Assembly: GCA_025361625.1 (NCBI GenBank)
Contig: JANYKL010000070.1
Coordinates: 1 to 64,000 of the forward strand
Reading direction: 5' to 3'
Origin: Acidobacteriaceae bacterium
Lineage (GTDB): Bacteria; Acidobacteriota; Terriglobia; Terriglobales; Acidobacteriaceae
Length of the DNA: 64,000 nt
The translations under genes and the position numbers were made by a program. The notes below the pieces were generated by a model that was given only the letters and a program-made list of their open reading frames with translations, had not been told where the DNA came from and searched no databases. Position 1 is the stretch's first letter. Every line of letters begins with the position of its first letter. This document shows positions 1-64,000 of the stretch, piece after piece.

Positions 1-1703
1 ATTTGTGGGATGACGAGAACGTTACGATTACGCACTTCAACAACAACGCGATCAGTTTGAACGGGAATGCGAACTGGACTGGATCTTTTGTCTTTTCCGC
101 GGGCAATCAGGCGCAGCAGCTTGCTCCGGTGATTACGTTGCGGGATTCGTCGATCACGGCGAACACCTCGAATGGAGTGACGGTTTACAACTCAAACGGT
201 GTGTATGTGGAAAACACGGTGCTGCAGGCTACCGGCCCGTGGCAGGTGTATTCGGCGAATACGACGGGAAATTATCAAGGCGCGTACTTGAAAAACATTT
301 ATACGGAGAGCTCGACAGCCTTGAATCCGGCTTCGCCGGTACGGTCTCCGTTTGCGGGGTTGGGGATCGCAGGGTTGATTGCAGGCGGGTCGAGCGGGGC
401 GGCAAGTTTTGAGATTCAGGGCAACGGAGGCGTCTCGGGCGCGTTTCCTGTGGGAGGCGCGGGGGCTACGCCCTACACTTACTACATTGTGGCGAACGAC
501 ATCACGTCGGGAACGCAGAGTTCTCCGATGCAGGCGATGAACTGGTTATCCACGGGAAGCGATTCGATTCCGGTAAGGTGGCCGCGGATTGCGAACGCAA
601 CGGATGTCATGACTTATGACGTGATCCGCATGACAACTGCAATCGGCATCGGCGGAGTCTATCCTTATGCGGGCGGCTGCCCAGGGGGAGCGGCCGGCGT
701 GTGCGGATATGTGGCGCGCGGGTTGACGCAGGCGGCGGCCTGTTCGGGCGGATTCGTCTGCACCTATGTCGATACGGGTTCGTCCACAACTTCCGCGTAC
801 ACGATCAAGCAAGGGAACTACGTGGGGCAGTTGGCGTTTTGGCCAGGCGGAATCGTAGCGGTGAACAAGGGTGTGAGTGTGGACACCGAGCAAGCGAACG
901 TTGTCGGGGTGGGCCTGGCGGGATCGCCGTCGCAAGTTGCGAAGCAGTGTTCCGGCAATGGGGTGGCGTCGCCCGGAGGATACACGGCGTGCACGTCAAC
1001 CGTCACGCTCGTTGGCAACAGCGTTCCCAATCAGCCGGCAGCGATTATGAGCGATGGCCCGTCGAGTGGCGGAGCGAACCAGAGCCTATCGAAAGGGCGA
1101 CTGAACTTTGGCACGACTCCATACACGGCGCTGCTGCCGCACCACATCATCACGCTGATCGATTCGCAACCGGCGCTGACGCAGGCGACGACTGGATATC
1201 GTCCAGCGGCAAATGCGAATGATGTGTGGATCGGAACCGACGTGGCGAGCGGCGGCGTAGGACTGAACGTGGGTCAACTGGCATTTGGTGCTCCCGTAGC
1301 CATCACTCACTACATCGGGGCCACCGGCGACGGAGCCACTGCCAACTGGCTCGAACGCCTCAGCAAAAAAGAAAAAACCTTTGCTGTGCCAGTGAAGATA
1401 AGCGAAGGGAACGGATTCACTCTCGGCGAGGGAACGCAAATCACGCAGATTAAAATTTATAAAGCGGAAAATGTACCTTCTAGTGAAGTGGCCGCCGGAA
1501 AATGTTTAGACCTTACGCGAAAAGTTAAAGGGCTCATCAAGCTTGAAGAAGTAACGGGAATCACGCCACCTGAGAGGCTTGGCGACCTATCGCTCAATGC
1601 GTACGCCTCTGAAGAGGGCACGTTGGATTTGCATTTCTGCAATCCCAGCAAAACTGTCGTCATGACCCCGGCTGGCAACTATAGGTTTCTTGCAGTGCGC
1701 TAA
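1..1703 (+). CDS. Secreted beta-helix-like surface protein, 5' partial
   Basis: The reading frame is open from the left edge, so the true start lies outside the window. The first ~100 visible residues are rich in N, T, S and V, with short repeats of the kind ITLRDSSITANTSNGVTVYN that fit turns of a right-handed parallel beta-helix, as in pectate-lyase-like or GH28-related surface proteins. A middle section (about residues 140-270) is Gly/Ala/Tyr-rich with paired cysteines and resembles a beta-sandwich. The last ~120 residues are more Lys/Glu-rich and end with a Cys-containing strand pattern. The stop is 28 nt from the convergent galE stop. No catalytic motif was recognised. It is probably exported, but the signal peptide would lie upstream. 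Confidence 0.6.
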   Translation, partial: LWDDENVTITHFNNNAISLNGNANWTGSFVFSAGNQAQQLAPVITLRDSSITANTSNGVTVYNSNGVYVENTVLQATGPWQVYSANTTGNYQGAYLKNIYTESSTALNPASPVRSPFAGLGIAGLIAGGSSGAASFEIQGNGGVSGAFPVGGAGATPYTYYIVANDITSGTQSSPMQAMNWLSTGSDSIPVRWPRIANATDVMTYDVIRMTTAIGIGGVYPYAGGCPGGAAGVCGYVARGLTQAAACSGGFVCTYVDTGSSTTSAYTIKQGNYVGQLAFWPGGIVAVNKGVSVDTEQANVVGVGLAGSPSQVAKQCSGNGVASPGGYTACTSTVTLVGNSVPNQPAAIMSDGPSSGGANQSLSKGRLNFGTTPYTALLPHHIITLIDSQPALTQATTGYRPAANANDVWIGTDVASGGVGLNVGQLAFGAPVAITHYIGATGDGATANWLERLSKKEKTFAVPVKISEGNGFTLGEGTQITQIKIYKAENVPSSEVAAGKCLDLTRKVKGLIKLEEVTGITPPERLGDLSLNAYASEEGTLDLHFCNPSKTVVMTPAGNYRFLAVR

Positions 1704-1731
1704 ACAACAGGTCGTTGCACTCAGTCACCTC

Positions 1732-2718
1732 TTATTTTGAACTCGAACTTTTTTGCATCCATTGCCACGCGCTCGACACAATCTCGTCGAGAGAACGCTT
1801 GGCGGTCCAGCCCAGAATACTTTTCGCTTTAGCAGGGTCCGCCACCAGAGCAGGAGGATCGCCCTGGCGTCGAGGCCCCATCTTTCGCCGCACCGGTTGC
1901 CCAATAGCCTTTTCCGCTGCCTGCATGACTTCCATAACGGAATAGCCACGCCCTGAGCCTAAATTTAAGGCCAGCGAGTCGCCTCGCTTTTCATCGGGCA
2001 ATTTCTCCAGATATTGCAAGGCTCGCACGTGGGCTTCGGCAAGGTCGCTGACATGAATATAGTCACGAATGCATGTCCCATCGGCTGTCGGATAATCGTC
2101 CCCGAAAATTTGCAGTTCACGCCCTTTAGCCGTTGTAGCTTCGAGCGCCAGTGGCACGAGATGTGTTTCGGGATTGTGCAATTCCCCGATCTCTCCGCTC
2201 TCGTCCGCTCCAGATGCATTGAAATAGCGAAGCCTCACCGAACTCAATTTGTACGCTCGGCTGTATGCTTCAAGCGCATTTTCAAAAAATAGTTTCGAGG
2301 CCCCGTACGGATTCACCGGTTCGCGGGGAGTTTTCTCGGTAATTGGAACTTTGTCAGGTACGCCATAAACCGCGCAAGTCGAAGAAAATATGAATCGGCG
2401 GATTCCGGCATCCAGCGTGGCGTTTAAGAGCTGTAGGGCCGCAAGTCCGTTGTTATGGAAATATTTTCGCGGATTTTCAACCGACTCGCCCACATACGCC
2501 GCCGCCGCAAAGTGCATCACTGCGTCGACCCGCGCGAGCGCCGGCTTGAGAGCGGCCTCATCGCCTATGTCGCCCTCAACAAGTTCAAATCCTTCAGCGA
2601 GGCGACGAAATCCCGTGGACAAGTTGTCAAAGATGATTACCTCGTAGCCCTCACGCCGCAGCGTGCGCGCCGCATGACTACCAATGTAGCCCGCTCCGCC
2701 AGTCACCAGTATTGCCAA
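1732..2718 (-). CDS. galE: UDP-glucose 4-epimerase GalE
   Basis: Interconverts UDP-glucose and UDP-galactose (possibly the N-acetyl forms), supplying galactose-type precursors for surface polysaccharide in the cytoplasm. The 328-residue protein has the usual length of an extended short-chain dehydrogenase. The NAD-binding GGAGYIG motif lies at about residues 7-13, the FDNLSTG loop follows, SSTCAVYG sits near 112-119 and the catalytic YGASK near 138. The start is TTG, preceded by GTGAGG at a workable distance; no ATG gives a better N-terminus because the Rossmann motif begins at once. It is divergent from the asnB gene next door across 254 nt, so both promoters probably sit in that gap. The family is certain, and exact substrate choice cannot be read from sequence. 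Confidence 0.93.
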   Translation of the reverse strand: MAILVTGGAGYIGSHAARTLRREGYEVIIFDNLSTGFRRLAEGFELVEGDIGDEAALKPALARVDAVMHFAAAAYVGESVENPRKYFHNNGLAALQLLNATLDAGIRRFIFSSTCAVYGVPDKVPITEKTPREPVNPYGASKLFFENALEAYSRAYKLSSVRLRYFNASGADESGEIGELHNPETHLVPLALEATTAKGRELQIFGDDYPTADGTCIRDYIHVSDLAEAHVRALQYLEKLPDEKRGDSLALNLGSGRGYSVMEVMQAAEKAIGQPVRRKMGPRRQGDPPALVADPAKAKSILGWTAKRSLDEIVSSAWQWMQKSSSSK

Positions 2719-2972
2719 GTCAACCTCACTCTCACCCGCGATCTTCGTGCGCGAAGCCGTTCGCCACGCAAACTTTTAACACGCGTGGATGGAAAGCGTC
2801 GATTCAGACGCCGCGATTCAAAGATATCGCAGTCGATAAAATTTAGGTACTTGAGCTTGCTGATCTTCCTCGCCTTAGCGCAGAGGCCGCCGTTTCGGCG
2901 GTAGTCGAATGGATCGCGGTAAGATGAAAGAAACATCCAGCAAAGATCTAGGAAAGAGAGTTATCCCGCCGC

Positions 2973-4868
2973 ATGTGCGGAATCGTTGGCATCCTCGCGT
3001 TCAAATCGTCTATCCCTAACGTCGCCTTAGAACGGGCGACCAGTGCGCTCGCTCATCGAGGACCTGACGATTCGGGAACCATAATGGTGAGAGCGACCCA
3101 GCCTGAGTTGGAACTCGGATTGGGGCACCGGCGACTATCCATTCTTGACCTATCACCCCAGGGCCACCAGCCTATGCAAGATTCCTTAAGCGGAAACTGG
3201 ATCGTGTACAACGGCGAAATCTACAACTTTCGCGAACTGCGGGACGAACTGGAAAAGGTCGGTGTCAATTTCAAAAGTCAATCTGATACAGAAGTGATCC
3301 TGGCCGCGTATCGCCTCTGGGGAGATTCCTTTCTATCAAGGCTCGAAGGCATGTTCGCATTCGCCATCTGGGATGCCCAAAAAAAACAATTATTTCTGGC
3401 TCGTGATCGTCTCGGAATCAAGCCGCTCTATTTCTATCAATCGGATGAGTTTTTTATTTTTGCTTCCGAGGTGCGTTCGCTCCTCTCGACCGGTCTGATT
3501 ACCCGTCATGTAGATGCAACCGGAATCCTGAGCTATCTCGAGTTCGGGTCGGTATGCGAACCCTGGACGCTGGTAGAAAATATTCGCTCTCTGCCCGCCG
3601 CACACTGGGCGGTGGTAAAAAAAGGCTCGGCCGAGTTTCGCGAATATTGGCGCCCGTCGCCACCTCTGGCCGAAGTTGCGCCGAAACTCTCAACTCCGGG
3701 CGAAGTTTCTGCAACAAAAACATTGAGTACGATTCTGCACCACGCCGTTCTATCTCACATGGTGAGCGATGTTCCGGTTGGAGTATTCCTCTCTGGCGGA
3801 ATCGATTCGAGCGCGCTCGTTGCCCTGTTGAGTCGCAGCGGGTTGAGGCCGAGTACCTTCTCTTTAGTCTTTGCGGAACAAGAATTCAACGAGGCGCAAT
3901 ATTCACGGCAGGTCGCGCGCCTTTTCCGAACGGACCACCACGAAATTTCTGTGTCGCAGCAAGATGCTCTGAACGCCCTGCCGGGAGCGCTAAGTGCTAT
4001 GGATCAGCCCACAATCGATGGTGTGAACACGTACATTGTGTCGCAGAAAGCGCGCGAAGCCGGCGTCAAGGTGGCCCTCACCGGGACCGGAGCGGACGAA
4101 ATGTTCGCCGGCTATTCGAATTTTCACCGCGTGCCGAAGATGGAACGATTCATAAAGCAATTCGACCGTTTGCCCGCATTCGTCCGAAGGACGGTCGTCG
4201 CGGCGGCAAAATCGTTCGGCGGAAGCGATCGTAACCGCAAACTGACTCAGTTGGCCTCGGTGAATGGAAAAATATCCCATCCCTACTTTCTCGTGCGTGC
4301 GCTCTTTTCCGTTGATGAACGCCGGTCCCTGTTCACGACTTCAAGCGCCGAAGCGGCGGGGGAGTCGTTGACTCGTCTACAGCAGGATGCGGTCGCAGAC
4401 TGCGATTCGCTGGATGCAGTAAATCGCGTTTCATATCTCGAGTCAAAGTTTTATATGCGCAACACTTTGCTGCGCGATTCGGATTTCATGAGCATGGCTC
4501 ACGGACTCGAATTGCGCGTCCCTTTTTTGGATCGCGCGCTAGTCGAAGCCTGCTTTCGCGTCCCCGGCACCGACAAGCTGAAAGGAAATTCGACAAAAAG
4601 CTTGCTGCTAAAAAGCTTAGGAGTCGAATTGCCCCGCCAGATCGTAAACCGCCCAAAGCGTGGATTCACTCTTCCCTTCGAAAGGTGGCTGCGCGGTGAG
4701 ATGAGGCCTTTGCTGGAGAACGTCCTGCTAAAGGGCGATTGGGATGCCCTCGGAATCAACCCTGTTGCCGTGCGCCAGATATGGGCCCAATTCCTTGAGC
4801 ACGAGACCTCATGGTCCAGACCTTGGTCGCTCTTCACTTTGCACCGCTGGTACGAACATAACTTCTAA
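2973..4868 (+). CDS. asnB: Asparagine synthase (glutamine-hydrolysing), first copy
   Basis: Class II glutamine amidotransferase fused to an ATP-pyrophosphatase synthetase domain, 631 residues. The N-terminal MCGIVGIL supplies the Cys nucleophile (Cys2 after Met removal). RGPDDSG and YNGEIYNF mark the glutaminase domain, and SGGIDSS near residue 274 is the PP-loop. The C-terminal part holds ELRVPFLD, typical of the family. It opens a same-strand run that includes a glycosyltransferase, a second asnB and several polysaccharide-modifying enzymes. A role in amidating a sugar acid of the polymer is therefore at least as likely as free asparagine synthesis; that is inference from context. The AGGAAAGAG stretch 13-20 nt upstream could serve as ribosome site. 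Confidence 0.92.
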   Translation: MCGIVGILAFKSSIPNVALERATSALAHRGPDDSGTIMVRATQPELELGLGHRRLSILDLSPQGHQPMQDSLSGNWIVYNGEIYNFRELRDELEKVGVNFKSQSDTEVILAAYRLWGDSFLSRLEGMFAFAIWDAQKKQLFLARDRLGIKPLYFYQSDEFFIFASEVRSLLSTGLITRHVDATGILSYLEFGSVCEPWTLVENIRSLPAAHWAVVKKGSAEFREYWRPSPPLAEVAPKLSTPGEVSATKTLSTILHHAVLSHMVSDVPVGVFLSGGIDSSALVALLSRSGLRPSTFSLVFAEQEFNEAQYSRQVARLFRTDHHEISVSQQDALNALPGALSAMDQPTIDGVNTYIVSQKAREAGVKVALTGTGADEMFAGYSNFHRVPKMERFIKQFDRLPAFVRRTVVAAAKSFGGSDRNRKLTQLASVNGKISHPYFLVRALFSVDERRSLFTTSSAEAAGESLTRLQQDAVADCDSLDAVNRVSYLESKFYMRNTLLRDSDFMSMAHGLELRVPFLDRALVEACFRVPGTDKLKGNSTKSLLLKSLGVELPRQIVNRPKRGFTLPFERWLRGEMRPLLENVLLKGDWDALGINPVAVRQIWAQFLEHETSWSRPWSLFTLHRWYEHNF

Positions 4869-4938
4869 GGCGCTCGCCCGGCCAGCCCGGGTTCTACTTC
4901 GGCTAGAATGGAGGGACTTTGTTCTATCCGGAGCAGGT

Positions 4939-5841
4939 TTGATCGATACACAATCAGAAGCAGCGGCGTTGCCCGCCCGTGCCATTCCTCCGGTTTTGCC
5001 AATCAGCGTGATCGTGCCCGTGCGCAACGATGCGCGTAATTTGCCTCGTTGTCTGGAGTCTCTTGCTGGCTTCGGCGAAGTATACGTAATCGATTCGCAA
5101 AGCACGGACGAGACCGCCAAGATTGCAGGTTCTTACGGTGCGACGATCGTGCAATTTAATTACGCCGGAGGTTGGCCGAAGAAACGCCAGTGGGCGATGG
5201 ACAGCCTTTCACTCGCTCATGACTGGATTCTTTTGCTGGATGCGGATGAGATTGTCACTCCAGAACTTGCCGGTGAAATACGGCGTGCGATTCAAAGTCC
5301 GGATGTCGCTGGGTACTTCATAAGATTACAGCTATTTTTTTTAGGCAGCGTGCTGCGCCATTGCGATGCCAGCTTCTGGAAGCTGTCACTCTTTCGCAAA
5401 GGGCGCGGCCGTTTTGAATGCAGGCTGAAAGATCAGGACGCCTCCATGGCAGACATCGAGATTCACGAGCACGTAATCGTCGATGGCGAAACGGAGCAAC
5501 TGAAACATTCGCTGGTGCACCACAATGTTGATTCACTCTCGCGCTACATTGTGAAGCACAACGAGTATTCCAATTGGGAGGCTCGCGTTTTGACCAACGC
5601 CGAAGGGGATCGGCAGGAGATCAGCGCGAACTTATTTGGAAATCAGGCGCAGCGACGACGATGGTTAAAACGAAAGTTGTTTCGCCTGCCCGGCTCGCCC
5701 GTCTTGCTTTTCATTTACCGTTACCTGTTTCGTCTCGGATTTCTCGACGGCGTTCCCGGGCTTATCTATTGCACTTTTCAAGCGGTGCAAATGTTCCATT
5801 CCAAAGCCAAAATCTACGAACTGCAAATGGGAAGAGGCTAG
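4939..5841 (+). CDS. Family 2 glycosyltransferase
   Basis: Cytoplasmic or membrane-associated GT-A glycosyltransferase of about 300 residues that moves a sugar from a nucleotide donor to a lipid-linked or polysaccharide acceptor. ISVIVPVRNDARNLPRCLES opens the Rossmann-like fold, VYVIDSQSTDET follows, and LLLDADE carries the DxD-type metal/donor site. The tail is basic and hydrophobic (LLFIYRYLFRLGFLDG), suggesting membrane contact, as in WaaE/KdtX-like enzymes. The frame is open from 4744 inside asnB, but the best start is TTG at 4939, with GGAG five to six bases upstream and the fold beginning about 20 residues later. It ends 3 nt before the second asnB and so is co-transcribed with it. Donor and acceptor are unknown. 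Confidence 0.85.
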   Translation: MIDTQSEAAALPARAIPPVLPISVIVPVRNDARNLPRCLESLAGFGEVYVIDSQSTDETAKIAGSYGATIVQFNYAGGWPKKRQWAMDSLSLAHDWILLLDADEIVTPELAGEIRRAIQSPDVAGYFIRLQLFFLGSVLRHCDASFWKLSLFRKGRGRFECRLKDQDASMADIEIHEHVIVDGETEQLKHSLVHHNVDSLSRYIVKHNEYSNWEARVLTNAEGDRQEISANLFGNQAQRRRWLKRKLFRLPGSPVLLFIYRYLFRLGFLDGVPGLIYCTFQAVQMFHSKAKIYELQMGRG

Positions 5842-5844
5842 GCC

Positions 5845-7836
5845 ATGTGCGGCATCAGTGGCTTGGTGAATTGGGGCGATAGCGAAACGCTCGGTCGCAT
5901 GACCAACGTGCAGACGCATCGCGGACCCGACGACGCGGGTCTTTGGGAGCGGCGATCTCCCGGCGGAGGCTACGTCGGGCTCGGAAGCCGGCGGCTTGCC
6001 ATTCTCGATCTCTCGTCCGACGGTCACATGCCCATGTCGAACGAAGATGGAACGGTGTGGATGACGTACAACGGCGAAGTTTACAACTTTGCAGAACTAC
6101 GCCGGGAATTAGAGGCCAAGGGCCATCACTTTCGTTCTCACACCGATACCGAAGCGATCGTTCATCTCTACGAGGAATACGGCGTGGAATGTTTGGACCG
6201 TCTCGACGGCATGTTCGCGTTGGCAATCTGCGATTTGCGCGGATCTGCGTTTGCATCGCCGTCGATTTTTCTCGCGCGCGACCATTTCGGCGTCAAGCCG
6301 CTTTATTACTGCGCGATTGGCAACAAGCTGGCTTTCGCTTCCGAGATAAAAGCCTTGCTCGAGGTCCCGGGCATCGAGGCGCGCATGAGTATGGATGCGC
6401 TCGATAAATATTTAACTTTTCTGTGGGTGCCTGACCCGCTGACCATGTTCGAAGGAATCTACAAACTTCCTGCCGGTCATTACGCCACCTGGCAAGGTGG
6501 CCAGTTCAAAATTCAGCAGTATTGGGACCTGAAATTTCCCACGTCTGGTCACCGTTTCGATCGAAAAGAAGAAGATTTGGCAACCGAAATACGCGAGCGC
6601 TTCTGCTCTTCGGTACAGCGGCAGATGGTGAGCGATGTTCCGATCGGAGCGTTCTTAAGCGCCGGTCTGGATTCGACAAGCATCGTCGCTGCCATGGCAA
6701 AAAAACATCCCGTCCGGACGTACACAATTACGTTTCCAAAAAAATATCGGGTCGGCGAGACTGCCATGGACGATCCTGCTGTCCCCAAGCGCATGGCTCG
6801 TGCTCTCGGTTGCGAGCATCACGAAATCGTGGTCGAACCTGAGGTTACCGACCTTTTGCCGAAGTTAACGTGGCACATGGATGAACCCACCGCGGACCCG
6901 GCCATCATTGCCGCTTACCTGGTGTGCCGCGAGGCCAAAAAAAATGCGACTGTGCTTCTCTCGGGAGTGGGCGGCGATGAAATCTTCGCCGGTTATCGGA
7001 AACACGCAGCGCAAAATTGGGCCGAACATTATCGTCGCTTGCCTAAGATCGCTCGCTTGGGGGCTGAGCAAGCGATTCTCAATCTTCCATCCATGCGTGG
7101 AACGGCTTTAAAAGGTCACGTGCGTCTGGCGAAAAAGATGGCGCGCAGCGCCGCTCTCAATCCCGCCGAAGCCTTCATCAGAAACGGTACCTACTTTGAC
7201 GAGAGCCAGAGGGCAGAGCTTTACCTGCCATCGGCTTCGCCGGATGCACGCTCCAACGCCTCTTCTCAACATTTGACTGCCTTCGATAATGTCAAGGACG
7301 CGGATTTTCTCAATCAGATGCTGTACCTCGACACCAAGATTTTTATGACGACTCTCAACCTGACCTACAACGACAAGATGAGCATGGCGTCATCGGTTGA
7401 AGTTCGAGTACCTTTTTTGGACAGGCACCTTGCGGAGTTCGTTGCCTGGAACGTACCGCCAAAATTAAAGCTAAAGGGCACCTGGAGCCCAGTGACGAAG
7501 CATATTTTCCGCGAGGCGATGCGCGAAATGCTGCCAGCCGAAGTTCTACGCCAGCCAAAAGCTGGATTTGCAGCGCCCGTTGATTACTGGCTGGCGCACG
7601 ATTTGCGTCCCATGGTCGACGATCTGCTTTCCGAAACCCAGATCCGCAAGCGTGGATTGTTTCGTCCCGAGGTAGTGCGGCGGTACGTCGATGAGCAGCG
7701 ACGAGGCGTTGAAGATTGGTCAATGCAAATCTGGCAACTTCTAACGCTTGAAATCTGGATGCAGCTGTTCTTGGATGGTGAAGCGCGTCAATTCGCCGAG
7801 GCAAAGATTCACTCCCAACAATTGGCAACAGCGTAG
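5845..7836 (+). CDS. asnB: Asparagine synthase (glutamine-hydrolysing), second copy
   Basis: A second class II amidotransferase/synthetase of 663 residues, clearly diverged from the copy 1 kb upstream. MCGISGLVNWGD gives the Cys nucleophile, HRGPDDAG and YNGEVYNF mark the glutaminase half, and SAGLDST near residue 271 is the PP-loop (an Ala replaces the second Gly seen in the first copy). KMSMASSVEVRVPFLDRHL is the C-terminal family signature. It lies 3 nt after the glycosyltransferase stop, and GGAAGAGGC before the ATG is a usable ribosome site. Two non-identical copies in a polysaccharide locus suggest different acceptors, for example different uronic acids. Neither acceptor can be assigned from sequence. 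Confidence 0.92.
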   Translation: MCGISGLVNWGDSETLGRMTNVQTHRGPDDAGLWERRSPGGGYVGLGSRRLAILDLSSDGHMPMSNEDGTVWMTYNGEVYNFAELRRELEAKGHHFRSHTDTEAIVHLYEEYGVECLDRLDGMFALAICDLRGSAFASPSIFLARDHFGVKPLYYCAIGNKLAFASEIKALLEVPGIEARMSMDALDKYLTFLWVPDPLTMFEGIYKLPAGHYATWQGGQFKIQQYWDLKFPTSGHRFDRKEEDLATEIRERFCSSVQRQMVSDVPIGAFLSAGLDSTSIVAAMAKKHPVRTYTITFPKKYRVGETAMDDPAVPKRMARALGCEHHEIVVEPEVTDLLPKLTWHMDEPTADPAIIAAYLVCREAKKNATVLLSGVGGDEIFAGYRKHAAQNWAEHYRRLPKIARLGAEQAILNLPSMRGTALKGHVRLAKKMARSAALNPAEAFIRNGTYFDESQRAELYLPSASPDARSNASSQHLTAFDNVKDADFLNQMLYLDTKIFMTTLNLTYNDKMSMASSVEVRVPFLDRHLAEFVAWNVPPKLKLKGTWSPVTKHIFREAMREMLPAEVLRQPKAGFAAPVDYWLAHDLRPMVDDLLSETQIRKRGLFRPEVVRRYVDEQRRGVEDWSMQIWQLLTLEIWMQLFLDGEARQFAEAKIHSQQLATA

Positions 7837-7873
7837 CGTCGGCTACGCGAATCAAAGTCTTCACCCGAAGTAA

Positions 7874-9184
7874 ATGCAAATCTCTGAAACGGTTTCCACA
7901 AACTCGAAGCCTTCGAAAGCCGCTCGAGCTCTCCACGAAGCGATCGGTTTGGTGCGCAAACCACTTCGAATTGTTCCGCTGATTTCAAAGATTGCGTCGG
8001 ACGCCGTTTCACATGCGATGTCGCCTCGCCACCTGTATTCCTACTCGGCTACCAAAGTTCCTTCTTCGGACGTCTTGCAATCGTTAATCGAATGGATTCT
8101 TCGCGCCCAGCGCGTCGATGGGGGCATCGCCGCCTATTACAGTTTTCTCACGGGCTACTCCGATTCCTATCCCGAGGTGACTGGCTACATCATCCCAACG
8201 CTTTATGATTTCGCCAGGATGACAGGCGACGCTGCATCGATCTCAGTCGCGGAACGCGCAACCGATTGGCTATATTCGCTGCAAATGCCTTCGGGTGGCT
8301 TTCCCGCCGGGCTGCATAATTCCGCAGCGGCCATACAACCGTCAGTCTTCAACACAGGCCAGATTTTGCAGGGGCTCGTGCGAGCTCATCTTGAAAGGCG
8401 AAGCTCCGAATCTCTTCGCCGCGCTGAAGCCGCCGGAGACTGGCTGGCCTCCGTTCAAAGTCCGGACGGAGCTTGGTCTGGCACTGGCGCGTACCAAGGG
8501 CAAGCACACACTTACTACAGCATGGTTGCATGGGCCCTGGCTGAGTTAGCCGCGGAATCCGGCAGGCAGCGTCATGCCGAAGCGGCCGACAAAAATATTG
8601 ACTGGGTGCTCGCCCACTCTCGACCGAGCGGATGGATTGAAGGCATCAATCTCCAGGGTCACCCGTCCTACTTGCATTTTGTCGCTTACGTCATTCAAGG
8701 CGTGCTCGAGTGCGGCATCCTCCGCAAACGCAATGATGCGATCGAGGCCGCCGATAGGGCTGCTTGGGCATTACTGCGTAAATTTGAAACACACAAGCAC
8801 CTCGCAGGAACTTATGAAACCGATTTCAAAGCTGGCCAAAAATTTGCCTGCCTCACCGGCAATGCGCAAATGTCATGCGTCTGGCTGCGTTTGTACGAAG
8901 TGACGGGAGATTCCCGCTATATAAATGCGTCTCTCAAAATGAACGAACTCGTTAAACAATTGCTTCCGCAAAGCTCAAAGCGTGAGTTGAACGGCGGCGT
9001 CGCGGGATCGTACCCAATCTGGGGATCGTACCAGCCGATGCGATTAATCAGCTGGGGAGCAAAGTTTTTCGCGGACGCTCTCATGCTTGAACAGCGCATT
9101 CTGCATGAATTAGAGGACGCGGCCGCGCCGGGCGTCTCGCGGCTCGAAGCAGCAACATCTGAGGCGTCGCCATGCGCGTCGTAG
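7874..9184 (+). CDS. Alpha/alpha-toroid protein of polysaccharide locus
   Basis: 436 residues without signal peptide or membrane segment. It contains repeated helix-pair units ending in Gly-rich turns: QRVDGGIAAYY, QMPSGGFPAG, QSPDGAWSGTG, SRPSGWIEGIN. This is the pattern of squalene-cyclase/prenyltransferase-like alpha/alpha toroids. The C-terminal GGVAGSYPIWGSYQP and ISWGAKFFADALMLE recall toroid domains linked to uronyl C5-epimerases and related carbohydrate enzymes, but I cannot confirm that from here. No terpene-cyclase DxDD motif was seen. The ATG is 37 nt after asnB, and the gene overlaps the formyltransferase start by 13 nt, so they are translationally linked. A carbohydrate-binding, epimerising or lyase role is inferred from neighbours. 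Confidence 0.7.
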   Translation: MQISETVSTNSKPSKAARALHEAIGLVRKPLRIVPLISKIASDAVSHAMSPRHLYSYSATKVPSSDVLQSLIEWILRAQRVDGGIAAYYSFLTGYSDSYPEVTGYIIPTLYDFARMTGDAASISVAERATDWLYSLQMPSGGFPAGLHNSAAAIQPSVFNTGQILQGLVRAHLERRSSESLRRAEAAGDWLASVQSPDGAWSGTGAYQGQAHTYYSMVAWALAELAAESGRQRHAEAADKNIDWVLAHSRPSGWIEGINLQGHPSYLHFVAYVIQGVLECGILRKRNDAIEAADRAAWALLRKFETHKHLAGTYETDFKAGQKFACLTGNAQMSCVWLRLYEVTGDSRYINASLKMNELVKQLLPQSSKRELNGGVAGSYPIWGSYQPMRLISWGAKFFADALMLEQRILHELEDAAAPGVSRLEAATSEASPCAS

Positions 9185-10029
9185 TACTGTGCTCCAGTCC
9201 CTACAGCGAAACCGGTTGCGCAATGGCCGCGCGGCTCGCACAAGCCGGTCGAACCCCCGTCGGAGCTTTGACGCTGCCCGCATGGGATCGTCAGACACTG
9301 CTCCGAAAACTTGGTCAGTGGGGGCTTCGCGATTGTTATCGCTTCGCGCGCTCCAAAGTCGGCCCCGCACCAGCTAACCGCCAACAACTCAGGAACCCTT
9401 ATCTACAAAAGATGTTGGCCCATGAGAGCGGGGCCTTCCGTAATCTGTTTCAAGTCGCGCGTCACTACGGATTTCCAGTGACGACTTCCCCAGATCAAAA
9501 CTCGCACGGAGCGATCGACCAACTGAAACGTTGGTCGCCATATATTGCGATCTTCACCGGCGGAAACATTGTCCGCGAGGCTGCGCTCAAGCAATGTAGC
9601 CTCGGGATTTTGAACTCACACTTAGCTTTGTTGCCAGACATCAGGGGAATGAGCAGCCCGGAGTGGTCGGTGCTGCAAGGCGTTCCGCTTGGAATCACAA
9701 TTCACTTTATGGATTCCGGCATCGATACTGGCCCGATTTTGCTGCGGCGCGAATTTCCCAGGCCGCCTGGGTGCGATTCTTTTAGCGACTTGCGCAACCG
9801 CATGATTGCCGCCGCAATCGATTGGATGGCAGAGACCGTGGCGGCGCTTGAGGCCGGTACGATCGCGCCCACGCCGCAAGCGAGCAAGCGGACAAACGGA
9901 CGCCGGGACGATAGTCAATATTTTGTTATGCACGATCGGTTGAAGGCGCTCGCAAAACGACATCTCACAAAAATTGAATCAACCACGTTAAAAAACGCTG
10001 CCGATCACGCAGGCGTCCGCAATGGTTAA
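9172..10029 (+). CDS. Formyltransferase-fold protein (sugar N-formyltransferase candidate)
   Basis: 285 residues with the hydrolase/transferase fold of the methionyl-tRNA and glycinamide formyltransferases. The core motif ILNSHLALLPDIRG near residues 145-158 supplies the Asn and His of the catalytic set, and DSGIDTGPILLRREF supplies the Asp, so the active site appears intact. It lacks the C-terminal OB-like domain of tRNA formyltransferase. With the polysaccharide context this points to N-formylation of an amino sugar nucleotide using 10-formyl-tetrahydrofolate. It starts inside the toroid gene (13 nt overlap) and overlaps the heparinase-like gene by 8 nt, so the three belong to one transcript. 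The sugar substrate is not deducible. Confidence 0.8.
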   Translation: MRVVVLCSSPYSETGCAMAARLAQAGRTPVGALTLPAWDRQTLLRKLGQWGLRDCYRFARSKVGPAPANRQQLRNPYLQKMLAHESGAFRNLFQVARHYGFPVTTSPDQNSHGAIDQLKRWSPYIAIFTGGNIVREAALKQCSLGILNSHLALLPDIRGMSSPEWSVLQGVPLGITIHFMDSGIDTGPILLRREFPRPPGCDSFSDLRNRMIAAAIDWMAETVAALEAGTIAPTPQASKRTNGRRDDSQYFVMHDRLKALAKRHLTKIESTTLKNAADHAGVRNG

Positions 10030-12208
10030 GTTGGGAACGATGCTGCAACTGGCTCGAACCTTTGGGGCACGCGATGGAATGCTGCGACTGAAGTACGAAT
10101 TGCAGCGAGGCAGCGGTCTGATGGCGCGCCGCATGCAATCGGTGGCGGGCTGGCGATCATGGCAACTAAAAAAGATCGCGCCCGAGACATGGGGCGCGAA
10201 GATTATCGCCGCTCGGCGAAACGGCCAACCTCCCTTTTTCTTCCAGGATGCCCGCACTCTGGCAGGTGATCTCAAAGCGATTCTCGGCAGCCGTGGAGAA
10301 GAGATTGCCCTCGGGCAAGCTGACAAAATTCTTGCTGGCACCTTCCCGTACTTCGGAAGATTGAATTTTTCCTGCGGCTTTCCGCCGCGATGGTTCCATA
10401 ATCCAGCCACAGGTCAAAGCGTTTCGCCAACTCGTCCGTGGACGCGGATGCGATTTGCTGACCCGGAGTATGGCGATCTCAAATTCATTCTCGAGCCATC
10501 ACGCTTCTTGTTCGTTTATCCGCTTGCACGGGCTTACGCCATCAGCGGCGAAGAACGGTTCGCGGAGGCGTTTTGGGCGTCGCTCGAAGACTGGGCCGAG
10601 CAGAACTCGCCGATGTCTGGCCCGCTCTGGATATGCGGACAAGAATCTTCGTTGCGAATCATGTCTTGGTCATTCGCACTCTACGCCTTCCTCGATGCCA
10701 GGGCGACGACTCCGCCAAGGGTTGAGTTGTTGCTTTCGATGGTCGCCGCGCACGCCTGGCGTGCGGCACAAACCTTGGGTTACGCTCGCTCGCAGCGCAG
10801 CAACCATCTCATCAGTGAAGCCGTCGGGCTTTGGACAACCGGAACGCTCTTTCCTGAACTGAAGGACTCCCCTGCGTGGCTACAGCAAGGCGGCGAGTCT
10901 CTACTCGAAGCGGTGATCGATCAAATCTCTCCCGCCGGAGTCTTGTTCCAGAATTCATTTAATTACCAGCGCATGGTGCTGCAACAGTTGCTGTGGGTGA
11001 TTCGGCTCGACGAACTCAATTCTCAAAACCTGAATCCTGTGATTCGCGACCGTGCCGCGGCCGCATTAGCATTCATCGAACATTTCGTGGACGAGAAGTC
11101 GGGCCAGGCGCCGAATCACGGATCCAACGACGGAAGCTATATTTTGCCCATCGCGCAAACTGACTTCCTCGATTACCGCCCCCTGATTGCGCTCGGACGC
11201 CGCGTGCTCGGTCAATCAAAGAAGTTGCCCGACGGCCCCTGGGACGAAGCTGCCGTATGGATCGGCGCTAAGAATTCACCGCGCGCAAAACAAGATGAAT
11301 TGGGTCATCGAACTCGCGTAGAGGTCTCAACCACCGGCTTTCATCGGCTCGGATCCAAAAACTCATGGGCGCTGGTGAGAGCAGGGCGCCATGCGCGTCG
11401 CCCGTTTCAGGCCGATCAACTGCATGTCGATCTCTGGTGGAATGGCATCAACCTGGCGCGAGATGCTGGTACTTACCTTTACAACGGAGACCAGCCTTGG
11501 GATAACGGCTTGGCGGGGACGCAGGTTCACAACACCGTCACCGTTGACGGAAAGGACCAGATGCGGCGTGCCGGACGCTTTCTTTGGTTAAATTGGGCGC
11601 AGGCTTCTGGGAGGTCGTTCTCCGGTTCGATCACTCCGTCGCACTCTGATGTGATCGACAGCTTCGAAGGGTCGCACAACGGTTACCGTAAAGTCGGAAT
11701 CACGCATCATCGCAAGGTTCACTTCGTCGGAGAAAATGCGTGGGTCGTTATCGACGACGTGGTTGACGACCTTCTTGGATCCGGCGAGCATGATTTGCAA
11801 CTGCATTGGCTCTCGCCCGATTTTCCATTAGAAGTGATTTCGGAAGCGCCATTTGCGGCGACGCTTTTATCAGGCCGGCAGCGGTTTCAATGGAACATAT
11901 TTTCCAGTTCACCCGGCAGAGCATCTGTCGTTCGCGCCGGAAAGAATGTTCTGCAGCCGTCCGCGGGTCTCAGCAAGGGAATGGAAGTCCTGGGCTACGA
12001 ATCTCCGACCTACGGACAATTGAATCCGGCAATTTCGATCCTTTATAGTGTCAGAGACAGCTTGCCTTCTCGAGTCGTGACGGTCATATTAGTTGGCCAC
12101 GAAATGCAACTAAAGGTGGATGGCAGAGTTCTCCGTCTCAGTCGCGACGGTGCGCAGGTCTACCACGTCAACCTCAGTCCAGTGCAAGCGGGGACCGCCT
12201 CGCGCTAG
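10022..12208 (+). CDS. Heparinase II/III family protein
   Basis: 728 residues with the two-part architecture of polysaccharide lyases of the heparinase II/III group. An alpha-helical toroid spans about residues 90-400 (RSNHLISEAVGLWTTG is a family hallmark), followed by a beta-sandwich domain from about 440. The latter includes QADQLHVDLWWNGINLARD and GTQVHNTVTVDGKDQM, the strongly conserved region around the catalytic His/Tyr. No signal peptide is evident at the N-terminus (MVKLGTMLQLARTFG). Such genes commonly sit inside exopolysaccharide or O-antigen loci beside asnB and two-domain oxidoreductases. The protein may trim or process a uronic-acid-containing polymer. The start overlaps the formyltransferase stop. 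Confidence 0.85.
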   Translation: MVKLGTMLQLARTFGARDGMLRLKYELQRGSGLMARRMQSVAGWRSWQLKKIAPETWGAKIIAARRNGQPPFFFQDARTLAGDLKAILGSRGEEIALGQADKILAGTFPYFGRLNFSCGFPPRWFHNPATGQSVSPTRPWTRMRFADPEYGDLKFILEPSRFLFVYPLARAYAISGEERFAEAFWASLEDWAEQNSPMSGPLWICGQESSLRIMSWSFALYAFLDARATTPPRVELLLSMVAAHAWRAAQTLGYARSQRSNHLISEAVGLWTTGTLFPELKDSPAWLQQGGESLLEAVIDQISPAGVLFQNSFNYQRMVLQQLLWVIRLDELNSQNLNPVIRDRAAAALAFIEHFVDEKSGQAPNHGSNDGSYILPIAQTDFLDYRPLIALGRRVLGQSKKLPDGPWDEAAVWIGAKNSPRAKQDELGHRTRVEVSTTGFHRLGSKNSWALVRAGRHARRPFQADQLHVDLWWNGINLARDAGTYLYNGDQPWDNGLAGTQVHNTVTVDGKDQMRRAGRFLWLNWAQASGRSFSGSITPSHSDVIDSFEGSHNGYRKVGITHHRKVHFVGENAWVVIDDVVDDLLGSGEHDLQLHWLSPDFPLEVISEAPFAATLLSGRQRFQWNIFSSSPGRASVVRAGKNVLQPSAGLSKGMEVLGYESPTYGQLNPAISILYSVRDSLPSRVVTVILVGHEMQLKVDGRVLRLSRDGAQVYHVNLSPVQAGTASR

Positions 12209-12298
12209 CCGAAAGCGACCGGGCCTAGCCATCGTACAATTGCGTGACGTCTTCTCTAAACCGACAAGCGCAGTTTGCGCCCCTTTTTTAGAACTCTT

Positions 12299-14566
12299 AT
12301 GAAGCAGGTTCTTCAGCGGGTCAGTGGCGGCGAAATCGAAGTCGTTGAGCTCCCATCCCCAAAATTACTCGCCGGATGCGTGCTCGTTCGCACTGCCGCA
12401 TCGTTGGTTTCAGTTGGAACGGAACGCGCTTCATCCGAGTTCGCACAAAAAAATCTTCTGCAAAAAGCGAGAATGCGCCCTGATTTAGTGCGGGAGGTTT
12501 GGAATAAGGTGCGTCGCGACGGAGTTGCGACGACCATCGCCGCGGTGCGAACCCGCATGGATCAGCCGAACACTCCAGGCTACAGCAGTGCCGGAACGGT
12601 CGTCGCTGTAGGAGAGGGCATCACCGACATTCAGCCGAACGATCGCGTCGCCTGTGCCGGAGCAAATCACGCCGTGCACGCGGAGTTTGCTTGCATTCCC
12701 CGCCTGTTGATCGCGAAAATTCCTGAAGGTTCTGGTGTCAGTTTTGATCATGCAGCAGCGGCCACGGTCGGCTCGGTCGCCTTGCATGGCGTGCGCATAG
12801 CGGAAGCCAAACTCGGTGACGTGGTGGGCGTCATCGGGCTCGGGCTCCTCGGCCAACTTACGGTACAGATTCTTAAAGCGGCAGGTTGCCGCGTAGTAGG
12901 TATGGATCTTTCCCGCGCGCGAGCCGATTTGGCCCGGCGCCTGGGTGCCGATACCGCCGCTGATTCTGCCAGCGAATTTGTCGATGCTGCCTTGCAGATG
13001 TCAAAAGGCCGTGGACTCGACTCGGTGCTGCTTACGGCGCAGACGTCAAGCAGCGAACCCGTGAATCTGGCTGCGAAGTGCGCCCGCGACCGGGCCGTGA
13101 TCGTAGCGGTCGGCGCTGTGGGGATGGACTTGGAGCGTCGGCCCTATTACGACAAGGAGCTCGATTTCCGCATATCGCGCTCCTATGGCCCCGGTCGATA
13201 TGACGTCGCTTACGAGCAAAAGGGGATCGACTATCCCGTCGGCTACGTCCGCTGGACAGAGACGCGCAACATGGAGGCCTTTCTCCAACTTCTCGCCGAT
13301 CGCAAGGTTGACGTAGAGTCGTTGATCACCCATCGCTTTTCGATCGATCAAGCGAGATCTGCCTATGACCTCATAACCGGGCAAACCGGGCAGCCCTTTC
13401 TTGGAGTTCTGATTACATATCCCGATGACTCGCTGCAGTCGGGACGCGAAGCTTTGCAATTGTTGTCAGCTCCGCCAAAGCACGCGCCACCCGGGCGAGA
13501 GTCGAAAGTAGTATGTGTCGGTCTGCTCGGCGCAGGAGGTTTTGCGACCGGCACGCTATTGCCCGCGATCCAGAAGGTGGGGGGCGTCAATCTCATCGGC
13601 GTCTGTGCCGCAAATGGCTCGCACTCCCAACACGCCGCTAAGAAATTTGGTTTCAACTACTGCGCTACCGACGATGAAAGCCTGATTCAGGATGAATCGA
13701 TCAACGCCATTGTCATTACAACTCGACATCATTTGCACGCTCCCCAGGTTTTGGCGTCACTCAAGGCAGGGAAGCACGTGTTCTGCGAAAAGCCTTTGTG
13801 TTTGAATCGAGATGAACTTCGCGAGATCGTCGATATCCATGAAGGCGCGGGCGACAAGAGCCCATCAAAGATTTCTCCGCTTCTCATGGTCGGTTTCAAT
13901 CGGCGATTTTCCGCTCTTGCCGTCGAACTGAAGAATTTTTTTCGCGATGTGCGAGAGCCGCTGGCCATGCACTACCGCGTGAACGCCGGGTTAATCCCCG
14001 CCGACCACTGGCTTCATGATCCGGCGCAGGGCGGGGGCCGCCTGATTGGAGAGGTCTGTCATTTCGTCGACTTCCTGTGTTTCATAGCCGGCTCTCCGAT
14101 TGTCGAAGTGCAAGCTCATAGCCTTCCCAACCCCGGCAAATATAGCAACGACAATGTTATTTGTTCACTGCGCTTCGCCGACGGATCGCACGGCACCATT
14201 ACCTATCTGGCAAATGGCGACCGATCGTACTCCAAAGAACGAGTCGAGATCTTCGGCGGCGGAATGGTGGCTGTGCTCGAAGATTTTCGACGTCTTGAAA
14301 CCGTTCGCCAGGGAAAAAAGAAAGTTTTGCGCGCCCTGTTTCGCCAAGATAAAGGGCATCGAGCGGAGTGGGAGGCTTTTGTCCATGCGATTCGTGATGG
14401 CAAAAATTCCCCGATCTCTTTGAAAGACATTACAAACAGTATGCTCGCTACTTTTTCGCTCGAGGAGTCGCGCACTTCAGGCGCATCGGTCACTGTTGAG
14501 GATCTTCCCGATTTGATACGACAGGATCATATAAAAATCGATCCGGCACGAATTCCCGCTCAGTGA
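12299..14566 (+). CDS. Two-domain oxidoreductase (MDR + Gfo/Idh/MocA)
   Basis: 755-residue fusion. The first ~350 residues are a medium-chain zinc-type alcohol dehydrogenase fold (TPGYSSAGTVVAVGEG; nucleotide-binding VGVIGLGLLGQLTVQILKAA). From about residue 400 a Gfo/Idh/MocA dehydrogenase follows (VGLLGAGGFATGTLL; HVFCEKPLCL with the EKP signature; PADHWLHDPAQGGGRLIGE). Such bi-domain proteins are regular members of polysaccharide loci and presumably oxidise or epimerise a nucleotide or lipid-linked sugar. The open frame extends eight codons upstream, but MKQVLQ at 12299 matches the usual family start. The last bases coincide with the first unit of a 14-nt tandem repeat that fills the gap before the next gene. 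Confidence 0.88.
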   Translation: MKQVLQRVSGGEIEVVELPSPKLLAGCVLVRTAASLVSVGTERASSEFAQKNLLQKARMRPDLVREVWNKVRRDGVATTIAAVRTRMDQPNTPGYSSAGTVVAVGEGITDIQPNDRVACAGANHAVHAEFACIPRLLIAKIPEGSGVSFDHAAAATVGSVALHGVRIAEAKLGDVVGVIGLGLLGQLTVQILKAAGCRVVGMDLSRARADLARRLGADTAADSASEFVDAALQMSKGRGLDSVLLTAQTSSSEPVNLAAKCARDRAVIVAVGAVGMDLERRPYYDKELDFRISRSYGPGRYDVAYEQKGIDYPVGYVRWTETRNMEAFLQLLADRKVDVESLITHRFSIDQARSAYDLITGQTGQPFLGVLITYPDDSLQSGREALQLLSAPPKHAPPGRESKVVCVGLLGAGGFATGTLLPAIQKVGGVNLIGVCAANGSHSQHAAKKFGFNYCATDDESLIQDESINAIVITTRHHLHAPQVLASLKAGKHVFCEKPLCLNRDELREIVDIHEGAGDKSPSKISPLLMVGFNRRFSALAVELKNFFRDVREPLAMHYRVNAGLIPADHWLHDPAQGGGRLIGEVCHFVDFLCFIAGSPIVEVQAHSLPNPGKYSNDNVICSLRFADGSHGTITYLANGDRSYSKERVEIFGGGMVAVLEDFRRLETVRQGKKKVLRALFRQDKGHRAEWEAFVHAIRDGKNSPISLKDITNSMLATFSLEESRTSGASVTVEDLPDLIRQDHIKIDPARIPAQ

Positions 14567-14630
14567 TCGGAGCACAGCGATCCGTCGCCAATGATCCACG
14601 CTCAATGATCCGTGCTCAATGGTCCGCGAA
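14561..14630 (+). repeat. 14-nt degenerate tandem repeat, five units
   Basis: Five consecutive 14-nt units close to CAATGATCCGTGCT: 14561-14574, 14575-14588, 14589-14602, 14603-14616 and 14617-14630. Units three and four differ at two positions. The first unit overlaps the stop codon of the two-domain oxidoreductase, and the array ends 18 nt before the glycosyltransferase start. Confidence 0.8.
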
Positions 14631-14648
14631 TAGACCTCGCAGAAGCTA

Positions 14649-15908
14649 GTGAAAATTCTCTACGTCTCACAATATTTTCCGCCTGAAATGGGAGCGCCAG
14701 CCGCGCGCGCAGCCGAACTATCGAAATACTGGGCGCGCGCGGGTCATGATGTCACCGTACTGAGTGGATTCCCAAATCACCCAACCGGAATCGTGCCTGA
14801 AAATTGGCGCTCCCGGCTTCGTCGACTGCATTTCACAGAAATTGTTGATGGAGTTCGCGTCGTCCGTACGTGGTTGTGGCCGCTGCCCAACCGGAAATCC
14901 CACGAGCGCATCCGAAACTACGCATCGTTCTGCCTCTCGGCTGCGATCAGCGGACTAGCGCTGCAGAAGCCCGATGTTTTGATCGCCACCTCCCCGCAAC
15001 TTTTGTGTGCGCTTGCAGGCTGGTGGATTGCCTGGTGGAAGCGAGTACCATTCGTTTTTGAAGTCAGAGATCTCTGGCCTGAATCGCTGGCGGCAGTGGG
15101 CGTTGGGTCTCACGGCAGCGGTCTGCACCGCACGCTAGCAGCAATCGCGGGATTTCTTTATCGCAGAGCCAACTTGATTGTGGTTGTGTCTCCCGCCTTT
15201 CGCGAACACTTGAACCGCTATTGGAAAGTTCCACTCGACAAGATCGCCGTCGTCGAAAACGGAGTGGAAACAGACATCTTTCGCCTTGATCCCAAGGCTT
15301 CAGAACTGCGCGCACAACTCGACGTGAATGGTCGCTTTCTGATCTGCTACATCGGTACCATGGGGAACGCGCACGGTCTGGAAACTCTGATCGCGGCGGC
15401 GGAAACTTTGCAAAGCGAGATGCCAGCCGCCATGTTTTTGCTGATCGGCGAAGGGGCAGAGAAGCTGTCCCTCGTTGAACTTGCAAACCAGCGCGGTCTG
15501 AGTAACGTTAAATTCTTAGATCAGCAGCCGCGCTCCACCATCCCGGCTTACATCTCAGCCGCCGATGTCTGCGTAGTGATGTTGAGAAATACAGAGTTGT
15601 TCAAAACCGTCATCCCCACAAAGCTGCTGGAGTACATGGCATGCGAGCGGCCGGTCATCGTCGCAGTCGACGGGCAGGCAAGGCAGATCGTCGAAGAAGC
15701 GCAAGCAGGAGTTTTCGTGGAACCGGAGAATAGTCAAGCGCTGGTCGATGCGATCGTTGCACTTTCCCACGATCCGCAGCGCAGACTTCAGATGGGACGC
15801 AGCGGACGGCAACACATCGTGGCCCACTTTTCGCGAAAGAAAAAATCCAGCGATTTTATCGGCATCCTCTACGCTCTACTCACTGCGGATAAAAACCAGC
15901 GCCGATAA
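14649..15908 (+). CDS. WbuB-like family 4 glycosyltransferase
   Basis: 419-residue GT-B glycosyltransferase. The N-terminal MKILYVSQYFPPEMGAPA and HDVTVLSGFPNHPTG are typical of the WbuB/GT4 group of O-antigen and exopolysaccharide enzymes. FEVRDLWPES follows the inter-strand hydrophobic stretch. The donor-binding C-terminal half has YIGTMGNAHGLETLI and LLEYMACERPVIVA, with the conserved Glu in the latter. The start is GTG; the purine-rich CAGAAGCTA precedes it but no strong Shine-Dalgarno is present. It is the last plus-strand gene of the polysaccharide run and meets the export gene end-on 42 nt later. It probably transfers a (perhaps N-acetylated) hexosamine, but donor specificity is inference. 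Confidence 0.9.
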   Translation: MKILYVSQYFPPEMGAPAARAAELSKYWARAGHDVTVLSGFPNHPTGIVPENWRSRLRRLHFTEIVDGVRVVRTWLWPLPNRKSHERIRNYASFCLSAAISGLALQKPDVLIATSPQLLCALAGWWIAWWKRVPFVFEVRDLWPESLAAVGVGSHGSGLHRTLAAIAGFLYRRANLIVVVSPAFREHLNRYWKVPLDKIAVVENGVETDIFRLDPKASELRAQLDVNGRFLICYIGTMGNAHGLETLIAAAETLQSEMPAAMFLLIGEGAEKLSLVELANQRGLSNVKFLDQQPRSTIPAYISAADVCVVMLRNTELFKTVIPTKLLEYMACERPVIVAVDGQARQIVEEAQAGVFVEPENSQALVDAIVALSHDPQRRLQMGRSGRQHIVAHFSRKKKSSDFIGILYALLTADKNQRR

Positions 15909-15950
15909 ATAGCCGTGCGAGGGCACAGAGAATCAATCTTTCCTGAAAAA

Positions 15951-16946
15951 TCAGGGATGGACCGCGACCACGGCGAGCGCACCCGACAGGGACATCGCCG
16001 CTTCTCCTGATCTGTATGCCGCAGCCTTTGCCGCGCTGCCGGGAACAAAAAGAACGTCGCCGCGCACCAACGAAACGTCTGGCGCCTTGGCATATAAAAT
16101 CTTTTTCAAATTGACAGGAATTTCTTTTACTCCATCCGGAGTCTGGCGGAGAATTTTCGTTTTGCTTAGCGAAGAGGTGCGGGTGCCACCCCCTGCCAGA
16201 GCAAGAGCCTTCAGTACGCTTAGATTCGTATCCTCAATCATAAAGCCGCTGGAGTGGGCCACATCTCCGACCACGTAGATGATTCCAGCGCGCGAAACAA
16301 TGATGATATCCCCGGGATAAATTTCGACGTTATTCTTACTGTCGTCCGCCAAATTCTGAGACATCTGCAGATCGATGCGCTCGCCCGGCGAACCGCGACG
16401 TTCGATGGTCACCGCACGACCTGCTTTATCGGTCAATCCGCCGGCAGCGGAAATCATATCGAAAAGCCTGCGTTCGCCGACGGCCGCAAGCGGGCCAGGA
16501 TGAGCAACCTCGCCCATTACAGTTACAGCCTGCGACGCTGATTCATCTACGAAAATTGAAACGTGAGGATTTCGTACGAAACCCCCATCTTCCAGCCGTT
16601 TTTGAATCACGTCCTGCGCCTCGTCGGTAGACAACTCAGCCACGTGCACGTAATCGATTAATGGGAGATAGAGATCACCGGAGCCGCTGATGCGGGCCTT
16701 GGTCGAAAGGTCGGGAACGCCGAAAACAACGACTTCAATCAGGTCGCCCACTCCGAGCTTGACGTTGGAATTTGGAAGATGCCTCGCGGCTGTCTCCGGC
16801 AAGTGAGTGGCTAGATCTGCAGTCGCGGCGGGTGATTGTTGCGATTCTCCAGCGACTGGAGTCTGAGCAGAAATCTGGAGACTCCAAAAAATCAAGAAAA
16901 TCACATACAAATTTCGCAATGAGAAGCCCTGATCTTGTCTGGGCAT
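15951..16946 (-). CDS. Wza-type polysaccharide export protein
   Basis: Outer-membrane/periplasmic polysaccharide export protein, 331 residues from the chosen ATG. AGGAG lies seven bases upstream, and the following MPRQDQGFSLRNLYVIFLIF begins a signal peptide ending near AQ. The frame stays open 19 codons further upstream, but that start would bury the signal sequence. After the signal comes a Poly_export domain (KLGVGDLIEVVVFGVPDLST) and SLBB-like domains (VTVMGEVAHPGPLAAVGERR; IYVVGDVAHSSGFMIEDTNL). No lipobox Cys was seen, unlike classical Wza. It is convergent with the glycosyltransferase run and presumably forms the exit channel for that locus. The C-terminal hydrophobic stretch MSLSGALAVVAVHP is compatible with a membrane anchor. 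Confidence 0.88.
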   Translation of the reverse strand: MPRQDQGFSLRNLYVIFLIFWSLQISAQTPVAGESQQSPAATADLATHLPETAARHLPNSNVKLGVGDLIEVVVFGVPDLSTKARISGSGDLYLPLIDYVHVAELSTDEAQDVIQKRLEDGGFVRNPHVSIFVDESASQAVTVMGEVAHPGPLAAVGERRLFDMISAAGGLTDKAGRAVTIERRGSPGERIDLQMSQNLADDSKNNVEIYPGDIIIVSRAGIIYVVGDVAHSSGFMIEDTNLSVLKALALAGGGTRTSSLSKTKILRQTPDGVKEIPVNLKKILYAKAPDVSLVRGDVLFVPGSAAKAAAYRSGEAAMSLSGALAVVAVHP

Positions 16947-17142
16947 GAGGCCACTCCTAGGATAAAGGTGTGAGGCGATCTTAGCATAGCGTTCCTTCGA
17001 CATACGTCCTTCCGAGATAGGAAAATCTGTGATATATCAATGGCTCGAATAAGCATTGAGACTTTCGATGTGCACCACTGCGCTGGCTACAGTCTCAAGA
17101 CGCCCAACGCGCGCCGTTAGGTTTTGTGAGAAAGAGGTTAAT

Positions 17143-19110
17143 ATGCGAATCCGCCGATTGCTGGCGCTGGTGGTTGCCATTTGTAGCAGCTTGTGCACGC
17201 CTGTTGTCTCTTCGACAGGACCCGATGACCGCCCCCTCACCGATCCGAAGTCGGTGGTCTCGACATTAAACGCGGCTGCCCGGCTTGCGCCCATCGACGA
17301 CCTCTACTACACACGAAGTGTTTCTGCTGCCGCCTGGTCGCCTGACGGCCAGCAAATCATATTCGTCAGTGACATTGCCGGCCGCTTCAATCTTTGGAAG
17401 GTGAGTGCCTCCGGCGGATGGCCCATCCAACTTACCCAGTCCGACGATCGCCAATACAACCCCGTCTCGTCCCCAGACGGCAAATGGATCGTCTACCAGC
17501 AGGATCGCGCAGGCGATGAGCTCTGGGATCTCTACGCCGTCCCCACCAACGGCGGTAATATGATCAACCTCACCAACACTCCAGCCATTCGCGAGCAAAA
17601 TCCGCGCTGGTCCCACGATGGCCGCTCGATCGCATTTGCTTACAAGCCCAAGGAAAACTCGCAGTATGACATCGGGTTGCTCGACTGGAACACGCGCAAG
17701 GTGCAGAAGCTAACCCATGAGCAGCAACCCGGTTACGCCTGGAGCGTGGTGGCCTGGAGCAGCGACGACAAGACCATCTACGCTGGCCGCGTGAATCCTC
17801 TCTTCACCGACGCGGACGTCTACCGCATCGACGTGGCGACCGGGAAGATGGAGAATCTCACCCCCCACCAGGGCACCATGCGCTACCTCGCCTCATCGCT
17901 TTCGCCCGACGGCGCGACGCTCCTGCTGAGTTCGGATGCCAAGGGTGGCTACATGAACATCGCCTTGCTCGATATCGCCACCAGGAAAATGACCTGGGTC
18001 ACCGACTTGAAATGGGAGGCGTCCTCGGGTAATTTTTCACCCGACGGCAAACGTTATACCTACACCGTCAACGAGGATGGAGTGATTGACGCGTATCTCG
18101 TCGATCGCGCAAGCAACGAAGCGCAGAAGGTTGACCTGCCGCACGGCCTGAATTATTTCTTGGGCAGTCCCAACGAGTTCGCGCCGCAAAGCGACCGAGT
18201 GATCATTTCCCACGAGGCTTCGAATCAGCCCGGCGACCTATGGGTCTACAATCTCCACAACCGCCATGCCGAGCAACTGACTTTTTCAACGATTGCAAGC
18301 TTGCGTGAGACACCACTTCCGCCATCCCAAATTGTCCACTACAAAAGTTTCGACGGAAAAATTATCACCGCGTTGCTCTGGGTGCCGTTCAATCTGAAGC
18401 GCGATGGAAGTAATCCCGCGGTCGTACTGCCGCACGGCGGACCCACCGGTCAGATGGTTGACTACTGGAACACCGATGTGGCGGCGCTGACCTCGCGAGG
18501 ATACGTCTGCATAGCTCCCAACCCGCGCGGGTCCACTGGCTACGGGCTGGATTTCCAGAAGGCTAACTTTCAGGATCTGGGCGGCGGCGACCTCAAAGAC
18601 GAGATCGCCGGAGTAGACTTCCTCAAAGCCACGGGTTACGTCGATCCCAAAAAAATCGGTATTTACGGCGGCTCTTACGGCGGCTTTATGACGCTGATGG
18701 CCATCGGTAAGACGCCCAATATCTGGGCGGCCGCTGTAGATTTGTACGGGATCATCAGCTGGTACACCATGCTGAAGAGTTCGGACCCCGAGCTGGACGA
18801 GTATCTTAAGGCTCTGTTGGGCAATCCGGACGAGAACCGCAAGATCTATGAGGCGGACTCGCCGATCACTTACATTCGCAGCGAGAAGGCTCCTTTACTC
18901 GTCCTCCAGGGCGACAACGATCCGCGCGTGCCGAAGGAGGAGGCGCAACAGGTTGTCGAGATCCTCAGGAAAGAAGGCCGCGTCGTTGATGTTCATTATT
19001 ACCCGAACGAAGGTCACGGGTTCGTTAAACGCGAGAACCAGATTGACTCCATCCGGCGCACCATCGCCTGGTTCGACCAGTACCTCATGGGAAAAAGCCC
19101 CGCGCCATAG
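17143..19110 (+). CDS. S9 family peptidase (dipeptidyl-aminopeptidase-like)
   Basis: Serine peptidase of the prolyl oligopeptidase clan, 655 residues. The chosen ATG follows AAAGAGG and opens a signal peptide (MRIRRLLALVVAICSSLCTP), so the enzyme is likely periplasmic or secreted. The N-terminal ~380 residues form a beta-propeller of WD40-like Tol/PD40 units (AWSPDGQQIIFVSD, VSSPDGKWIVYQQD, SLSPDGATLLLSSD). The catalytic alpha/beta-hydrolase domain has GIYGGSYGGFMT (nucleophile Ser in GxSxGG), Asp in LQGDNDPRVP and His in NEGHGF, so the triad is complete. A longer frame upstream lacks signal-peptide logic. It stands alone between the export gene and the WecA-like gene. Peptide substrates are unknown. 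Confidence 0.92.
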   Translation: MRIRRLLALVVAICSSLCTPVVSSTGPDDRPLTDPKSVVSTLNAAARLAPIDDLYYTRSVSAAAWSPDGQQIIFVSDIAGRFNLWKVSASGGWPIQLTQSDDRQYNPVSSPDGKWIVYQQDRAGDELWDLYAVPTNGGNMINLTNTPAIREQNPRWSHDGRSIAFAYKPKENSQYDIGLLDWNTRKVQKLTHEQQPGYAWSVVAWSSDDKTIYAGRVNPLFTDADVYRIDVATGKMENLTPHQGTMRYLASSLSPDGATLLLSSDAKGGYMNIALLDIATRKMTWVTDLKWEASSGNFSPDGKRYTYTVNEDGVIDAYLVDRASNEAQKVDLPHGLNYFLGSPNEFAPQSDRVIISHEASNQPGDLWVYNLHNRHAEQLTFSTIASLRETPLPPSQIVHYKSFDGKIITALLWVPFNLKRDGSNPAVVLPHGGPTGQMVDYWNTDVAALTSRGYVCIAPNPRGSTGYGLDFQKANFQDLGGGDLKDEIAGVDFLKATGYVDPKKIGIYGGSYGGFMTLMAIGKTPNIWAAAVDLYGIISWYTMLKSSDPELDEYLKALLGNPDENRKIYEADSPITYIRSEKAPLLVLQGDNDPRVPKEEAQQVVEILRKEGRVVDVHYYPNEGHGFVKRENQIDSIRRTIAWFDQYLMGKSPAP

Positions 19111-19545
19111 AACCACCGCGGCTCAGTGCCCAGTTCTCCAATGTGGCACGGTCTGGCACCAGAACTTGCGAAGATCACATCGATCTCAAAACTAGTTTCG
19201 ATCGAAGACAGGCGATGGGCCGCGTCACTCCACTCTGTTTCCAAACAAGTAAGTTTCGGGATCAAACAAATGCTGTCTCTACTTGAAGCCATTTCAAAAT
19301 ATTCGGGTCCATGCACAAAATACGGTCGATGAACCACCGATAACAAATTTTCTGTGTTGCTCCTATCCAACCCCCAGCTGTATAGTTCCCTAAATCACAT
19401 TCATCACATGCCCCAGGCTTAAGGAAAATTCTGTCTGCTTGCATCGCGGAAGCTCCATGGCGGGAGCTCCGATTGCTGAAGCTCCGATGGCGGAAGGTCT
19501 GATGAATGATTGAAACTGGGTTTTGGGCTGGAAGGAATTCGGACT
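19111..19545. other. Intergenic region without a gene
   Basis: 435 nt between the S9 peptidase and the WecA-like gene. No frame here is supported as a gene. It holds two TGGCAC copies near 19143-19155 and a 15-nt tandem repeat at 19446-19504, next to the likely start of the downstream gene. The middle part (19160-19420) shows nothing I can name. Confidence 0.6.
19446..19504 (+). repeat. 15-nt degenerate tandem repeat, four units
   Basis: Units close to GCGGAAGCTCCGATG at 19446-19459 (14 nt), 19460-19474, 19475-19489 and 19490-19504. The array lies just upstream of the WecA-like start and ends 41 nt before it. Confidence 0.75.
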
Positions 19546-21090
19546 TTGACTCTTCTGTTTTTTGGGCTCTTCGCGTTTTCCCTGCTTGTCTCGTTTATCG
19601 CGACGCGCATGGTAAGGGATTCCGCAACCCGCAGGGGTCTGGTGTACTCCCCAACCGAAGGGCGTCACGTTCATCAGAATGCGCTCCCTCGGTTGGGCGG
19701 CGTTGCAATTTTTCTCGCCTTCTCCTTCACTCTTGTCGTCTGGTTAGGCCTGTCTGTCTTGTTTCCACGCCTGCGTGAAGGGCTAGCTCCAGCAACCCTC
19801 TTCCGCATTTATCTACCGGCCTGCGTTATTTTCGGCCTCGGAATCTACGACGACTTGCGCGGCGCGAGTGCCTACATCAAGTTCATAGTGCAGGCGCTGG
19901 CCGCCACAATGTTATTCGCTGGCGGCATGCGTGTTCTTGACATCCCCCTAATCTTCGGTTCGCACTCGCTGCCGTGGTTTGCCGGGCTGCCTCTGACCAT
20001 CTTGTGGGTAGTGGCGGTTACCAATGCATTTAACCTCATCGACGGACTGGACGGTTTAGCCGCGGGTTCCGCGCTGTTTTCAACCATGGTGTTCTTCATC
20101 GTCTCCCTGGTGGTTCACTCGTCGATTGGAGCGCTGATGAGCGTAACCCTCGCCGGCGCCATCCTCGGATTTCTGCGCTTCAACTTCAATCCGGCCACGA
20201 TATTTCTTGGTGATTCCGGCAGCTTGTTTATCGGCTTTATGCTTAGCGCTCTGGCGCTCGCTGGAGCCCAGAAAGCCCCAACCTTTGTCGCCGTCGCTAT
20301 TCCAGTAGTCTCCTTCGGACTGCCTATTCTCGAAACCTCGCTCTCGATCGTCCGCCGCCTGATCAGCGGCCGCCCGGTATTTACCGCCGACCGCGAGCAT
20401 ATTCACCACAAACTCCTCGCCTTGGGATTTTCCCATCGCCAGGTCGTCATCGTTCTTTATGCCGTATCTGCCCTGTTCGCCATGCTCAGCCTCTTCCTTC
20501 TGTGGCCGACGGGCAGCACGCTCGGATTAGTGCTGGCCGTGGTGGGCACTGGCGTCTGGCTCGGAGTGCAGCATCTGAACTATCTCGAATTTGGCGAATT
20601 GCGGCGCGTGGCTCAGCGCACGATCGATCAGCGGCACATTGTGATCAACAACCTTTCTGTACGTCGAGCGATCGAGGAACTTAAACTGGCGAATGAATTG
20701 AGCCAGATACGCCGAGTGCTTGTGGCGGCCTTTGAAAACAATGATTTCGATGCTTTCGAACTGGTTCTTAAGGCCGGAAATGGAGACTACACCTCGTCTT
20801 CAAACGACCAGGCGCGGCCCCTGCACTGGAGCAAGTTTCCTCACATGGCGGCAATTTCAACCCAACCTTCGTGGAAGCTCACTCTGGACCTTGTAAATAC
20901 TTCAAATCAGCGCCGCGGGTCGTTGGTCGTTTACCGCATGTACGGCCCGCGCGATTTGCAGCTCGACGTTAACCTTCTCACCTCCGAATTTCCGACCGCT
21001 CTGGCGAACGCCCTCGACCGGGTCATGAATACGCCGGCGGTTTTTGCGGCAGCCCGCCAGGATTCCTCATACTTAGCCGCGAACCTTTAG
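19546..21090 (+). CDS. WecA/MraY-like phosphoglycosyltransferase with soluble C-terminal extension
   Basis: Multi-span membrane enzyme of the glycosyltransferase 4 family that loads a sugar-1-phosphate onto undecaprenyl phosphate to start polysaccharide assembly. Motifs: IYDDLRGASAY, NAFNLIDGLDGLAAG, FLGDSGSLFIGF and DREHIHHKLL. About ten hydrophobic segments fill residues 1-340. The remaining ~170 residues (from LNYLEFGELRR) are soluble, with a coiled-coil-like helix (RAIEELKLANELSQIRRVL) and a mixed alpha/beta part, so at 514 residues it is much longer than WecA (~360). The TTG at 19546 has GGAAGGA about nine bases upstream; an in-frame TTG at 19510 is the alternative. It probably supplies the lipid-linked primer for the nearby polysaccharide locus. 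Confidence 0.88.
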   Translation: MTLLFFGLFAFSLLVSFIATRMVRDSATRRGLVYSPTEGRHVHQNALPRLGGVAIFLAFSFTLVVWLGLSVLFPRLREGLAPATLFRIYLPACVIFGLGIYDDLRGASAYIKFIVQALAATMLFAGGMRVLDIPLIFGSHSLPWFAGLPLTILWVVAVTNAFNLIDGLDGLAAGSALFSTMVFFIVSLVVHSSIGALMSVTLAGAILGFLRFNFNPATIFLGDSGSLFIGFMLSALALAGAQKAPTFVAVAIPVVSFGLPILETSLSIVRRLISGRPVFTADREHIHHKLLALGFSHRQVVIVLYAVSALFAMLSLFLLWPTGSTLGLVLAVVGTGVWLGVQHLNYLEFGELRRVAQRTIDQRHIVINNLSVRRAIEELKLANELSQIRRVLVAAFENNDFDAFELVLKAGNGDYTSSSNDQARPLHWSKFPHMAAISTQPSWKLTLDLVNTSNQRRGSLVVYRMYGPRDLQLDVNLLTSEFPTALANALDRVMNTPAVFAAARQDSSYLAANL

Positions 21091-21160
21091 AACTAATCCA
21101 ATAGCTAAAGCTGATTTATTGAGATACACCGGCTTCCACCTGAGGTAAGATGGCTGGATT

Positions 21161-23056
21161 ATGGATCGGAGCGCCCAGACTCTGCCGGATCCAGCTGCCC
21201 GTCCGCCCCAGGAGCGCCGGCGCAGCGTTCGCCAAAGATTGCATTCGCCCGTTTACGCCAGTTTCAATGGCCCCGGTACGGGCGTGGTTGTAGACCTTAG
21301 CGAACTGATTGATCTGAACGAAGACGGCTTCGCAGTGCAGACCGGCGCGAAGCTGGAAGAGAACCGCGCCATCACCCTCTGCCTCGAACTTCCTGAAACC
21401 AAGTCATACATTCATGGCAGCGGCCAGGTCATCTGGAGCGACGCCGCCGGACGCAGCGGCATAAGGTTCGCCGCTCTTTCCGATGGCTCGCGCCAAATTC
21501 TTAAAGAGTGGTTACTGGCTAACCTATTGATTGGCTCTTCGAATCACGCTGCCAGATCTGAACAAAGGGCAGAACAAAGATCCAAACAAAAATCCGAACA
21601 AAAATTCGAACAAAAATTCGAACAATTTGCCTTGAAGGAAAATTCCCCACAGTCGTCCGCCGCTGAGTCGTCCCTCCCCGCTACCGTTGCTCCGGCTGAA
21701 CCCGCGTCAGTAGCTGAGTCAGGCGAAGGCTCAATGTTGGCGCGCATGCAGAAAGAGTTTGACGCCTTGTCCGCGCTCGACTCCGTACCCGAAGAGGTGC
21801 GAGTACTGGGCGGTGACGCCGATGCGGTTTTCGGTTTTATCGCCGAACGCGCATTGAATTTGACAGGCGCGAGCGGAGCGGCCCTCGCCTTTCAGTCCGA
21901 TGGAAAAATGATTTGCAGGGGACGTGCCGGTGAAATTTCTCCGCCGCTTGCCTCCCCGGTTGATGCCCAGCACGGCTTAACCGGAGAGTGCGCTACCACA
22001 GGCTCCCTTGTGCTGTGCGATGACCTGGAGAACGATCCACGCCTCGACCCGGAGATAGGCCGCGCACTCGGCATCGGCTCGCTGATGGCCGCTCCGATCA
22101 TGCTCGAAGCGCGCGTAGTTGGATTGCTTGAGCTTTTCTTTTCGCAACCTCAGCATTTTTCTGACGCCCAAAAAACGATTTTGCTTCGACTGGTAGAGAT
22201 GATTCCAATGACATGCCTGGGGCAGAGTGCAGCCGAGCAAACTCGAACCCTCGCGCAGCTTTTAAACAAGCAGCTTTTGACCCACCAGTTACAAACAAAG
22301 CAATTTCCATCAGAGCAGTTTCTAACAGAGCAGCTTGTAACAAAAAAGAAGAGTGAATTACTGCCCTCGCCGCCAATTTCTGCACCAGCGGCATCTGCGA
22401 GGCTTCAAAATCACGCGTCCCGACAGCATATCGCTCTTGAACAGCTCAACGCTCGGAAAACGGATGCGGCCATTCCACGCATGGCACTCTCGACGCTGTC
22501 TCCCTTCAGCTTTCGCGCGCTCATCGCGGGGACCATCATCGTGGTTGCGGTTGTCGTGGGCTACCTGGCTGGGCCGTTGATCGAAAAGCGAATGAGCGTT
22601 CAACGTAAACACTCGCAAGAATTTTTGAACTCAGCGCAGGCTTCGGTCTCGCCATCGAGTGAGCCAAAACAGGCAAAAAACCTTGCAGACTTACGAAAAC
22701 TCGCGGATAGCGGCAACGCAGACGCGCAGTGGCAACTCGGTGTGCGCTATCACAATGGCGAAGAGGTTCCCCACGATGACACTCGCGCGATGCTCTGGTT
22801 TCTGCGCGCGGCGGAGCAGGGACAAGTCACGGCGCAAGCCACTCTAGGGGCCTACTACTGGGCCGGACGTGGTGTCCCGCAGGATTTGACGAAAGCGTAT
22901 TTCTGGTCGGCGCTGGCGTTCGCACAAGGGGACGAAAACAGCCGGTCCCGTCTCGAAGGCCTTGCCTCTCAAATGACAAAGGATCAAGTGGGCGCAGCCC
23001 GACAGCAGGCTGAAATCTGGCTCCATAGCCACGCCCAGCCAAAACAAAGCGATTAG
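21161..23056 (+). CDS. PilZ-GAF-TM-Sel1 multidomain protein
   Basis: 631 residues. PilZ lies at about 17-125, with RRSVR for the RxxxR motif, but the second motif is irregular (DLSELIDLNEDG, a stretched or substituted DxSxxG). An EQ-rich 12-nt-unit repeat follows at ~133-156, then a GAF domain at ~215-350 (GLTGECATTGSLVLCDD; ALGIGSLMAAPI). A pentad repeat lies at ~363-393, one membrane segment at ~450-475 (IAGTIIVVAVVVGYLAG), and two Sel1 repeats at ~510-600 (NADAQWQLGVRYHNGEEVP; AQATLGAYYWAGRGVPQ). PilZ and GAF would face the cytoplasm and Sel1 the periplasm. It may couple cyclic-di-GMP or small-molecule sensing to an envelope protein partner. The start follows CACCTGAGGTAAG at a rather long distance. 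Function is inferred from domains only. Confidence 0.8.
   Translation: MDRSAQTLPDPAARPPQERRRSVRQRLHSPVYASFNGPGTGVVVDLSELIDLNEDGFAVQTGAKLEENRAITLCLELPETKSYIHGSGQVIWSDAAGRSGIRFAALSDGSRQILKEWLLANLLIGSSNHAARSEQRAEQRSKQKSEQKFEQKFEQFALKENSPQSSAAESSLPATVAPAEPASVAESGEGSMLARMQKEFDALSALDSVPEEVRVLGGDADAVFGFIAERALNLTGASGAALAFQSDGKMICRGRAGEISPPLASPVDAQHGLTGECATTGSLVLCDDLENDPRLDPEIGRALGIGSLMAAPIMLEARVVGLLELFFSQPQHFSDAQKTILLRLVEMIPMTCLGQSAAEQTRTLAQLLNKQLLTHQLQTKQFPSEQFLTEQLVTKKKSELLPSPPISAPAASARLQNHASRQHIALEQLNARKTDAAIPRMALSTLSPFSFRALIAGTIIVVAVVVGYLAGPLIEKRMSVQRKHSQEFLNSAQASVSPSSEPKQAKNLADLRKLADSGNADAQWQLGVRYHNGEEVPHDDTRAMLWFLRAAEQGQVTAQATLGAYYWAGRGVPQDLTKAYFWSALAFAQGDENSRSRLEGLASQMTKDQVGAARQQAEIWLHSHAQPKQSD
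21557..21628 (+). repeat. 12-nt in-frame tandem repeat, six units
   Basis: Six 12-nt units of the type TCCGAACAAAAA inside the PilZ-GAF-Sel1 gene, encoding a four-residue xEQ(K/R) repeat that links PilZ to the rest. The last three units are nearly identical, the first three more diverged. Confidence 0.85.
22250..22339 (+). repeat. 15-nt in-frame tandem repeat, six units
   Basis: Six 15-nt units in the same gene give a five-residue repeat with Gln at every fifth position (codons at 22256, 22271, 22286, 22301, 22316 and 22331), roughly (L/F)xx(E/K)Q. It lies between the GAF domain and the membrane segment. Confidence 0.8.
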
Positions 23057-23122
23057 ACCCAGCAGGCGCGGCGCCACTTGAAAGATTTCAATCTCTTCCG
23101 CCCGGAGCCGTAAAATATTTCT

Positions 23123-24265
23123 GTGTCCACGCTTCACGAAATTCTTTCTACCGATAAGCGAGTTCGCGAAGCTGATCCGGCGCTATGGGAAAAGCTCGAT
23201 CGCGAGCGCGTGCGTTGCTTCGCCTGCGGACACTGCTGCCCGATTCCCGACGGCCAGCCCGGGGTCTGCAAGGTTCGCTTCAATCAAGGCGGTACTCTCT
23301 ACGCTCCATTTGGATATGTCGCAGGAGTGCAGTGTGATCCGATTGAGAAGAAGCCCTTCTTCCACGCCTACCCTGGAGCTCTTGCCTATAGCTTCGGAAT
23401 GCTGGGATGCGATCTCCACTGTTCCTACTGCCAGAACTGGGTCACCTCGCAAGCCTTGCGAGATCCAAATGCGATTTCGGCGCCGCTCGAAGCTGATCCG
23501 AAACTGTTGGTCACCGACGCGCTCAGGCAAGGGGCAAAGGTTGTAGTCAGCACCTACAACGAACCGTTGATCACGAGCGAATGGGCGGTCGCAGTTTTTC
23601 GTGAGGCTCGAGCAGCCGGGTTGCTCACTGCTTTCGTTTCCAACGGCAACGGTACCCCGCAAGCCCTCAAATATCTCCGCCCATGGATCGATCTCTACAA
23701 AGTTGATCTGAAGAGTTTCGACGATCACCATTATCGCCAGCTAGGCGGACGTTTGCAGCCCATTCTGGAGACGATTCGCGCTTTGCACGGTATGGGAATC
23801 TGGCTGGAGATCGTCACTCTGCTCATTCCCGGTTTCAACGACAGCGATGCCGAATTGCGGCGCCTGACAGAATTCGTGGCCGGTGTTTCCCCAGACATTC
23901 CCTGGCACGTCACCGCATTCCATCAGGATTACAAAATGACATCGCCCTCTGACACGAGCGCTCACGACTTGCTGCGTGCCGCGAAGATTGGAAGGGAACA
24001 GGGCCTGCATTACATTTACGCTGGCAATCTTCCCGGTTGTGTGGGCCAACTCGAAGATACACACTGCCCCGGTTGCAGCGAGCTTTTAATCAAGCGCCGC
24101 GGATATTTCATAGAAGAATATCGACTGACTGAACAGGGAAGATGTCCAGCCTGTACTTTCGCTCTACCGGGACGCTGGTCAAAGCACTTCGATGGACAGA
24201 TTGCATCGTCTCCTTTTCGTCCGCAAAGCGGATCGCAATTGGTTAAAATCCTCTCGCAAACATAA
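23123..24265 (+). CDS. amrS: AmmeMemoRadiSam system radical SAM enzyme AmrS
   Basis: 380-residue radical SAM protein. The cluster motif CDLHCSYC (CxxxCxxC) near residues 94-101 binds the 4Fe-4S cluster. An N-terminal Cys-rich stretch (CFACGHCCPIPDGQPGVCKV) and a C-terminal zinc-ribbon-like pair (CPGCSELL and CPACTF) are characteristic of the AmrS family rather than of pyruvate formate-lyase activators, to which it is often misassigned. The reaction is unknown in the family. Partner genes memo and AMMECR1 are not in this window. Start is GTG with no strong ribosome site. The stop is 4 nt before the next gene, so the two are probably co-transcribed. Confidence 0.88.
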   Translation: MSTLHEILSTDKRVREADPALWEKLDRERVRCFACGHCCPIPDGQPGVCKVRFNQGGTLYAPFGYVAGVQCDPIEKKPFFHAYPGALAYSFGMLGCDLHCSYCQNWVTSQALRDPNAISAPLEADPKLLVTDALRQGAKVVVSTYNEPLITSEWAVAVFREARAAGLLTAFVSNGNGTPQALKYLRPWIDLYKVDLKSFDDHHYRQLGGRLQPILETIRALHGMGIWLEIVTLLIPGFNDSDAELRRLTEFVAGVSPDIPWHVTAFHQDYKMTSPSDTSAHDLLRAAKIGREQGLHYIYAGNLPGCVGQLEDTHCPGCSELLIKRRGYFIEEYRLTEQGRCPACTFALPGRWSKHFDGQIASSPFRPQSGSQLVKILSQT

Positions 24266-24269
24266 CTTC

Positions 24270-24893
24270 ATGCCTGCCAGACAAAAGCTGCCGCCTGTTT
24301 TATTTTGTCTGGCGGCTAGCTGCCTCCTCATCTCGAATGTGGGTTGCTCGCCGCGCGACTTTCTTACGCGTCGCCTGGCTGGCGACCTCATTGCCGCGTC
24401 CGAAGACTTCAAGGCACCGCAGCTCTTCTTGCTGAGAAGCGGACTGTACTCGAACAAAGAATTCAACTCGCCCGACCTGATGGTCTTGAAGCGCCGAGGA
24501 TGGATTGTAGGCACTACGCAGAAGCAATGCCCCGTTGGACTTCAGCCACCCCCCTGCTGGGATGTAGTCCTCTCTCCCCTGGGGGTAGACACCATTCGTC
24601 CCCTCATTTCGACGGTCACGCCCGGCACGGGAACAATTTCACTTCAGGTGTCGCATCGGCAAATCGATTCAATTTCCGGCATCAGCAAGTCGGAAAATAA
24701 TGCCGATGTTGAGTTTCTTTGGCATTGGGTTGCGCTCAATCCAGTCGGGGCCGCCCTCTACGATAGCGGCGTGCACTACCGGACCATGGTTAGCTTTCGC
24801 AAATTCGACGATGGCTGGAAAGTGGTCGAAAAGGGTGCTCCGGCAAATCAGTCTCTTGAGGACGCGCTCAGGAATGCTCAGCCAGCGCAATAG
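24270..24893 (+). CDS. Small putative lipoprotein, unknown function
   Basis: 207 residues. The N-terminus MPARQKLPPVLFCLAASCLL followed by ISNVGCSPRD looks like a lipoprotein signal, although Asn at position -3 is unusual for a lipobox, so processing is uncertain. No domain was recognised. The mature part has two Cys close together (KQCPVGLQPPPCWD) and a beta-rich C-terminal half ending in KFDDGWKVVEKG, reminiscent of small periplasmic NTF2-like or immunity-type folds without a firm match. The open frame begins 78 nt upstream inside amrS, but the ATG at 24270 starts right where the signal peptide begins and sits 4 nt after amrS. Confidence 0.65.
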   Translation: MPARQKLPPVLFCLAASCLLISNVGCSPRDFLTRRLAGDLIAASEDFKAPQLFLLRSGLYSNKEFNSPDLMVLKRRGWIVGTTQKQCPVGLQPPPCWDVVLSPLGVDTIRPLISTVTPGTGTISLQVSHRQIDSISGISKSENNADVEFLWHWVALNPVGAALYDSGVHYRTMVSFRKFDDGWKVVEKGAPANQSLEDALRNAQPAQ

Positions 24894-24999
24894 GTCGTTA
24901 ACGTTCTAGACGGCGCAAAAAGCTAAAACACTTTAGAATTGTCATCCCATGCGAACTGGCTGCTCCTAACGATGTCAAAAGGATGTTGCTTTCTTCGCC

Positions 25000-27270
25000 G
25001 TGGCCTACAAATCCAATATCAGGGCTCCTTACCTTATGCCAACCGGTTCGCTGCGACTCGCCACTCTTGCGTTCTCCCTTGCATCCCTCCTCTCCATATC
25101 CTCGGTTACGTTCGGCCAGACTACGAAACCAAAATTGAAGCTCGATGAGTTTTTCAATTCTGTCAGCTTTCCGGATGTGAAAGTCTCGCCCGACGGAAGC
25201 TCTGTCGTCATCGAGACGGACCGGGCCGATTGGGATGCACAGGTAAATCGCAAGGAATTGTGGCTCTATCGCACTGGCGCGGGCGCCGCCGATGCAACTG
25301 ATCAAGGCTCGGGACGACTGATACAGCTCACTCAATCTGCACGCGACACCTCGCCGCAATGGTCGCCCGATGGACGCTGGATAGCCTTCCTCTCCGAACG
25401 TAAACCCCAGGAAAAAAATGACGACGCGGCCGACAGCAAGGGGAGCGCCTCTCGCCGGGCTGATTCTCACGGCAAGGCCAAGGCCAAGGACGGCGGGGAC
25501 GTTGCTCAGCTATATGTCATTGCCCCCGAAGGCGGGGAAGCGATCCCCGTCACCTCCGGCGAAGAAGAGGTTCATGCTTTTGCCTGGATGCCCGATTCCA
25601 GGTCGTTAATTTTTTCCACACGCCAGCCGTGGTCCAAACAGCAAAATGACGATCACAAGAAAGAATGGAAGGACGTGTCACGCTATCGCGGCGACGAGCG
25701 CGGAGATGTGATTTTCCGAGTCAATCTTGACGATGCTCTCTCCCGAAACATCGCACGCCCCGCCCGGGAAGATTCCGATTCTGACAAAGATTCAGAGGGG
25801 ACTTTGGGCGCGGTCGCAATTACCCACACGCCCCTGAAAGCCGATCCTCTATGCATCTCTCCCGACGGCAAACGATTGGCCTTTTTGACATCATCGGTCT
25901 CTGAGCGCCAGGAGAAAATCGCCGATTTCGATCTCTTTGTCGTCAACCTTCAGAGTGACAACCATGCGGAAACCACCCCGATTCGCCTCACTAAAAACGA
26001 AGCCGTTGAGACGAGACCGCAATGGGCTCTAGATAATCGTCATCTTTTTTTCCAGACGACCCTGGGATCGCCCGAAGGCAAATACGAAGATCCGCAGCCG
26101 CGTTTGTATTGGGTAGACGCCGGCGATGCCGGAGCCTCGCAACCCGAAAGGGCAGACTTGCAGCGCTGGTTCGCGAGCTATCCCGGTGAGATCGCGCGCT
26201 ACACGCTGCTTGCGGATGGTTCCGTCCTGGCCGCTGGCCGCCAGGGAACCGAAGTCCAACTGATCACGCAAGCGAATCCGAAAGCCGCAATCACAAAACG
26301 CGAAGGATGGGCCGGCACCTACGAGTTGCCGTCCGCCGCCGTTCGTGGGAATCGCATTGCCTTCGCCTATTCTGCGACAACGAAGCCCACCGAAATTTAT
26401 CTTGCCGAAGGCGCCGACTCCTTAGCGCAGGCGAAACCGATCACTTCTTTTAATAAATTATTTACTGAGCGTGACCTCCCGCAAGCCAAACCGTATCGCT
26501 GGACCTCCGACGACGGTACCAAGGTTGAAGGAATGTTGATGTACCCTCCGGGAAAGTTTGAAGCAAAAAACTTGCCCACCTTCGTCTTCATCCATGGAGG
26601 TCCCCAGGACGCCGACGGCAACCACTTCGAGGCCGACTGGTATCAGTGGGATCGTTTGGCCGCGACCGCTGGCTGGCTCGTATTCGAACCGAACTACCGA
26701 GGCTCGACCGGGTACGGAGATAAGTTCGCCCTCGGCATCGTCCCTGAAATGGTCTCGCGTCCCGGCAAAGATATTTTGGCCGGAGTCGATGCATTGGTGA
26801 AAGACGGCATCGCTGACTCCAAACAACTAGGGATCGGAGGCTACAGCTACGGCGGCTACATGACGAACTGGCTGATCACGCAGACCACCCGCTTCAAGGT
26901 AGCCGTCACCGGAGCCGGCGCAGTTGAGAATGTCGCCAACTGGGGCAACGACGACACAACGTTCGATGATGCGTACTTTCTCGGAGGATTGCCATGGGAA
27001 GCTGCAGATCGTTATCGCAGTGAAGCTGCAATCTTCCAGATCAACAAAGTTCGTACTCCGACCCATATGGTTGCCGGAGCCAACGACATCCGAGTCGCAG
27101 TTGCAGAGGACTACCTCCTCGATCGCGCCCTGCACGAATTGGGTGTGCCAAGCGATCTATTAATCTTCCCAGGAGAAGGTCACTCGTTAAGTAAGAATCC
27201 ATGGCACGGCAAAATAAAAGTAAGGGAAGAATTGAAGTGGCTGGAGAAATATGGCGGCGTAAAACCATAG
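25000..27270 (+). CDS. S9 family prolyl oligopeptidase-like peptidase
   Basis: 756 residues, a second secreted S9-clan serine peptidase in the window, not closely similar to the first. After a signal peptide ending around SVTFGQ come propeller units with DG-rich turns (KVSPDGSSVVIETD, QWSPDGRWIAFLSE, CISPDGKRLAFLTS) and a charged insert near residues 140-170. The catalytic domain has GIGGYSYGGYMTNW (Ser nucleophile), Asp in AGANDIRVA and His in GEGHSL, so it should be active. The GTG at 25000 is the longest start; an ATG at 25036 (MPTGSLRLATLAF) would give a tidier signal peptide. Neither has a clear ribosome site. It probably degrades peptides in the periplasm. Confidence 0.9.
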   Translation: MAYKSNIRAPYLMPTGSLRLATLAFSLASLLSISSVTFGQTTKPKLKLDEFFNSVSFPDVKVSPDGSSVVIETDRADWDAQVNRKELWLYRTGAGAADATDQGSGRLIQLTQSARDTSPQWSPDGRWIAFLSERKPQEKNDDAADSKGSASRRADSHGKAKAKDGGDVAQLYVIAPEGGEAIPVTSGEEEVHAFAWMPDSRSLIFSTRQPWSKQQNDDHKKEWKDVSRYRGDERGDVIFRVNLDDALSRNIARPAREDSDSDKDSEGTLGAVAITHTPLKADPLCISPDGKRLAFLTSSVSERQEKIADFDLFVVNLQSDNHAETTPIRLTKNEAVETRPQWALDNRHLFFQTTLGSPEGKYEDPQPRLYWVDAGDAGASQPERADLQRWFASYPGEIARYTLLADGSVLAAGRQGTEVQLITQANPKAAITKREGWAGTYELPSAAVRGNRIAFAYSATTKPTEIYLAEGADSLAQAKPITSFNKLFTERDLPQAKPYRWTSDDGTKVEGMLMYPPGKFEAKNLPTFVFIHGGPQDADGNHFEADWYQWDRLAATAGWLVFEPNYRGSTGYGDKFALGIVPEMVSRPGKDILAGVDALVKDGIADSKQLGIGGYSYGGYMTNWLITQTTRFKVAVTGAGAVENVANWGNDDTTFDDAYFLGGLPWEAADRYRSEAAIFQINKVRTPTHMVAGANDIRVAVAEDYLLDRALHELGVPSDLLIFPGEGHSLSKNPWHGKIKVREELKWLEKYGGVKP

Positions 27271-27396
27271 ACTAGTTATTTATTTCGTCTCAAGAAAACT
27301 GGCGCCATCAAGAATGAGTTCGTCTTGAACGCACCAGTACCTCACGGAAGTAAGGCGCGGAGCCGGATCGCTTTCTCGCAGATGTCGTGGGGTATG

Positions 27397-28005
27397 TCAG
27401 TAGACTCCGGGGATGAGGGCTCGAACTTTGCGTTCGTAGGCTTCGAACTCTGGGCCGAAGGCTTCACGCAGTATTTTCTCTTCACTGCTCACGCGTATGT
27501 AAGTCCCGATCATGAAGATAACGATTGCGGCCAAAAGTGCGATCCACTGCCCTGAAGCCATTCCGGTTGCGATCAGAATTCCCAGCATGCCGGTGTAGAT
27601 GGGGTTTCTTACCAGGCGATAAGGGCCGTCCTGAATCAGATTGTGGCCTTCAACAACTCGAGCGGTGAGCGCCCACTGCTTTCCCAGTCGACGCGCCGCC
27701 GAGTTCACCATCCACACCGAGCCGACGGCAAGAGTCATGGTTACCGTGGCCAGCAGCCAATCTTGAGCGTGAGACAGATCAGCTTGCGAAATGAAACGCC
27801 CCCGACGAAGGGGGAACATCCAAATCAAAACGTAAGCGGCGATTTGCAGCGCGAAGCCGACCAGTGAAGTTGAATCCCGCTTCGTTTCTTGAACTTTTGG
27901 CGGACGCCTTCGCAGCCAGAAGGTCAAGCCGAAGATCCACCAACATGCAATCAGCACGTAAAACGTGAGACGGTGCGCTACATTCCCTGCTTCGAAATAA
28001 GTCAC
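27397..28005 (-). CDS. Isoprenylcysteine methyltransferase-like integral membrane protein
   Basis: 202 residues with about five hydrophobic segments and the conserved C-terminal block of the ICMT/PEMT family: DGPYRLVRNPIYTGMLGI and SSEEKILREAFGPEFEAY. These bind AdoMet and the membrane substrate in characterised relatives. In bacteria the substrate is usually unknown, since prenylated CaaX proteins are absent, and phospholipid or isoprenoid methylation has been proposed for some members. Start is GTG. It is the last gene of a minus-strand series that includes kdsD, 59 nt upstream, and is convergent with the S9 peptidase. Confidence 0.85.
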   Translation of the reverse strand: MTYFEAGNVAHRLTFYVLIACWWIFGLTFWLRRRPPKVQETKRDSTSLVGFALQIAAYVLIWMFPLRRGRFISQADLSHAQDWLLATVTMTLAVGSVWMVNSAARRLGKQWALTARVVEGHNLIQDGPYRLVRNPIYTGMLGILIATGMASGQWIALLAAIVIFMIGTYIRVSSEEKILREAFGPEFEAYERKVRALIPGVY

Positions 28006-28064
28006 GGTGAGCTCGCTTCGCCCGATATTGAGGCGGGACCGTAAAGACTAACAGAGGATGGCAC

Positions 28065-29102
28065 TCACACCATCTCGGTGCTCCAGAGATCGTGGAGGTG
28101 TAGGACTCCTAACAAGCGCCTCTCTTGACGACTGGATTCTTCGACGACCACGAGCGATGTGATCTTCATTTCCTCCATTCGCGCGAGCGCCGTTGCGACA
28201 AATTCCCGAGCGCCAACCGTTTTCGGATTTTTGGTCATGCAATCCTGAGCGGTGAGGTCGAGCGTATCTTTTCCGCGTTGCTCGAGGAGCCGCCGCAAGT
28301 CTCCGTCGCTGATGACACCGAGCAGGTGGTCGCCTTCGACGACGGTTGTCATTCCCAGCTTCTTTCGCGACATCTCGTAAATCACCTCGGGCATTTTCGT
28401 TTGCCCGCTCACTCGCGGGATTGCGTCCCCGGAATGCATGAGCGATTCCACGCGTGCCAACTTCTTGCCAAGTCGTCCGCCCGGGTGCAGGTTGGCAAAG
28501 TCTTCTTCTTTGAAGCCGCGCTTCTGGGAGAGGGCGACTGCTAAAGCGTCTCCAAGGGCAAGCATGGTCGTGGTCGAGGCTGTAGGGGCGAGGCCAAGGG
28601 AGCAGGCTTCTTCCGAAACAGAGCAATCGAGAACAACATCCGCGGCAGATGCCAGAGTAGAAACCTTGTTCGATAGCTTGGCGGAGCCGGCGCTTGCTCC
28701 TTCATCGTCTGAGAGAGACTTGACGCCGTCGCAGGTGATAGCCACAAGCGGAACCTGAAGACGTTTAATCGTGGCCAGCAACTGCAGAATTTCCTCGGTT
28801 TCTCCGCTGGCAGAAAGCGCGAGAACGACATCGCCGCGCATGATGACTCCCAGATCGCCATGAAGGGCTTCTACAGGATGGAGGTAGAGCGCCGGCGAAC
28901 CGGTTGAGTTTAAAGTGGCTGCGATTTTGCGGGCGATTAATCCGCTCTTACCCATTCCGGTGACGACGAGACGCCCGCGGCAGTCAAACAATAATTTCAG
29001 TGCCTGATCGAAGTGGGCGGCCATTGGCCCGGCGAGCCGATCGGCCAGCGCGTTGAGCGCCTGCGCCTCGATTCGCACAACGTTTTCACCGACATGCTTC
29101 AT
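28065..29102 (-). CDS. kdsD: Arabinose-5-phosphate isomerase KdsD
   Basis: Converts ribulose-5-phosphate to arabinose-5-phosphate, the first committed step of Kdo formation for lipopolysaccharide. 345 residues. The N-terminal SIS domain has VVTGMGKSGLIARKIAATL and LALSASGETEEIL for sugar-phosphate binding, and HPVEALHGDLG carries the conserved His region. Two CBS domains fill the C-terminal third (CMTKNPKTVGAREFV and LLGVLHLHDLW). A somewhat longer loop than usual is visible around residues 130-150. It is followed by the ICMT-like gene on the same strand and preceded by a potassium channel gene, with kdsA beyond it. Confidence 0.92.
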   Translation of the reverse strand: MKHVGENVVRIEAQALNALADRLAGPMAAHFDQALKLLFDCRGRLVVTGMGKSGLIARKIAATLNSTGSPALYLHPVEALHGDLGVIMRGDVVLALSASGETEEILQLLATIKRLQVPLVAITCDGVKSLSDDEGASAGSAKLSNKVSTLASAADVVLDCSVSEEACSLGLAPTASTTTMLALGDALAVALSQKRGFKEEDFANLHPGGRLGKKLARVESLMHSGDAIPRVSGQTKMPEVIYEMSRKKLGMTTVVEGDHLLGVISDGDLRRLLEQRGKDTLDLTAQDCMTKNPKTVGAREFVATALARMEEMKITSLVVVEESSRQERRLLGVLHLHDLWSTEMV

Positions 29103-29172
29103 GAACTCGGAATGGTAGCAGATGAGCAGTTGGCGTTATCGGAAGAGGGCGGATGATGCGAGGACGCGATAT

Positions 29173-30324
29173 TTAGAAGTGGTCATCGGATACATTGGCC
29201 GCGTGCCCGGGGTGCACGAGCGCGCGGGCTTGAATCGCGCGATCCCATGGCCCGCCTTGCCAGTTGTCTTTCTTATGCTCGGGGTGAACCCAGGGTGGAA
29301 GCGTCATCAACAACCTTCGACTTAACGCATAGAGATATGGTTCGTAAAGAATGCGGAATTCTGCGATTCGTTGCGCGGCATCGGCCCCGTCATAGAAGTT
29401 GACGCCGTGCTCGGCCAAATGCGCTCGCAGCTTTTTCAGATCGTCCGGTGAGAGGCGCCCAGCATCGTCTGCGCTGTATTTAGCTTTCACCACTTGCGCC
29501 AGGTCGACCACCGCGTGGCGCGCCATAGCGAAGGTCAACTTTGCTTGCTCAGTATGAATTCCGTCGACGCCGGTGATGATTAAAGATGTCACGTCAAGCA
29601 TGGCCGTCAGCGCGGCAAGCCATGATTGATTGGGATGCTGCGAACGGAAGAATACGAGCACGGGATAGGAAATGTGACTTGATAGCAGGTCGGCACACCA
29701 GCGCTCCCAATCGCGAAAAATTTCGTCGAGCACAGTTTGCTCGGGGCAGCAGCCGAGGCGGCCTAAAAATTCGGCGGCACTCGGAGGGGAGCCTGCGCGA
29801 GCATCGAGCAGGGCGATTTCGATTTCACGTACATTGAAAGAGTTGTAGATCACGGGCAGATAACCGACCACCACTCCAAGAAAAGCGAAACCCATCCCCG
29901 CTTCCAATACGCACAGCGTGCGTGCGGCGGCGATCGTAGGAATGATGTCGCCGTAACCGAGCGTGAAGAATGTTTCGCCGCTCATGTAAAGAACTTTGCC
30001 AAAAGTAATTGTTTCGTTTCCGAGTGCGACGTGCTCCCCAAATCCGTATTGAATGCAGGCAAATCCAAAGATCAAGCCGATTGCCCAACAGCCAAGCAGC
30101 ACGATCAGGGAGAGTGGACCGAAGTACGCGAGAAAACCCTCGCGCCGACTGTTCGACTGAATGCGCCCTCCCACTCTCATCCAGAATCCCCATGTAGTTC
30201 TGTAGAACCAGGAAGCGATACGGAAGTTGCGCCGGATACGTCGGGGCAGGACGACAGTCTCAAAGGCATCCATCAGGATGATGAATACGAGGAAGAATCC
30301 GAGAATCGACGCCCACCAATGCAT
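29173..30324 (-). CDS. Two-pore-helix potassium channel family protein
   Basis: 383 residues. Membrane segments occur at about residues 3-26 (WWASILGFFLVFIILMDAF), 70-95 (LIVLLGCWAIGLIFGF) and 135-160 (MGFAFLGVVVGYLPVIY). Between the last two, ETFFTLGYGDIIP contains the potassium selectivity filter TLGYGD. The C-terminal ~220 residues are soluble, helix-rich and without a recognisable RCK/TrkA nucleotide fold. The protein should conduct K+ across the inner membrane, with the C-terminal domain possibly gating it. It sits between kdsA (146 nt upstream) and kdsD (70 nt downstream), on the same strand. The ATG has no clear Shine-Dalgarno. Confidence 0.85.
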   Translation of the reverse strand: MHWWASILGFFLVFIILMDAFETVVLPRRIRRNFRIASWFYRTTWGFWMRVGGRIQSNSRREGFLAYFGPLSLIVLLGCWAIGLIFGFACIQYGFGEHVALGNETITFGKVLYMSGETFFTLGYGDIIPTIAAARTLCVLEAGMGFAFLGVVVGYLPVIYNSFNVREIEIALLDARAGSPPSAAEFLGRLGCCPEQTVLDEIFRDWERWCADLLSSHISYPVLVFFRSQHPNQSWLAALTAMLDVTSLIITGVDGIHTEQAKLTFAMARHAVVDLAQVVKAKYSADDAGRLSPDDLKKLRAHLAEHGVNFYDGADAAQRIAEFRILYEPYLYALSRRLLMTLPPWVHPEHKKDNWQGGPWDRAIQARALVHPGHAANVSDDHF

Positions 30325-30355
30325 AATGTGGCAATAAGATGACGCCGGAATGGTA

Positions 30356-30395
30356 GCAGATTCAGAAATGCGGCGGGCGGCAGATTCAGAAATGC
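30356..30395. repeat. Pair of 16-nt direct repeats
   Basis: GCAGATTCAGAAATGC occurs exactly at 30356-30371 and 30380-30395 (24-nt period), in the gap upstream of the potassium channel gene. Confidence 0.85.
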
Positions 30396-30470
30396 AGGTA
30401 CGGGCATGGCGATGAAGCCGATGAACAAGAAGAAGCGGTTCGGAATTCGAACGGTCGAAAGTATTGCCTC

Positions 30471-31316
30471 TTACGGAGTGGCGCGCGAAACTTCGATTGC
30501 TTTTTTTACGGCCTGGAGTTCTTTGAGAACGGCTCGCAGGTTTCGTGAATCGAGTGCGTTCGCGCCGTCGCTTTTGGCTTCTTTGGGATTGTCGTGGACT
30601 TCCATGAACACGCCGTCCACTCCGGCGGCGACGGCGGCCCGTGACAGAACGGGGATGAACTCGGGCTGCCCTCCGCTGGCGGCGGGCTTGTCGACATCTG
30701 ACTGCGATGAAGGGAGTTGGACTGAGTGTGTTGCGTCGAAGACAACCGGGGCGTATTTGCGCATGATCGCGAGGGAGCGCATATCGACGACGAGATTGTT
30801 GTAGCCGAAGCTTGATCCGCGCTCGGTTAAGAAGACCTGGGAGTTACCGGCGTCGCGGCATTTTTCGACCACGTGCTGCATGTCCCAAGGGGAAACGAAT
30901 TGTCCCTTTTTGATGTTCACCGGACGCCCGCTCAACGCCGCGGCAACGATGAGGTCGGTTTGCCGGCACAGAAAAGCGGGAATCTGAAGGACGTCGGCAA
31001 CTTCAGCCACCGCAGCTACGTCGGCCACCTGATGCACGTCGGTGAGGACGGGGATATGCACTTCGTCTTTAACTTTTTTTAAGATGCGCAGGCCCTCTTT
31101 TAAACCCGGACCCCGAAAACTTCGTATCGACGTACGATTGGCCTTGTCGTATGAGGCTTTGAATATCCAGGGAAAATTCAAAGATCGTACGACGCCTTTG
31201 ATGATCTCGGCCATGCGCAAGGCATGATCTTCGCTTTCGATGACGCAGGGGCCGGCGATTAGAAATAGGTCTCCGCCGCCGATGCGAACGTTATCGATTT
31301 GGAAGGATAGGGTCAC
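30471..31316 (-). CDS. kdsA: 3-deoxy-8-phosphooctulonate synthase KdsA
   Basis: Condenses phosphoenolpyruvate with arabinose-5-phosphate to give Kdo-8-phosphate. 281 residues, normal length. [65 protein letters not shown] and [10 protein letters not shown] are the family blocks. The Cys in AGPCVIES is the metal ligand of the metal-dependent class (as in Aquifex), whereas the E. coli type has Asn there. Start is GTG. It lies 94 nt downstream of pyrG, which makes the CTP used to activate Kdo, so the order suits a Kdo supply operon, although kdsB and kdsC are not in the window. Confidence 0.94.
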
Positions 31317-31338
31317 GAGAGATTGCTACCGCGAGTAC

Positions 31339-31373
31339 GGAAAGCACGGTTCAGCGATTATGCGGTGCTTTCC
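31339..31373. other. Inverted repeat between pyrG and kdsA
   Basis: Perfect 9-bp arms GGAAAGCAC (31339-31347) and GTGCTTTCC (31365-31373) with a 17-nt loop. On the plus strand it is followed by TTTT, on the minus strand (gene direction) by no T-run, so it is not a simple terminator for pyrG. It could be an attenuator, processing site or protein site. Confidence 0.5.
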
Positions 31374-31410
31374 TTTTACGTTCGTACGTTTTTTATGATG
31401 TGTTCGTAAT

Positions 31411-33180
<1,770 letters not shown>

Positions 33181-33252
33181 TTAGAAATGGAATGTGGAAA
33201 AGAGGGGCCTTTGCGGCTCCCAGGTGTCAACTTCCGGGTTTTCAGGTATCCA

Positions 33253-34563
33253 TTACATCAGGGCGTACAGATTTCCATCGGTGCTGCCAAAGTAAACGAC
33301 ACCGTCGGCGACCACGGCAGAGGACAGAATCGAGCCCATGGACCAGAATTTGTCGGTGCCAATCACCATGTCGTCGTAGAAGAAATCAAAGAACACCCCT
33401 TCGTAGTTGGGCGTGCCGTCCGACTTGACGAATGTGGAGCGGTTTTTTTCCGCTGCTTCCGTCTCGTAAGTCCAGACGATTTTTTGCGAGGTGAGATCGA
33501 TCGCCATGAATTTGCCGGCATGAGTGCCGATGTAAACCGTATTACCAGCGATCGCCGGAGAGGAAAACATCGGCCATTTATTTGTGCCCAGAGAGAAAAC
33601 GGTTGCGCCGGTCTTCGCGTCCGCGGCAACGAACAACCCTGAGTCCGAGGTCGAAAAATACACTTTCCCTCCCGCCACCGCTGGAGACCCGATAACCCAG
33701 GAGCCTTTCATGTTACTCGCCCACTTTGTTTCGCCGTTTCGAGCGTCCAACGCGTAAAGGTTCGAATCGCGACATCCAAAATAAACAACGCCATCGATGA
33801 CTGCGGCCGACGACTGGATTCCCTCCTGGTTATGGATGTTCGGATCAACGCCGGTTTTAAATCGCCACTTTTGCTGCCCCGTCGCAGCGTCTATGGCGTA
33901 GAAGTAGCTATCCCAACTTCCGATGAAGACCGTCCCGTCGGCAATTGCTGGAGAAGCATGTACGACATTGCCGGTTCCGAACTTCCAGATCAGTTTGCCG
34001 GAATTGGCCTGGACTGAATAGACGTTGCCGTCACCGCTGCCGAAAAAGATCGCATTCCCCGAAAGCGTAGGAGACGACAGAAACAAATCAAATGGATCAG
34101 GCATGGTTTCCGCTTCGGGAGTCGCTCCATGAAGATGCCTGGCGGCGAAGCGGCGCTCGCCTCCCGTTGCGAAGTGCCATTTCTCTTTACCGCTGGCTGC
34201 ATCTACGGCGTATAGGTTTCCATCGTAGCTGACAAAGTAGACGCTTCCATTGCCATACGCTGGCGACGAAGTGACACGACCTTTAGTTGCGAACCTCCAT
34301 TTCATTTGCCCAGTCGCAATGTCCACAGCGTAAAGGGCATGATCCGTGCTGCCCACGTAAGCTACGCCGTTTGCGATAACGGGAGACGAAAAAATGTATC
34401 CTTTGGAGTGAAATTTCCACTTCACCCGCGAGAAGGTGGGAACTCCGGCGGCCTGATATACCCCGCTATGTTGCGGGTTGCCGCGAAACATGCCCGCGTC
34501 TTGTGAGTAAGCGCCTATAGAAATGGAAGCGATTAACAGCCCGCGCCAGAGAAAAGTTTTCAT
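33253..34563 (-). CDS. Secreted PQQ-like beta-propeller repeat protein
   Basis: 436 residues from the ATG at 34563, which begins a signal peptide (MKTFLWRGLLIASISIGAYS). The open frame runs further upstream but without one. The mature part is made of about seven blades with the pattern SSPVIANGVAYVGSTDHALY-AVD-TG-KWRF, recurring every 45-55 residues (for example SSPAYGNGSVYFVSYDGNLY and SSAAVIDGVVYFGCRDSNLY). This is the PQQ/quinoprotein-dehydrogenase propeller, but the usual PQQ-binding Trp-disc and metal ligands are not evident, so a BamB-like or binding role is as likely as enzyme activity. It is divergent from the next gene across 168 nt. Confidence 0.82.
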   Translation of the reverse strand: MKTFLWRGLLIASISIGAYSQDAGMFRGNPQHSGVYQAAGVPTFSRVKWKFHSKGYIFSSPVIANGVAYVGSTDHALYAVDIATGQMKWRFATKGRVTSSPAYGNGSVYFVSYDGNLYAVDAASGKEKWHFATGGERRFAARHLHGATPEAETMPDPFDLFLSSPTLSGNAIFFGSGDGNVYSVQANSGKLIWKFGTGNVVHASPAIADGTVFIGSWDSYFYAIDAATGQQKWRFKTGVDPNIHNQEGIQSSAAVIDGVVYFGCRDSNLYALDARNGETKWASNMKGSWVIGSPAVAGGKVYFSTSDSGLFVAADAKTGATVFSLGTNKWPMFSSPAIAGNTVYIGTHAGKFMAIDLTSQKIVWTYETEAAEKNRSTFVKSDGTPNYEGVFFDFFYDDMVIGTDKFWSMGSILSSAVVADGVVYFGSTDGNLYALM

Positions 34564-34731
34564 GGGATAGTTCGACCGCCTTTTGCCGACACACAAATGA
34601 CGACGTTCCTTAGACGGATGAGCGTGAGAAAGGTGTCGGCATTTATTGCGGGCGTACCTGGCGGGTTTGTGCCGCCCCCGCTTATCCTGCTCTCGACCTA
34701 CGATGGGCGAGCAGCGATAATATGATTTGGA

Positions 34732-35745
34732 ATGAGATCTGCGCGCCATTTGAGGCCCATCGCCCTCTTCTGTTTCTTTTTCTGTGCGGTGCCACTCTCG
34801 TCTGTTCTCTTCGTATCCCTCCCTTCATGGGCCCAGGCCCAGGCACGTCGCCTCATATTGAAAGATGGCAGCTACCAATCGATCACGAAATATGAAGTAA
34901 AGGGCGATCGCGTGCGTTACTTCAGCTCGGAACGTGGGGAGTGGGAAGAAGTTCCAAATTCACTCGTTGACTGGGACGCGACCAACAAGTTTGAGCAAGG
35001 ACGCTCTCAGGACAAGCTTGCTCCCGAGGCCGTCGAACTTGATAAGCAACTCGCAGCCGAGCGAAAAGCAGAGCAGGCGCGCTCGCCGCAGGTCGCTCCG
35101 GGTTTGCGACTGCCCGGCGATAGCGGGGTGTTTCTGCTCGATGCTTATCAGAATCAGGCGCAACTTGTAGAACTCCAGCAATCAGGGGGCGACGTAGCGA
35201 ACCATACGAAGGCGAATATTTTGCGTTCGGCGGTGAATCCGCTTGCTGGCGAGAGGCAGACAGTTGAGCTTCCCGCACAGCACGCAAAGATTCAGTCGCA
35301 CACACTGGTACCTTCGCTTTATTTGAAGATCGAAGAAGGCCCGCGTGTGACGGCTTCCACTGGCGAAGCTGATCCAGCGGCTCCCGCGGAGCGGTTCAAG
35401 CTGATTCGCATGGAAATTAAGGGCGGCAAACGAATCGCCGGATCGATGAAGACAGGGGTGACGGGGAAGACCAAATCAGACGCGCGCTTTGTCGCTTCCA
35501 CGGTGAGTGTCTTGTCTGGAGGTTGGGTTAAAATCACGCCGACCGATCCTCTTTCGACGGGTGAGTACGCGGTTGCGGAAATGTTAGGGAAAGAGGGAAT
35601 GAATGTTTATGTATGGGATTTTGGCGTAAATCCCTCGGCGTCGGCGAATGCGTCCGCGTGGAAGCCCGAGGCTGAAGAGACGAAACCGAAGGCGGATGAA
35701 CCTGCCGAGCTCAAGAAGCGGGAAGACAATTCGCCCAATATCTAG
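34732..35745 (+). CDS. Secreted protein of unknown function
   Basis: 337 residues. The N-terminus has a long hydrophobic signal sequence (RPIALFCFFFCAVPLSSVLF) ending near AQA. Directly after it comes LILKDGSYQSITKYEVKGDR with RVRYFSSERGEWEEVP, a short SH3-like or LysM-less beta unit seen in other acidobacterial exported proteins. The central ~60 residues are Gln/Ala-rich and probably helical. The C-terminal part is a beta-domain (SLYLKIEEGPRVTAS; VSVLSGGWVKITPTDPLSTG) followed by a charged Glu/Lys tail. No enzyme motif was found. It starts 168 nt from the divergent propeller gene, so the two may share a regulatory region. Confidence 0.7.
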   Translation: MRSARHLRPIALFCFFFCAVPLSSVLFVSLPSWAQAQARRLILKDGSYQSITKYEVKGDRVRYFSSERGEWEEVPNSLVDWDATNKFEQGRSQDKLAPEAVELDKQLAAERKAEQARSPQVAPGLRLPGDSGVFLLDAYQNQAQLVELQQSGGDVANHTKANILRSAVNPLAGERQTVELPAQHAKIQSHTLVPSLYLKIEEGPRVTASTGEADPAAPAERFKLIRMEIKGGKRIAGSMKTGVTGKTKSDARFVASTVSVLSGGWVKITPTDPLSTGEYAVAEMLGKEGMNVYVWDFGVNPSASANASAWKPEAEETKPKADEPAELKKREDNSPNI

Positions 35746-35821
35746 TTTGCGAGGGGCAGCGTGAAGTGTGACCATGGGTCGGGGTTTTCTGCAGCCGCCG
35801 GCTTTGTGGAGCCGGGCGCTG

Positions 35822-36874
35822 CTAGGGTTCCAGCAGTCCGCGGGAGGCGACTCCGATGTTATCGCGAGTGGAGTTCTTCACCATGTACATCATCTCGTCT
35901 GCCTGGCGGATGATCTCTTGCGGGGTCTGCGCATCGTTAGGAAATGTGGCCAGTCCCATGCTTGCCCGAAGGTTCAATTTCACTCCCATCTCAGAGCAAA
36001 AGGTTCCTGTGCGCAGCGACTCGCGCAAACGCGTAGCGACTACTACTGCTTGATCTTTGCTCGTCTGTGGCAGCAATACCACGAATTCATCGCCACCATA
36101 GCGGAAGGCGAAATCGATCAACCGCAATTGCGCTTTAATGACATAACCGACTTCTGCGAGAAGACGGCTGCCGACCAGATGACCGTGGGTATCGTTGACC
36201 TGCTTGAAGTGATCGAGGTCAATGAATATGACGCTGAACTGATAGCCGAAGCGCGCCGAGCGGTAAACCTCGGTCTCCAGAGTTTTGTGCAAATGACGTG
36301 CATTGAAGAGGCCGGTGCAGTCGTCGGTGATGGTCAGTTCCTGAATTTTTTCAACGGCCCGGGCGTTCTCGATTGAGATGGCCGCGTAGTCGCAGAGCGC
36401 CTGCAAGAAAAATAATTCCTGCTCTGATAATCCGACGTTGGCGTTGACGAGTTGGATTACTCCGAGCACGCGATGCTTCGATCGCAGCGGCACGCAGATG
36501 ACGGAACGCGTCTGCAGGCGCGTGATCTCATCGAGACGCGACGAGAAACGAACGTCGTTCTGCACATCGGGAACGATCAGCGCCTGGCCATGTTTTGCAA
36601 CCCAGCCGGCGATTCCTTCACCAACTTTTAGTCTAGCTTTTGAAAGAACCTCGGCGGCAGCGCCGACCGCGATCGCGAAATATAGCTCGTCTTTTTCTTC
36701 ATCCACCATCAGAAGCGACCAGGTGTCGGGACGGAAATATTCCGCCATTTTTTCCATGATCGTCTGCAGAATGGAGTCTAGGTTCAACGAAGAGGTGAGG
36801 GCCTTCGCGACATCATGAAAGATGGTCAGCTCTTGCGACAGGCGAATTTGGGAGGTTCCCGCTGCCTCTGACAT
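35822..36874 (-). CDS. GAF-GGDEF diguanylate cyclase
   Basis: 350 residues. A GAF domain covers about 20-165 (ITRLQTRSVICVPLRSKHRV, LGVIQLVNANVGLSEQEL). The GGDEF domain at ~185-345 has the intact catalytic site RYGGDEFVVLLP and, five residues before it, RLID, the RxxD inhibitory I-site. It should therefore make cyclic-di-GMP and be product-inhibited. No membrane segment is present, so the GAF ligand would be cytoplasmic. AAGGG precedes the ATG. The neighbours are unrelated, but two PilZ proteins that could read its product lie in the same window. Confidence 0.92.
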   Translation of the reverse strand: MSEAAGTSQIRLSQELTIFHDVAKALTSSLNLDSILQTIMEKMAEYFRPDTWSLLMVDEEKDELYFAIAVGAAAEVLSKARLKVGEGIAGWVAKHGQALIVPDVQNDVRFSSRLDEITRLQTRSVICVPLRSKHRVLGVIQLVNANVGLSEQELFFLQALCDYAAISIENARAVEKIQELTITDDCTGLFNARHLHKTLETEVYRSARFGYQFSVIFIDLDHFKQVNDTHGHLVGSRLLAEVGYVIKAQLRLIDFAFRYGGDEFVVLLPQTSKDQAVVVATRLRESLRTGTFCSEMGVKLNLRASMGLATFPNDAQTPQEIIRQADEMMYMVKNSTRDNIGVASRGLLEP

Positions 36875-37205
36875 GAATCCCTTCGGTCCAACGATACGAA
36901 ATTATAGGATTCGTTGGCCTGCGTCGGCAATGAACGACGGTAACCCGAACCAGTAGCGCCAACCTCGCAAGCCTTGCAGGGCGTGATATCTCGGGAATTT
37001 CGAATTTCGCAAGCAGACATGACCTTAATTCAGATGAAAGTTACGCCCAGCCTAAAGACGGTTACCAGAGGAGAATAAGCGTCAAATTGAAGTAAGTACC
37101 AAATTGAATCAATCAAAAAGCCGCACTTTTTTGCATCTTTGGTAGGAATTTGGAGGCCGAACCACAAAACCACAACCTAATCATGGCCTCGGACATCCCA
37201 TCTAT
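36875..37205. other. Intergenic region without a gene
   Basis: 331 nt between the divergent GGDEF and phosphoesterase genes. It contains two CAAATTGAA copies near 37083-37105 and an AT-richer stretch around 37080-37140 that could hold promoter elements. No frame, RNA or clear hairpin is supported. Confidence 0.5.
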
Positions 37206-39050
37206 GTGGCCTCTACATTTTTGCAAGCACTTCCATCGGGTAGGGAAAAATCGCCTGCTCGGCCTTTGTTCAGTCGGTCTTTGTTTAGTCAATCTTTGTT
37301 CAGTCAATCCTTGTTCAGTCAATCTTTGTCCAGCCTAGTGGCCTCTACCTTCTGGGGGTTTTGCCTGGTAGCGTTTTCTTTCACGTCCAGTGCGTCGGCT
37401 ACTACTTACCAGTTAACGGTTCAACTTGCGGGGACCTCAACTGGGACCGTGGTGAGCACTCCGGCGGCAATCAACTGCAGCCCTACCTGCACGGCGGCGA
37501 TACCTGCCGGGACGGTGGTATCTCTCAAAGCGACGCCGAAAAGTGGCGCACTCTTCGCCGGGTGGTCTGGGGCCTGCAGAGGCACGGGACCCTGCAAGCT
37601 GACCATGAACTCTGACCAGTCGGCCACGGCGACCTTCAATTTAAATCAGACGTCAAAGGTGCTGAATCACATCATTTTCATGGCGCAGGAGAACCGCTCG
37701 CTCGACCACTATTTCGGAGCGTTGCGCGCCTACTGGCGGGCAAACAAGTTCGCGGATATTTCTTTTGACGGACTTCCGCAATTCAATCCAACTTCGGGGG
37801 CGGCGCCTCTCTATGGCCCTCCGCCGACAAATCCGGGATGCGATCCGGCCTACCCCGTTCCTTCGGATTGCACGATCGATGGCGCGAGCCCGCAGATCGC
37901 TTCTTTTCACCTGTTGACGCAATGCATCGAAAATCCCAGCCCTTCATGGAACGAAAGCCACGTCGACTGGAACCAGGCAAATCCACTTTCCGCAAGCGCG
38001 CTGCTCGATGGTTACGTTTGGACCAACGCTCACGATTCGCGCAATATGAACCCCAGCTTCAACGATACGGATGGAAAACGGGCGATGGGTTACTACGATT
38101 CCGGGGACTTGAATTACTACTACTTCATGGCGTCCGATTATGCCACGTCCGACCGCTGGTTCTCGCCCGAGATGAGCCGCACCGGTCCAAACCGCGAATA
38201 CCTGATGGCTGCTACCTCGCAGGGCGAGGGTTATCCTCTTGGAACAAACAGTCACGATTCGTCGCTGCTGACGGCAACCACCATTTTTCAGGAACTCGAA
38301 GCCGCGGGGGTGTCGTGGAAGATTTATGTCAACACGACCAATACCAGCTGCTCATCGAATCCCACGCCGCAGTGTTTGCTCGGATTGAGTTACATGCAAA
38401 ATTTTCAATGGGGACAGAGCATTCCCAACAGCTACCCGAACAATCTTGCGACGATGTCGCAATATGCATCCGATTTGCAGAACGGAACCCTTCCGCAGGT
38501 GGCGTTGATCGAACCGGCCGGAAGCGCCGGCCTCGACGAGCACGGCTCGGATAGCGATCAGTACCCAATCAATATTCAGCTCGGCGCGAATTATGTCTCG
38601 TCGCTCGTGAACCAGTTGATGGCGAGCTCTTCGTGGAAGGATTCGGCTTTCATTCTTACTTTTGACGAGTTTGGCGGACTATATGACCACGTAGCGCCGA
38701 AACCGGCAGTGAGTCCGGACGGCATACCACCTCAGGACTTGCAGCCGAACGATGTTTGCACGAACAGTACCGGGCCGACTTGCGATTTCACCTATACGGG
38801 TTATCGCGTGCCGATGATAGTGGTGTCACCGTACGCGAAGAAACATTACGTCTCGCACACCGTCATGGACTACACGGCCATTTTGAAATTCATTGAAACG
38901 CGCTTCAGCCTGCCGCCCCTAACCAAACGGGACGCTGCACAAAAAGGCATGGCCGAATTCTTTAATTTCAACCTTCCACCGTGGATGACGCCGCCGACGC
39001 CCCCAAAGCAGTCGACCAGCGGTGCGTGTTACTTGAATGCACTGCCTTAG
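37206..39050 (+). CDS. Phospholipase C/acid phosphatase-type phosphoesterase, secreted
   Basis: 614 residues in the longest form. Segment 1-45 is odd: it carries a 15-nt tandem repeat encoding QSLFS units. The second copy of VASTF, from the GTG at 37338, begins a normal signal peptide (FWGFCLVAFSFTSSASA), so translation may really start there. Next is an Ig/InlB-repeat-like domain (VSTPAAINCSPTCTAAIPAG; FAGWSGACRGTGPC). The phosphoesterase domain follows, from NHIIFMAQENRSLDHYFG (metal-binding ENRSxDHYFG) to FDEFGGLYDHVAPKP and YRVPMIVVSPYAK. This is the family of bacterial phosphatidylcholine-type phospholipase C and acid phosphatases. It probably acts outside the cell on phospholipids or phosphoesters. 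No good ribosome site precedes either start. Confidence 0.85.
   Translation: MASTFLQALPSGREKSPARPLFSRSLFSQSLFSQSLFSQSLSSLVASTFWGFCLVAFSFTSSASATTYQLTVQLAGTSTGTVVSTPAAINCSPTCTAAIPAGTVVSLKATPKSGALFAGWSGACRGTGPCKLTMNSDQSATATFNLNQTSKVLNHIIFMAQENRSLDHYFGALRAYWRANKFADISFDGLPQFNPTSGAAPLYGPPPTNPGCDPAYPVPSDCTIDGASPQIASFHLLTQCIENPSPSWNESHVDWNQANPLSASALLDGYVWTNAHDSRNMNPSFNDTDGKRAMGYYDSGDLNYYYFMASDYATSDRWFSPEMSRTGPNREYLMAATSQGEGYPLGTNSHDSSLLTATTIFQELEAAGVSWKIYVNTTNTSCSSNPTPQCLLGLSYMQNFQWGQSIPNSYPNNLATMSQYASDLQNGTLPQVALIEPAGSAGLDEHGSDSDQYPINIQLGANYVSSLVNQLMASSSWKDSAFILTFDEFGGLYDHVAPKPAVSPDGIPPQDLQPNDVCTNSTGPTCDFTYTGYRVPMIVVSPYAKKHYVSHTVMDYTAILKFIETRFSLPPLTKRDAAQKGMAEFFNFNLPPWMTPPTPPKQSTSGACYLNALP
37264..37338 (+). 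repeat. 15-nt in-frame tandem repeat, five units
   Basis: Five units close to CTTTGTTCAGTCAAT from 37264, period exactly 15. They lie between the two possible start codons of the phosphoesterase gene and, if translated, give a pentapeptide LFSQS array. Confidence 0.88.
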
Positions 39051-39171
39051 CGGAAGGCGTTGCGGCAAGCCCTGTTGTAACGAAAGGTCATAGCCTCCTC
39101 AATTCACTAGGTTTTGGCAATATCGAGGGGTAGAATTTTTAGGGCGGCCCCGCACAACCAGGAGAATTCGT

Positions 39172-40179
39172 TTGCCCGCTTTTGGCGAAAAACTGAAAGT
39201 CGAGCGTAATCGACAGGGCATCACCCTGCAGCAGATCTCCGTCTCCACCAAAATCGGCGTCAGAATGTTGCAAGCGATTGAGGATGAACAATTCGCTCAG
39301 CTTCCCGGCGGCATTTTTAATAAAGGTTTCGTTCGCGCTTACGCGCGCTTTCTCGGGCTCGACGAAGAAGAAACTGTGGGCGCATATCTGAAGGCCTCGG
39401 GCAATGACCTTCCCATCGTTTCTGCAGAGACCACGTTGCAACCGTCGCTATCGGGCCACTTCCCGTCTGGGCATGGCAAGTCAAGCGACGGCGCCGACGT
39501 CGGCCCCTCCGCCGGCTCCTGCGGCGATGACAGAAACGGCAACCGGCGGAAGACTATCGATACTGACGGGGCTGATGCTGCGAATCTTGAGAGGCAGCTT
39601 CCGTGGGGAATATTTGCGGCATTGCTTCTGGCGACGGCATTAACTCTGTCGCTTTGGAATCACTTCGAGCGCGGCCACACCAGTACAACGGCCCCCGCTG
39701 ATTCCCTCTCTGCTGTACCCGCTTCTTCGGATCAACGCTCTTCGGATCTACACTCGTCGCATGTACTGAGCGAAGCCGACCGAAACGAGAAAGCTACGCC
39801 GGCCTCCGTCTCTCCTGCCGCCGCTCATACTCATACATCTCTCACGCCCACTGCTGCGACTTATATCCAAAATTCGGCGAATCAGAGTTCAGTCAACGAG
39901 AGTTCGTTAAGCAATAGCCTGATGGGAGTACCCGAGTTTTCCGTGCTCATCCAGGCAAGAGAGAAATCCTGGATCACGATTACAGCTGACGGAAAACCAG
40001 TGGTCTCTGAATTGATGGTTGCCGGAAGCGAGCGCACCGTCCGCGGTCGGAAAGAGGTGACGGTGAAAGCGGGAAATTCGGGGGCCATGAATTTTGAATT
40101 GAATGGGAAGAAACTGGCGAGCGCAGGCGAGAGCGGGCAAGTGAAGACGATCACCTTCGGGCCTCACGGAATCATCTAG
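39172..40179 (+). CDS. RodZ-like helix-turn-helix membrane protein
   Basis: 335 residues. An N-terminal HTH_25 domain (about 4-70: FGEKLKVERNRQGITLQQIS, ARFLGLDEEE) is followed by a linker and one membrane segment at ~144-162 (WGIFAALLLATALTLSLW). A Ser/Thr/Ala-rich periplasmic linker leads to a C-terminal DUF4115 beta-domain from ~255 (FSVLIQAREKSWITITADGK; VKTITFGPHGI). This is the layout of RodZ, which links MreB to the cell wall. The gene lies about 15 kb from mreBCD here, and many acidobacteria carry several such proteins, so a regulatory rather than morphogenetic role is possible. TTG start with AGGAG six bases upstream. Confidence 0.82.
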   Translation: MPAFGEKLKVERNRQGITLQQISVSTKIGVRMLQAIEDEQFAQLPGGIFNKGFVRAYARFLGLDEEETVGAYLKASGNDLPIVSAETTLQPSLSGHFPSGHGKSSDGADVGPSAGSCGDDRNGNRRKTIDTDGADAANLERQLPWGIFAALLLATALTLSLWNHFERGHTSTTAPADSLSAVPASSDQRSSDLHSSHVLSEADRNEKATPASVSPAAAHTHTSLTPTAATYIQNSANQSSVNESSLSNSLMGVPEFSVLIQAREKSWITITADGKPVVSELMVAGSERTVRGRKEVTVKAGNSGAMNFELNGKKLASAGESGQVKTITFGPHGII

Positions 40180-40263
40180 GCGTTATCTCCACGCATTATC
40201 TAGGAGTTTGAAGCAGCAACCGGGATCGCTAATTTCTCAAGTAGTTTCTGCACTTTATCTCCA

Positions 40264-40309
40264 CGCTGCACCGTTCAACTCCTCTGCTTGACCGTTCAAT
40301 GGTGCGACG
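40264..40309 (+). other. Possible structured leader element upstream of metK
   Basis: CGCTGCACC (40264-40272) can pair with GGTGCGACG (40301-40309) apart from two mismatches, enclosing a loop with the repeat ACCGTTCAA at 40270-40278 and 40291-40299. A further repeat, TTATCTCCACGC, is at 40183-40194 and 40255-40266. It does not match any AdoMet riboswitch consensus I know, so function is open. Confidence 0.35.
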
Positions 40310-40457
40310 TCTAACTGCACGTCGATTGCGTTGCTCTGGGCGCTGTTGTCTGATAGCTTTTAAACACAGCCGGGCCATTCTAGACGCATTCCGGCTTCCC
40401 AAAGAAGACCCCCTGACTTACCAGGTTGAGGCTTGAAGTTTTCGAGGAGATATCAGC

Positions 40458-41639
40458 TTGCCAGCAAAAAACCGTTTTCTTTTTACATCGGAGTCGGTGA
40501 CAGAAGGGCATCCCGACAAGATTGCCGATCAGATTTCCGATGCTATTCTCGACGCCTGCCTGCGGGATGACCCCAACAGCCGCGTTGCTTGCGAAACTCT
40601 GACCTGCACCGGCCTGGTGGTCATCGCCGGCGAAATCACGACCAAGGCTTACGTTGATTTCCAGAATCTGGTGCGCGGCGTCATTCAATCCATCGGATAT
40701 GACAATGCGGTGTACGGATTTGACTCCAACACCTGCGCCGTCATTTCAAGCATCAATAAGCAGTCGTGCGATATAGCGATGGGCGTTGATACCGGGGGGG
40801 CGGGCGATCAGGGAATGATGTTTGGATTTGCCTGTAACGAAACCCCGGAACTGATGCCTCTTCCCATCTCGCTGGCGCATAAGCTCACCCAAAAACTTTC
40901 TGAAGTCCGCAAGAACGGCACCTGTCCTTATTTGCGTCCTGATGGAAAATCGCAAGTCACAGTTGAGTACGACGCCAATCACAAAGTAAAAAGAGTCGAT
41001 GCGGTAGTAGTTTCCACGCAGCACTCCGAGAGTGTCGGCAACGACGAACTTCGCGCCGATATTCTGAAGCATGTCATCCAATCTGTGATTCCCGCCGAAC
41101 TTCTAGACGAAGACACCAAATACCACATCAATCCGACGGGGCGTTTCGTCATTGGCGGGCCGATGGGCGATTCCGGACTCACAGGGCGCAAGATCATCGT
41201 CGATACCTATGGTGGCATGGGGCGTCACGGTGGCGGAGCGTTCAGCGGCAAGGATCCGACGAAGGTAGATCGTTCCGCGGCTTACATGGCGCGTTACATT
41301 GCCAAGAACATCGTGGCTGCCGGGCTGGCTGAGCGCTGCGAAGTGCAGCTTGCTTATGCGATTGGCGTTGCTGAGCCGGTTAGCGTGCTGGTAGATACTT
41401 TCGGCACTTCGAAGATCGATGCCGATCAGATTTCAGATTTGGTGCGGGCGAATTTCAAACTTAAGCCGCGCGAAATTATTGAGGCGCTTGATTTGCGGCG
41501 CCCAATTTACCGGAAGACGGCCTCCTATGGGCACTTTGGACGGAACGATCCAGACTTCACCTGGGAAAAGACCGACAAGGCGGCAAAACTGGCTGCGGAC
41601 GCCGGACTGAAACGCGAAACCGTCGGAGTCAGGAAGTAA
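40458..41639 (+). CDS. metK: S-adenosylmethionine synthase MetK
   Basis: Makes AdoMet from methionine and ATP in the cytoplasm. 393 residues. [20 protein letters not shown] is the N-terminal methionine/ATP region, [15 protein letters not shown] is the conserved GAGDQG block, and [20 protein letters not shown] is the P-loop-like signature. DVRVQY-type strands are less conserved, but all key Asp and Lys are visible. Start is TTG with GAGGAGATATCAGC upstream, a strong ribosome site. It is followed after 171 nt by ahcY on the same strand, so AdoMet production and S-adenosylhomocysteine removal are paired. The 278-nt leader holds repeats and a possible hairpin. Confidence 0.96.
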
Positions 41640-41759
41640 CCGTTTCATCCTGACAAGCGCGAGCGACCGGGCGAGACCAGGTTTGCGGATCGTCGAACGA
41701 AACAATTTTCTACGAGACAGGTATTACAAGACTCCACGGCGGAACACGGATGAGGATGA

Positions 41760-43082
<1,323 letters not shown>

Positions 43083-43147
43083 ACCTGATCACGCGGGAGA
43101 CGCGGCAAACTGCGTCCCTGCAATCAACCAGCAAACTATAACGATTC

Positions 43148-43173
43148 AAAGGGCGGCGCTTGCCGCTCTTTTT
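43148..43173 (+). terminator. Intrinsic terminator after ahcY
   Basis: AAAGGGCGGC-GCTT-GCCGCTCTTTTT: a 7-bp GC-rich stem (one G-T pair) with a four-base loop, extended by A-T pairs and followed by a T-run. It lies 66 nt after the ahcY stop and ends the metK-ahcY transcript. Confidence 0.85.
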
Positions 43174-43240
43174 ATTTACCCCCGTTTATTTACACGTTTA
43201 TTCAACCCGCGTTTATTTACCCCCGTTAATTTGTCCCGCG
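43171..43240 (+). repeat. Degenerate 12-15-nt tandem repeat upstream of engB
   Basis: About five units of the form TTTATTTACCCCCG, of 12 to 15 nt (for example TTTATTTACCCCCG near 43171 and again near 43212). The array begins in the T-run of the terminator. Confidence 0.7.
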
Positions 43241-43329
43241 TGAAAATTCCTTACTCCAACAACGGGGCGTCGGCAAAGATATTTTCTTGCGGGCTTGCCA
43301 TTCGAGCACGCTCACGGGAAACTGTCTGT

Positions 43330-43929
43330 ATGCGGATTTTGGCACGATTCATGTTGTCGGCGAGCGACCTGACACAGTTCCCCGCTCCCGGCGTGCCGGA
43401 AATCGCCTTTCTCGGACGCTCGAACGTGGGAAAGTCGAGCCTTATCAACGCTCTTCTCGGCTCGAAGCTCGCACGCACCAGCAATACCCCCGGGCGCACG
43501 CGAAGCATCAACTTCTATGAGGTTCGGCGGGCCGGGAAACCGTCACCCGAAATGCTATTTGCCGATCTCCCCGGATACGGATACGCGAAGGTCTCGCGCC
43601 AGATAGCCGACGATTGGGCGCGCTTCGTCGATCCTTATCTGCACCAGCGTTCGAGCCTGGCGCTTTCTATGGCGTTGGTCGATTCGAATATTCCACCGCA
43701 GCAAAGCGACCAGCAACTGGTCGAGTTTCTCTCTCGCCAAGGCCGTCGGCACCTCGTTGTGGCTACCAAGTGTGACCGCCTGTCGGGTAACAAGCTGCAA
43801 GGCGCCATAAAAGCATTGGAGCAGGCCTATCCGGGGACGCCGATCGTCGCCTTTTCGTCCAAGACAGGAACCGGGAAAGACGACCTCTGGGAGGAGATTC
43901 GCAAGGTCATTCAGGAAGATTCCGATTAA
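43330..43929 (+). CDS. engB: Ribosome biogenesis GTPase EngB/YsxC
   Basis: Essential GTPase that helps assemble the large ribosomal subunit. From the ATG at 43330 it is 199 residues, the normal size. G1 is GRSNVGKSSLINALLG, switch/G2 is TSNTPGRTRSINFYEV, G3 is DLPGYGYAKVS, G4 is TKCD, and FSSKTGTGKD is the G5-like part. The frame is open far upstream (to 43003) through a tandem repeat and the ahcY end, but that part has no similarity to the family and no signal. A shorter in-frame ATG at 43351 is also possible. GGGAAACTG lies before the chosen ATG. It is followed 56 nt later by a PilZ gene. Confidence 0.9.
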   Translation: MRILARFMLSASDLTQFPAPGVPEIAFLGRSNVGKSSLINALLGSKLARTSNTPGRTRSINFYEVRRAGKPSPEMLFADLPGYGYAKVSRQIADDWARFVDPYLHQRSSLALSMALVDSNIPPQQSDQQLVEFLSRQGRRHLVVATKCDRLSGNKLQGAIKALEQAYPGTPIVAFSSKTGTGKDDLWEEIRKVIQEDSD

Positions 43930-43985
43930 AGGTTTTTTCTAACCCTGCCGATAAAACAAACGAGCGCATAAGCTCGGAGGATCTT

Positions 43986-44531
43986 GTGGATCGGCACAAC
44001 CATACCAATCAACCTGAGTCTTCGCCGCAGTTGGACGACGCCTCGACTGAAGAGCGTGCCAATTACCTTCGGCGCTTGCAGGGAAAGCATACGGAGAACA
44101 CGCCCAGCCGCGCTACCCATGTCGCAGCGCGGGCGAAGACCACTGCCGGCACTCCCGGCGCTAAGGCGATCGCGGGGGTAGATCGAGTCTTCACCGAGCG
44201 CCGCAAGTCGCAGCGCTACGTTTGCTCCGGGAAAATGGAGATGATCGCTGAGGGAACCAGCTACTGCATGTGGGGAACACTGACCGATGTCAGCTTGCAC
44301 GGGTGCTATGTAGAAATTAACAACACTTTTCCCGTCGGCACGAAGTTACATTTGCGGCTCGATGCTCATGGCATCCAGGTCAAAATCAGGGGCGTGGTTC
44401 GAGCCACGTATCCGCTTCTCGGCATGGGTATCTCGTTTGAAGCACCCGAGCCAAAACAACTTGTCCAGCTGCAGCAGTTGCTCAAAGTCTTGACCGGACG
44501 AAAATCGGCCTTCGGGGCCTCCGCTGTTTGA
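43986..44531 (+). CDS. PilZ domain protein
   Basis: 181 residues. The first ~70 are polar and probably disordered. The PilZ domain from ~72 has RKSQR (RxxxR) and DVSLHG (DxSxxG), the complete cyclic-di-GMP binding pair, then the beta-barrel strands FPVGTKLHLRLDAHGI and GVVRATYPLLGMGISFE. A short helix ends the protein. No output domain or membrane segment is visible, so it likely acts as an adaptor by binding another protein. GTG start with GGAGGATC before it. It follows engB with a 56-nt gap. Confidence 0.9.
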   Translation: MDRHNHTNQPESSPQLDDASTEERANYLRRLQGKHTENTPSRATHVAARAKTTAGTPGAKAIAGVDRVFTERRKSQRYVCSGKMEMIAEGTSYCMWGTLTDVSLHGCYVEINNTFPVGTKLHLRLDAHGIQVKIRGVVRATYPLLGMGISFEAPEPKQLVQLQQLLKVLTGRKSAFGASAV

Positions 44532-44594
44532 AGCCAGATCTCTCCCCTTAATTTCCTGTCGTCCCTCAGGAGGCCAAAACTCCCAAACATTAGG

Positions 44595-44660
44595 AAGCAA
44601 AGCTCTAAAACTTCAAAGCAAACTTCCAACACTTCAGGGAGCAAAGTCCTAACACTAAAG
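44595..44660. repeat. Degenerate ~22-nt repeat, three units
   Basis: Three diverged units starting AGCAAAGCTCTAA, AGCAAACTTCCAA and AGCAAAGTCCTAA in the 213-nt gap between the PilZ gene and the epimerase. No gene is supported in this gap. Confidence 0.55.
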
Positions 44661-44744
44661 ATCGCCTCTCTCCGTCCTTTCCGTTACTTACGTCACCGCC
44701 GTACTCTACCCCGTCCATCCGTGCGTCCGCTATCATAAGAGTCT

Positions 44745-45704
44745 ATGGCAAAGTATCTCGTAACCGGCGCTGCTGGCTTCATTGGCTCCTCTCTGATAAG
44801 AGCTCTGCTGGAACGCGGTGAGCAGGTTCGTGGCGTCGATAATTTTTCGACTGGGCGGCGCGAAAACCTGTCGGAGGTGATGAAAGAGATCGAGTTTCGC
44901 GAGGCCAACATTCTTGATCTCGATGCCATGCATAGCGCCTGCAAAGGGATCGATTACGTTCTGCACCAGGCGGCCATTCCTTCGGTGCCAAAGTCAGTGC
45001 TCGATCCGATCGGCAGCAATCGAGCCAATGCTGATGGCACTCTAAATATTCTGGTTGCGGCGCGCGATGCCAAGGTACGCCGCGTGGTTTATGCGGCCTC
45101 GTCCTCCGCCTACGGAGACACGCCGACGCTTCCGAAGCAAGAGTCCATGATTCCCGACCCGATCTCGCCTTACGCCGTGGCGAAGCTCGCGAGCGAGCAT
45201 TACATGATTTCGTTTTTCCGCTGTTACGGGTTGGAGACTGTTTGCTTGCGTTATTTCAATATCTTCGGACCGCGACAGGATCCTTCTTCGCCATACTCGG
45301 GTGTGCTGGCCAAATTCAGCATGCAGATGTTGCGCGGCGATGAGCCTACGATTTTTGGCGATGGAGAGACGAGCCGTGACTTCACCTACATCGACAACGC
45401 GGTGTCGGCGAATCTGCTCGCCTGTTCGGCTCCGGGCGACCAGTGCGCGGGACGCATCTTAAACTGCGCCACCGGCGAACGGATCACGCTGAATCAGACC
45501 TTCGAGGCCCTAAAAAAATTGACTGGCTATAAGGGCACAGTGAAATACGCTCCGGAACGCGAGGGCGACATCAAGCACTCTCTCGCCGACATCTCACTCG
45601 CGCAAAAGCATCTTGGATACAAAGTTCTGGTTGATTTCGAGACTGGCTTGCGGCGGACCGTAGCCTGGTACAAAAATCAGCGCCAGCCTGTCGGTGCTGT
45701 GTAG
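44745..45704 (+). CDS. NAD-dependent sugar epimerase/dehydratase (WbpP-like)
   Basis: 319-residue extended SDR. GAAGFIGSSLIRALLERG is the NAD fold, VDNFSTGRRENL the loop, ASSSAYGDTPTLPKQES precedes the catalytic YAVAKLASEHY, and CLRYFNIFGPRQDP with FGDGETSRDFTYIDN belongs to UDP-sugar 4-epimerases, closest in pattern to WbpP-type UDP-N-acetylglucosamine 4-epimerases. It differs from the galE at 1732 and may supply an N-acetylhexosamine or uronic acid precursor to the envelope polymers. The gene stands alone, with a degenerate repeat upstream and a small minus-strand gene downstream. Confidence 0.9.
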   Translation: MAKYLVTGAAGFIGSSLIRALLERGEQVRGVDNFSTGRRENLSEVMKEIEFREANILDLDAMHSACKGIDYVLHQAAIPSVPKSVLDPIGSNRANADGTLNILVAARDAKVRRVVYAASSSAYGDTPTLPKQESMIPDPISPYAVAKLASEHYMISFFRCYGLETVCLRYFNIFGPRQDPSSPYSGVLAKFSMQMLRGDEPTIFGDGETSRDFTYIDNAVSANLLACSAPGDQCAGRILNCATGERITLNQTFEALKKLTGYKGTVKYAPEREGDIKHSLADISLAQKHLGYKVLVDFETGLRRTVAWYKNQRQPVGAV

Positions 45705-45763
45705 TTGAAGTAGACTTGCATCCGCGTTCCGAAATCAAGGCTACGAGGCAAGGTTGCGGAATC

Positions 45764-46075
45764 TCACGCGCTAGAGCGCGGCGTTTCAGAGACTGATGCT
45801 GTGTGCGCTGTTGCGGCGCGGGCGATCAGTTCATCGAGGTCGTAGCGAAATGGTCCGTAGGCGCTAAATGTCGTCTCATTAAACAGGCGTTTGATGCCAC
45901 AGCTCATGCATACCTGATATTTGCAACCCTGTACCTCGATCGGCCAGCTCATCTTGCGATGCCAGCAGCCTCGAAGGGCGACCACTGCGACCCCCACCAG
46001 GCTGGTTGCAACTCCTGTCGGCCACCAGCGCGAATTCTTAAACCTGGTTGCTGCTTTGTGAACTGCAGTGGACAT
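45764..46075 (-). CDS. Small CxxC protein of unknown function
   Basis: 103 residues. One possible membrane or hydrophobic stretch lies near residues 17-35 (WWPTGVATSLVGVAVVALRG), followed by a conserved-looking module QVCMSCGIKRLFNETTFSAY and GPFRYDLDELIARA. The CMSC pair with the preceding Cys could bind a metal or form a disulphide. I recall similar short modules in acidobacterial genomes but cannot name a family. GGAGAATCG precedes the ATG, which supports it being a real gene. It is convergent with the epimerase and divergent from the GAF-amidase gene. Confidence 0.65.
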   Translation of the reverse strand: MSTAVHKAATRFKNSRWWPTGVATSLVGVAVVALRGCWHRKMSWPIEVQGCKYQVCMSCGIKRLFNETTFSAYGPFRYDLDELIARAATAHTASVSETPRSSA

Positions 46076-46411
46076 CGATTCTCCGCTGATCGGCTCTCAA
46101 ACTAACCATAGGACGAAAAGCCTCCGAGCGCAAACCTGGAAGGTCGTATCCTTTCACCGCGTTTCTTGTTTTTCAGCAAGTTGCCGCAGTGGGGCCTGTA
46201 CCAACGGACATTGCAGCGCACATCTGTGGCTATTACGCTGATAGAAATTCGTTATGTATCGCTGCCGGCCGGAGCGCCTGTGCTGAGATTCGTGCTTCGA
46301 ACGCGCGAGCACGAACCCGAGCACGAACCGGAGCACGAACCAAAGATACAAATCATTCCTTTGCCGGCAGACGCATAGGATGAATACGGCATTTTTCGCT
46401 GCATTTTCGCT
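46076..46411. other. Intergenic region without a supported gene
   Basis: 336 nt between the small CxxC gene and the GAF-amidase gene. Short open frames occur only because of the 12-nt repeat at 46307-46342 and have no ribosome site or family pattern. The rest shows nothing recognisable. Confidence 0.55.
46307..46342 (+). repeat. 12-nt tandem repeat, three units
   Basis: Three copies of GAGCACGAACC plus one variable base (46307, 46319, 46331), with further diverged material upstream, about 70 nt before the GAF-amidase start. Confidence 0.88.
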
Positions 46412-49021
46412 TTGACGGTAAAACACATGAGTTGCAGTCCCGCAGCCCGGCTCGAAGGCGAATCGCCGATCATTGTCGACATACTCGAAGAGTTGACGGT
46501 GCAGGATGGCAACCGCGTTCTCGACTCCATCGGACGGCACGAGCCGATGGGGGCACTCCTCGCTTTTTCGGAACTGCACGGGCAGATCCGCATCCGGCTC
46601 GACACGAATCGGAAGGAACCCGCAAAAGACCTTATAGAGACCGAGCGCTTCATTCTTGACGAGGTTCTGCAGCTGATTTGTGATCGCGCTCTTTGGATTA
46701 CAAAAGCTGACAGCATCATTATCGCTCTGGCCCGGCATTCGGAATCGAAAGACCTTGAGATGGAGTGCCGCGCCACTGCCGGCTCTCTTGCAATCACGCG
46801 CGGAACTCGCCTCAGCGCGGGATCGGAGTTCCTGCGGGAGGGAATGGCCTCGGGTCGCATTTTGCGCTGTGATGATGGCGAGAGCGATCGCCGGATGGCG
46901 CAGGACATCGCCCACAAGCTGGGTGCGAGCTCGACGGTGCTCGTTCCGCTGCGTGGGCGCTACGTGCAGATCGGCGTGCTGCAAGCATTCTCGATGAAGA
47001 AGGGCGCTTTCAGCGAGTCTGACGTTAATGCGCTCGAGCTGCTTGCGGAGCTCGTGCTGTCAGCACTCAAGCCGGAAGATCAGGATCGGCGCACTCATTG
47101 GCTGTCGGACATCGCGGCCGAGATATTGCAGCCGCAGCCGGCGGTCGCGGCGATTGAAGAAGCGATCATTGTTCAGCCGGAGCCGAAGTTCGCGCCTGCC
47201 GCGGTGATAGCCACGCGGTCCGAGAATCTGCCCGAAGAAGTTCTGAGCGCTAGCGTAGACCGTTTCGAAAATATCTTGTCGGACACTTCCGATGTGCTGC
47301 CGCTGCCGCTGATGGTTGACGCTTGGCCTCTCCCGGTCGCGGCTGCGGCGCCAGAGCAATTAATGCTCTTGCAACTGGAAGAAGTTTCTCTCGCAAAAAG
47401 TGATGCACAAAGCACCAGCACTAGCATCAGCACCAGCACCGACGACAAGCCAGAGAAAAAATCGAGCGTTGAAGGCGATCTGACAATTGCTGCGTCTTCT
47501 TTGAGCCATCGCAATCTCTTCGCCGCTATCTCCCGTGGTCTTGGAAGCAGCCGCTCTCGCGTCGGACTGAAGTTGGTGATGGCCATTGCAGTCATTACCT
47601 TGCTGTTCTCGGCCGGAGTCTGGTGGGGGACGCATTCAAATCCCGCTGGGCAGGAGACCACCGGGAACAAGGCAGACTCGAATACACTTCCGCAAACAGT
47701 CACCGCTCCAGTGCCCCCTCAAACCGACTTACCGATGCCCCTCTCGGACAACCTGCTGAGTTCGGCGAAGGTCGACACGGCTTCGGGGAGTGCAGTGGCG
47801 TCCGGCTCAGAAAGGCTGGCAGCACTGCCGAAAATTACCGGGTTGCGGCATTGGTCCTCATCTTTAGGAAGCACCGTAGTCATCGATATGGAAGATGAGG
47901 TGCCCTATGAGGTTCACCGGCTGATGTCTCCAGAACGAATTTATTTTGACTTGCACGACACCGTCTTAGCGCGCGATTTGGACGGCAAAACGATGGACGT
48001 GGGCGACGCTGCGCTCAGCCGCGTTCGAATCGCTCAGCCGGTAGCCGGGCTCACGCGAATTGTGCTCGATACCAAGGACGGCTCGAATTTCTCGGTCAGC
48101 ATGGAAGCGAATCCTTATCGCCTGGTGATTGAACTGCGCGGTGATAAAGGGGCTGGCGGCGGCCATTCGGCCGCGAGCCGAAACGCCGGCCAAGCGATGG
48201 TTGGCAAACTTGCAGCGCAACCCGCCGCCGCATCAAGCCTCCCACTGCTTTCAAAGTCACTGGTGCCGGAGCAGCTATCGCCCAAGTCATCAAATGATCT
48301 TTCGGCGGCAAAAAGCGGAAAGTTCCGTATTGTGCTCGATGCCGGTCACGGAGGTTGGGACCTCGGTACCGTTGGCAAACAGGGGCTGCTGGAAAAAGAT
48401 CTGGTTCTCGACGTTACTCAACGTCTTGGAAAGTTGCTGCAGAGCCGCATCGGAGCCGACGTAAAATTCACCCGCGACGGCGACGAGTACTTACCCCTCG
48501 AGCAACGGTCAGACCTGGCGAACCAAACCCAGGCAGACCTTTTTGTCTCGATTCATGCCAACTACAGCAGTTCCTCCTCGGCTCGAGGAGTAGAAACTTA
48601 CTACAGCGACCTGTTCGCGGCGCCGGGTTCAAAGGAAAAGGAAAAGCTTGAGGATGGAAGCGGCGCCAGACTAACGCCGGTTTCGTTGTCGCTCGGCGGA
48701 CTGCATGAAAAGATTGAAGAATCACGCAAACTTGCCGTCAGCGTGCAGCGCTCCTTGTATTCCACTCTTGCCGCCAATAGCCCTGAGATCCGAAATCGAG
48801 GCATAAAAGATTCGGAATTCGTGGTGCTGACTGGCACGACCATGCCCTCAATTCTTACTGAGATCTCCTTTGTAAGCAGTCCTGAGGATGAGCGGAAACT
48901 TCAAAGCGCTACCTACCGCCAGCAGATTGCCGAGGCGCTATTTCAAGGCATCGCGCGCTATCGGCAATCCTCACCACGCGTCAAACTCGCTCAACTGCAA
49001 ACCGCAGCAGCACGTCGTTAA
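46412..49021 (+). CDS. GAF-TM-AMIN-amidase_3 fusion (N-acetylmuramoyl-L-alanine amidase)
   Basis: 869 residues in the longest form (TTG at 46412; ATG at 46427 is an alternative). A GAF-type domain lies at about 75-225 (GRILRCDDGESD; LVPLRGRYVQIGVLQAFS), a low-complexity linker with an STST repeat near 335-343 follows, and one membrane segment is at ~385-407 (LVMAIAVITLLFSAGVWWG). An AMIN domain spans ~470-578 (VPYEVHRLMSPERIYFDLHD). Amidase_3 covers ~637-862, with DAGHGGWDLG, LLEKDLVLDV, FVSIHANYSS and LTEISFVSS supplying the zinc His/Glu/His and catalytic Glu. GAF would be cytoplasmic and the amidase periplasmic, cleaving the stem peptide from peptidoglycan. The fusion suggests wall hydrolysis tuned by an internal signal. 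All active-site residues look intact. Confidence 0.85.
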   Translation: MTVKHMSCSPAARLEGESPIIVDILEELTVQDGNRVLDSIGRHEPMGALLAFSELHGQIRIRLDTNRKEPAKDLIETERFILDEVLQLICDRALWITKADSIIIALARHSESKDLEMECRATAGSLAITRGTRLSAGSEFLREGMASGRILRCDDGESDRRMAQDIAHKLGASSTVLVPLRGRYVQIGVLQAFSMKKGAFSESDVNALELLAELVLSALKPEDQDRRTHWLSDIAAEILQPQPAVAAIEEAIIVQPEPKFAPAAVIATRSENLPEEVLSASVDRFENILSDTSDVLPLPLMVDAWPLPVAAAAPEQLMLLQLEEVSLAKSDAQSTSTSISTSTDDKPEKKSSVEGDLTIAASSLSHRNLFAAISRGLGSSRSRVGLKLVMAIAVITLLFSAGVWWGTHSNPAGQETTGNKADSNTLPQTVTAPVPPQTDLPMPLSDNLLSSAKVDTASGSAVASGSERLAALPKITGLRHWSSSLGSTVVIDMEDEVPYEVHRLMSPERIYFDLHDTVLARDLDGKTMDVGDAALSRVRIAQPVAGLTRIVLDTKDGSNFSVSMEANPYRLVIELRGDKGAGGGHSAASRNAGQAMVGKLAAQPAAASSLPLLSKSLVPEQLSPKSSNDLSAAKSGKFRIVLDAGHGGWDLGTVGKQGLLEKDLVLDVTQRLGKLLQSRIGADVKFTRDGDEYLPLEQRSDLANQTQADLFVSIHANYSSSSSARGVETYYSDLFAAPGSKEKEKLEDGSGARLTPVSLSLGGLHEKIEESRKLAVSVQRSLYSTLAANSPEIRNRGIKDSEFVVLTGTTMPSILTEISFVSSPEDERKLQSATYRQQIAEALFQGIARYRQSSPRVKLAQLQTAAARR
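47411..47440 (+). repeat. 12-nt in-frame repeat, 2.5 units
   Basis: AGCACCAGCACT, AGCATCAGCACC, AGCACC inside the GAF-amidase linker, coding for an STST run. Confidence 0.7.
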
Positions 49022-49049
49022 TGTCTCGATTCGACTCGGGCTTCACCGG

Positions 49050-50528
49050 TCACCAGCTGTAGTGTGCGGTGTAGGTAACGGTCTTTTCGCCGTCCGGAGC
49101 GATCGTGACCGGAAATTCAATGGTGTTGGCGTCTGTCTTCTTATACTCGGATGAGTTGGAAGCAATCTCCCAGGTCAGGCTGCGGTAGAGATGCTCGACC
49201 ACACGCACCTTCACCGCTTCTTTCTTGTGATTGCGAATCTTGATCTCAAACGACTCGGTGGCAGATTTTTTGCCGGATTCAAGCACGTAATCGATACGGC
49301 GGCGCTCTGCCGTCATATCGAAGGCGTTGCCGGTATAAACTCGCACCGTCTCGTCGCGAGGAGTGTGGTCGATGACGTTCTCACCGGTGAATTCAATCTG
49401 GCCATCATCGTTGCGGCGATAGAAGCGCAGGCGGCCTTTCGGGAGCGGTATTCCAAGATGATTTGCCTGTGAATTCACGAACTCGCGCATGACCCATATC
49501 TTCGAATTAGATTCCGTTCCGTAAGAATGGTCGTTGCGAATATTTTCCCACGCCCAACCGCTGTAGCGATTGAGATCGATATTGGCGCCATCGTAGATAA
49601 AGATTTGCCTGGCTGTAACGTGATCAGCGTGGATGAACTCCACCTGCTTCGTCTCGCGATCGCGCAATGTGGACGGGCGCTCGAGAGTGTAGAGATGAAA
49701 TTCGTCAAAAGCTTTCTCCGTGACGTTGGCCCTCATATCCATTGCTTTCGCGGCCTCTTGTAAACGTGCCCCCATTTGACCTGCCACTTCAGGCTGAATT
49801 TTATTGACGTCTCCAGCCATGAGCTTGATGCGCGCGTTCTCGAAGGTCTTGCCGGTTTGGTTATCGATCGTGATCCAGCCAACTACATCGACGATGTCAC
49901 CTTTATCAGGGGCCACGAGGTTGTAGTCCGTTTTCCAACTCATTCCTCCGGTCACATATGAAAATTCGGCGGGAAAACTTCCCGCCTGATCGGTGGCCAG
50001 AGACCACTCCAGCCGCGGCTTCAGAATGCTGTCGTTGGTGAGACTCGGAAAGACCGGAGTGCCGGGCATGCTGAATCGCAACTGTCCGTTCACTTCAATC
50101 ACAGGCTGCTGCGCCGCTGCATTGTTATACGACTGGCCGCCGCGATAAGGCTGAAAGTAGTCGGGAGGAGTGTAGCCGCTGCGGATGATCTTTCCCTTGA
50201 CGGTCTGGCCGTTGCCAACCTCGAAGTCGATGGTCTTGCCTTCATAGAGCGAGAGCAATAACGGTTCGGAGATAGCGTCTGCGCGATAGTTCTGCTCCAG
50301 AATCTGGAGAGTGTGCTTGCCGGTCGGATCGCGGAGCACAACGGAATCCGGCTCTAGGTGCATGGTGATGTTGTTCACGTTCACTTGATTCTCTCCAGGC
50401 TTCAACTCAAGAGGAATCTGGTCGCGAACAACCGCAAAATTCTGGTTGTAGATCGTAAGTGACGGTGGGGTCGATTGCGCCAAAAGCGTAGCGGAAAACA
50501 ACGAAATGCAGACGAAGCGAGCTTTCAT
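49050..50528 (-). CDS. DUF4139 domain-containing exported protein
   Basis: 492 residues from the ATG at 50528, which has GGAGGTACC before it. The frame extends 18 codons upstream without support. A signal peptide (MKARFVCISLFSATLLAQS) is followed by LTIYNQNFAVVRDQIPLELK and the long DUF4139 beta-domain, with GMSWKTDYNLV, GWITIDNQTGKTFENARIKL and a C-terminal EIKIRNHKKEAVKVRVVEHL and YTAHYSW. The family is widespread, exported and uncharacterised. It is convergent with the GAF-amidase gene (28 nt between stops). The aminotransferase gene follows downstream on the far side but is transcribed separately. Confidence 0.88.
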   Translation of the reverse strand: MKARFVCISLFSATLLAQSTPPSLTIYNQNFAVVRDQIPLELKPGENQVNVNNITMHLEPDSVVLRDPTGKHTLQILEQNYRADAISEPLLLSLYEGKTIDFEVGNGQTVKGKIIRSGYTPPDYFQPYRGGQSYNNAAAQQPVIEVNGQLRFSMPGTPVFPSLTNDSILKPRLEWSLATDQAGSFPAEFSYVTGGMSWKTDYNLVAPDKGDIVDVVGWITIDNQTGKTFENARIKLMAGDVNKIQPEVAGQMGARLQEAAKAMDMRANVTEKAFDEFHLYTLERPSTLRDRETKQVEFIHADHVTARQIFIYDGANIDLNRYSGWAWENIRNDHSYGTESNSKIWVMREFVNSQANHLGIPLPKGRLRFYRRNDDGQIEFTGENVIDHTPRDETVRVYTGNAFDMTAERRRIDYVLESGKKSATESFEIKIRNHKKEAVKVRVVEHLYRSLTWEIASNSSEYKKTDANTIEFPVTIAPDGEKTVTYTAHYSW

Positions 50529-50657
50529 TAAGGTACCTCCGCGATCGTTTGAGGCCGCCGGGGGGAGGAAGTCGCGGCTCACGGATCAGGTTATCGTGAA
50601 TAGAACGCGGGGGTAAGTGATTCTTGCGTGACGATCTTGATTTCGCAACAGGCGGCG

Positions 50658-51875
50658 CTACTGGCTATAGCGTTGACGCATAAACGAGCCGATTGCGGAA
50701 TAGGCTGCCGCTAAAGTTTTTTCGTCGGGCAAAAATACGATGCGGAAATGTTTTGTCCCGGGCCGCTGTCCAAAGCCTGAGCCATGCACCACGGTCACGT
50801 GCTTTTGCCGGATCAACTCGGTAACAAATACATCGTCGCCCTCCGGGATGTCGATGCTCGGGTACGCGTAAAACGCTCCGCGCGGAGTGACGCAGTGAAT
50901 ACGCGAAGTTTCCTCGCACCACTTCATCGTCAGATCGCGCCGCGTGCGCAGTTTCTGCCGCACTTCGACAAGATGATCTTGCGGCCCTTCGAGCGCCGCT
51001 TGAATCGCATACTGTTCAGGATGATTCGCGCACAAGCGTGCCCGCAGCAACTTATTCACGCCCTCCAGATAAGGCTTGATCACCGCCGCCTCGCCGCTCG
51101 CAATGCCCCATCCGATGCGCCATCCCGGCGCAAGATAATTTTTAGATAATCCGCCAAACGTTACAACCGGAACATCGGGCGCAACTTCAGCCATCGCCAC
51201 ATGAGGATCGTCATCTATATCGATGATGAGCTTGTCGTAAATTTCGTCCGCGAAAATAATCAGGTTATGCCGGCGCGCCATTTCGCCAATTTGCTCCAGC
51301 GTCTTGCGCGTGCAGACTGAGCCTGTGGGATTGTTCGGATTGATGAGAACGATGCCGCGAGTCCGCGGCGTGATCTTCTTCTCAATGTCCGCCAGGTCAG
51401 GCTGCCATCCGTCCTCTTCTTTCAGGTAGTACGCGCGCAATCCCACCTCAAGCTTCGCCAGAACGGCCGAATAAAGCGGATAGTCAGGGCAGGGAGTCAG
51501 CAAATTGTCCCCCGGATTCAGCAGCGCGGTCAGGCAAATATCCACCGTCTCGCTCACTCCAGAGGTGACAAAAACATCCTGAATCGTCGTGATCCCCTTG
51601 CGCTCCGCCTCCCCGCGAATCGCTTCCAGAGCCTGCGGAATGCCGGAAGAACTCGAATAGCCATTCTTCCCGTCGCGCATCGCTTTATAGACCGCCTCAA
51701 TCATGTGCGGCGGTGTTTGGAAATCAAAATTAAGCGGATCGCCAATATTAAGCGGAAGAATTTTATGCCCCTGCCGCTCTACCTCATCGGCTACGCACGC
51801 CAAGTCGCGAATGGCGTAACGCACATTTTCCAAGCGAGTTGCGGGAGAAATTTCGCGGGTCTGTGTGATCGGCAT
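50658..51875 (-). CDS. PLP-dependent class I/II aminotransferase
   Basis: 405 residues from MPITQTREIS at 51875; an extension of 15 codons upstream is possible but unlikely. Fold type I aminotransferase: LNIGDPLNFDFQTPPHMIEA, GYSSSSGIPQALEAIR, NPNNPTGSVC, ADEIYDKL and FGGLSKNYLAPGWRIGW, where the Lys in SKNY forms the Schiff base with PLP, and Arg in HFRIVFLP binds the substrate carboxylate. The pattern fits alanine/aspartate-type transaminases (AlaA/AspC-like). Specificity is not deducible. It lies 77 nt downstream of the aldehyde dehydrogenase on the same strand, suggesting a shared catabolic transcript. Confidence 0.9.
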   Translation of the reverse strand: MPITQTREISPATRLENVRYAIRDLACVADEVERQGHKILPLNIGDPLNFDFQTPPHMIEAVYKAMRDGKNGYSSSSGIPQALEAIRGEAERKGITTIQDVFVTSGVSETVDICLTALLNPGDNLLTPCPDYPLYSAVLAKLEVGLRAYYLKEEDGWQPDLADIEKKITPRTRGIVLINPNNPTGSVCTRKTLEQIGEMARRHNLIIFADEIYDKLIIDIDDDPHVAMAEVAPDVPVVTFGGLSKNYLAPGWRIGWGIASGEAAVIKPYLEGVNKLLRARLCANHPEQYAIQAALEGPQDHLVEVRQKLRTRRDLTMKWCEETSRIHCVTPRGAFYAYPSIDIPEGDDVFVTELIRQKHVTVVHGSGFGQRPGTKHFRIVFLPDEKTLAAAYSAIGSFMRQRYSQ

Positions 51876-51952
51876 AGGCTCAATAAATGTCCTTAACAAT
51901 GCTACAGGGCCTACGCACAAGTTGCGGGCACTGTATCACCTCAATCGCCTAA

Positions 51953-53491
51953 TTACTCTGGGCGGTCAATCTGCGCCCTCTGCAGCGTATCGGAGTAATC
52001 GACATACACCGCCTTCCACTCCGTGTAAAAGTCAATCGCGCCAATGCCGCCCTCGCGATGCCCGTTCCCAGTTGCCTTGGTGCCGCCGAACGGCAGATGC
52101 ACTTCAGCTCCAATCGTGGGAGCGTTAATGTAAGTGATACCCGTCTCCAGATCGCGAACCGCGGCAAAGGCCTTGTTCACATCTCTGGTGTAGAGCGACG
52201 ACGACAAGCCGTACTCGATATTGTTGGCAATCGCAATCGCATCTTCCAGACCTTCACAAGGAATAATCGAAACCACCGGTCCAAAGATTTCTTCCTGAGC
52301 AATCTGCATCTTGGGGTCGACGTCGATAAAGACGGTTGGCTCGACGAAGAATCCGTGCTTGTAGTCGCCCTTGTCGAGTCGATTGCCGCCAGTGACGAGT
52401 TTCGCCCCTTCGTTCTTTCCAATCTCGATGTATTTCAAGTCCGTATCGAGCTGGCGTTGGTTCACCGCCGGACCCATCTCTACGCTCTCATCCAGGCCGT
52501 TGCCGACTTTGATCTTCTTCGCGCGCGCCACAAAATCATCGACAAATTTGCGATACACGCCCTTCTGTACCAGGATGCGGCTGGTCGCTGTGCAACGCTG
52601 GCCGGTAGTTCCGAACGCACCCCACAGGCCGCCTTCGACCGCGAGTTCGAGATTTGCGTCATCGAGCACGATCATCGGATTTTTCCCGCCAAGTTCAAGA
52701 GAGCAATGCTTAAAGCTCTTGGCCGCGATCTGCCCCACGATCCTTCCCACCGCCGACGAGCCCGTCAGCGAGATCGCTCGCACATCGCGATGCTCAGTCA
52801 GCGGAGTGCCAACCTCCGGCCCGAATCCCGCTACAACATTGATCACTCCCCTCGGCACCCCCGCATCAGTCAACGCCTGCACCAGATTAAAAGTCGATAG
52901 CGGAGTATCCTGCGCTGGCTTGATCACGCAAGTGTTGCCGCAAACGATCGCCGGTAAGAGCTTCCATGAAGAAATCGCCATGGGGAAGTTCCACGGCGTA
53001 ATCATGCCGCAAACTCCAATCGGCTGCCGCACGGCCATGGCAAACTTATTCGGCAACTCAGAAGGCACGGTCGGTCCAAACAGGCGGCGGCCCTCTCCGG
53101 CATTGTAGTAAGCCGCGTCAATTGCCTCCTGCACGTCTCCCCGCGTCTCTTTTAAAACCTTGCCCATCTCGCGAGTCATGTCGCGAGCATGGTCTTCCTT
53201 GCGTTCAATCAGAATCTCGGCTGCCCGAAATACCATCTCGGCACGCCGCGGTGCCGGAACCAGACGCCACTTGGCAAAGGCGCGCTTGGCGGCATCCACG
53301 GCTGCGTCCACGTCTTCTTTATTGGACTCCTGGAAGATAGCGACAACCTCTCGCGTATCCGCCGGATTGATGTCTTCAAAGGTCTTTCCGCTAGCGGATT
53401 CGACCCACTCCCCGTCAATAAAGTTCTTGAAAACCTTGGATTTGGGCGTGCCGCCAGAGATAGCGGGGTTAGTAATGGTGTCAGTAGCCAA
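51953..53491 (-). CDS. NAD(P)-dependent aldehyde dehydrogenase
   Basis: 512 residues. TTG at 53491 is chosen because GAGGAGG lies six bases upstream; the in-frame TTG at 53506 would place the ribosome site inside the gene. [19 protein letters not shown] (Asn in the oxyanion hole), [14 protein letters not shown] (cofactor binding), [11 protein letters not shown] (catalytic Glu) and [14 protein letters not shown] (catalytic Cys) make a complete ALDH active site. The start region [20 protein letters not shown] resembles succinate-semialdehyde, piperideine-6-carboxylate or betaine-aldehyde-type dehydrogenases. The neighbouring aminotransferase suggests amino acid or polyamine catabolism, as inference. 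Confidence 0.92.
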
Positions 53492-53739
53492 AAGGAGCCT
53501 CCTCAAAAAATTGCAGAAGTTCTATGCTAACAACCGCCCTGCGGACGGGCAAGGCGAGCGACTTCCTCACGCTCTCGTTTAACGGAGCAGCCAGGAGCGT
53601 AAACCGTCAGTTTTTTAGTCACTTTCGTAACCCTTTCCCCCTGTGACGGAGGCTTCAATCTCATAGCACCGGGGATATGATGGGGACAGCTCTCAGAATC
53701 CCTGAACCTTCAAATTTTTTATGAGGCAGGCACCGGTCC

Positions 53740-55026
53740 GTGTCCAATCAAAATAAACCGGAGATTTACGTTGCATGGAAAACGGTGACCTACCGCAGCG
53801 TCGTTATGGCGTTGATGGCTGTCGCAGTCCTGTTTGTATTCTTGATTCATTTGGCCTTCCCGGCATTTACCGATTCAACCGTGAAAGGTGCGAGCCACTT
53901 CGCATCTCTGATTCTTGAAAAAGTTGCCGGCCTTGCGCCTCCAATGAAAGGCTCGGCTCCAATTTCACAGCAGGCTCACTTTACCGCGCTTGATGGCACG
54001 ATTCGGGTTCGAAAAGGGAACGGTACCAGCTGGATTGTCGCTAATTACAACGTTCCGCTCGAGAAGGGCGACGTGGTTCAGACCGGCGCTGAGGGCATGG
54101 CAAAAATTGTTTTTAATGATGGAACGAATTACACCGTCAAGCAGGACTCGCTGATTGTGATCGAAGAGAACTCGGCGAACGACCGGCAGCAGACGAACGT
54201 ATCCGTCGCGGTTACAACTGGAACCGTCGATCTAACCACCGCAACCTACGTTCAGGGTTCTAAGTCGCAGGTCATCGTAGACGGCGCAAGAGCTTCGCTG
54301 GCGCCCGATTCCTCGGCCATGGTGCAAAACAATCCGAAGGATGATCTCCACGAAATCTTGCTGACTAAAGGTAGCGGCGAGGTCGAGCGCAATGGCGAAA
54401 AAGCTCACCTCTCCAACTGGGAGAAGGTCACATTCGGAAGCGAATCGAAGAGCATGCAGCGGACCAAGGAAATCGGGCCGCCGTCCCCCCTCACCCCTGG
54501 CAACATGATGCCGGTATTCGTGAATGCGGGCGAGAAGGCGAAGGAAGTCGAATTTGTCTGGTCGGCAATGACAAATGCGGCCGGATATCGTTTACGAATC
54601 TCCCACAATCCGTATTTTTCTTCCCTGCTGCTCGACAAGAAGGTCGATTCCGCGAGCGTAGTCGTCACCGGTCTCCCCGTTGGAGCCTATTATTGGTCGA
54701 TCCAATCTTACGACGCGGCGGGAAAACAATCGGTTGAAAGCGAGAAGAACCGCTTCACGATTGTCGCGAAAAGCAAGGAAAAGATAAATCTGGCATTAGC
54801 CATTGACCCTTTCGTTCAGCACGGTCATGTGATCGAAGTCAAAGGCACCACCGAGGCAGGGGCCCGCGTGATGGTCAACGGGAAGGAAGTTCCCATAATC
54901 GGCGACGATGGAACTTTCCACTACTTCACGCCGCCGCTGCCGAACGGAGAGAACCTGATTACAGTCACAGCGCAGAACGCGCGAGGCGGAGTCAATACCC
55001 ATCAGGAAAAAGTCGTAATTCAGTAG
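53740..55026 (+). CDS. Membrane-anchored FecR-domain protein with Ig-like C-terminus
   Basis: 428 residues. A membrane segment at about 22-42 (VVMALMAVAVLFVFLIHLAF) anchors it, with the rest outside the cytoplasm. A FecR domain follows (~85-225: ALDGTIRVRKGNGTSWIVAN, GAEGMAKIVFNDGTNYTVKQ, TTGTVDLTT), then an FN3-like unit (VEFVWSAMTNAAGYRLRIS; LPVGAYYWSIQSYDAAGKQS) and a C-terminal Big/glucodextranase-B-like unit (HVIEVKGTTEAGARVMVNGK; ENLITVTAQNARGG). It resembles FecR-type scaffold proteins rather than an anti-sigma factor, as no sigma gene is nearby. GTG start after GAGGCAGG. It lies 195 nt upstream of mreB. Confidence 0.85.
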   Translation: MSNQNKPEIYVAWKTVTYRSVVMALMAVAVLFVFLIHLAFPAFTDSTVKGASHFASLILEKVAGLAPPMKGSAPISQQAHFTALDGTIRVRKGNGTSWIVANYNVPLEKGDVVQTGAEGMAKIVFNDGTNYTVKQDSLIVIEENSANDRQQTNVSVAVTTGTVDLTTATYVQGSKSQVIVDGARASLAPDSSAMVQNNPKDDLHEILLTKGSGEVERNGEKAHLSNWEKVTFGSESKSMQRTKEIGPPSPLTPGNMMPVFVNAGEKAKEVEFVWSAMTNAAGYRLRISHNPYFSSLLLDKKVDSASVVVTGLPVGAYYWSIQSYDAAGKQSVESEKNRFTIVAKSKEKINLALAIDPFVQHGHVIEVKGTTEAGARVMVNGKEVPIIGDDGTFHYFTPPLPNGENLITVTAQNARGGVNTHQEKVVIQ

Positions 55027-55221
55027 AGCTTGCGCTCAATTTGAACGATTGAGTTTGCGCAAGAAGTGACCAGAAACAGGTGCCTTAGTAACCACCGGCG
55101 ATAGGCAACATGCAAGTAGAATAGGGGCACACAAAGATTGAACCGTAAATGCTGAGTGGAAACGAAAAGTTCCCCGCCACTTTGGGGCAAGACGAAATTC
55201 AAGAAGAGAGACGTATCAGTC

Positions 55222-56286
55222 ATGTCCAAGAACGGTTTTCATAACGGCAATTCGCGTTCGCACAACCTGCGTTCACTCTTCAGCATGTTTTCGAGTGACC
55301 TCGCCATCGATCTCGGGACCGCCAATACGCTCGTCTACGCGCGCGGCAAAGGCATCGTCGTCAACGAGCCCTCCATCGTCGCCCTCAACAAGAACACCAA
55401 TGAAGTTGAGGCCGTCGGCAAAGAGGCGAAAGAGATGCTCGGCCGCACGCCGGGCAACATCGTCGCCATCAAGCCCATGAAGGATGGCGTCATCGCCGAC
55501 TTCAAAGTGACCGAGAAAATGTTGAATTATTTCATTCAGAAGGCCCATAACCGCAAGATGCTGGTGCATCCACGCATCGTCATCGGCGTGCCTTCCGAAA
55601 TCACGCAGGTCGAAAAGCGCGCCGTGATGGATTCCGCCTATCGCGCCAAGGCAAGCGAAGTTCACCTCGTCGAGCAAGCCATGGTCGCTGCCATCGGCGC
55701 CGGCCTTCCCATCACCGAGCCGAGCGGCAACATGGTCGTCGACATCGGCGGCGGCACTACCGACATCGCCGTAATTTCTCTGAGCGGCATCGTCTATTCG
55801 CGCTCCGTGCGCATGGCCGGCAATCAGATGGATGAGGCCATCATGAACTACCTCAAGCGGAAATATAACTTGCTCGTCGGCGAGCGCACGGCGGAGCAAA
55901 TCAAGATGGAAATCGGCTCCGCCTATCCTCTCGATAAGCCCCTTACCATGGAGATCAAAGGCCGCAACCTGATCGAAGGCGTGCCCAAAACCATTACGGT
56001 TGACGACAGCGAAATTCGCGAGTCTTTGAGCGAATGCGTCTCCACCATCATGAACGCGATTCGAGTCGCCCTCGAGCGTACGCCACCTGAGCTTTCTGCC
56101 GACATCAGCGACCGCGGTATCGTCTTGACGGGCGGCGGTGCCCTCATCAAAAATTTGGATAAACGCATCCGCGAAGAAACGGGACTGCCCGTCTCCATCG
56201 CCGACGATCCGCTCTGCAGTGTTGTGCTCGGCACGGGCAAGATGCTCTCCGACTTCAAGCTGCTGCGCAAAATTTCGATTGAGTAA
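55222..56286 (+). CDS. mreB: Rod shape-determining protein MreB
   Basis: Bacterial actin that forms membrane-bound filaments and guides the elongation machinery. 354 residues from the ATG at 55222, preceded by AAGAGAGAC; the in-frame upstream extension is not family-like. SSDLAIDLGTANTLVYARGK (phosphate 1), VVDIGGGTTDIAVISL (phosphate 2), GERTAEQIKMEIGSAYP and LTGGGALIKNLDKRI (adenosine loop) are intact. It heads mreB-mreC-mreD on the plus strand. Confidence 0.97.
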   Translation: MSKNGFHNGNSRSHNLRSLFSMFSSDLAIDLGTANTLVYARGKGIVVNEPSIVALNKNTNEVEAVGKEAKEMLGRTPGNIVAIKPMKDGVIADFKVTEKMLNYFIQKAHNRKMLVHPRIVIGVPSEITQVEKRAVMDSAYRAKASEVHLVEQAMVAAIGAGLPITEPSGNMVVDIGGGTTDIAVISLSGIVYSRSVRMAGNQMDEAIMNYLKRKYNLLVGERTAEQIKMEIGSAYPLDKPLTMEIKGRNLIEGVPKTITVDDSEIRESLSECVSTIMNAIRVALERTPPELSADISDRGIVLTGGGALIKNLDKRIREETGLPVSIADDPLCSVVLGTGKMLSDFKLLRKISIE

Positions 56287-56461
56287 CTGCCCACGAAGCT
56301 TGCAGCTTTACCGCCGGCGCTTCGATCAAGAATCATTGCGCAGCGCGGGTAGCTCAAAACGACGTATCCTTCAGACTGCCGTTCCCGGTTAGCTAAGTAC
56401 GGCCTGCTGAGAACTGCCAGCTGGGGCTTGAGAGCTAAGGCTAAGCACTAAGACCCGTTTT

Positions 56462-57739
56462 ATGGAATCCGTCCTCGGACGCTACCGCAACCTGATCGTG
56501 CTCGTGGGTGTTCTATTCGCCCAGGTGCTCGGCTTGGCCGTGCAGGTCAAGCGCACGAACGATAGCGAGCCCACGCGCCTCATCCGGGTCTGGGTCGTTG
56601 GAACAGTCACTCCACTCGAAAAAGGCTTGGCGTGGGCGCAATTCTCAACCAGCAGTGTCTGGCATAATTATTTTTATTTGCGCGGCGTTCGGGCCGAAAA
56701 TCGCAGCCTCAAGGCTCAACTGGAGCGGATGAGCATCGACCAGGCCCGCCTCAGCCAGGATGCGGACCAGGCGCGCCGCCTGCAAGCGCTGCTCGGCTTT
56801 AAAGAAAAATTCGTTTCGCAAACCATGGCCGCCCAGGTCATCGGAGGCAGCGGCAGCGAGTCCTCGCACTCCGTTTACATCGATAAAGGCGAGCGCGATC
56901 ACATTAAGCCAGACATGGCCGTCATTACCGGCGAGGGCGTCGTCGGAAAAGTGCTGCACGTTTATCACTCTTCTTCTCAAATTCTTCTGATCAACGATCA
57001 AAGCAGTGGAGTCGGCGCGCTTTTGGATAAGACCCGAACCCAGGGCATTCTGCACGGCACCCCCGCCGGCGAAACATCTCTCGATAAAGTCATGAGCGAT
57101 GAAGATGTCTCCGCCGGAGAATCAGTTCTGACTAGTGGCGGCGACGGAGTCTTTCCCAAAGGCTTGCTCGTAGGCCACGTGACAAAAGTTGGAACCGGAA
57201 GCGATGTTTTCCTGAATATTCAAGTTCGTCCCGCTGCCGATCTCAGCCGTCTCGAGGAAGTACTGGTAGTGACCAAGGTCGATGAGCGGCAGGCGGAGCC
57301 GGAACAGGCCGGCGTCTCGCGTGGAGTTGACATTCTTGCGGCGCGCCTGCCGGGAGTGCCCGCGAAAGTAGAAGCCCCACAGAAAGACGGAAGTGAATCT
57401 GCGGCCGTCGCGCCGAAGTCTCCAGTCGCCAAGCCGGGCGACGGCGTAAACGCGAGCGCGGCGCCCAAGCCCGCCGTTGCGAAACCTTCAGTCCCCGGCG
57501 CGATCCCGGCAGAAACGACGGCCGAGAAGTCCGCTTCTCAAAACGCTGACCCCGCGCCTACCGCTGCAAAGCCCCGAACCATGCCGGTCTCCGCGACGCC
57601 GCGCTCGAGTTTCGCTGCGCCATCGACATCAGCGACCTCTGCCCCCAAATCGGTGACCACGCCGAAGCCAAAAGATGCCGTGCTGCCTACAAACCGAGTG
57701 CCACCGCCACCAGCCGCCGCGCAGGATAGCCCGCAATAG
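56462..57739 (+). CDS. mreC: Rod shape-determining protein MreC
   Basis: Periplasmic scaffold of the elongasome with one N-terminal membrane segment (LIVLVGVLFAQVLGLAVQV), a coiled coil at about 75-110 (LKAQLERMSIDQARLSQDAD) and the conserved beta-domains (VYIDKGERDHIKPDMAVITG; SSSQILLINDQSSGVGALLD; VLTSGGDGVFPKGLLVGHVT). At 425 residues it is longer than usual because of a Pro/Ala/Ser/Lys-rich tail from about residue 280. The ATG at 56462 has only a weak purine stretch upstream. The mreD start overlaps the stop by one base, showing coupling. Confidence 0.95.
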   Translation: MESVLGRYRNLIVLVGVLFAQVLGLAVQVKRTNDSEPTRLIRVWVVGTVTPLEKGLAWAQFSTSSVWHNYFYLRGVRAENRSLKAQLERMSIDQARLSQDADQARRLQALLGFKEKFVSQTMAAQVIGGSGSESSHSVYIDKGERDHIKPDMAVITGEGVVGKVLHVYHSSSQILLINDQSSGVGALLDKTRTQGILHGTPAGETSLDKVMSDEDVSAGESVLTSGGDGVFPKGLLVGHVTKVGTGSDVFLNIQVRPAADLSRLEEVLVVTKVDERQAEPEQAGVSRGVDILAARLPGVPAKVEAPQKDGSESAAVAPKSPVAKPGDGVNASAAPKPAVAKPSVPGAIPAETTAEKSASQNADPAPTAAKPRTMPVSATPRSSFAAPSTSATSAPKSVTTPKPKDAVLPTNRVPPPPAAAQDSPQ

Positions 57740-58257
57740 TGGCCATCACCTACACCTCCGGAGAGCAGGTTGAGGTCTACCGTTTTAGCCTGCCCGCGAC
57801 CATCCTGATCCCGCTGGCCGCAATCTTTCTCCAGGCATTTTTGCCGTTGCGCGTACCATTCTTTGCCATCTTCGATCTTCCCATGCTGGTCACGATCGCC
57901 TTCGCCACCGCCCGCCGCAATCCCATGGCCGGGCTTTTCACAGGCGGCATCATCGGAATCATCCAGGACTCTCTAACGCCGCATCCAATCGGCCTCTTCG
58001 GAATCGCGAAAACCATTGTCGGCTTCGGCGCTTCATCGCTCGGAATCAAGATCGACGTAGAAAATATGGGCGCGCGTTTCTTGCTGACCATCTTCTTCTA
58101 TGTGCTCCACGAAGTCGTCTATTTCGTCATCGGCCGCGGTCTCGTCGGCCTGCACATAGCCTGGAGTTGGCCTCACGAACTCGTCTCAGGCATTGCCAAC
58201 GCCGTTCTTGGCATCTTCATCTTCATGCTCTTGGACCGCCTGAAACAGCGCATCTAA
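57739..58257 (+). CDS. mreD: Rod shape-determining protein MreD
   Basis: Integral membrane partner of MreC, 172 residues with about five hydrophobic segments (TILIPLAAIFLQAFLPL, GLFTGGIIGIIQDSL, FLLTIFFYVLHEVVYFVIG, NAVLGIFIFMLLDRLKQRI). DSLTPHPIGLFGIAKTIVGF is the most conserved loop. The GTG start overlaps the mreC stop (TAGTG). The genes usually found next, for PBP2 and RodA, are not here; ku follows after 374 nt. Confidence 0.92.
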   Translation: MAITYTSGEQVEVYRFSLPATILIPLAAIFLQAFLPLRVPFFAIFDLPMLVTIAFATARRNPMAGLFTGGIIGIIQDSLTPHPIGLFGIAKTIVGFGASSLGIKIDVENMGARFLLTIFFYVLHEVVYFVIGRGLVGLHIAWSWPHELVSGIANAVLGIFIFMLLDRLKQRI

Positions 58258-58631
58258 CTTTACTGTTCGGCATTCGCCGACTCGTCCACACGACTTGCCC
58301 TCGCAGACCGAAAGAACTGCCCTTCGCCACACGAACCTCCGCTCACTCACTGTCGGCGGTCTCTCTGCCTACCAATCGCTGTGCCTACCAATCGATAACA
58401 CCAGATCCTGCGCTTTCCTCGCCGTGACCCCGTCCTATAGTGCTTGATTTCTAGATTCACCCCCGCTCTCGCCTCGGGTTCCGCCTCTACGTTGCGCTAC
58501 ACTTCAATACGCCAGGCCGTGTTCCGGCATCTTAGCCACGGCGATCGTAATCGTCGGATAGCTGATTGCAGAACGCTGTTATGTCGAACGCGGCAATACA
58601 AAGGCAGCAATACTACTTCGTTTTGGGGTGA
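58258..58631. other. Intergenic region without a gene
   Basis: 374 nt between mreD and ku. A 13-nt direct repeat (TGCCTACCAATCG at 58366 and 58382) is the only structure seen. The region is pyrimidine-rich on the plus strand, and no coding frame or RNA is supported. Confidence 0.55.
58366..58394. repeat. Pair of 13-nt direct repeats
   Basis: TGCCTACCAATCG at 58366-58378 and 58382-58394, 16-nt period, exact. Confidence 0.85.
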
Positions 58632-59474
58632 ATGATGGCGGCTTCAGTCTGGTCTGGATACCTTACGTTCGGATTAATCTCCATGCCCGTGCGCTTGTTC
58701 TCCGGAGCGCGCAGCAGCGGCATCTCTTTCAACATGCTGCACCGTACCGACCATCACCGCGTCAAGCAGCAGCTTTATTGCCCAGCCGACAACCAGGTGA
58801 TCGAACGCTCCGACACCGTCAAAGGATATGAGTACCGCAAGGGCGAGTACATCATCATCGAGCCCGAAGAGATCAAGAAGATCGAGCCGAAGACGGCGAA
58901 GACCATGGAGATTCTCGAGTTCGTAAAATCCGATGAAGTCGATCCCGTCTACTTCGAGTCCTCGTATTACATGATGCCGGAGGAAGCTGGCCGCCGCCCC
59001 TACGCACTCCTGACCAAGGCGCTCGAAGAAAGCGAATATGTGGCTATCGCAAAACTCACCATGCACAACCGCGAGTACACCGTTTTTCTGCGTCCGCACA
59101 AAGGCGGCATGATGCTGCACACCATGTATTACGCGGAAGAAGTGAAAGAAGTGGAATCATTTGGCGCGCCCGACGTTCAGATTAAAGATGCAGAAATCAA
59201 AGTCGCGCACCAGCTCATCGAAGCCCTGGCCGACAAGTGGAATCCCGAAAAATACCACGACACATTCCAGGACAACCTGAAAAAGCTCATCGAAACAAAA
59301 CTCGAGGGCGGGGAAGTGCAGGCCGTCGAGCAACCGAAGAAGCTGGCCCCGGTCGTCGACTTGATGGCCGCCTTAAAAGAAAGCCTGGCTCAAACCAAGA
59401 AGCCCCCAGCCTCAGAGAAAGTAGCCGAACCTCACGCCGGGCGCCAAACCAAAGCTCGCCGAGGCCGGGCCTGA
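58632..59474 (+). CDS. ku: Non-homologous end-joining protein Ku
   Basis: Homodimeric ring that binds DNA double-strand breaks and recruits ligase LigD. 280 residues, as expected for bacterial Ku. SVWSGYLTFGLISMPVRLFS opens the beta-barrel, KGYEYRKGEYIIIEPEEIKK, VDPVYFESSYYMMPEEAGRR, TMHNREYTVFLRPHKGGMML and LIEALADKWNPEKYHDTF follow. The last ~40 residues are Lys/Ala/Pro-rich, the variable C-terminal extension that modulates DNA binding. No ligD is in the window. GGGGTGA precedes two adjacent ATG codons; the first is used here. Confidence 0.95.
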   Translation: MMAASVWSGYLTFGLISMPVRLFSGARSSGISFNMLHRTDHHRVKQQLYCPADNQVIERSDTVKGYEYRKGEYIIIEPEEIKKIEPKTAKTMEILEFVKSDEVDPVYFESSYYMMPEEAGRRPYALLTKALEESEYVAIAKLTMHNREYTVFLRPHKGGMMLHTMYYAEEVKEVESFGAPDVQIKDAEIKVAHQLIEALADKWNPEKYHDTFQDNLKKLIETKLEGGEVQAVEQPKKLAPVVDLMAALKESLAQTKKPPASEKVAEPHAGRQTKARRGRA

Positions 59475-59675
59475 AATTTTCACTTGAACCTAACAGCAAA
59501 GCAGCCTTCCCCATTCCAGTGTCCCCCCTTTTGTAATGTCAGAGGGGCATACACCTCCTCTTGGATTTCTGCCCGCTCCAATGATCATTGCGGGTCTGAA
59601 TCAATCAAACTTCTGATCATGGCAGGTCAGTGTGGCCTGACCCTCTAGTGCGTTCAACAAGAAGTCTGCGAAGTA

Positions 59676-60281
59676 TCAGAATCGTAGGATGGGACCAAAC
59701 GAAGCCCGAAAGTTATTGTGTCCGCCGTGATTAAAGTAGATCTCGTCTCCTACTTCCAGCCGCAACCCCACCGGGCCGAGACTAGCCTCGACTCCGCCTC
59801 CAGGATAGATAGCGGCATTCAAACTAGAAGTGCGCAGGCCGAGGATCGTGCTCACGAAACCGCTGTAAGGGAGCAGGCTAGAGCTCAATCGAAAATCGAC
59901 AAAGCCCGCTTTCATCGTCACAAAGGGACGAAACGCGCCTCGTGGCGGCTTCAAAGTCGGGCCAAACAGCCCCTGCGTGACGCCAATTGAAGTGTTTGCA
60001 ATTGCTGTCACATTGCCGTTCGCGATGTTCCTGTACGCTTCCGAAAAATTGATCCCGTAATCGTAAGCGACTTCCCCTTCGACCACGATGAACCGGTTGG
60101 CGCGTGCCCCAAGGCGCGCTCCCAACCCGAAATTGTTGGTATTCGTCTGCGAAATGCCGAGGTAATCCACAAAAACTCCAGCTTCAATGCGTTCTTGCGC
60201 CATCAAGGGGATCGAGGTAAAAGGCACAACAACGGCGATAAGGGCTAAGAAGAAGAAGAAAAATAGGGAAGACCTGGCCAC
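59676..60281 (-). CDS. Small outer-membrane beta-barrel protein
   Basis: 201 residues. A signal peptide (SLFFFFFLALIAVVVPFTSI) ends at MAQ. The mature chain alternates polar and hydrophobic residues in strands (RIEAGVFVDYLGISQTNTNN, GLGARLGARANRFIVVEGEV, VGLRLEVGDEIYFNHGGHNN) and ends in ILRF, with the C-terminal Phe typical of proteins inserted by BAM. This is the eight-strand OmpA/OmpW-like porin-family architecture. It may be structural or a small-solute pore. It is convergent with ku, and a 201-nt gap between them holds no gene. Confidence 0.8.
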   Translation of the reverse strand: MARSSLFFFFFLALIAVVVPFTSIPLMAQERIEAGVFVDYLGISQTNTNNFGLGARLGARANRFIVVEGEVAYDYGINFSEAYRNIANGNVTAIANTSIGVTQGLFGPTLKPPRGAFRPFVTMKAGFVDFRLSSSLLPYSGFVSTILGLRTSSLNAAIYPGGGVEASLGPVGLRLEVGDEIYFNHGGHNNFRASFGPILRF

Positions 60282-60536
60282 GCTCGGGCACTCCTAAATC
60301 TTTCGGAGTTACGATGCGCTCCGAAGCCTCACAGTTGGTGCGCAGCTCTCATTTAGACCCCCCGTTCTGCCAGAGAGAGCTCGTCAACCCTCTCGTCATG
60401 AAGATCACATGAGAAATTTGATCAAAGATCTAACTCAGGCCAAGATGCCCGTCGAACAGGCGTTTCGGCGGATCTCGAATAGTTGGCTCGAACACCTGAA
60501 CTGAGCAGTACGAGATAACAAAAGTCCTGGTGCCCC

Positions 60537-62165
60537 ATGGCTCTTGACGTCTTTCGCAAACGAGGCGAGACTCGGGGTTACCTCTTTCAAAAATCCATGC
60601 ACGGATCAGCCCAGCCCGACGAGAAACTTGGAGCCACGGTACCGTTCTCGAACGGCGATGCAATTCTCGCGACAGAAGGATCCCAAGCCAATGAAAGCGA
60701 TGCCAACGTCGCTAGAGGTCGCGAAAATGGAGCCTCCGACGGTCGAAGCGCGGAGGCCCGAACTTTAGACACTCGAAGTTTAGACGGACGAAGTTTAGAA
60801 GAAAAGGAACTCGAATCCACGCTCCAGTTACTCGTCGAGCGAGCGCAATACATTACTGGCGCCACCGGCACTGCCTTGGCCCTGCCGCAGGGCGACGAAA
60901 TGGTTTGCCGAGCGAGTGCCGGCACATCCGCGCCCGTCGTTGGAGCGAGACTTCAAGTTCAGTCCGGACTAACCGGTGAGAGCATCCTTCGCCGTCAGTT
61001 GCTGCGATGTGATAATGCAGAGACTGATCCCCGGGTAAACCTTGACGCTTGCCGCGCGCTTGGGATTGCTTCCATCGTCGTATTGCCCATCCTTCGGCCG
61101 AACGGCGATGTTCGCGGACTGTTTGAGCTTTTTTCCGACCACCCCTACGCATTCGAAGAACGAGATTTGATCGCGCTTGAACGAATGGCGGTACTCACCC
61201 AGACCGCGCTCGACCTGGCAGAAAATAGCACCGCGACAAAGCCGACGGTCGAGATTGAAAGGGGGCCTGGACGTCCTACATCCGAACCTGACGATGACAT
61301 TTTGGATGTTGCCGCTGAGCAGGAGCCGTCGCATGCCCAGTCGCATCCGACCTTCCAGACAACAACGCCCTCTGCCGTCCCCAAGCCAGGTGCGGAATCT
61401 CTCGCCGAGCCTCCTGCGCACGCAACATCCGCGCTCGGGCAAATCACTCCCGGATCTGCGGAGTCTCTCCAAATTTCGTCGGGTGTTTCGGCTATCAAAG
61501 ATGCGAGGACGGACGAAGCCATTCTGAATGCGGAAACCAATGATGCACCGATCAATGACGCGCCCGTTGCTGCAACAAGCGAAACTAAGATTCCACCAAC
61601 AGCAGAAACGATCGCAGTCAAGCACGAAGTAACGCAGATCGTAGACGCGCCGTCGCGAGAGGCCAAGGGAGCCGATCCCAAAGCCCATCCCACAGTCGCT
61701 CCAAAAGACTGGCCGGCAACGAATTCCACTACCGCACCCCCCGTTTTAGAAGACGCCGCCCCTGCCGCTACCAGCGCGGATCTCCCGACGCCTCTGGCGA
61801 TGCTGAGAGTGCACAAATGCTTGGCGTGCGGATTTCCTGTTTCAGAGGGTCGAACACTTTGTCTCGATTGCGAGAGACTCGATTCCCATAAAAGTGGTGT
61901 GCACGAGAAGGGCACCGCAGGATCGAATACAAACGACTCAAGACTATCGCCAGTGCATGAAACCAAGGCACCGACGATGGATGCAGGCGTCGCATCCGGA
62001 AATCAGACGAGCGAGATACCTTTGTCGGCGCCCGACCAATTTGTGCCTGCGTTCCTTGCCAACAGCGTGCCGGTGAAAGAATCCTGGCTGTCCGATCACG
62101 TGAACATACTGGCGATTCTCGTCTTCATCATGTGCATCCTCGTCGCAATCGTCGTCTTCCGCTAA
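60537..62165 (+). CDS. GAF-zinc ribbon-tail-anchor protein
   Basis: 542 residues. After a polar N-terminus with a 15-nt in-frame repeat (residues ~68-87), a GAF domain lies at ~90-235 (ITGATGTALALPQGDEMVCR; GLTGESILRRQLLRCDN; ALGIASIVVLPILRPNG). A long low-complexity acidic/Ala/Pro-rich linker follows to ~420, then a zinc ribbon CLACGFPVSEGRTLCLDC (CxxC...CxxC) at ~424-446. A single membrane segment ends the chain (~522-541, ILAILVFIMCILVAIVVF). It would be held to the membrane by its C-terminus with GAF and ribbon in the cytoplasm. No enzyme domain. ATG at 60537 is the longest start; no strong ribosome site. Confidence 0.75.
   Translation: MALDVFRKRGETRGYLFQKSMHGSAQPDEKLGATVPFSNGDAILATEGSQANESDANVARGRENGASDGRSAEARTLDTRSLDGRSLEEKELESTLQLLVERAQYITGATGTALALPQGDEMVCRASAGTSAPVVGARLQVQSGLTGESILRRQLLRCDNAETDPRVNLDACRALGIASIVVLPILRPNGDVRGLFELFSDHPYAFEERDLIALERMAVLTQTALDLAENSTATKPTVEIERGPGRPTSEPDDDILDVAAEQEPSHAQSHPTFQTTTPSAVPKPGAESLAEPPAHATSALGQITPGSAESLQISSGVSAIKDARTDEAILNAETNDAPINDAPVAATSETKIPPTAETIAVKHEVTQIVDAPSREAKGADPKAHPTVAPKDWPATNSTTAPPVLEDAAPAATSADLPTPLAMLRVHKCLACGFPVSEGRTLCLDCERLDSHKSGVHEKGTAGSNTNDSRLSPVHETKAPTMDAGVASGNQTSEIPLSAPDQFVPAFLANSVPVKESWLSDHVNILAILVFIMCILVAIVVFR
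60738..60797 (+). repeat. 15-nt in-frame tandem repeat, four units
   Basis: Units at 60738, 60753, 60768 and 60783 of the type GACACTCGAAGTTTA, encoding DGRSA, EARTL, DTRSL, DGRSL just before the GAF domain of the zinc-ribbon protein. Confidence 0.85.
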
Positions 62166-62192
62166 CGAGTTTGAAGACTGGTCGAGAAAGTT

Positions 62193-62942
62193 TTAATAAA
62201 TGGTGTATCCGGGTGCCGGATTTCGTATGTCCGGCTTAGAAGCCATAAGCAGCAGCGCGCCCACGCGCTTGAATGCTTTCAAGTCGTCGAGAGAGTGAAA
62301 AGAAGTAGTGCGGTAATTTTCAGGCGTCGGAGTGTCGTCCGGAATCATCGCGTACTCAACGTTTTCGAAAGCATGTTGTTTCAGCATCTCCGCATACTCC
62401 GCCGCCGACCGGACATGCACCGGCACCTTCAACTTCGGCACCCATTGCAGCGAATAAGGGTTGTCTTTGTATAAGTTGATCAGAATAAATAAACGCCCAT
62501 GTGGCGCCATCACGCGGAAAAGTTCAGCTAAGGCCCGCTCCTGATCGGGATAGTAATAGAAGGATTCAACCGATAACACTTTATCGAAAAAATTTTCCTC
62601 CCAGGGAATCTGCGTCGCCGACCCGGTCACGAACATGACATTGTCAAACTCTTTCGAGCCCGCTCGTGCCTCCCGGATCATCTCATCGGAGATATCGACG
62701 CCCACAACCTGCCCGAAGCCTTTTGGACCTTCACTCACCATGCGCGCCAGCAGACGTGTTGCCCATCCCGAGCCGCATCCAAGATCGAGAACGCGCTCGC
62801 CCGGCCGCAAATTCATCCGCCTCATTGTTTTTTCAGTGATGTCGAGATGGTGGTTCTCCATCTTTGAGCCTTCACCGCGCTGGGCCCAGCGGTTAAATTC
62901 CAGTTGCAATCGTTGATCGGAAGTTTGTTTTTCTTCTGCCAT
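62193..62942 (-). CDS. Class I SAM-dependent methyltransferase
   Basis: 249 residues. Motif I is VLDLGCGSGWATRLLARM near residue 50, and VVGVDISDEMIREAR (motif Post I) and the Asp-rich VLSVESFYYYPDQERAL follow, as in UbiE/MenG-like methyltransferases. LFILINLYKDNPYSLQWV is unusual enough to prevent naming the substrate. ATG start at 62942 is preceded by GAGGATTT. It lies 27 nt from the stop of the GAF/zinc-ribbon gene (convergent) and 145 nt from aroA upstream on the same strand. Confidence 0.85.
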   Translation of the reverse strand: MAEEKQTSDQRLQLEFNRWAQRGEGSKMENHHLDITEKTMRRMNLRPGERVLDLGCGSGWATRLLARMVSEGPKGFGQVVGVDISDEMIREARAGSKEFDNVMFVTGSATQIPWEENFFDKVLSVESFYYYPDQERALAELFRVMAPHGRLFILINLYKDNPYSLQWVPKLKVPVHVRSAAEYAEMLKQHAFENVEYAMIPDDTPTPENYRTTSFHSLDDLKAFKRVGALLLMASKPDIRNPAPGYTIY

Positions 62943-63087
62943 AAATCCTCAGCGATAAAAAATGGTATCGACTCGCAACGCTCTCAGTTTTTCTCACACT
63001 GAGCGAAATGAATCGCCAGGCAATGAGCTCGTGCGCACCAATTCAAAAAATCGACTTTGTCTCACGATTACGGCATTGCCGAGGTTG

Positions 63088-64000
63088 CTACGTCGAGGTG
63101 ATCGCCCGCAGCTCCTCAAAAAAGTTCGGGTACGAGACGGCCGCCGCATCGGCGCCGTGAATCACCGTCTCGCCCTCGGCTTTCAAAGCGGCTACGGCGA
63201 AGGCCATTGCGATCCTGTGATCTCCATAGGATTCGAGCTCCGCCCCTCGCAACCTCTGTCCTCCCGGAATGCGCATGCCGTCCGGAAGCTCTTCAATCTC
63301 GGCTCCCATTTTGCGAAGGTTTGTGGCCACAGCTGCGATTCTGTCCGACTCTTTTACCCGGAGTTCTTCGGCGTCGCGCACTTCGAGGCCTTCTTTCGAG
63401 TAAGCAGCAATGGCAGCGAGCACCGGAATTTCGTCGATCAGCGCCGCCGTATCCGCGCCGCTGATTTTGCCGCCCTTCCACGCCACTCCGCGAGCCTCGA
63501 TCGAACCCACGAGTTCGCCGTGATGCTCTTCAAGATGGCTGACTGAAATTTTCAATCCCATCTGCATGAGGATGTCGAGAAGCCGCGCCCGCGTCGGATT
63601 CATCAGAATTCCAGGGAGTGTGATTTGCGAACCTGGAAACAAGGCAGCGGCGCAGAGAAAGAAAGCCGCACTCGACAGGTCCCCGGGCACATGCGCCTCG
63701 ATTCCCGACAGCCGCTGGCCGCCGCGGATCCGCGAAACGTTCCCCGCACGATCAACTTCGGCCCCGAAGGCCCGCAGGGCAATCTCGCCATGATCGCGGG
63801 TCCGAATCGGTTCCTCAATCACAGTTTCTCCATCGGCGAAAAGTCCGGCGAATAACAGGCAAGATTTTACTTGCGCGCTCGCTACTTCAGGCTTGTAGTG
63901 AATGCCCTTGAGAGAGCCGCCCCGAATGGTGAGCGGTGGCCGTCCACCTTCTTTCGACGAGATTGTCGCGCCCATTTGCGAAAGCGGCGTGATGATGCGC
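63088..64000 (-). CDS. aroA: 3-phosphoshikimate 1-carboxyvinyltransferase AroA, 5' partial
   Basis: EPSP synthase of the shikimate pathway. It joins shikimate-3-phosphate and phosphoenolpyruvate. The frame continues to the window edge and reads RIITPLSQMGATISS there, the conserved family block, so the N-terminal third is missing. Visible blocks: GIHYKPEVASAQVKSCLLFA, DLSSAAFFLCAAALFPGS, DEIPVLAAIAA, ELRVKESDRIAAVATNLRKM and SYGDHRIAMAFAVAALKAEG. Active-site Asp, Lys and Arg residues in these are intact. The end sits 145 nt upstream of the methyltransferase gene on the same strand. Confidence 0.95.
   Translation of the reverse strand, partial: RIITPLSQMGATISSKEGGRPPLTIRGGSLKGIHYKPEVASAQVKSCLLFAGLFADGETVIEEPIRTRDHGEIALRAFGAEVDRAGNVSRIRGGQRLSGIEAHVPGDLSSAAFFLCAAALFPGSQITLPGILMNPTRARLLDILMQMGLKISVSHLEEHHGELVGSIEARGVAWKGGKISGADTAALIDEIPVLAAIAAYSKEGLEVRDAEELRVKESDRIAAVATNLRKMGAEIEELPDGMRIPGGQRLRGAELESYGDHRIAMAFAVAALKAEGETVIHGADAAAVSYPNFFEELRAITST

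Follow-up and report, generated by a model that had tools for sequence, protein, structure and literature searches.

Architecture and topology of the fusion gene

The window, i.e. the whole 64-kb stretch of DNA that was analysed, contains a gene in which a GAF domain, a transmembrane (TM) segment, an AMIN domain and an Amidase_3 domain are encoded as one chain (Table 1). The frame 46412-49021 (+ strand) is open over its full length and encodes the chain that an earlier sequence-only reading of this DNA had claimed. That reading began the gene at the TTG at 46412, which is apparently too far upstream; the true start is most likely the ATG five codons downstream at 46427, because the proteins of relatives begin MSANPTRVDWE... 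at the corresponding point. A promoter scan gave a signal no better than chance.

Table 1. Coordinates of the fusion gene, its parts, its neighbours and the related GAF genes of the window
Feature	Position	Strand	Remarks
C-GAF paralogue: PilZ, GAF, TM, Sel1 repeats	21161-23056	+	
EngB gene	43003-43929		Syntenic upstream
PilZ-domain gene (c-di-GMP-type domain)	43986-44531	+	Syntenic upstream neighbour
Epimerase gene	44745-45704		Syntenic upstream
Small single-TM protein gene	45764-46075	-	Divergent from fusion; conserved neighbour, possible partner
GAF-TM-AMIN-Amidase_3 fusion gene	46427-49021	+	ATG start (most likely), 864 aa
Head: N-terminal helices and GAF domain, probably cytoplasmic	46538-47131	+	Pfam GAF_2 core 46655-47068
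Cys148 codon (motif RCDD)	46868-46870	+	Invariant in 74/74 fusions and the whole C-GAF clade
Linker 1, GAF to membrane	47132-47557	+	Disordered, Ala/Pro/Glu-rich; 41-242 aa across family; dN/dS 0.50
Single TM helix, residues ~378-400	47558-47626	+	Hydropathy scan and full-length model
Linker 2, membrane to AMIN	47627-47821	+	Disordered; 39-94 aa across family
AMIN domain	47843-48115	+	Pfam
Amidase_3 catalytic domain	48329-48955	+	H641 48347, E656 48392, H710 48554, E812 48860
Site of blocking and interaction helices in AmiA/B/C-type amidases	48605-48721	+	Unstructured, divergent
C-GAF paralogue: GAF, long linker, zinc-ribbon-like CxxC pairs, C-terminal TM	60597-62165	+	

Pfam matches were judged against the curated cut-offs, and GAF membership was defined by a profile match (PF13185/PF01590) together with a GAF fold. 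All three domains scored above their cut-offs: GAF_2 at residues 77-214 (42.0 bits, cut-off 28.6), AMIN at residues 473-563 (29.0 bits, cut-off 20.5) and Amidase_3 (PF01520), which identifies an N-acetylmuramoyl-L-alanine amidase, at residues 635-843 (171.3 bits, cut-off 27). AlphaFold2, supplied with 34 homologues, modelled the N-terminal 235 aa as a confident GAF domain with extra N-terminal helices (pLDDT 85). Residues ~378-400 are the sole strong hydrophobic stretch of the chain and also the sole mid-chain helix in the full-length model, which is disordered at residues 234-377, 401-464 and 574-630. Both linkers flanking the TM helix are Ala/Pro-rich across the family, and neither the full-length model nor the family alignment revealed a continuous helix, or a HAMP-like or coiled-coil connector, between GAF and TM. 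The zinc ligands H641, E656 and H710 and the catalytic E812 are invariant in 74/74 relatives. The sequence-only reading had described a GAF-like domain at about residues 75-225, a low-complexity linker, one membrane segment, AMIN and a complete Amidase_3 catalytic site on a single chain, and its description of the architecture was borne out in every part.

The GAF head is most likely cytoplasmic, with AMIN and Amidase_3 in the periplasm, because no signal peptide precedes the GAF domain and the substrate of the amidase lies outside. The window protein has four Lys and Arg residues before the TM helix and one after, which fits the positive-inside rule. Across the family, however, the mean is 2.6 before and 3.4 after, and 44/74 proteins have more after than before. 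The charge bias thus gives no family-wide support to a cytoplasmic GAF domain, and the predicted topology rests on the substrate logic. The arrangement proposed in the sequence-only reading, with GAF inside and hydrolase outside as in a type II (N-in, C-out) single-pass protein, fits the single TM helix and the window protein's own charges but not the charges of the family as a whole.

Integrity, constraint and inheritance of the fusion

We collected 80 related loci from genomes named Acidobacteriaceae, Terriglobia, Candidatus Sulfotelmatobacter and SbA1. At 76 of these all three domains lay in one frame, so homologous fusions with the full architecture recur in related genomes; of the other four, two lie at contig ends, one contains a run of N and one has an in-frame stop. 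GAF, AMIN and Amidase_3 were all matched in each of the 25 aligned orthologues. Median dN/dS, calculated from about 20 close pairs, was 0.060 for GAF, 0.082 for AMIN and 0.097 for the amidase, and 0.50 and 0.41 for the linkers beside the TM helix; purifying selection on the GAF domain is thus no weaker than on the enzyme part. GAF and amidase distances were correlated (Mantel r 0.73), with none of 2000 permutations giving a value as high. The GAF domain is therefore functional and has been inherited together with the enzyme.

The in-frame stop lies in the linker of one relative (L121, 4839-7976), where it separates the GAF frame of a second copy from its TM-AMIN-amidase frame; the genome concerned also carries an intact copy (L099). 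Such a stop is what might be seen if an assembly error or frameshift had joined two separate genes, but as it affects only a second copy beside an intact one, and as the single frame at 76/80 loci, the 25/25 orthologues, the dN/dS values and the conserved synteny rule out an artefact, we regard this explanation as vanishingly improbable. With the GAF domain above threshold, the membrane segment present and no frameshift found, the three objections that the sequence-only reading had raised against itself all fell away.

Distribution and gene neighbourhood

In a sample of 289 genomes of the order, about 64 (hand count) gave a strong full-length signal, all from the window's family; genomes of the other family gave none. 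In a sample of 396 genomes of the phylum, the matches reaching the GAF domain were, among the matches listed, confined to the window's family. Tables read by eye showed that the large genera g47, g54 and g80 lack the fusion despite many near-finished genomes. The borderline cases that were fetched proved to be TPR- or TM-AMIN amidases, except for one true but divergent fusion (L169). Within the samples searched, the fusion was found in one Acidobacteriota family only, in which it is vertically inherited.

The conserved gene order is EngB, PilZ, epimerase, (REC-PilZ), (PilZ-TM, opposite strand), the small TM gene (opposite strand) and the fusion. The small TM protein has no Pfam match and carries the motif RGCWHxKMSWP...CxxCGxKRLFDExxFxxYGP. 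By hand count, strong matches to its gene (E < 1e-20) occur in 34 of the 37 fusion genomes that lie outside genus g7 and in none of the 27 within it; of the 225 genomes that lack the fusion, about 7 have one. Genes for PilZ, REC-like-PilZ and PilZ-TM proteins recur upstream of the fusion (loci L070-L132, and 43986-44531 in the window), hinting at a c-di-GMP context. No co-directional adjacent gene is common to all fusion loci, and the small TM protein and the PilZ proteins, which are missing in some lineages, are candidate partners only.

The GAF head belongs to a lineage-specific subfamily

The fusions share an invariant GAF motif, C148-D149-D150-x3-D154-x-R156; C139 is found in 64/74 and C162 in 49/74 of them, and the window protein lacks both. 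The window genome has 28 GAF_2 matches, and five of those aligned carry Cys148, i.e. the fusion, PilZ-GAF-TM-Sel1, GAF-Zn-ribbon-TM, GAF-TM (L051/L146) and Zn-ribbon-GAF (L052/L147). An equivalent of Cys148 is absent from all of the genome's other GAFs placed in the tree. The Cys148 GAFs and their relatives form one lineage-specific clade (C-GAF; support 99/97), which is found on other membrane proteins as well, mostly via long linkers. Three C-GAF genes lie within the window itself, each combining the GAF domain with a TM segment and a different second domain (Table 1). A redox or metal role of Cys148 is possible.

GAF domains are often dimerisation modules. The GAF head could thus be a passive inheritance that only folds, dimerises or stabilises the anchor, the amidase being constitutive and limited by anchoring and AMIN, and the long loose linkers would suit such a role. 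We consider this quite unlikely, as the dN/dS of 0.06 shows a domain constrained as strongly as the enzyme or more so, and as the Cys148 motif is invariant.

A genus relative encodes a 463-aa GAF-TM-AMIN protein without an amidase (L039, 1114-2502), and similar GAF-TM-AMIN matches occur in two further genomes (G250 and G255). Like the occurrence of this GAF head beside other domains of membrane proteins, e.g. Sel1, the L039 protein would fit a flow of information in the opposite direction, in which engagement of the wall by AMIN and the amidase brings the chains together and their GAF heads signal the condition of the wall to partners in the cytoplasm. This is the most doubtful of the roles that we considered for the head, since the invariance of the four catalytic residues in 74/74 relatives means that catalysis is selected, no output domain stands next to the GAF domain in the chain, and L039 may be a decaying copy.

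The closest folds to the GAF model are the type II fRMsr 4mmn (VIA Z 16.8) and the phytochrome/PixJ GAFs (Z about 16). The window GAF shares its fold with fRMsr and with phytochrome and cyanobacteriochrome GAFs (Z about 16-17) at 10-20% identity, but no bilin or fRMsr cysteine arrangement was recognised in it. Despite the top structural match, fRMsr activity was rejected on the cysteine pattern, as the window protein lacks the Cys residues of GxCG ... ACxxxxxSEIVxP; a separate fRMsr-like GAF protein of the window genome (L155) was used for the comparison. Inspection of the GAF alignment by eye revealed neither an NKFDE-type cyclic-nucleotide motif nor a bilin-binding Cys.

The amidase and its putative release from LytM activation

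Gram-negative wall amidases are dangerous enzymes, known to be controlled by a blocking helix together with FtsEX/EnvC or NlpD. An internal blocking helix keeps AmiA and AmiB inactive until the LytM domain of the activator, acting via an interaction helix, displaces it (PMC12505981). The catalytic domain of the fusion is clearly related to E. coli AmiC (phmmer E 4.8e-32; 4bin is the top Foldseek match). At the site of the helix segment (residues 727-765), however, all 15 fusions read have an unrelated variable stretch, and none has AARENA...LQDLVKKI. The TPR-AMIN paralogues displayed carry that segment, among them the non-fused AMIN amidase of the window genome (L002, TPR-AMIN-Amidase_3), in which it reads SPEALEVAARENAVSEKSIHELQDLVKKIALKEK. 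The amidase model, which is of moderate confidence, leaves residues 727-765 unstructured. Its target-normalised Foldseek TM was 0.79-0.81 to the helix-less 5emi and 1jwq and to the LytM-bound AmiB 8c0j, and 0.66 to the autoinhibited AmiA 8c2o. The fusion amidase therefore appears to lack the blocking and interaction-helix segment of the LytM-activated type, a conclusion that depends partly on the model. The fusion amidases fall on one side of a branch with support 85/98, the TPR-AMIN-Amidase_3 paralogue being their sister group; loss of the segment and fusion to GAF therefore go together.

FtsX_ECD (PF18075), the extracellular domain of FtsX at the heart of the known inside-out amidase switch, was undetected by profile search in 24/24 genomes of the window's genus, and it was detected in 86/198 Acidobacteriota, so the profile works in the phylum. 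Nor did it turn up in the genomes listed for the window's family, genera without the fusion included, and the fusion is therefore not simply a replacement for FtsX; the idea of a simple FtsEX replacement is weakened accordingly. A search of the window genome for EnvC-like activators gave two M23 matches: L135 is a stand-alone M23 protein, and L136 is incomplete because it lies at a contig end.

How the GAF head may act on the amidase

The sequence-only reading had proposed that a cytoplasmic ligand could switch peptidoglycan cleavage. In such a model the binding of a small ligand to the GAF domain, or a change in its redox state, would alter the conformation of the chain across the membrane and so activate or silence the amidase in the periplasm. 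GAF domains are commonly ligand sensors, and such a switch would account for the strong constraint on the GAF domain, for an invariant Cys148 with no counterpart in the genome's other GAFs, and for a fold near those of fRMsr and bilin-binding GAFs. The lack of the canonical blocking-helix segment, and of detectable FtsX_ECD in the genus, also speaks for some unusual form of control. However, poorly constrained disordered linkers of 41-242 aa and 39-94 aa part GAF from TM and TM from AMIN, there is one TM per chain with no HAMP or coiled-coil connector found, no ligand motif was recognised, and the window protein does not, by eye, retain the fRMsr-like Cys of the paralogues. A ligand-driven transmembrane switch is thus unlikely.

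As the linkers on either side of the TM helix are predicted to be disordered and are very variable in length, a rigid transmembrane signal is unlikely, and they seem to favour a tether. We tentatively prefer the view, to which we would give slightly less than an even chance, that the GAF head positions or clusters the tethered amidase, i.e. recruitment rather than a rigid switch. The amidase would be anchored in the inner membrane, with AMIN and Amidase_3 in the periplasm on a flexible linker to the one TM helix and the GAF head in the cytoplasm on a second flexible linker. The head, which possibly oligomerises in a ligand- or thiol-dependent manner, would set the place and time of amidase accumulation by binding to a partner in the cytoplasm or forming clusters with it. 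GAF-driven recruitment and wall binding by AMIN would then replace activation by LytM proteins of the EnvC type.

A broader and rather speculative proposal, which we also think unlikely, is that in this family the lineage-specific Cys-GAF serves as an interchangeable head on the cytoplasmic side of single-pass membrane proteins. In the amidase it would then control wall cleavage directly from the inside within one chain, depending on a thiol, a metal or a ligand, and would take over from both FtsEX-EnvC and the enzyme's own blocking helix.

Discussion

The fusion resembles the AmiA/AmiB/AmiC-type amidases (E. coli AmiC, 4bin) in its AMIN-Amidase_3 order and its zinc and catalytic residues, although not all of these enzymes have AMIN. 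They are exported free into the periplasm, whereas the fusion is membrane-anchored and has a GAF head in addition to the apparent lack of the helix segment. Like FtsEX-EnvC-AmiA/B, the fusion would tie cytoplasmic events to wall amidase activity. In that system an ABC-type protein relays the signal to a separate LytM activator, which acts on an amidase that is autoinhibited (PMC12505981); the fusion is one chain, seemingly without the blocking helix, in a genus in which FtsX_ECD was undetected. Within the same genome, L002 belongs to the same catalytic family but has TPR-like repeats in place of GAF-TM and keeps the AARENA segment. The PilZ-GAF-TM-Sel1 and GAF-Zn ribbon-TM proteins share the fusion's GAF clade, with its Cys148, a long linker and a single TM, but their second domains differ and they have no amidase.

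The sequence-only reading knew of no described system of this kind. The open literature searched likewise describes no GAF-amidase system, and a 2019 review of wall hydrolases does not include GAF among the partner domains that it gives for Amidase_3 (PMC6403190). The parts are known, and the GAF-amidase combination and its regulation appear to be undescribed.

The design of a GAF-headed, anchored amidase is real and is conserved in many uncultured soil Acidobacteria. This lineage appears to be without FtsX. One of its amidases is of the classical autoinhibited kind, and a second seems to have lost the blocking segment and to have acquired a strongly conserved head. The lineage offers a testable case of a different way to keep wall cleavage in its place and time, in soil bacteria that are abundant and poorly studied.
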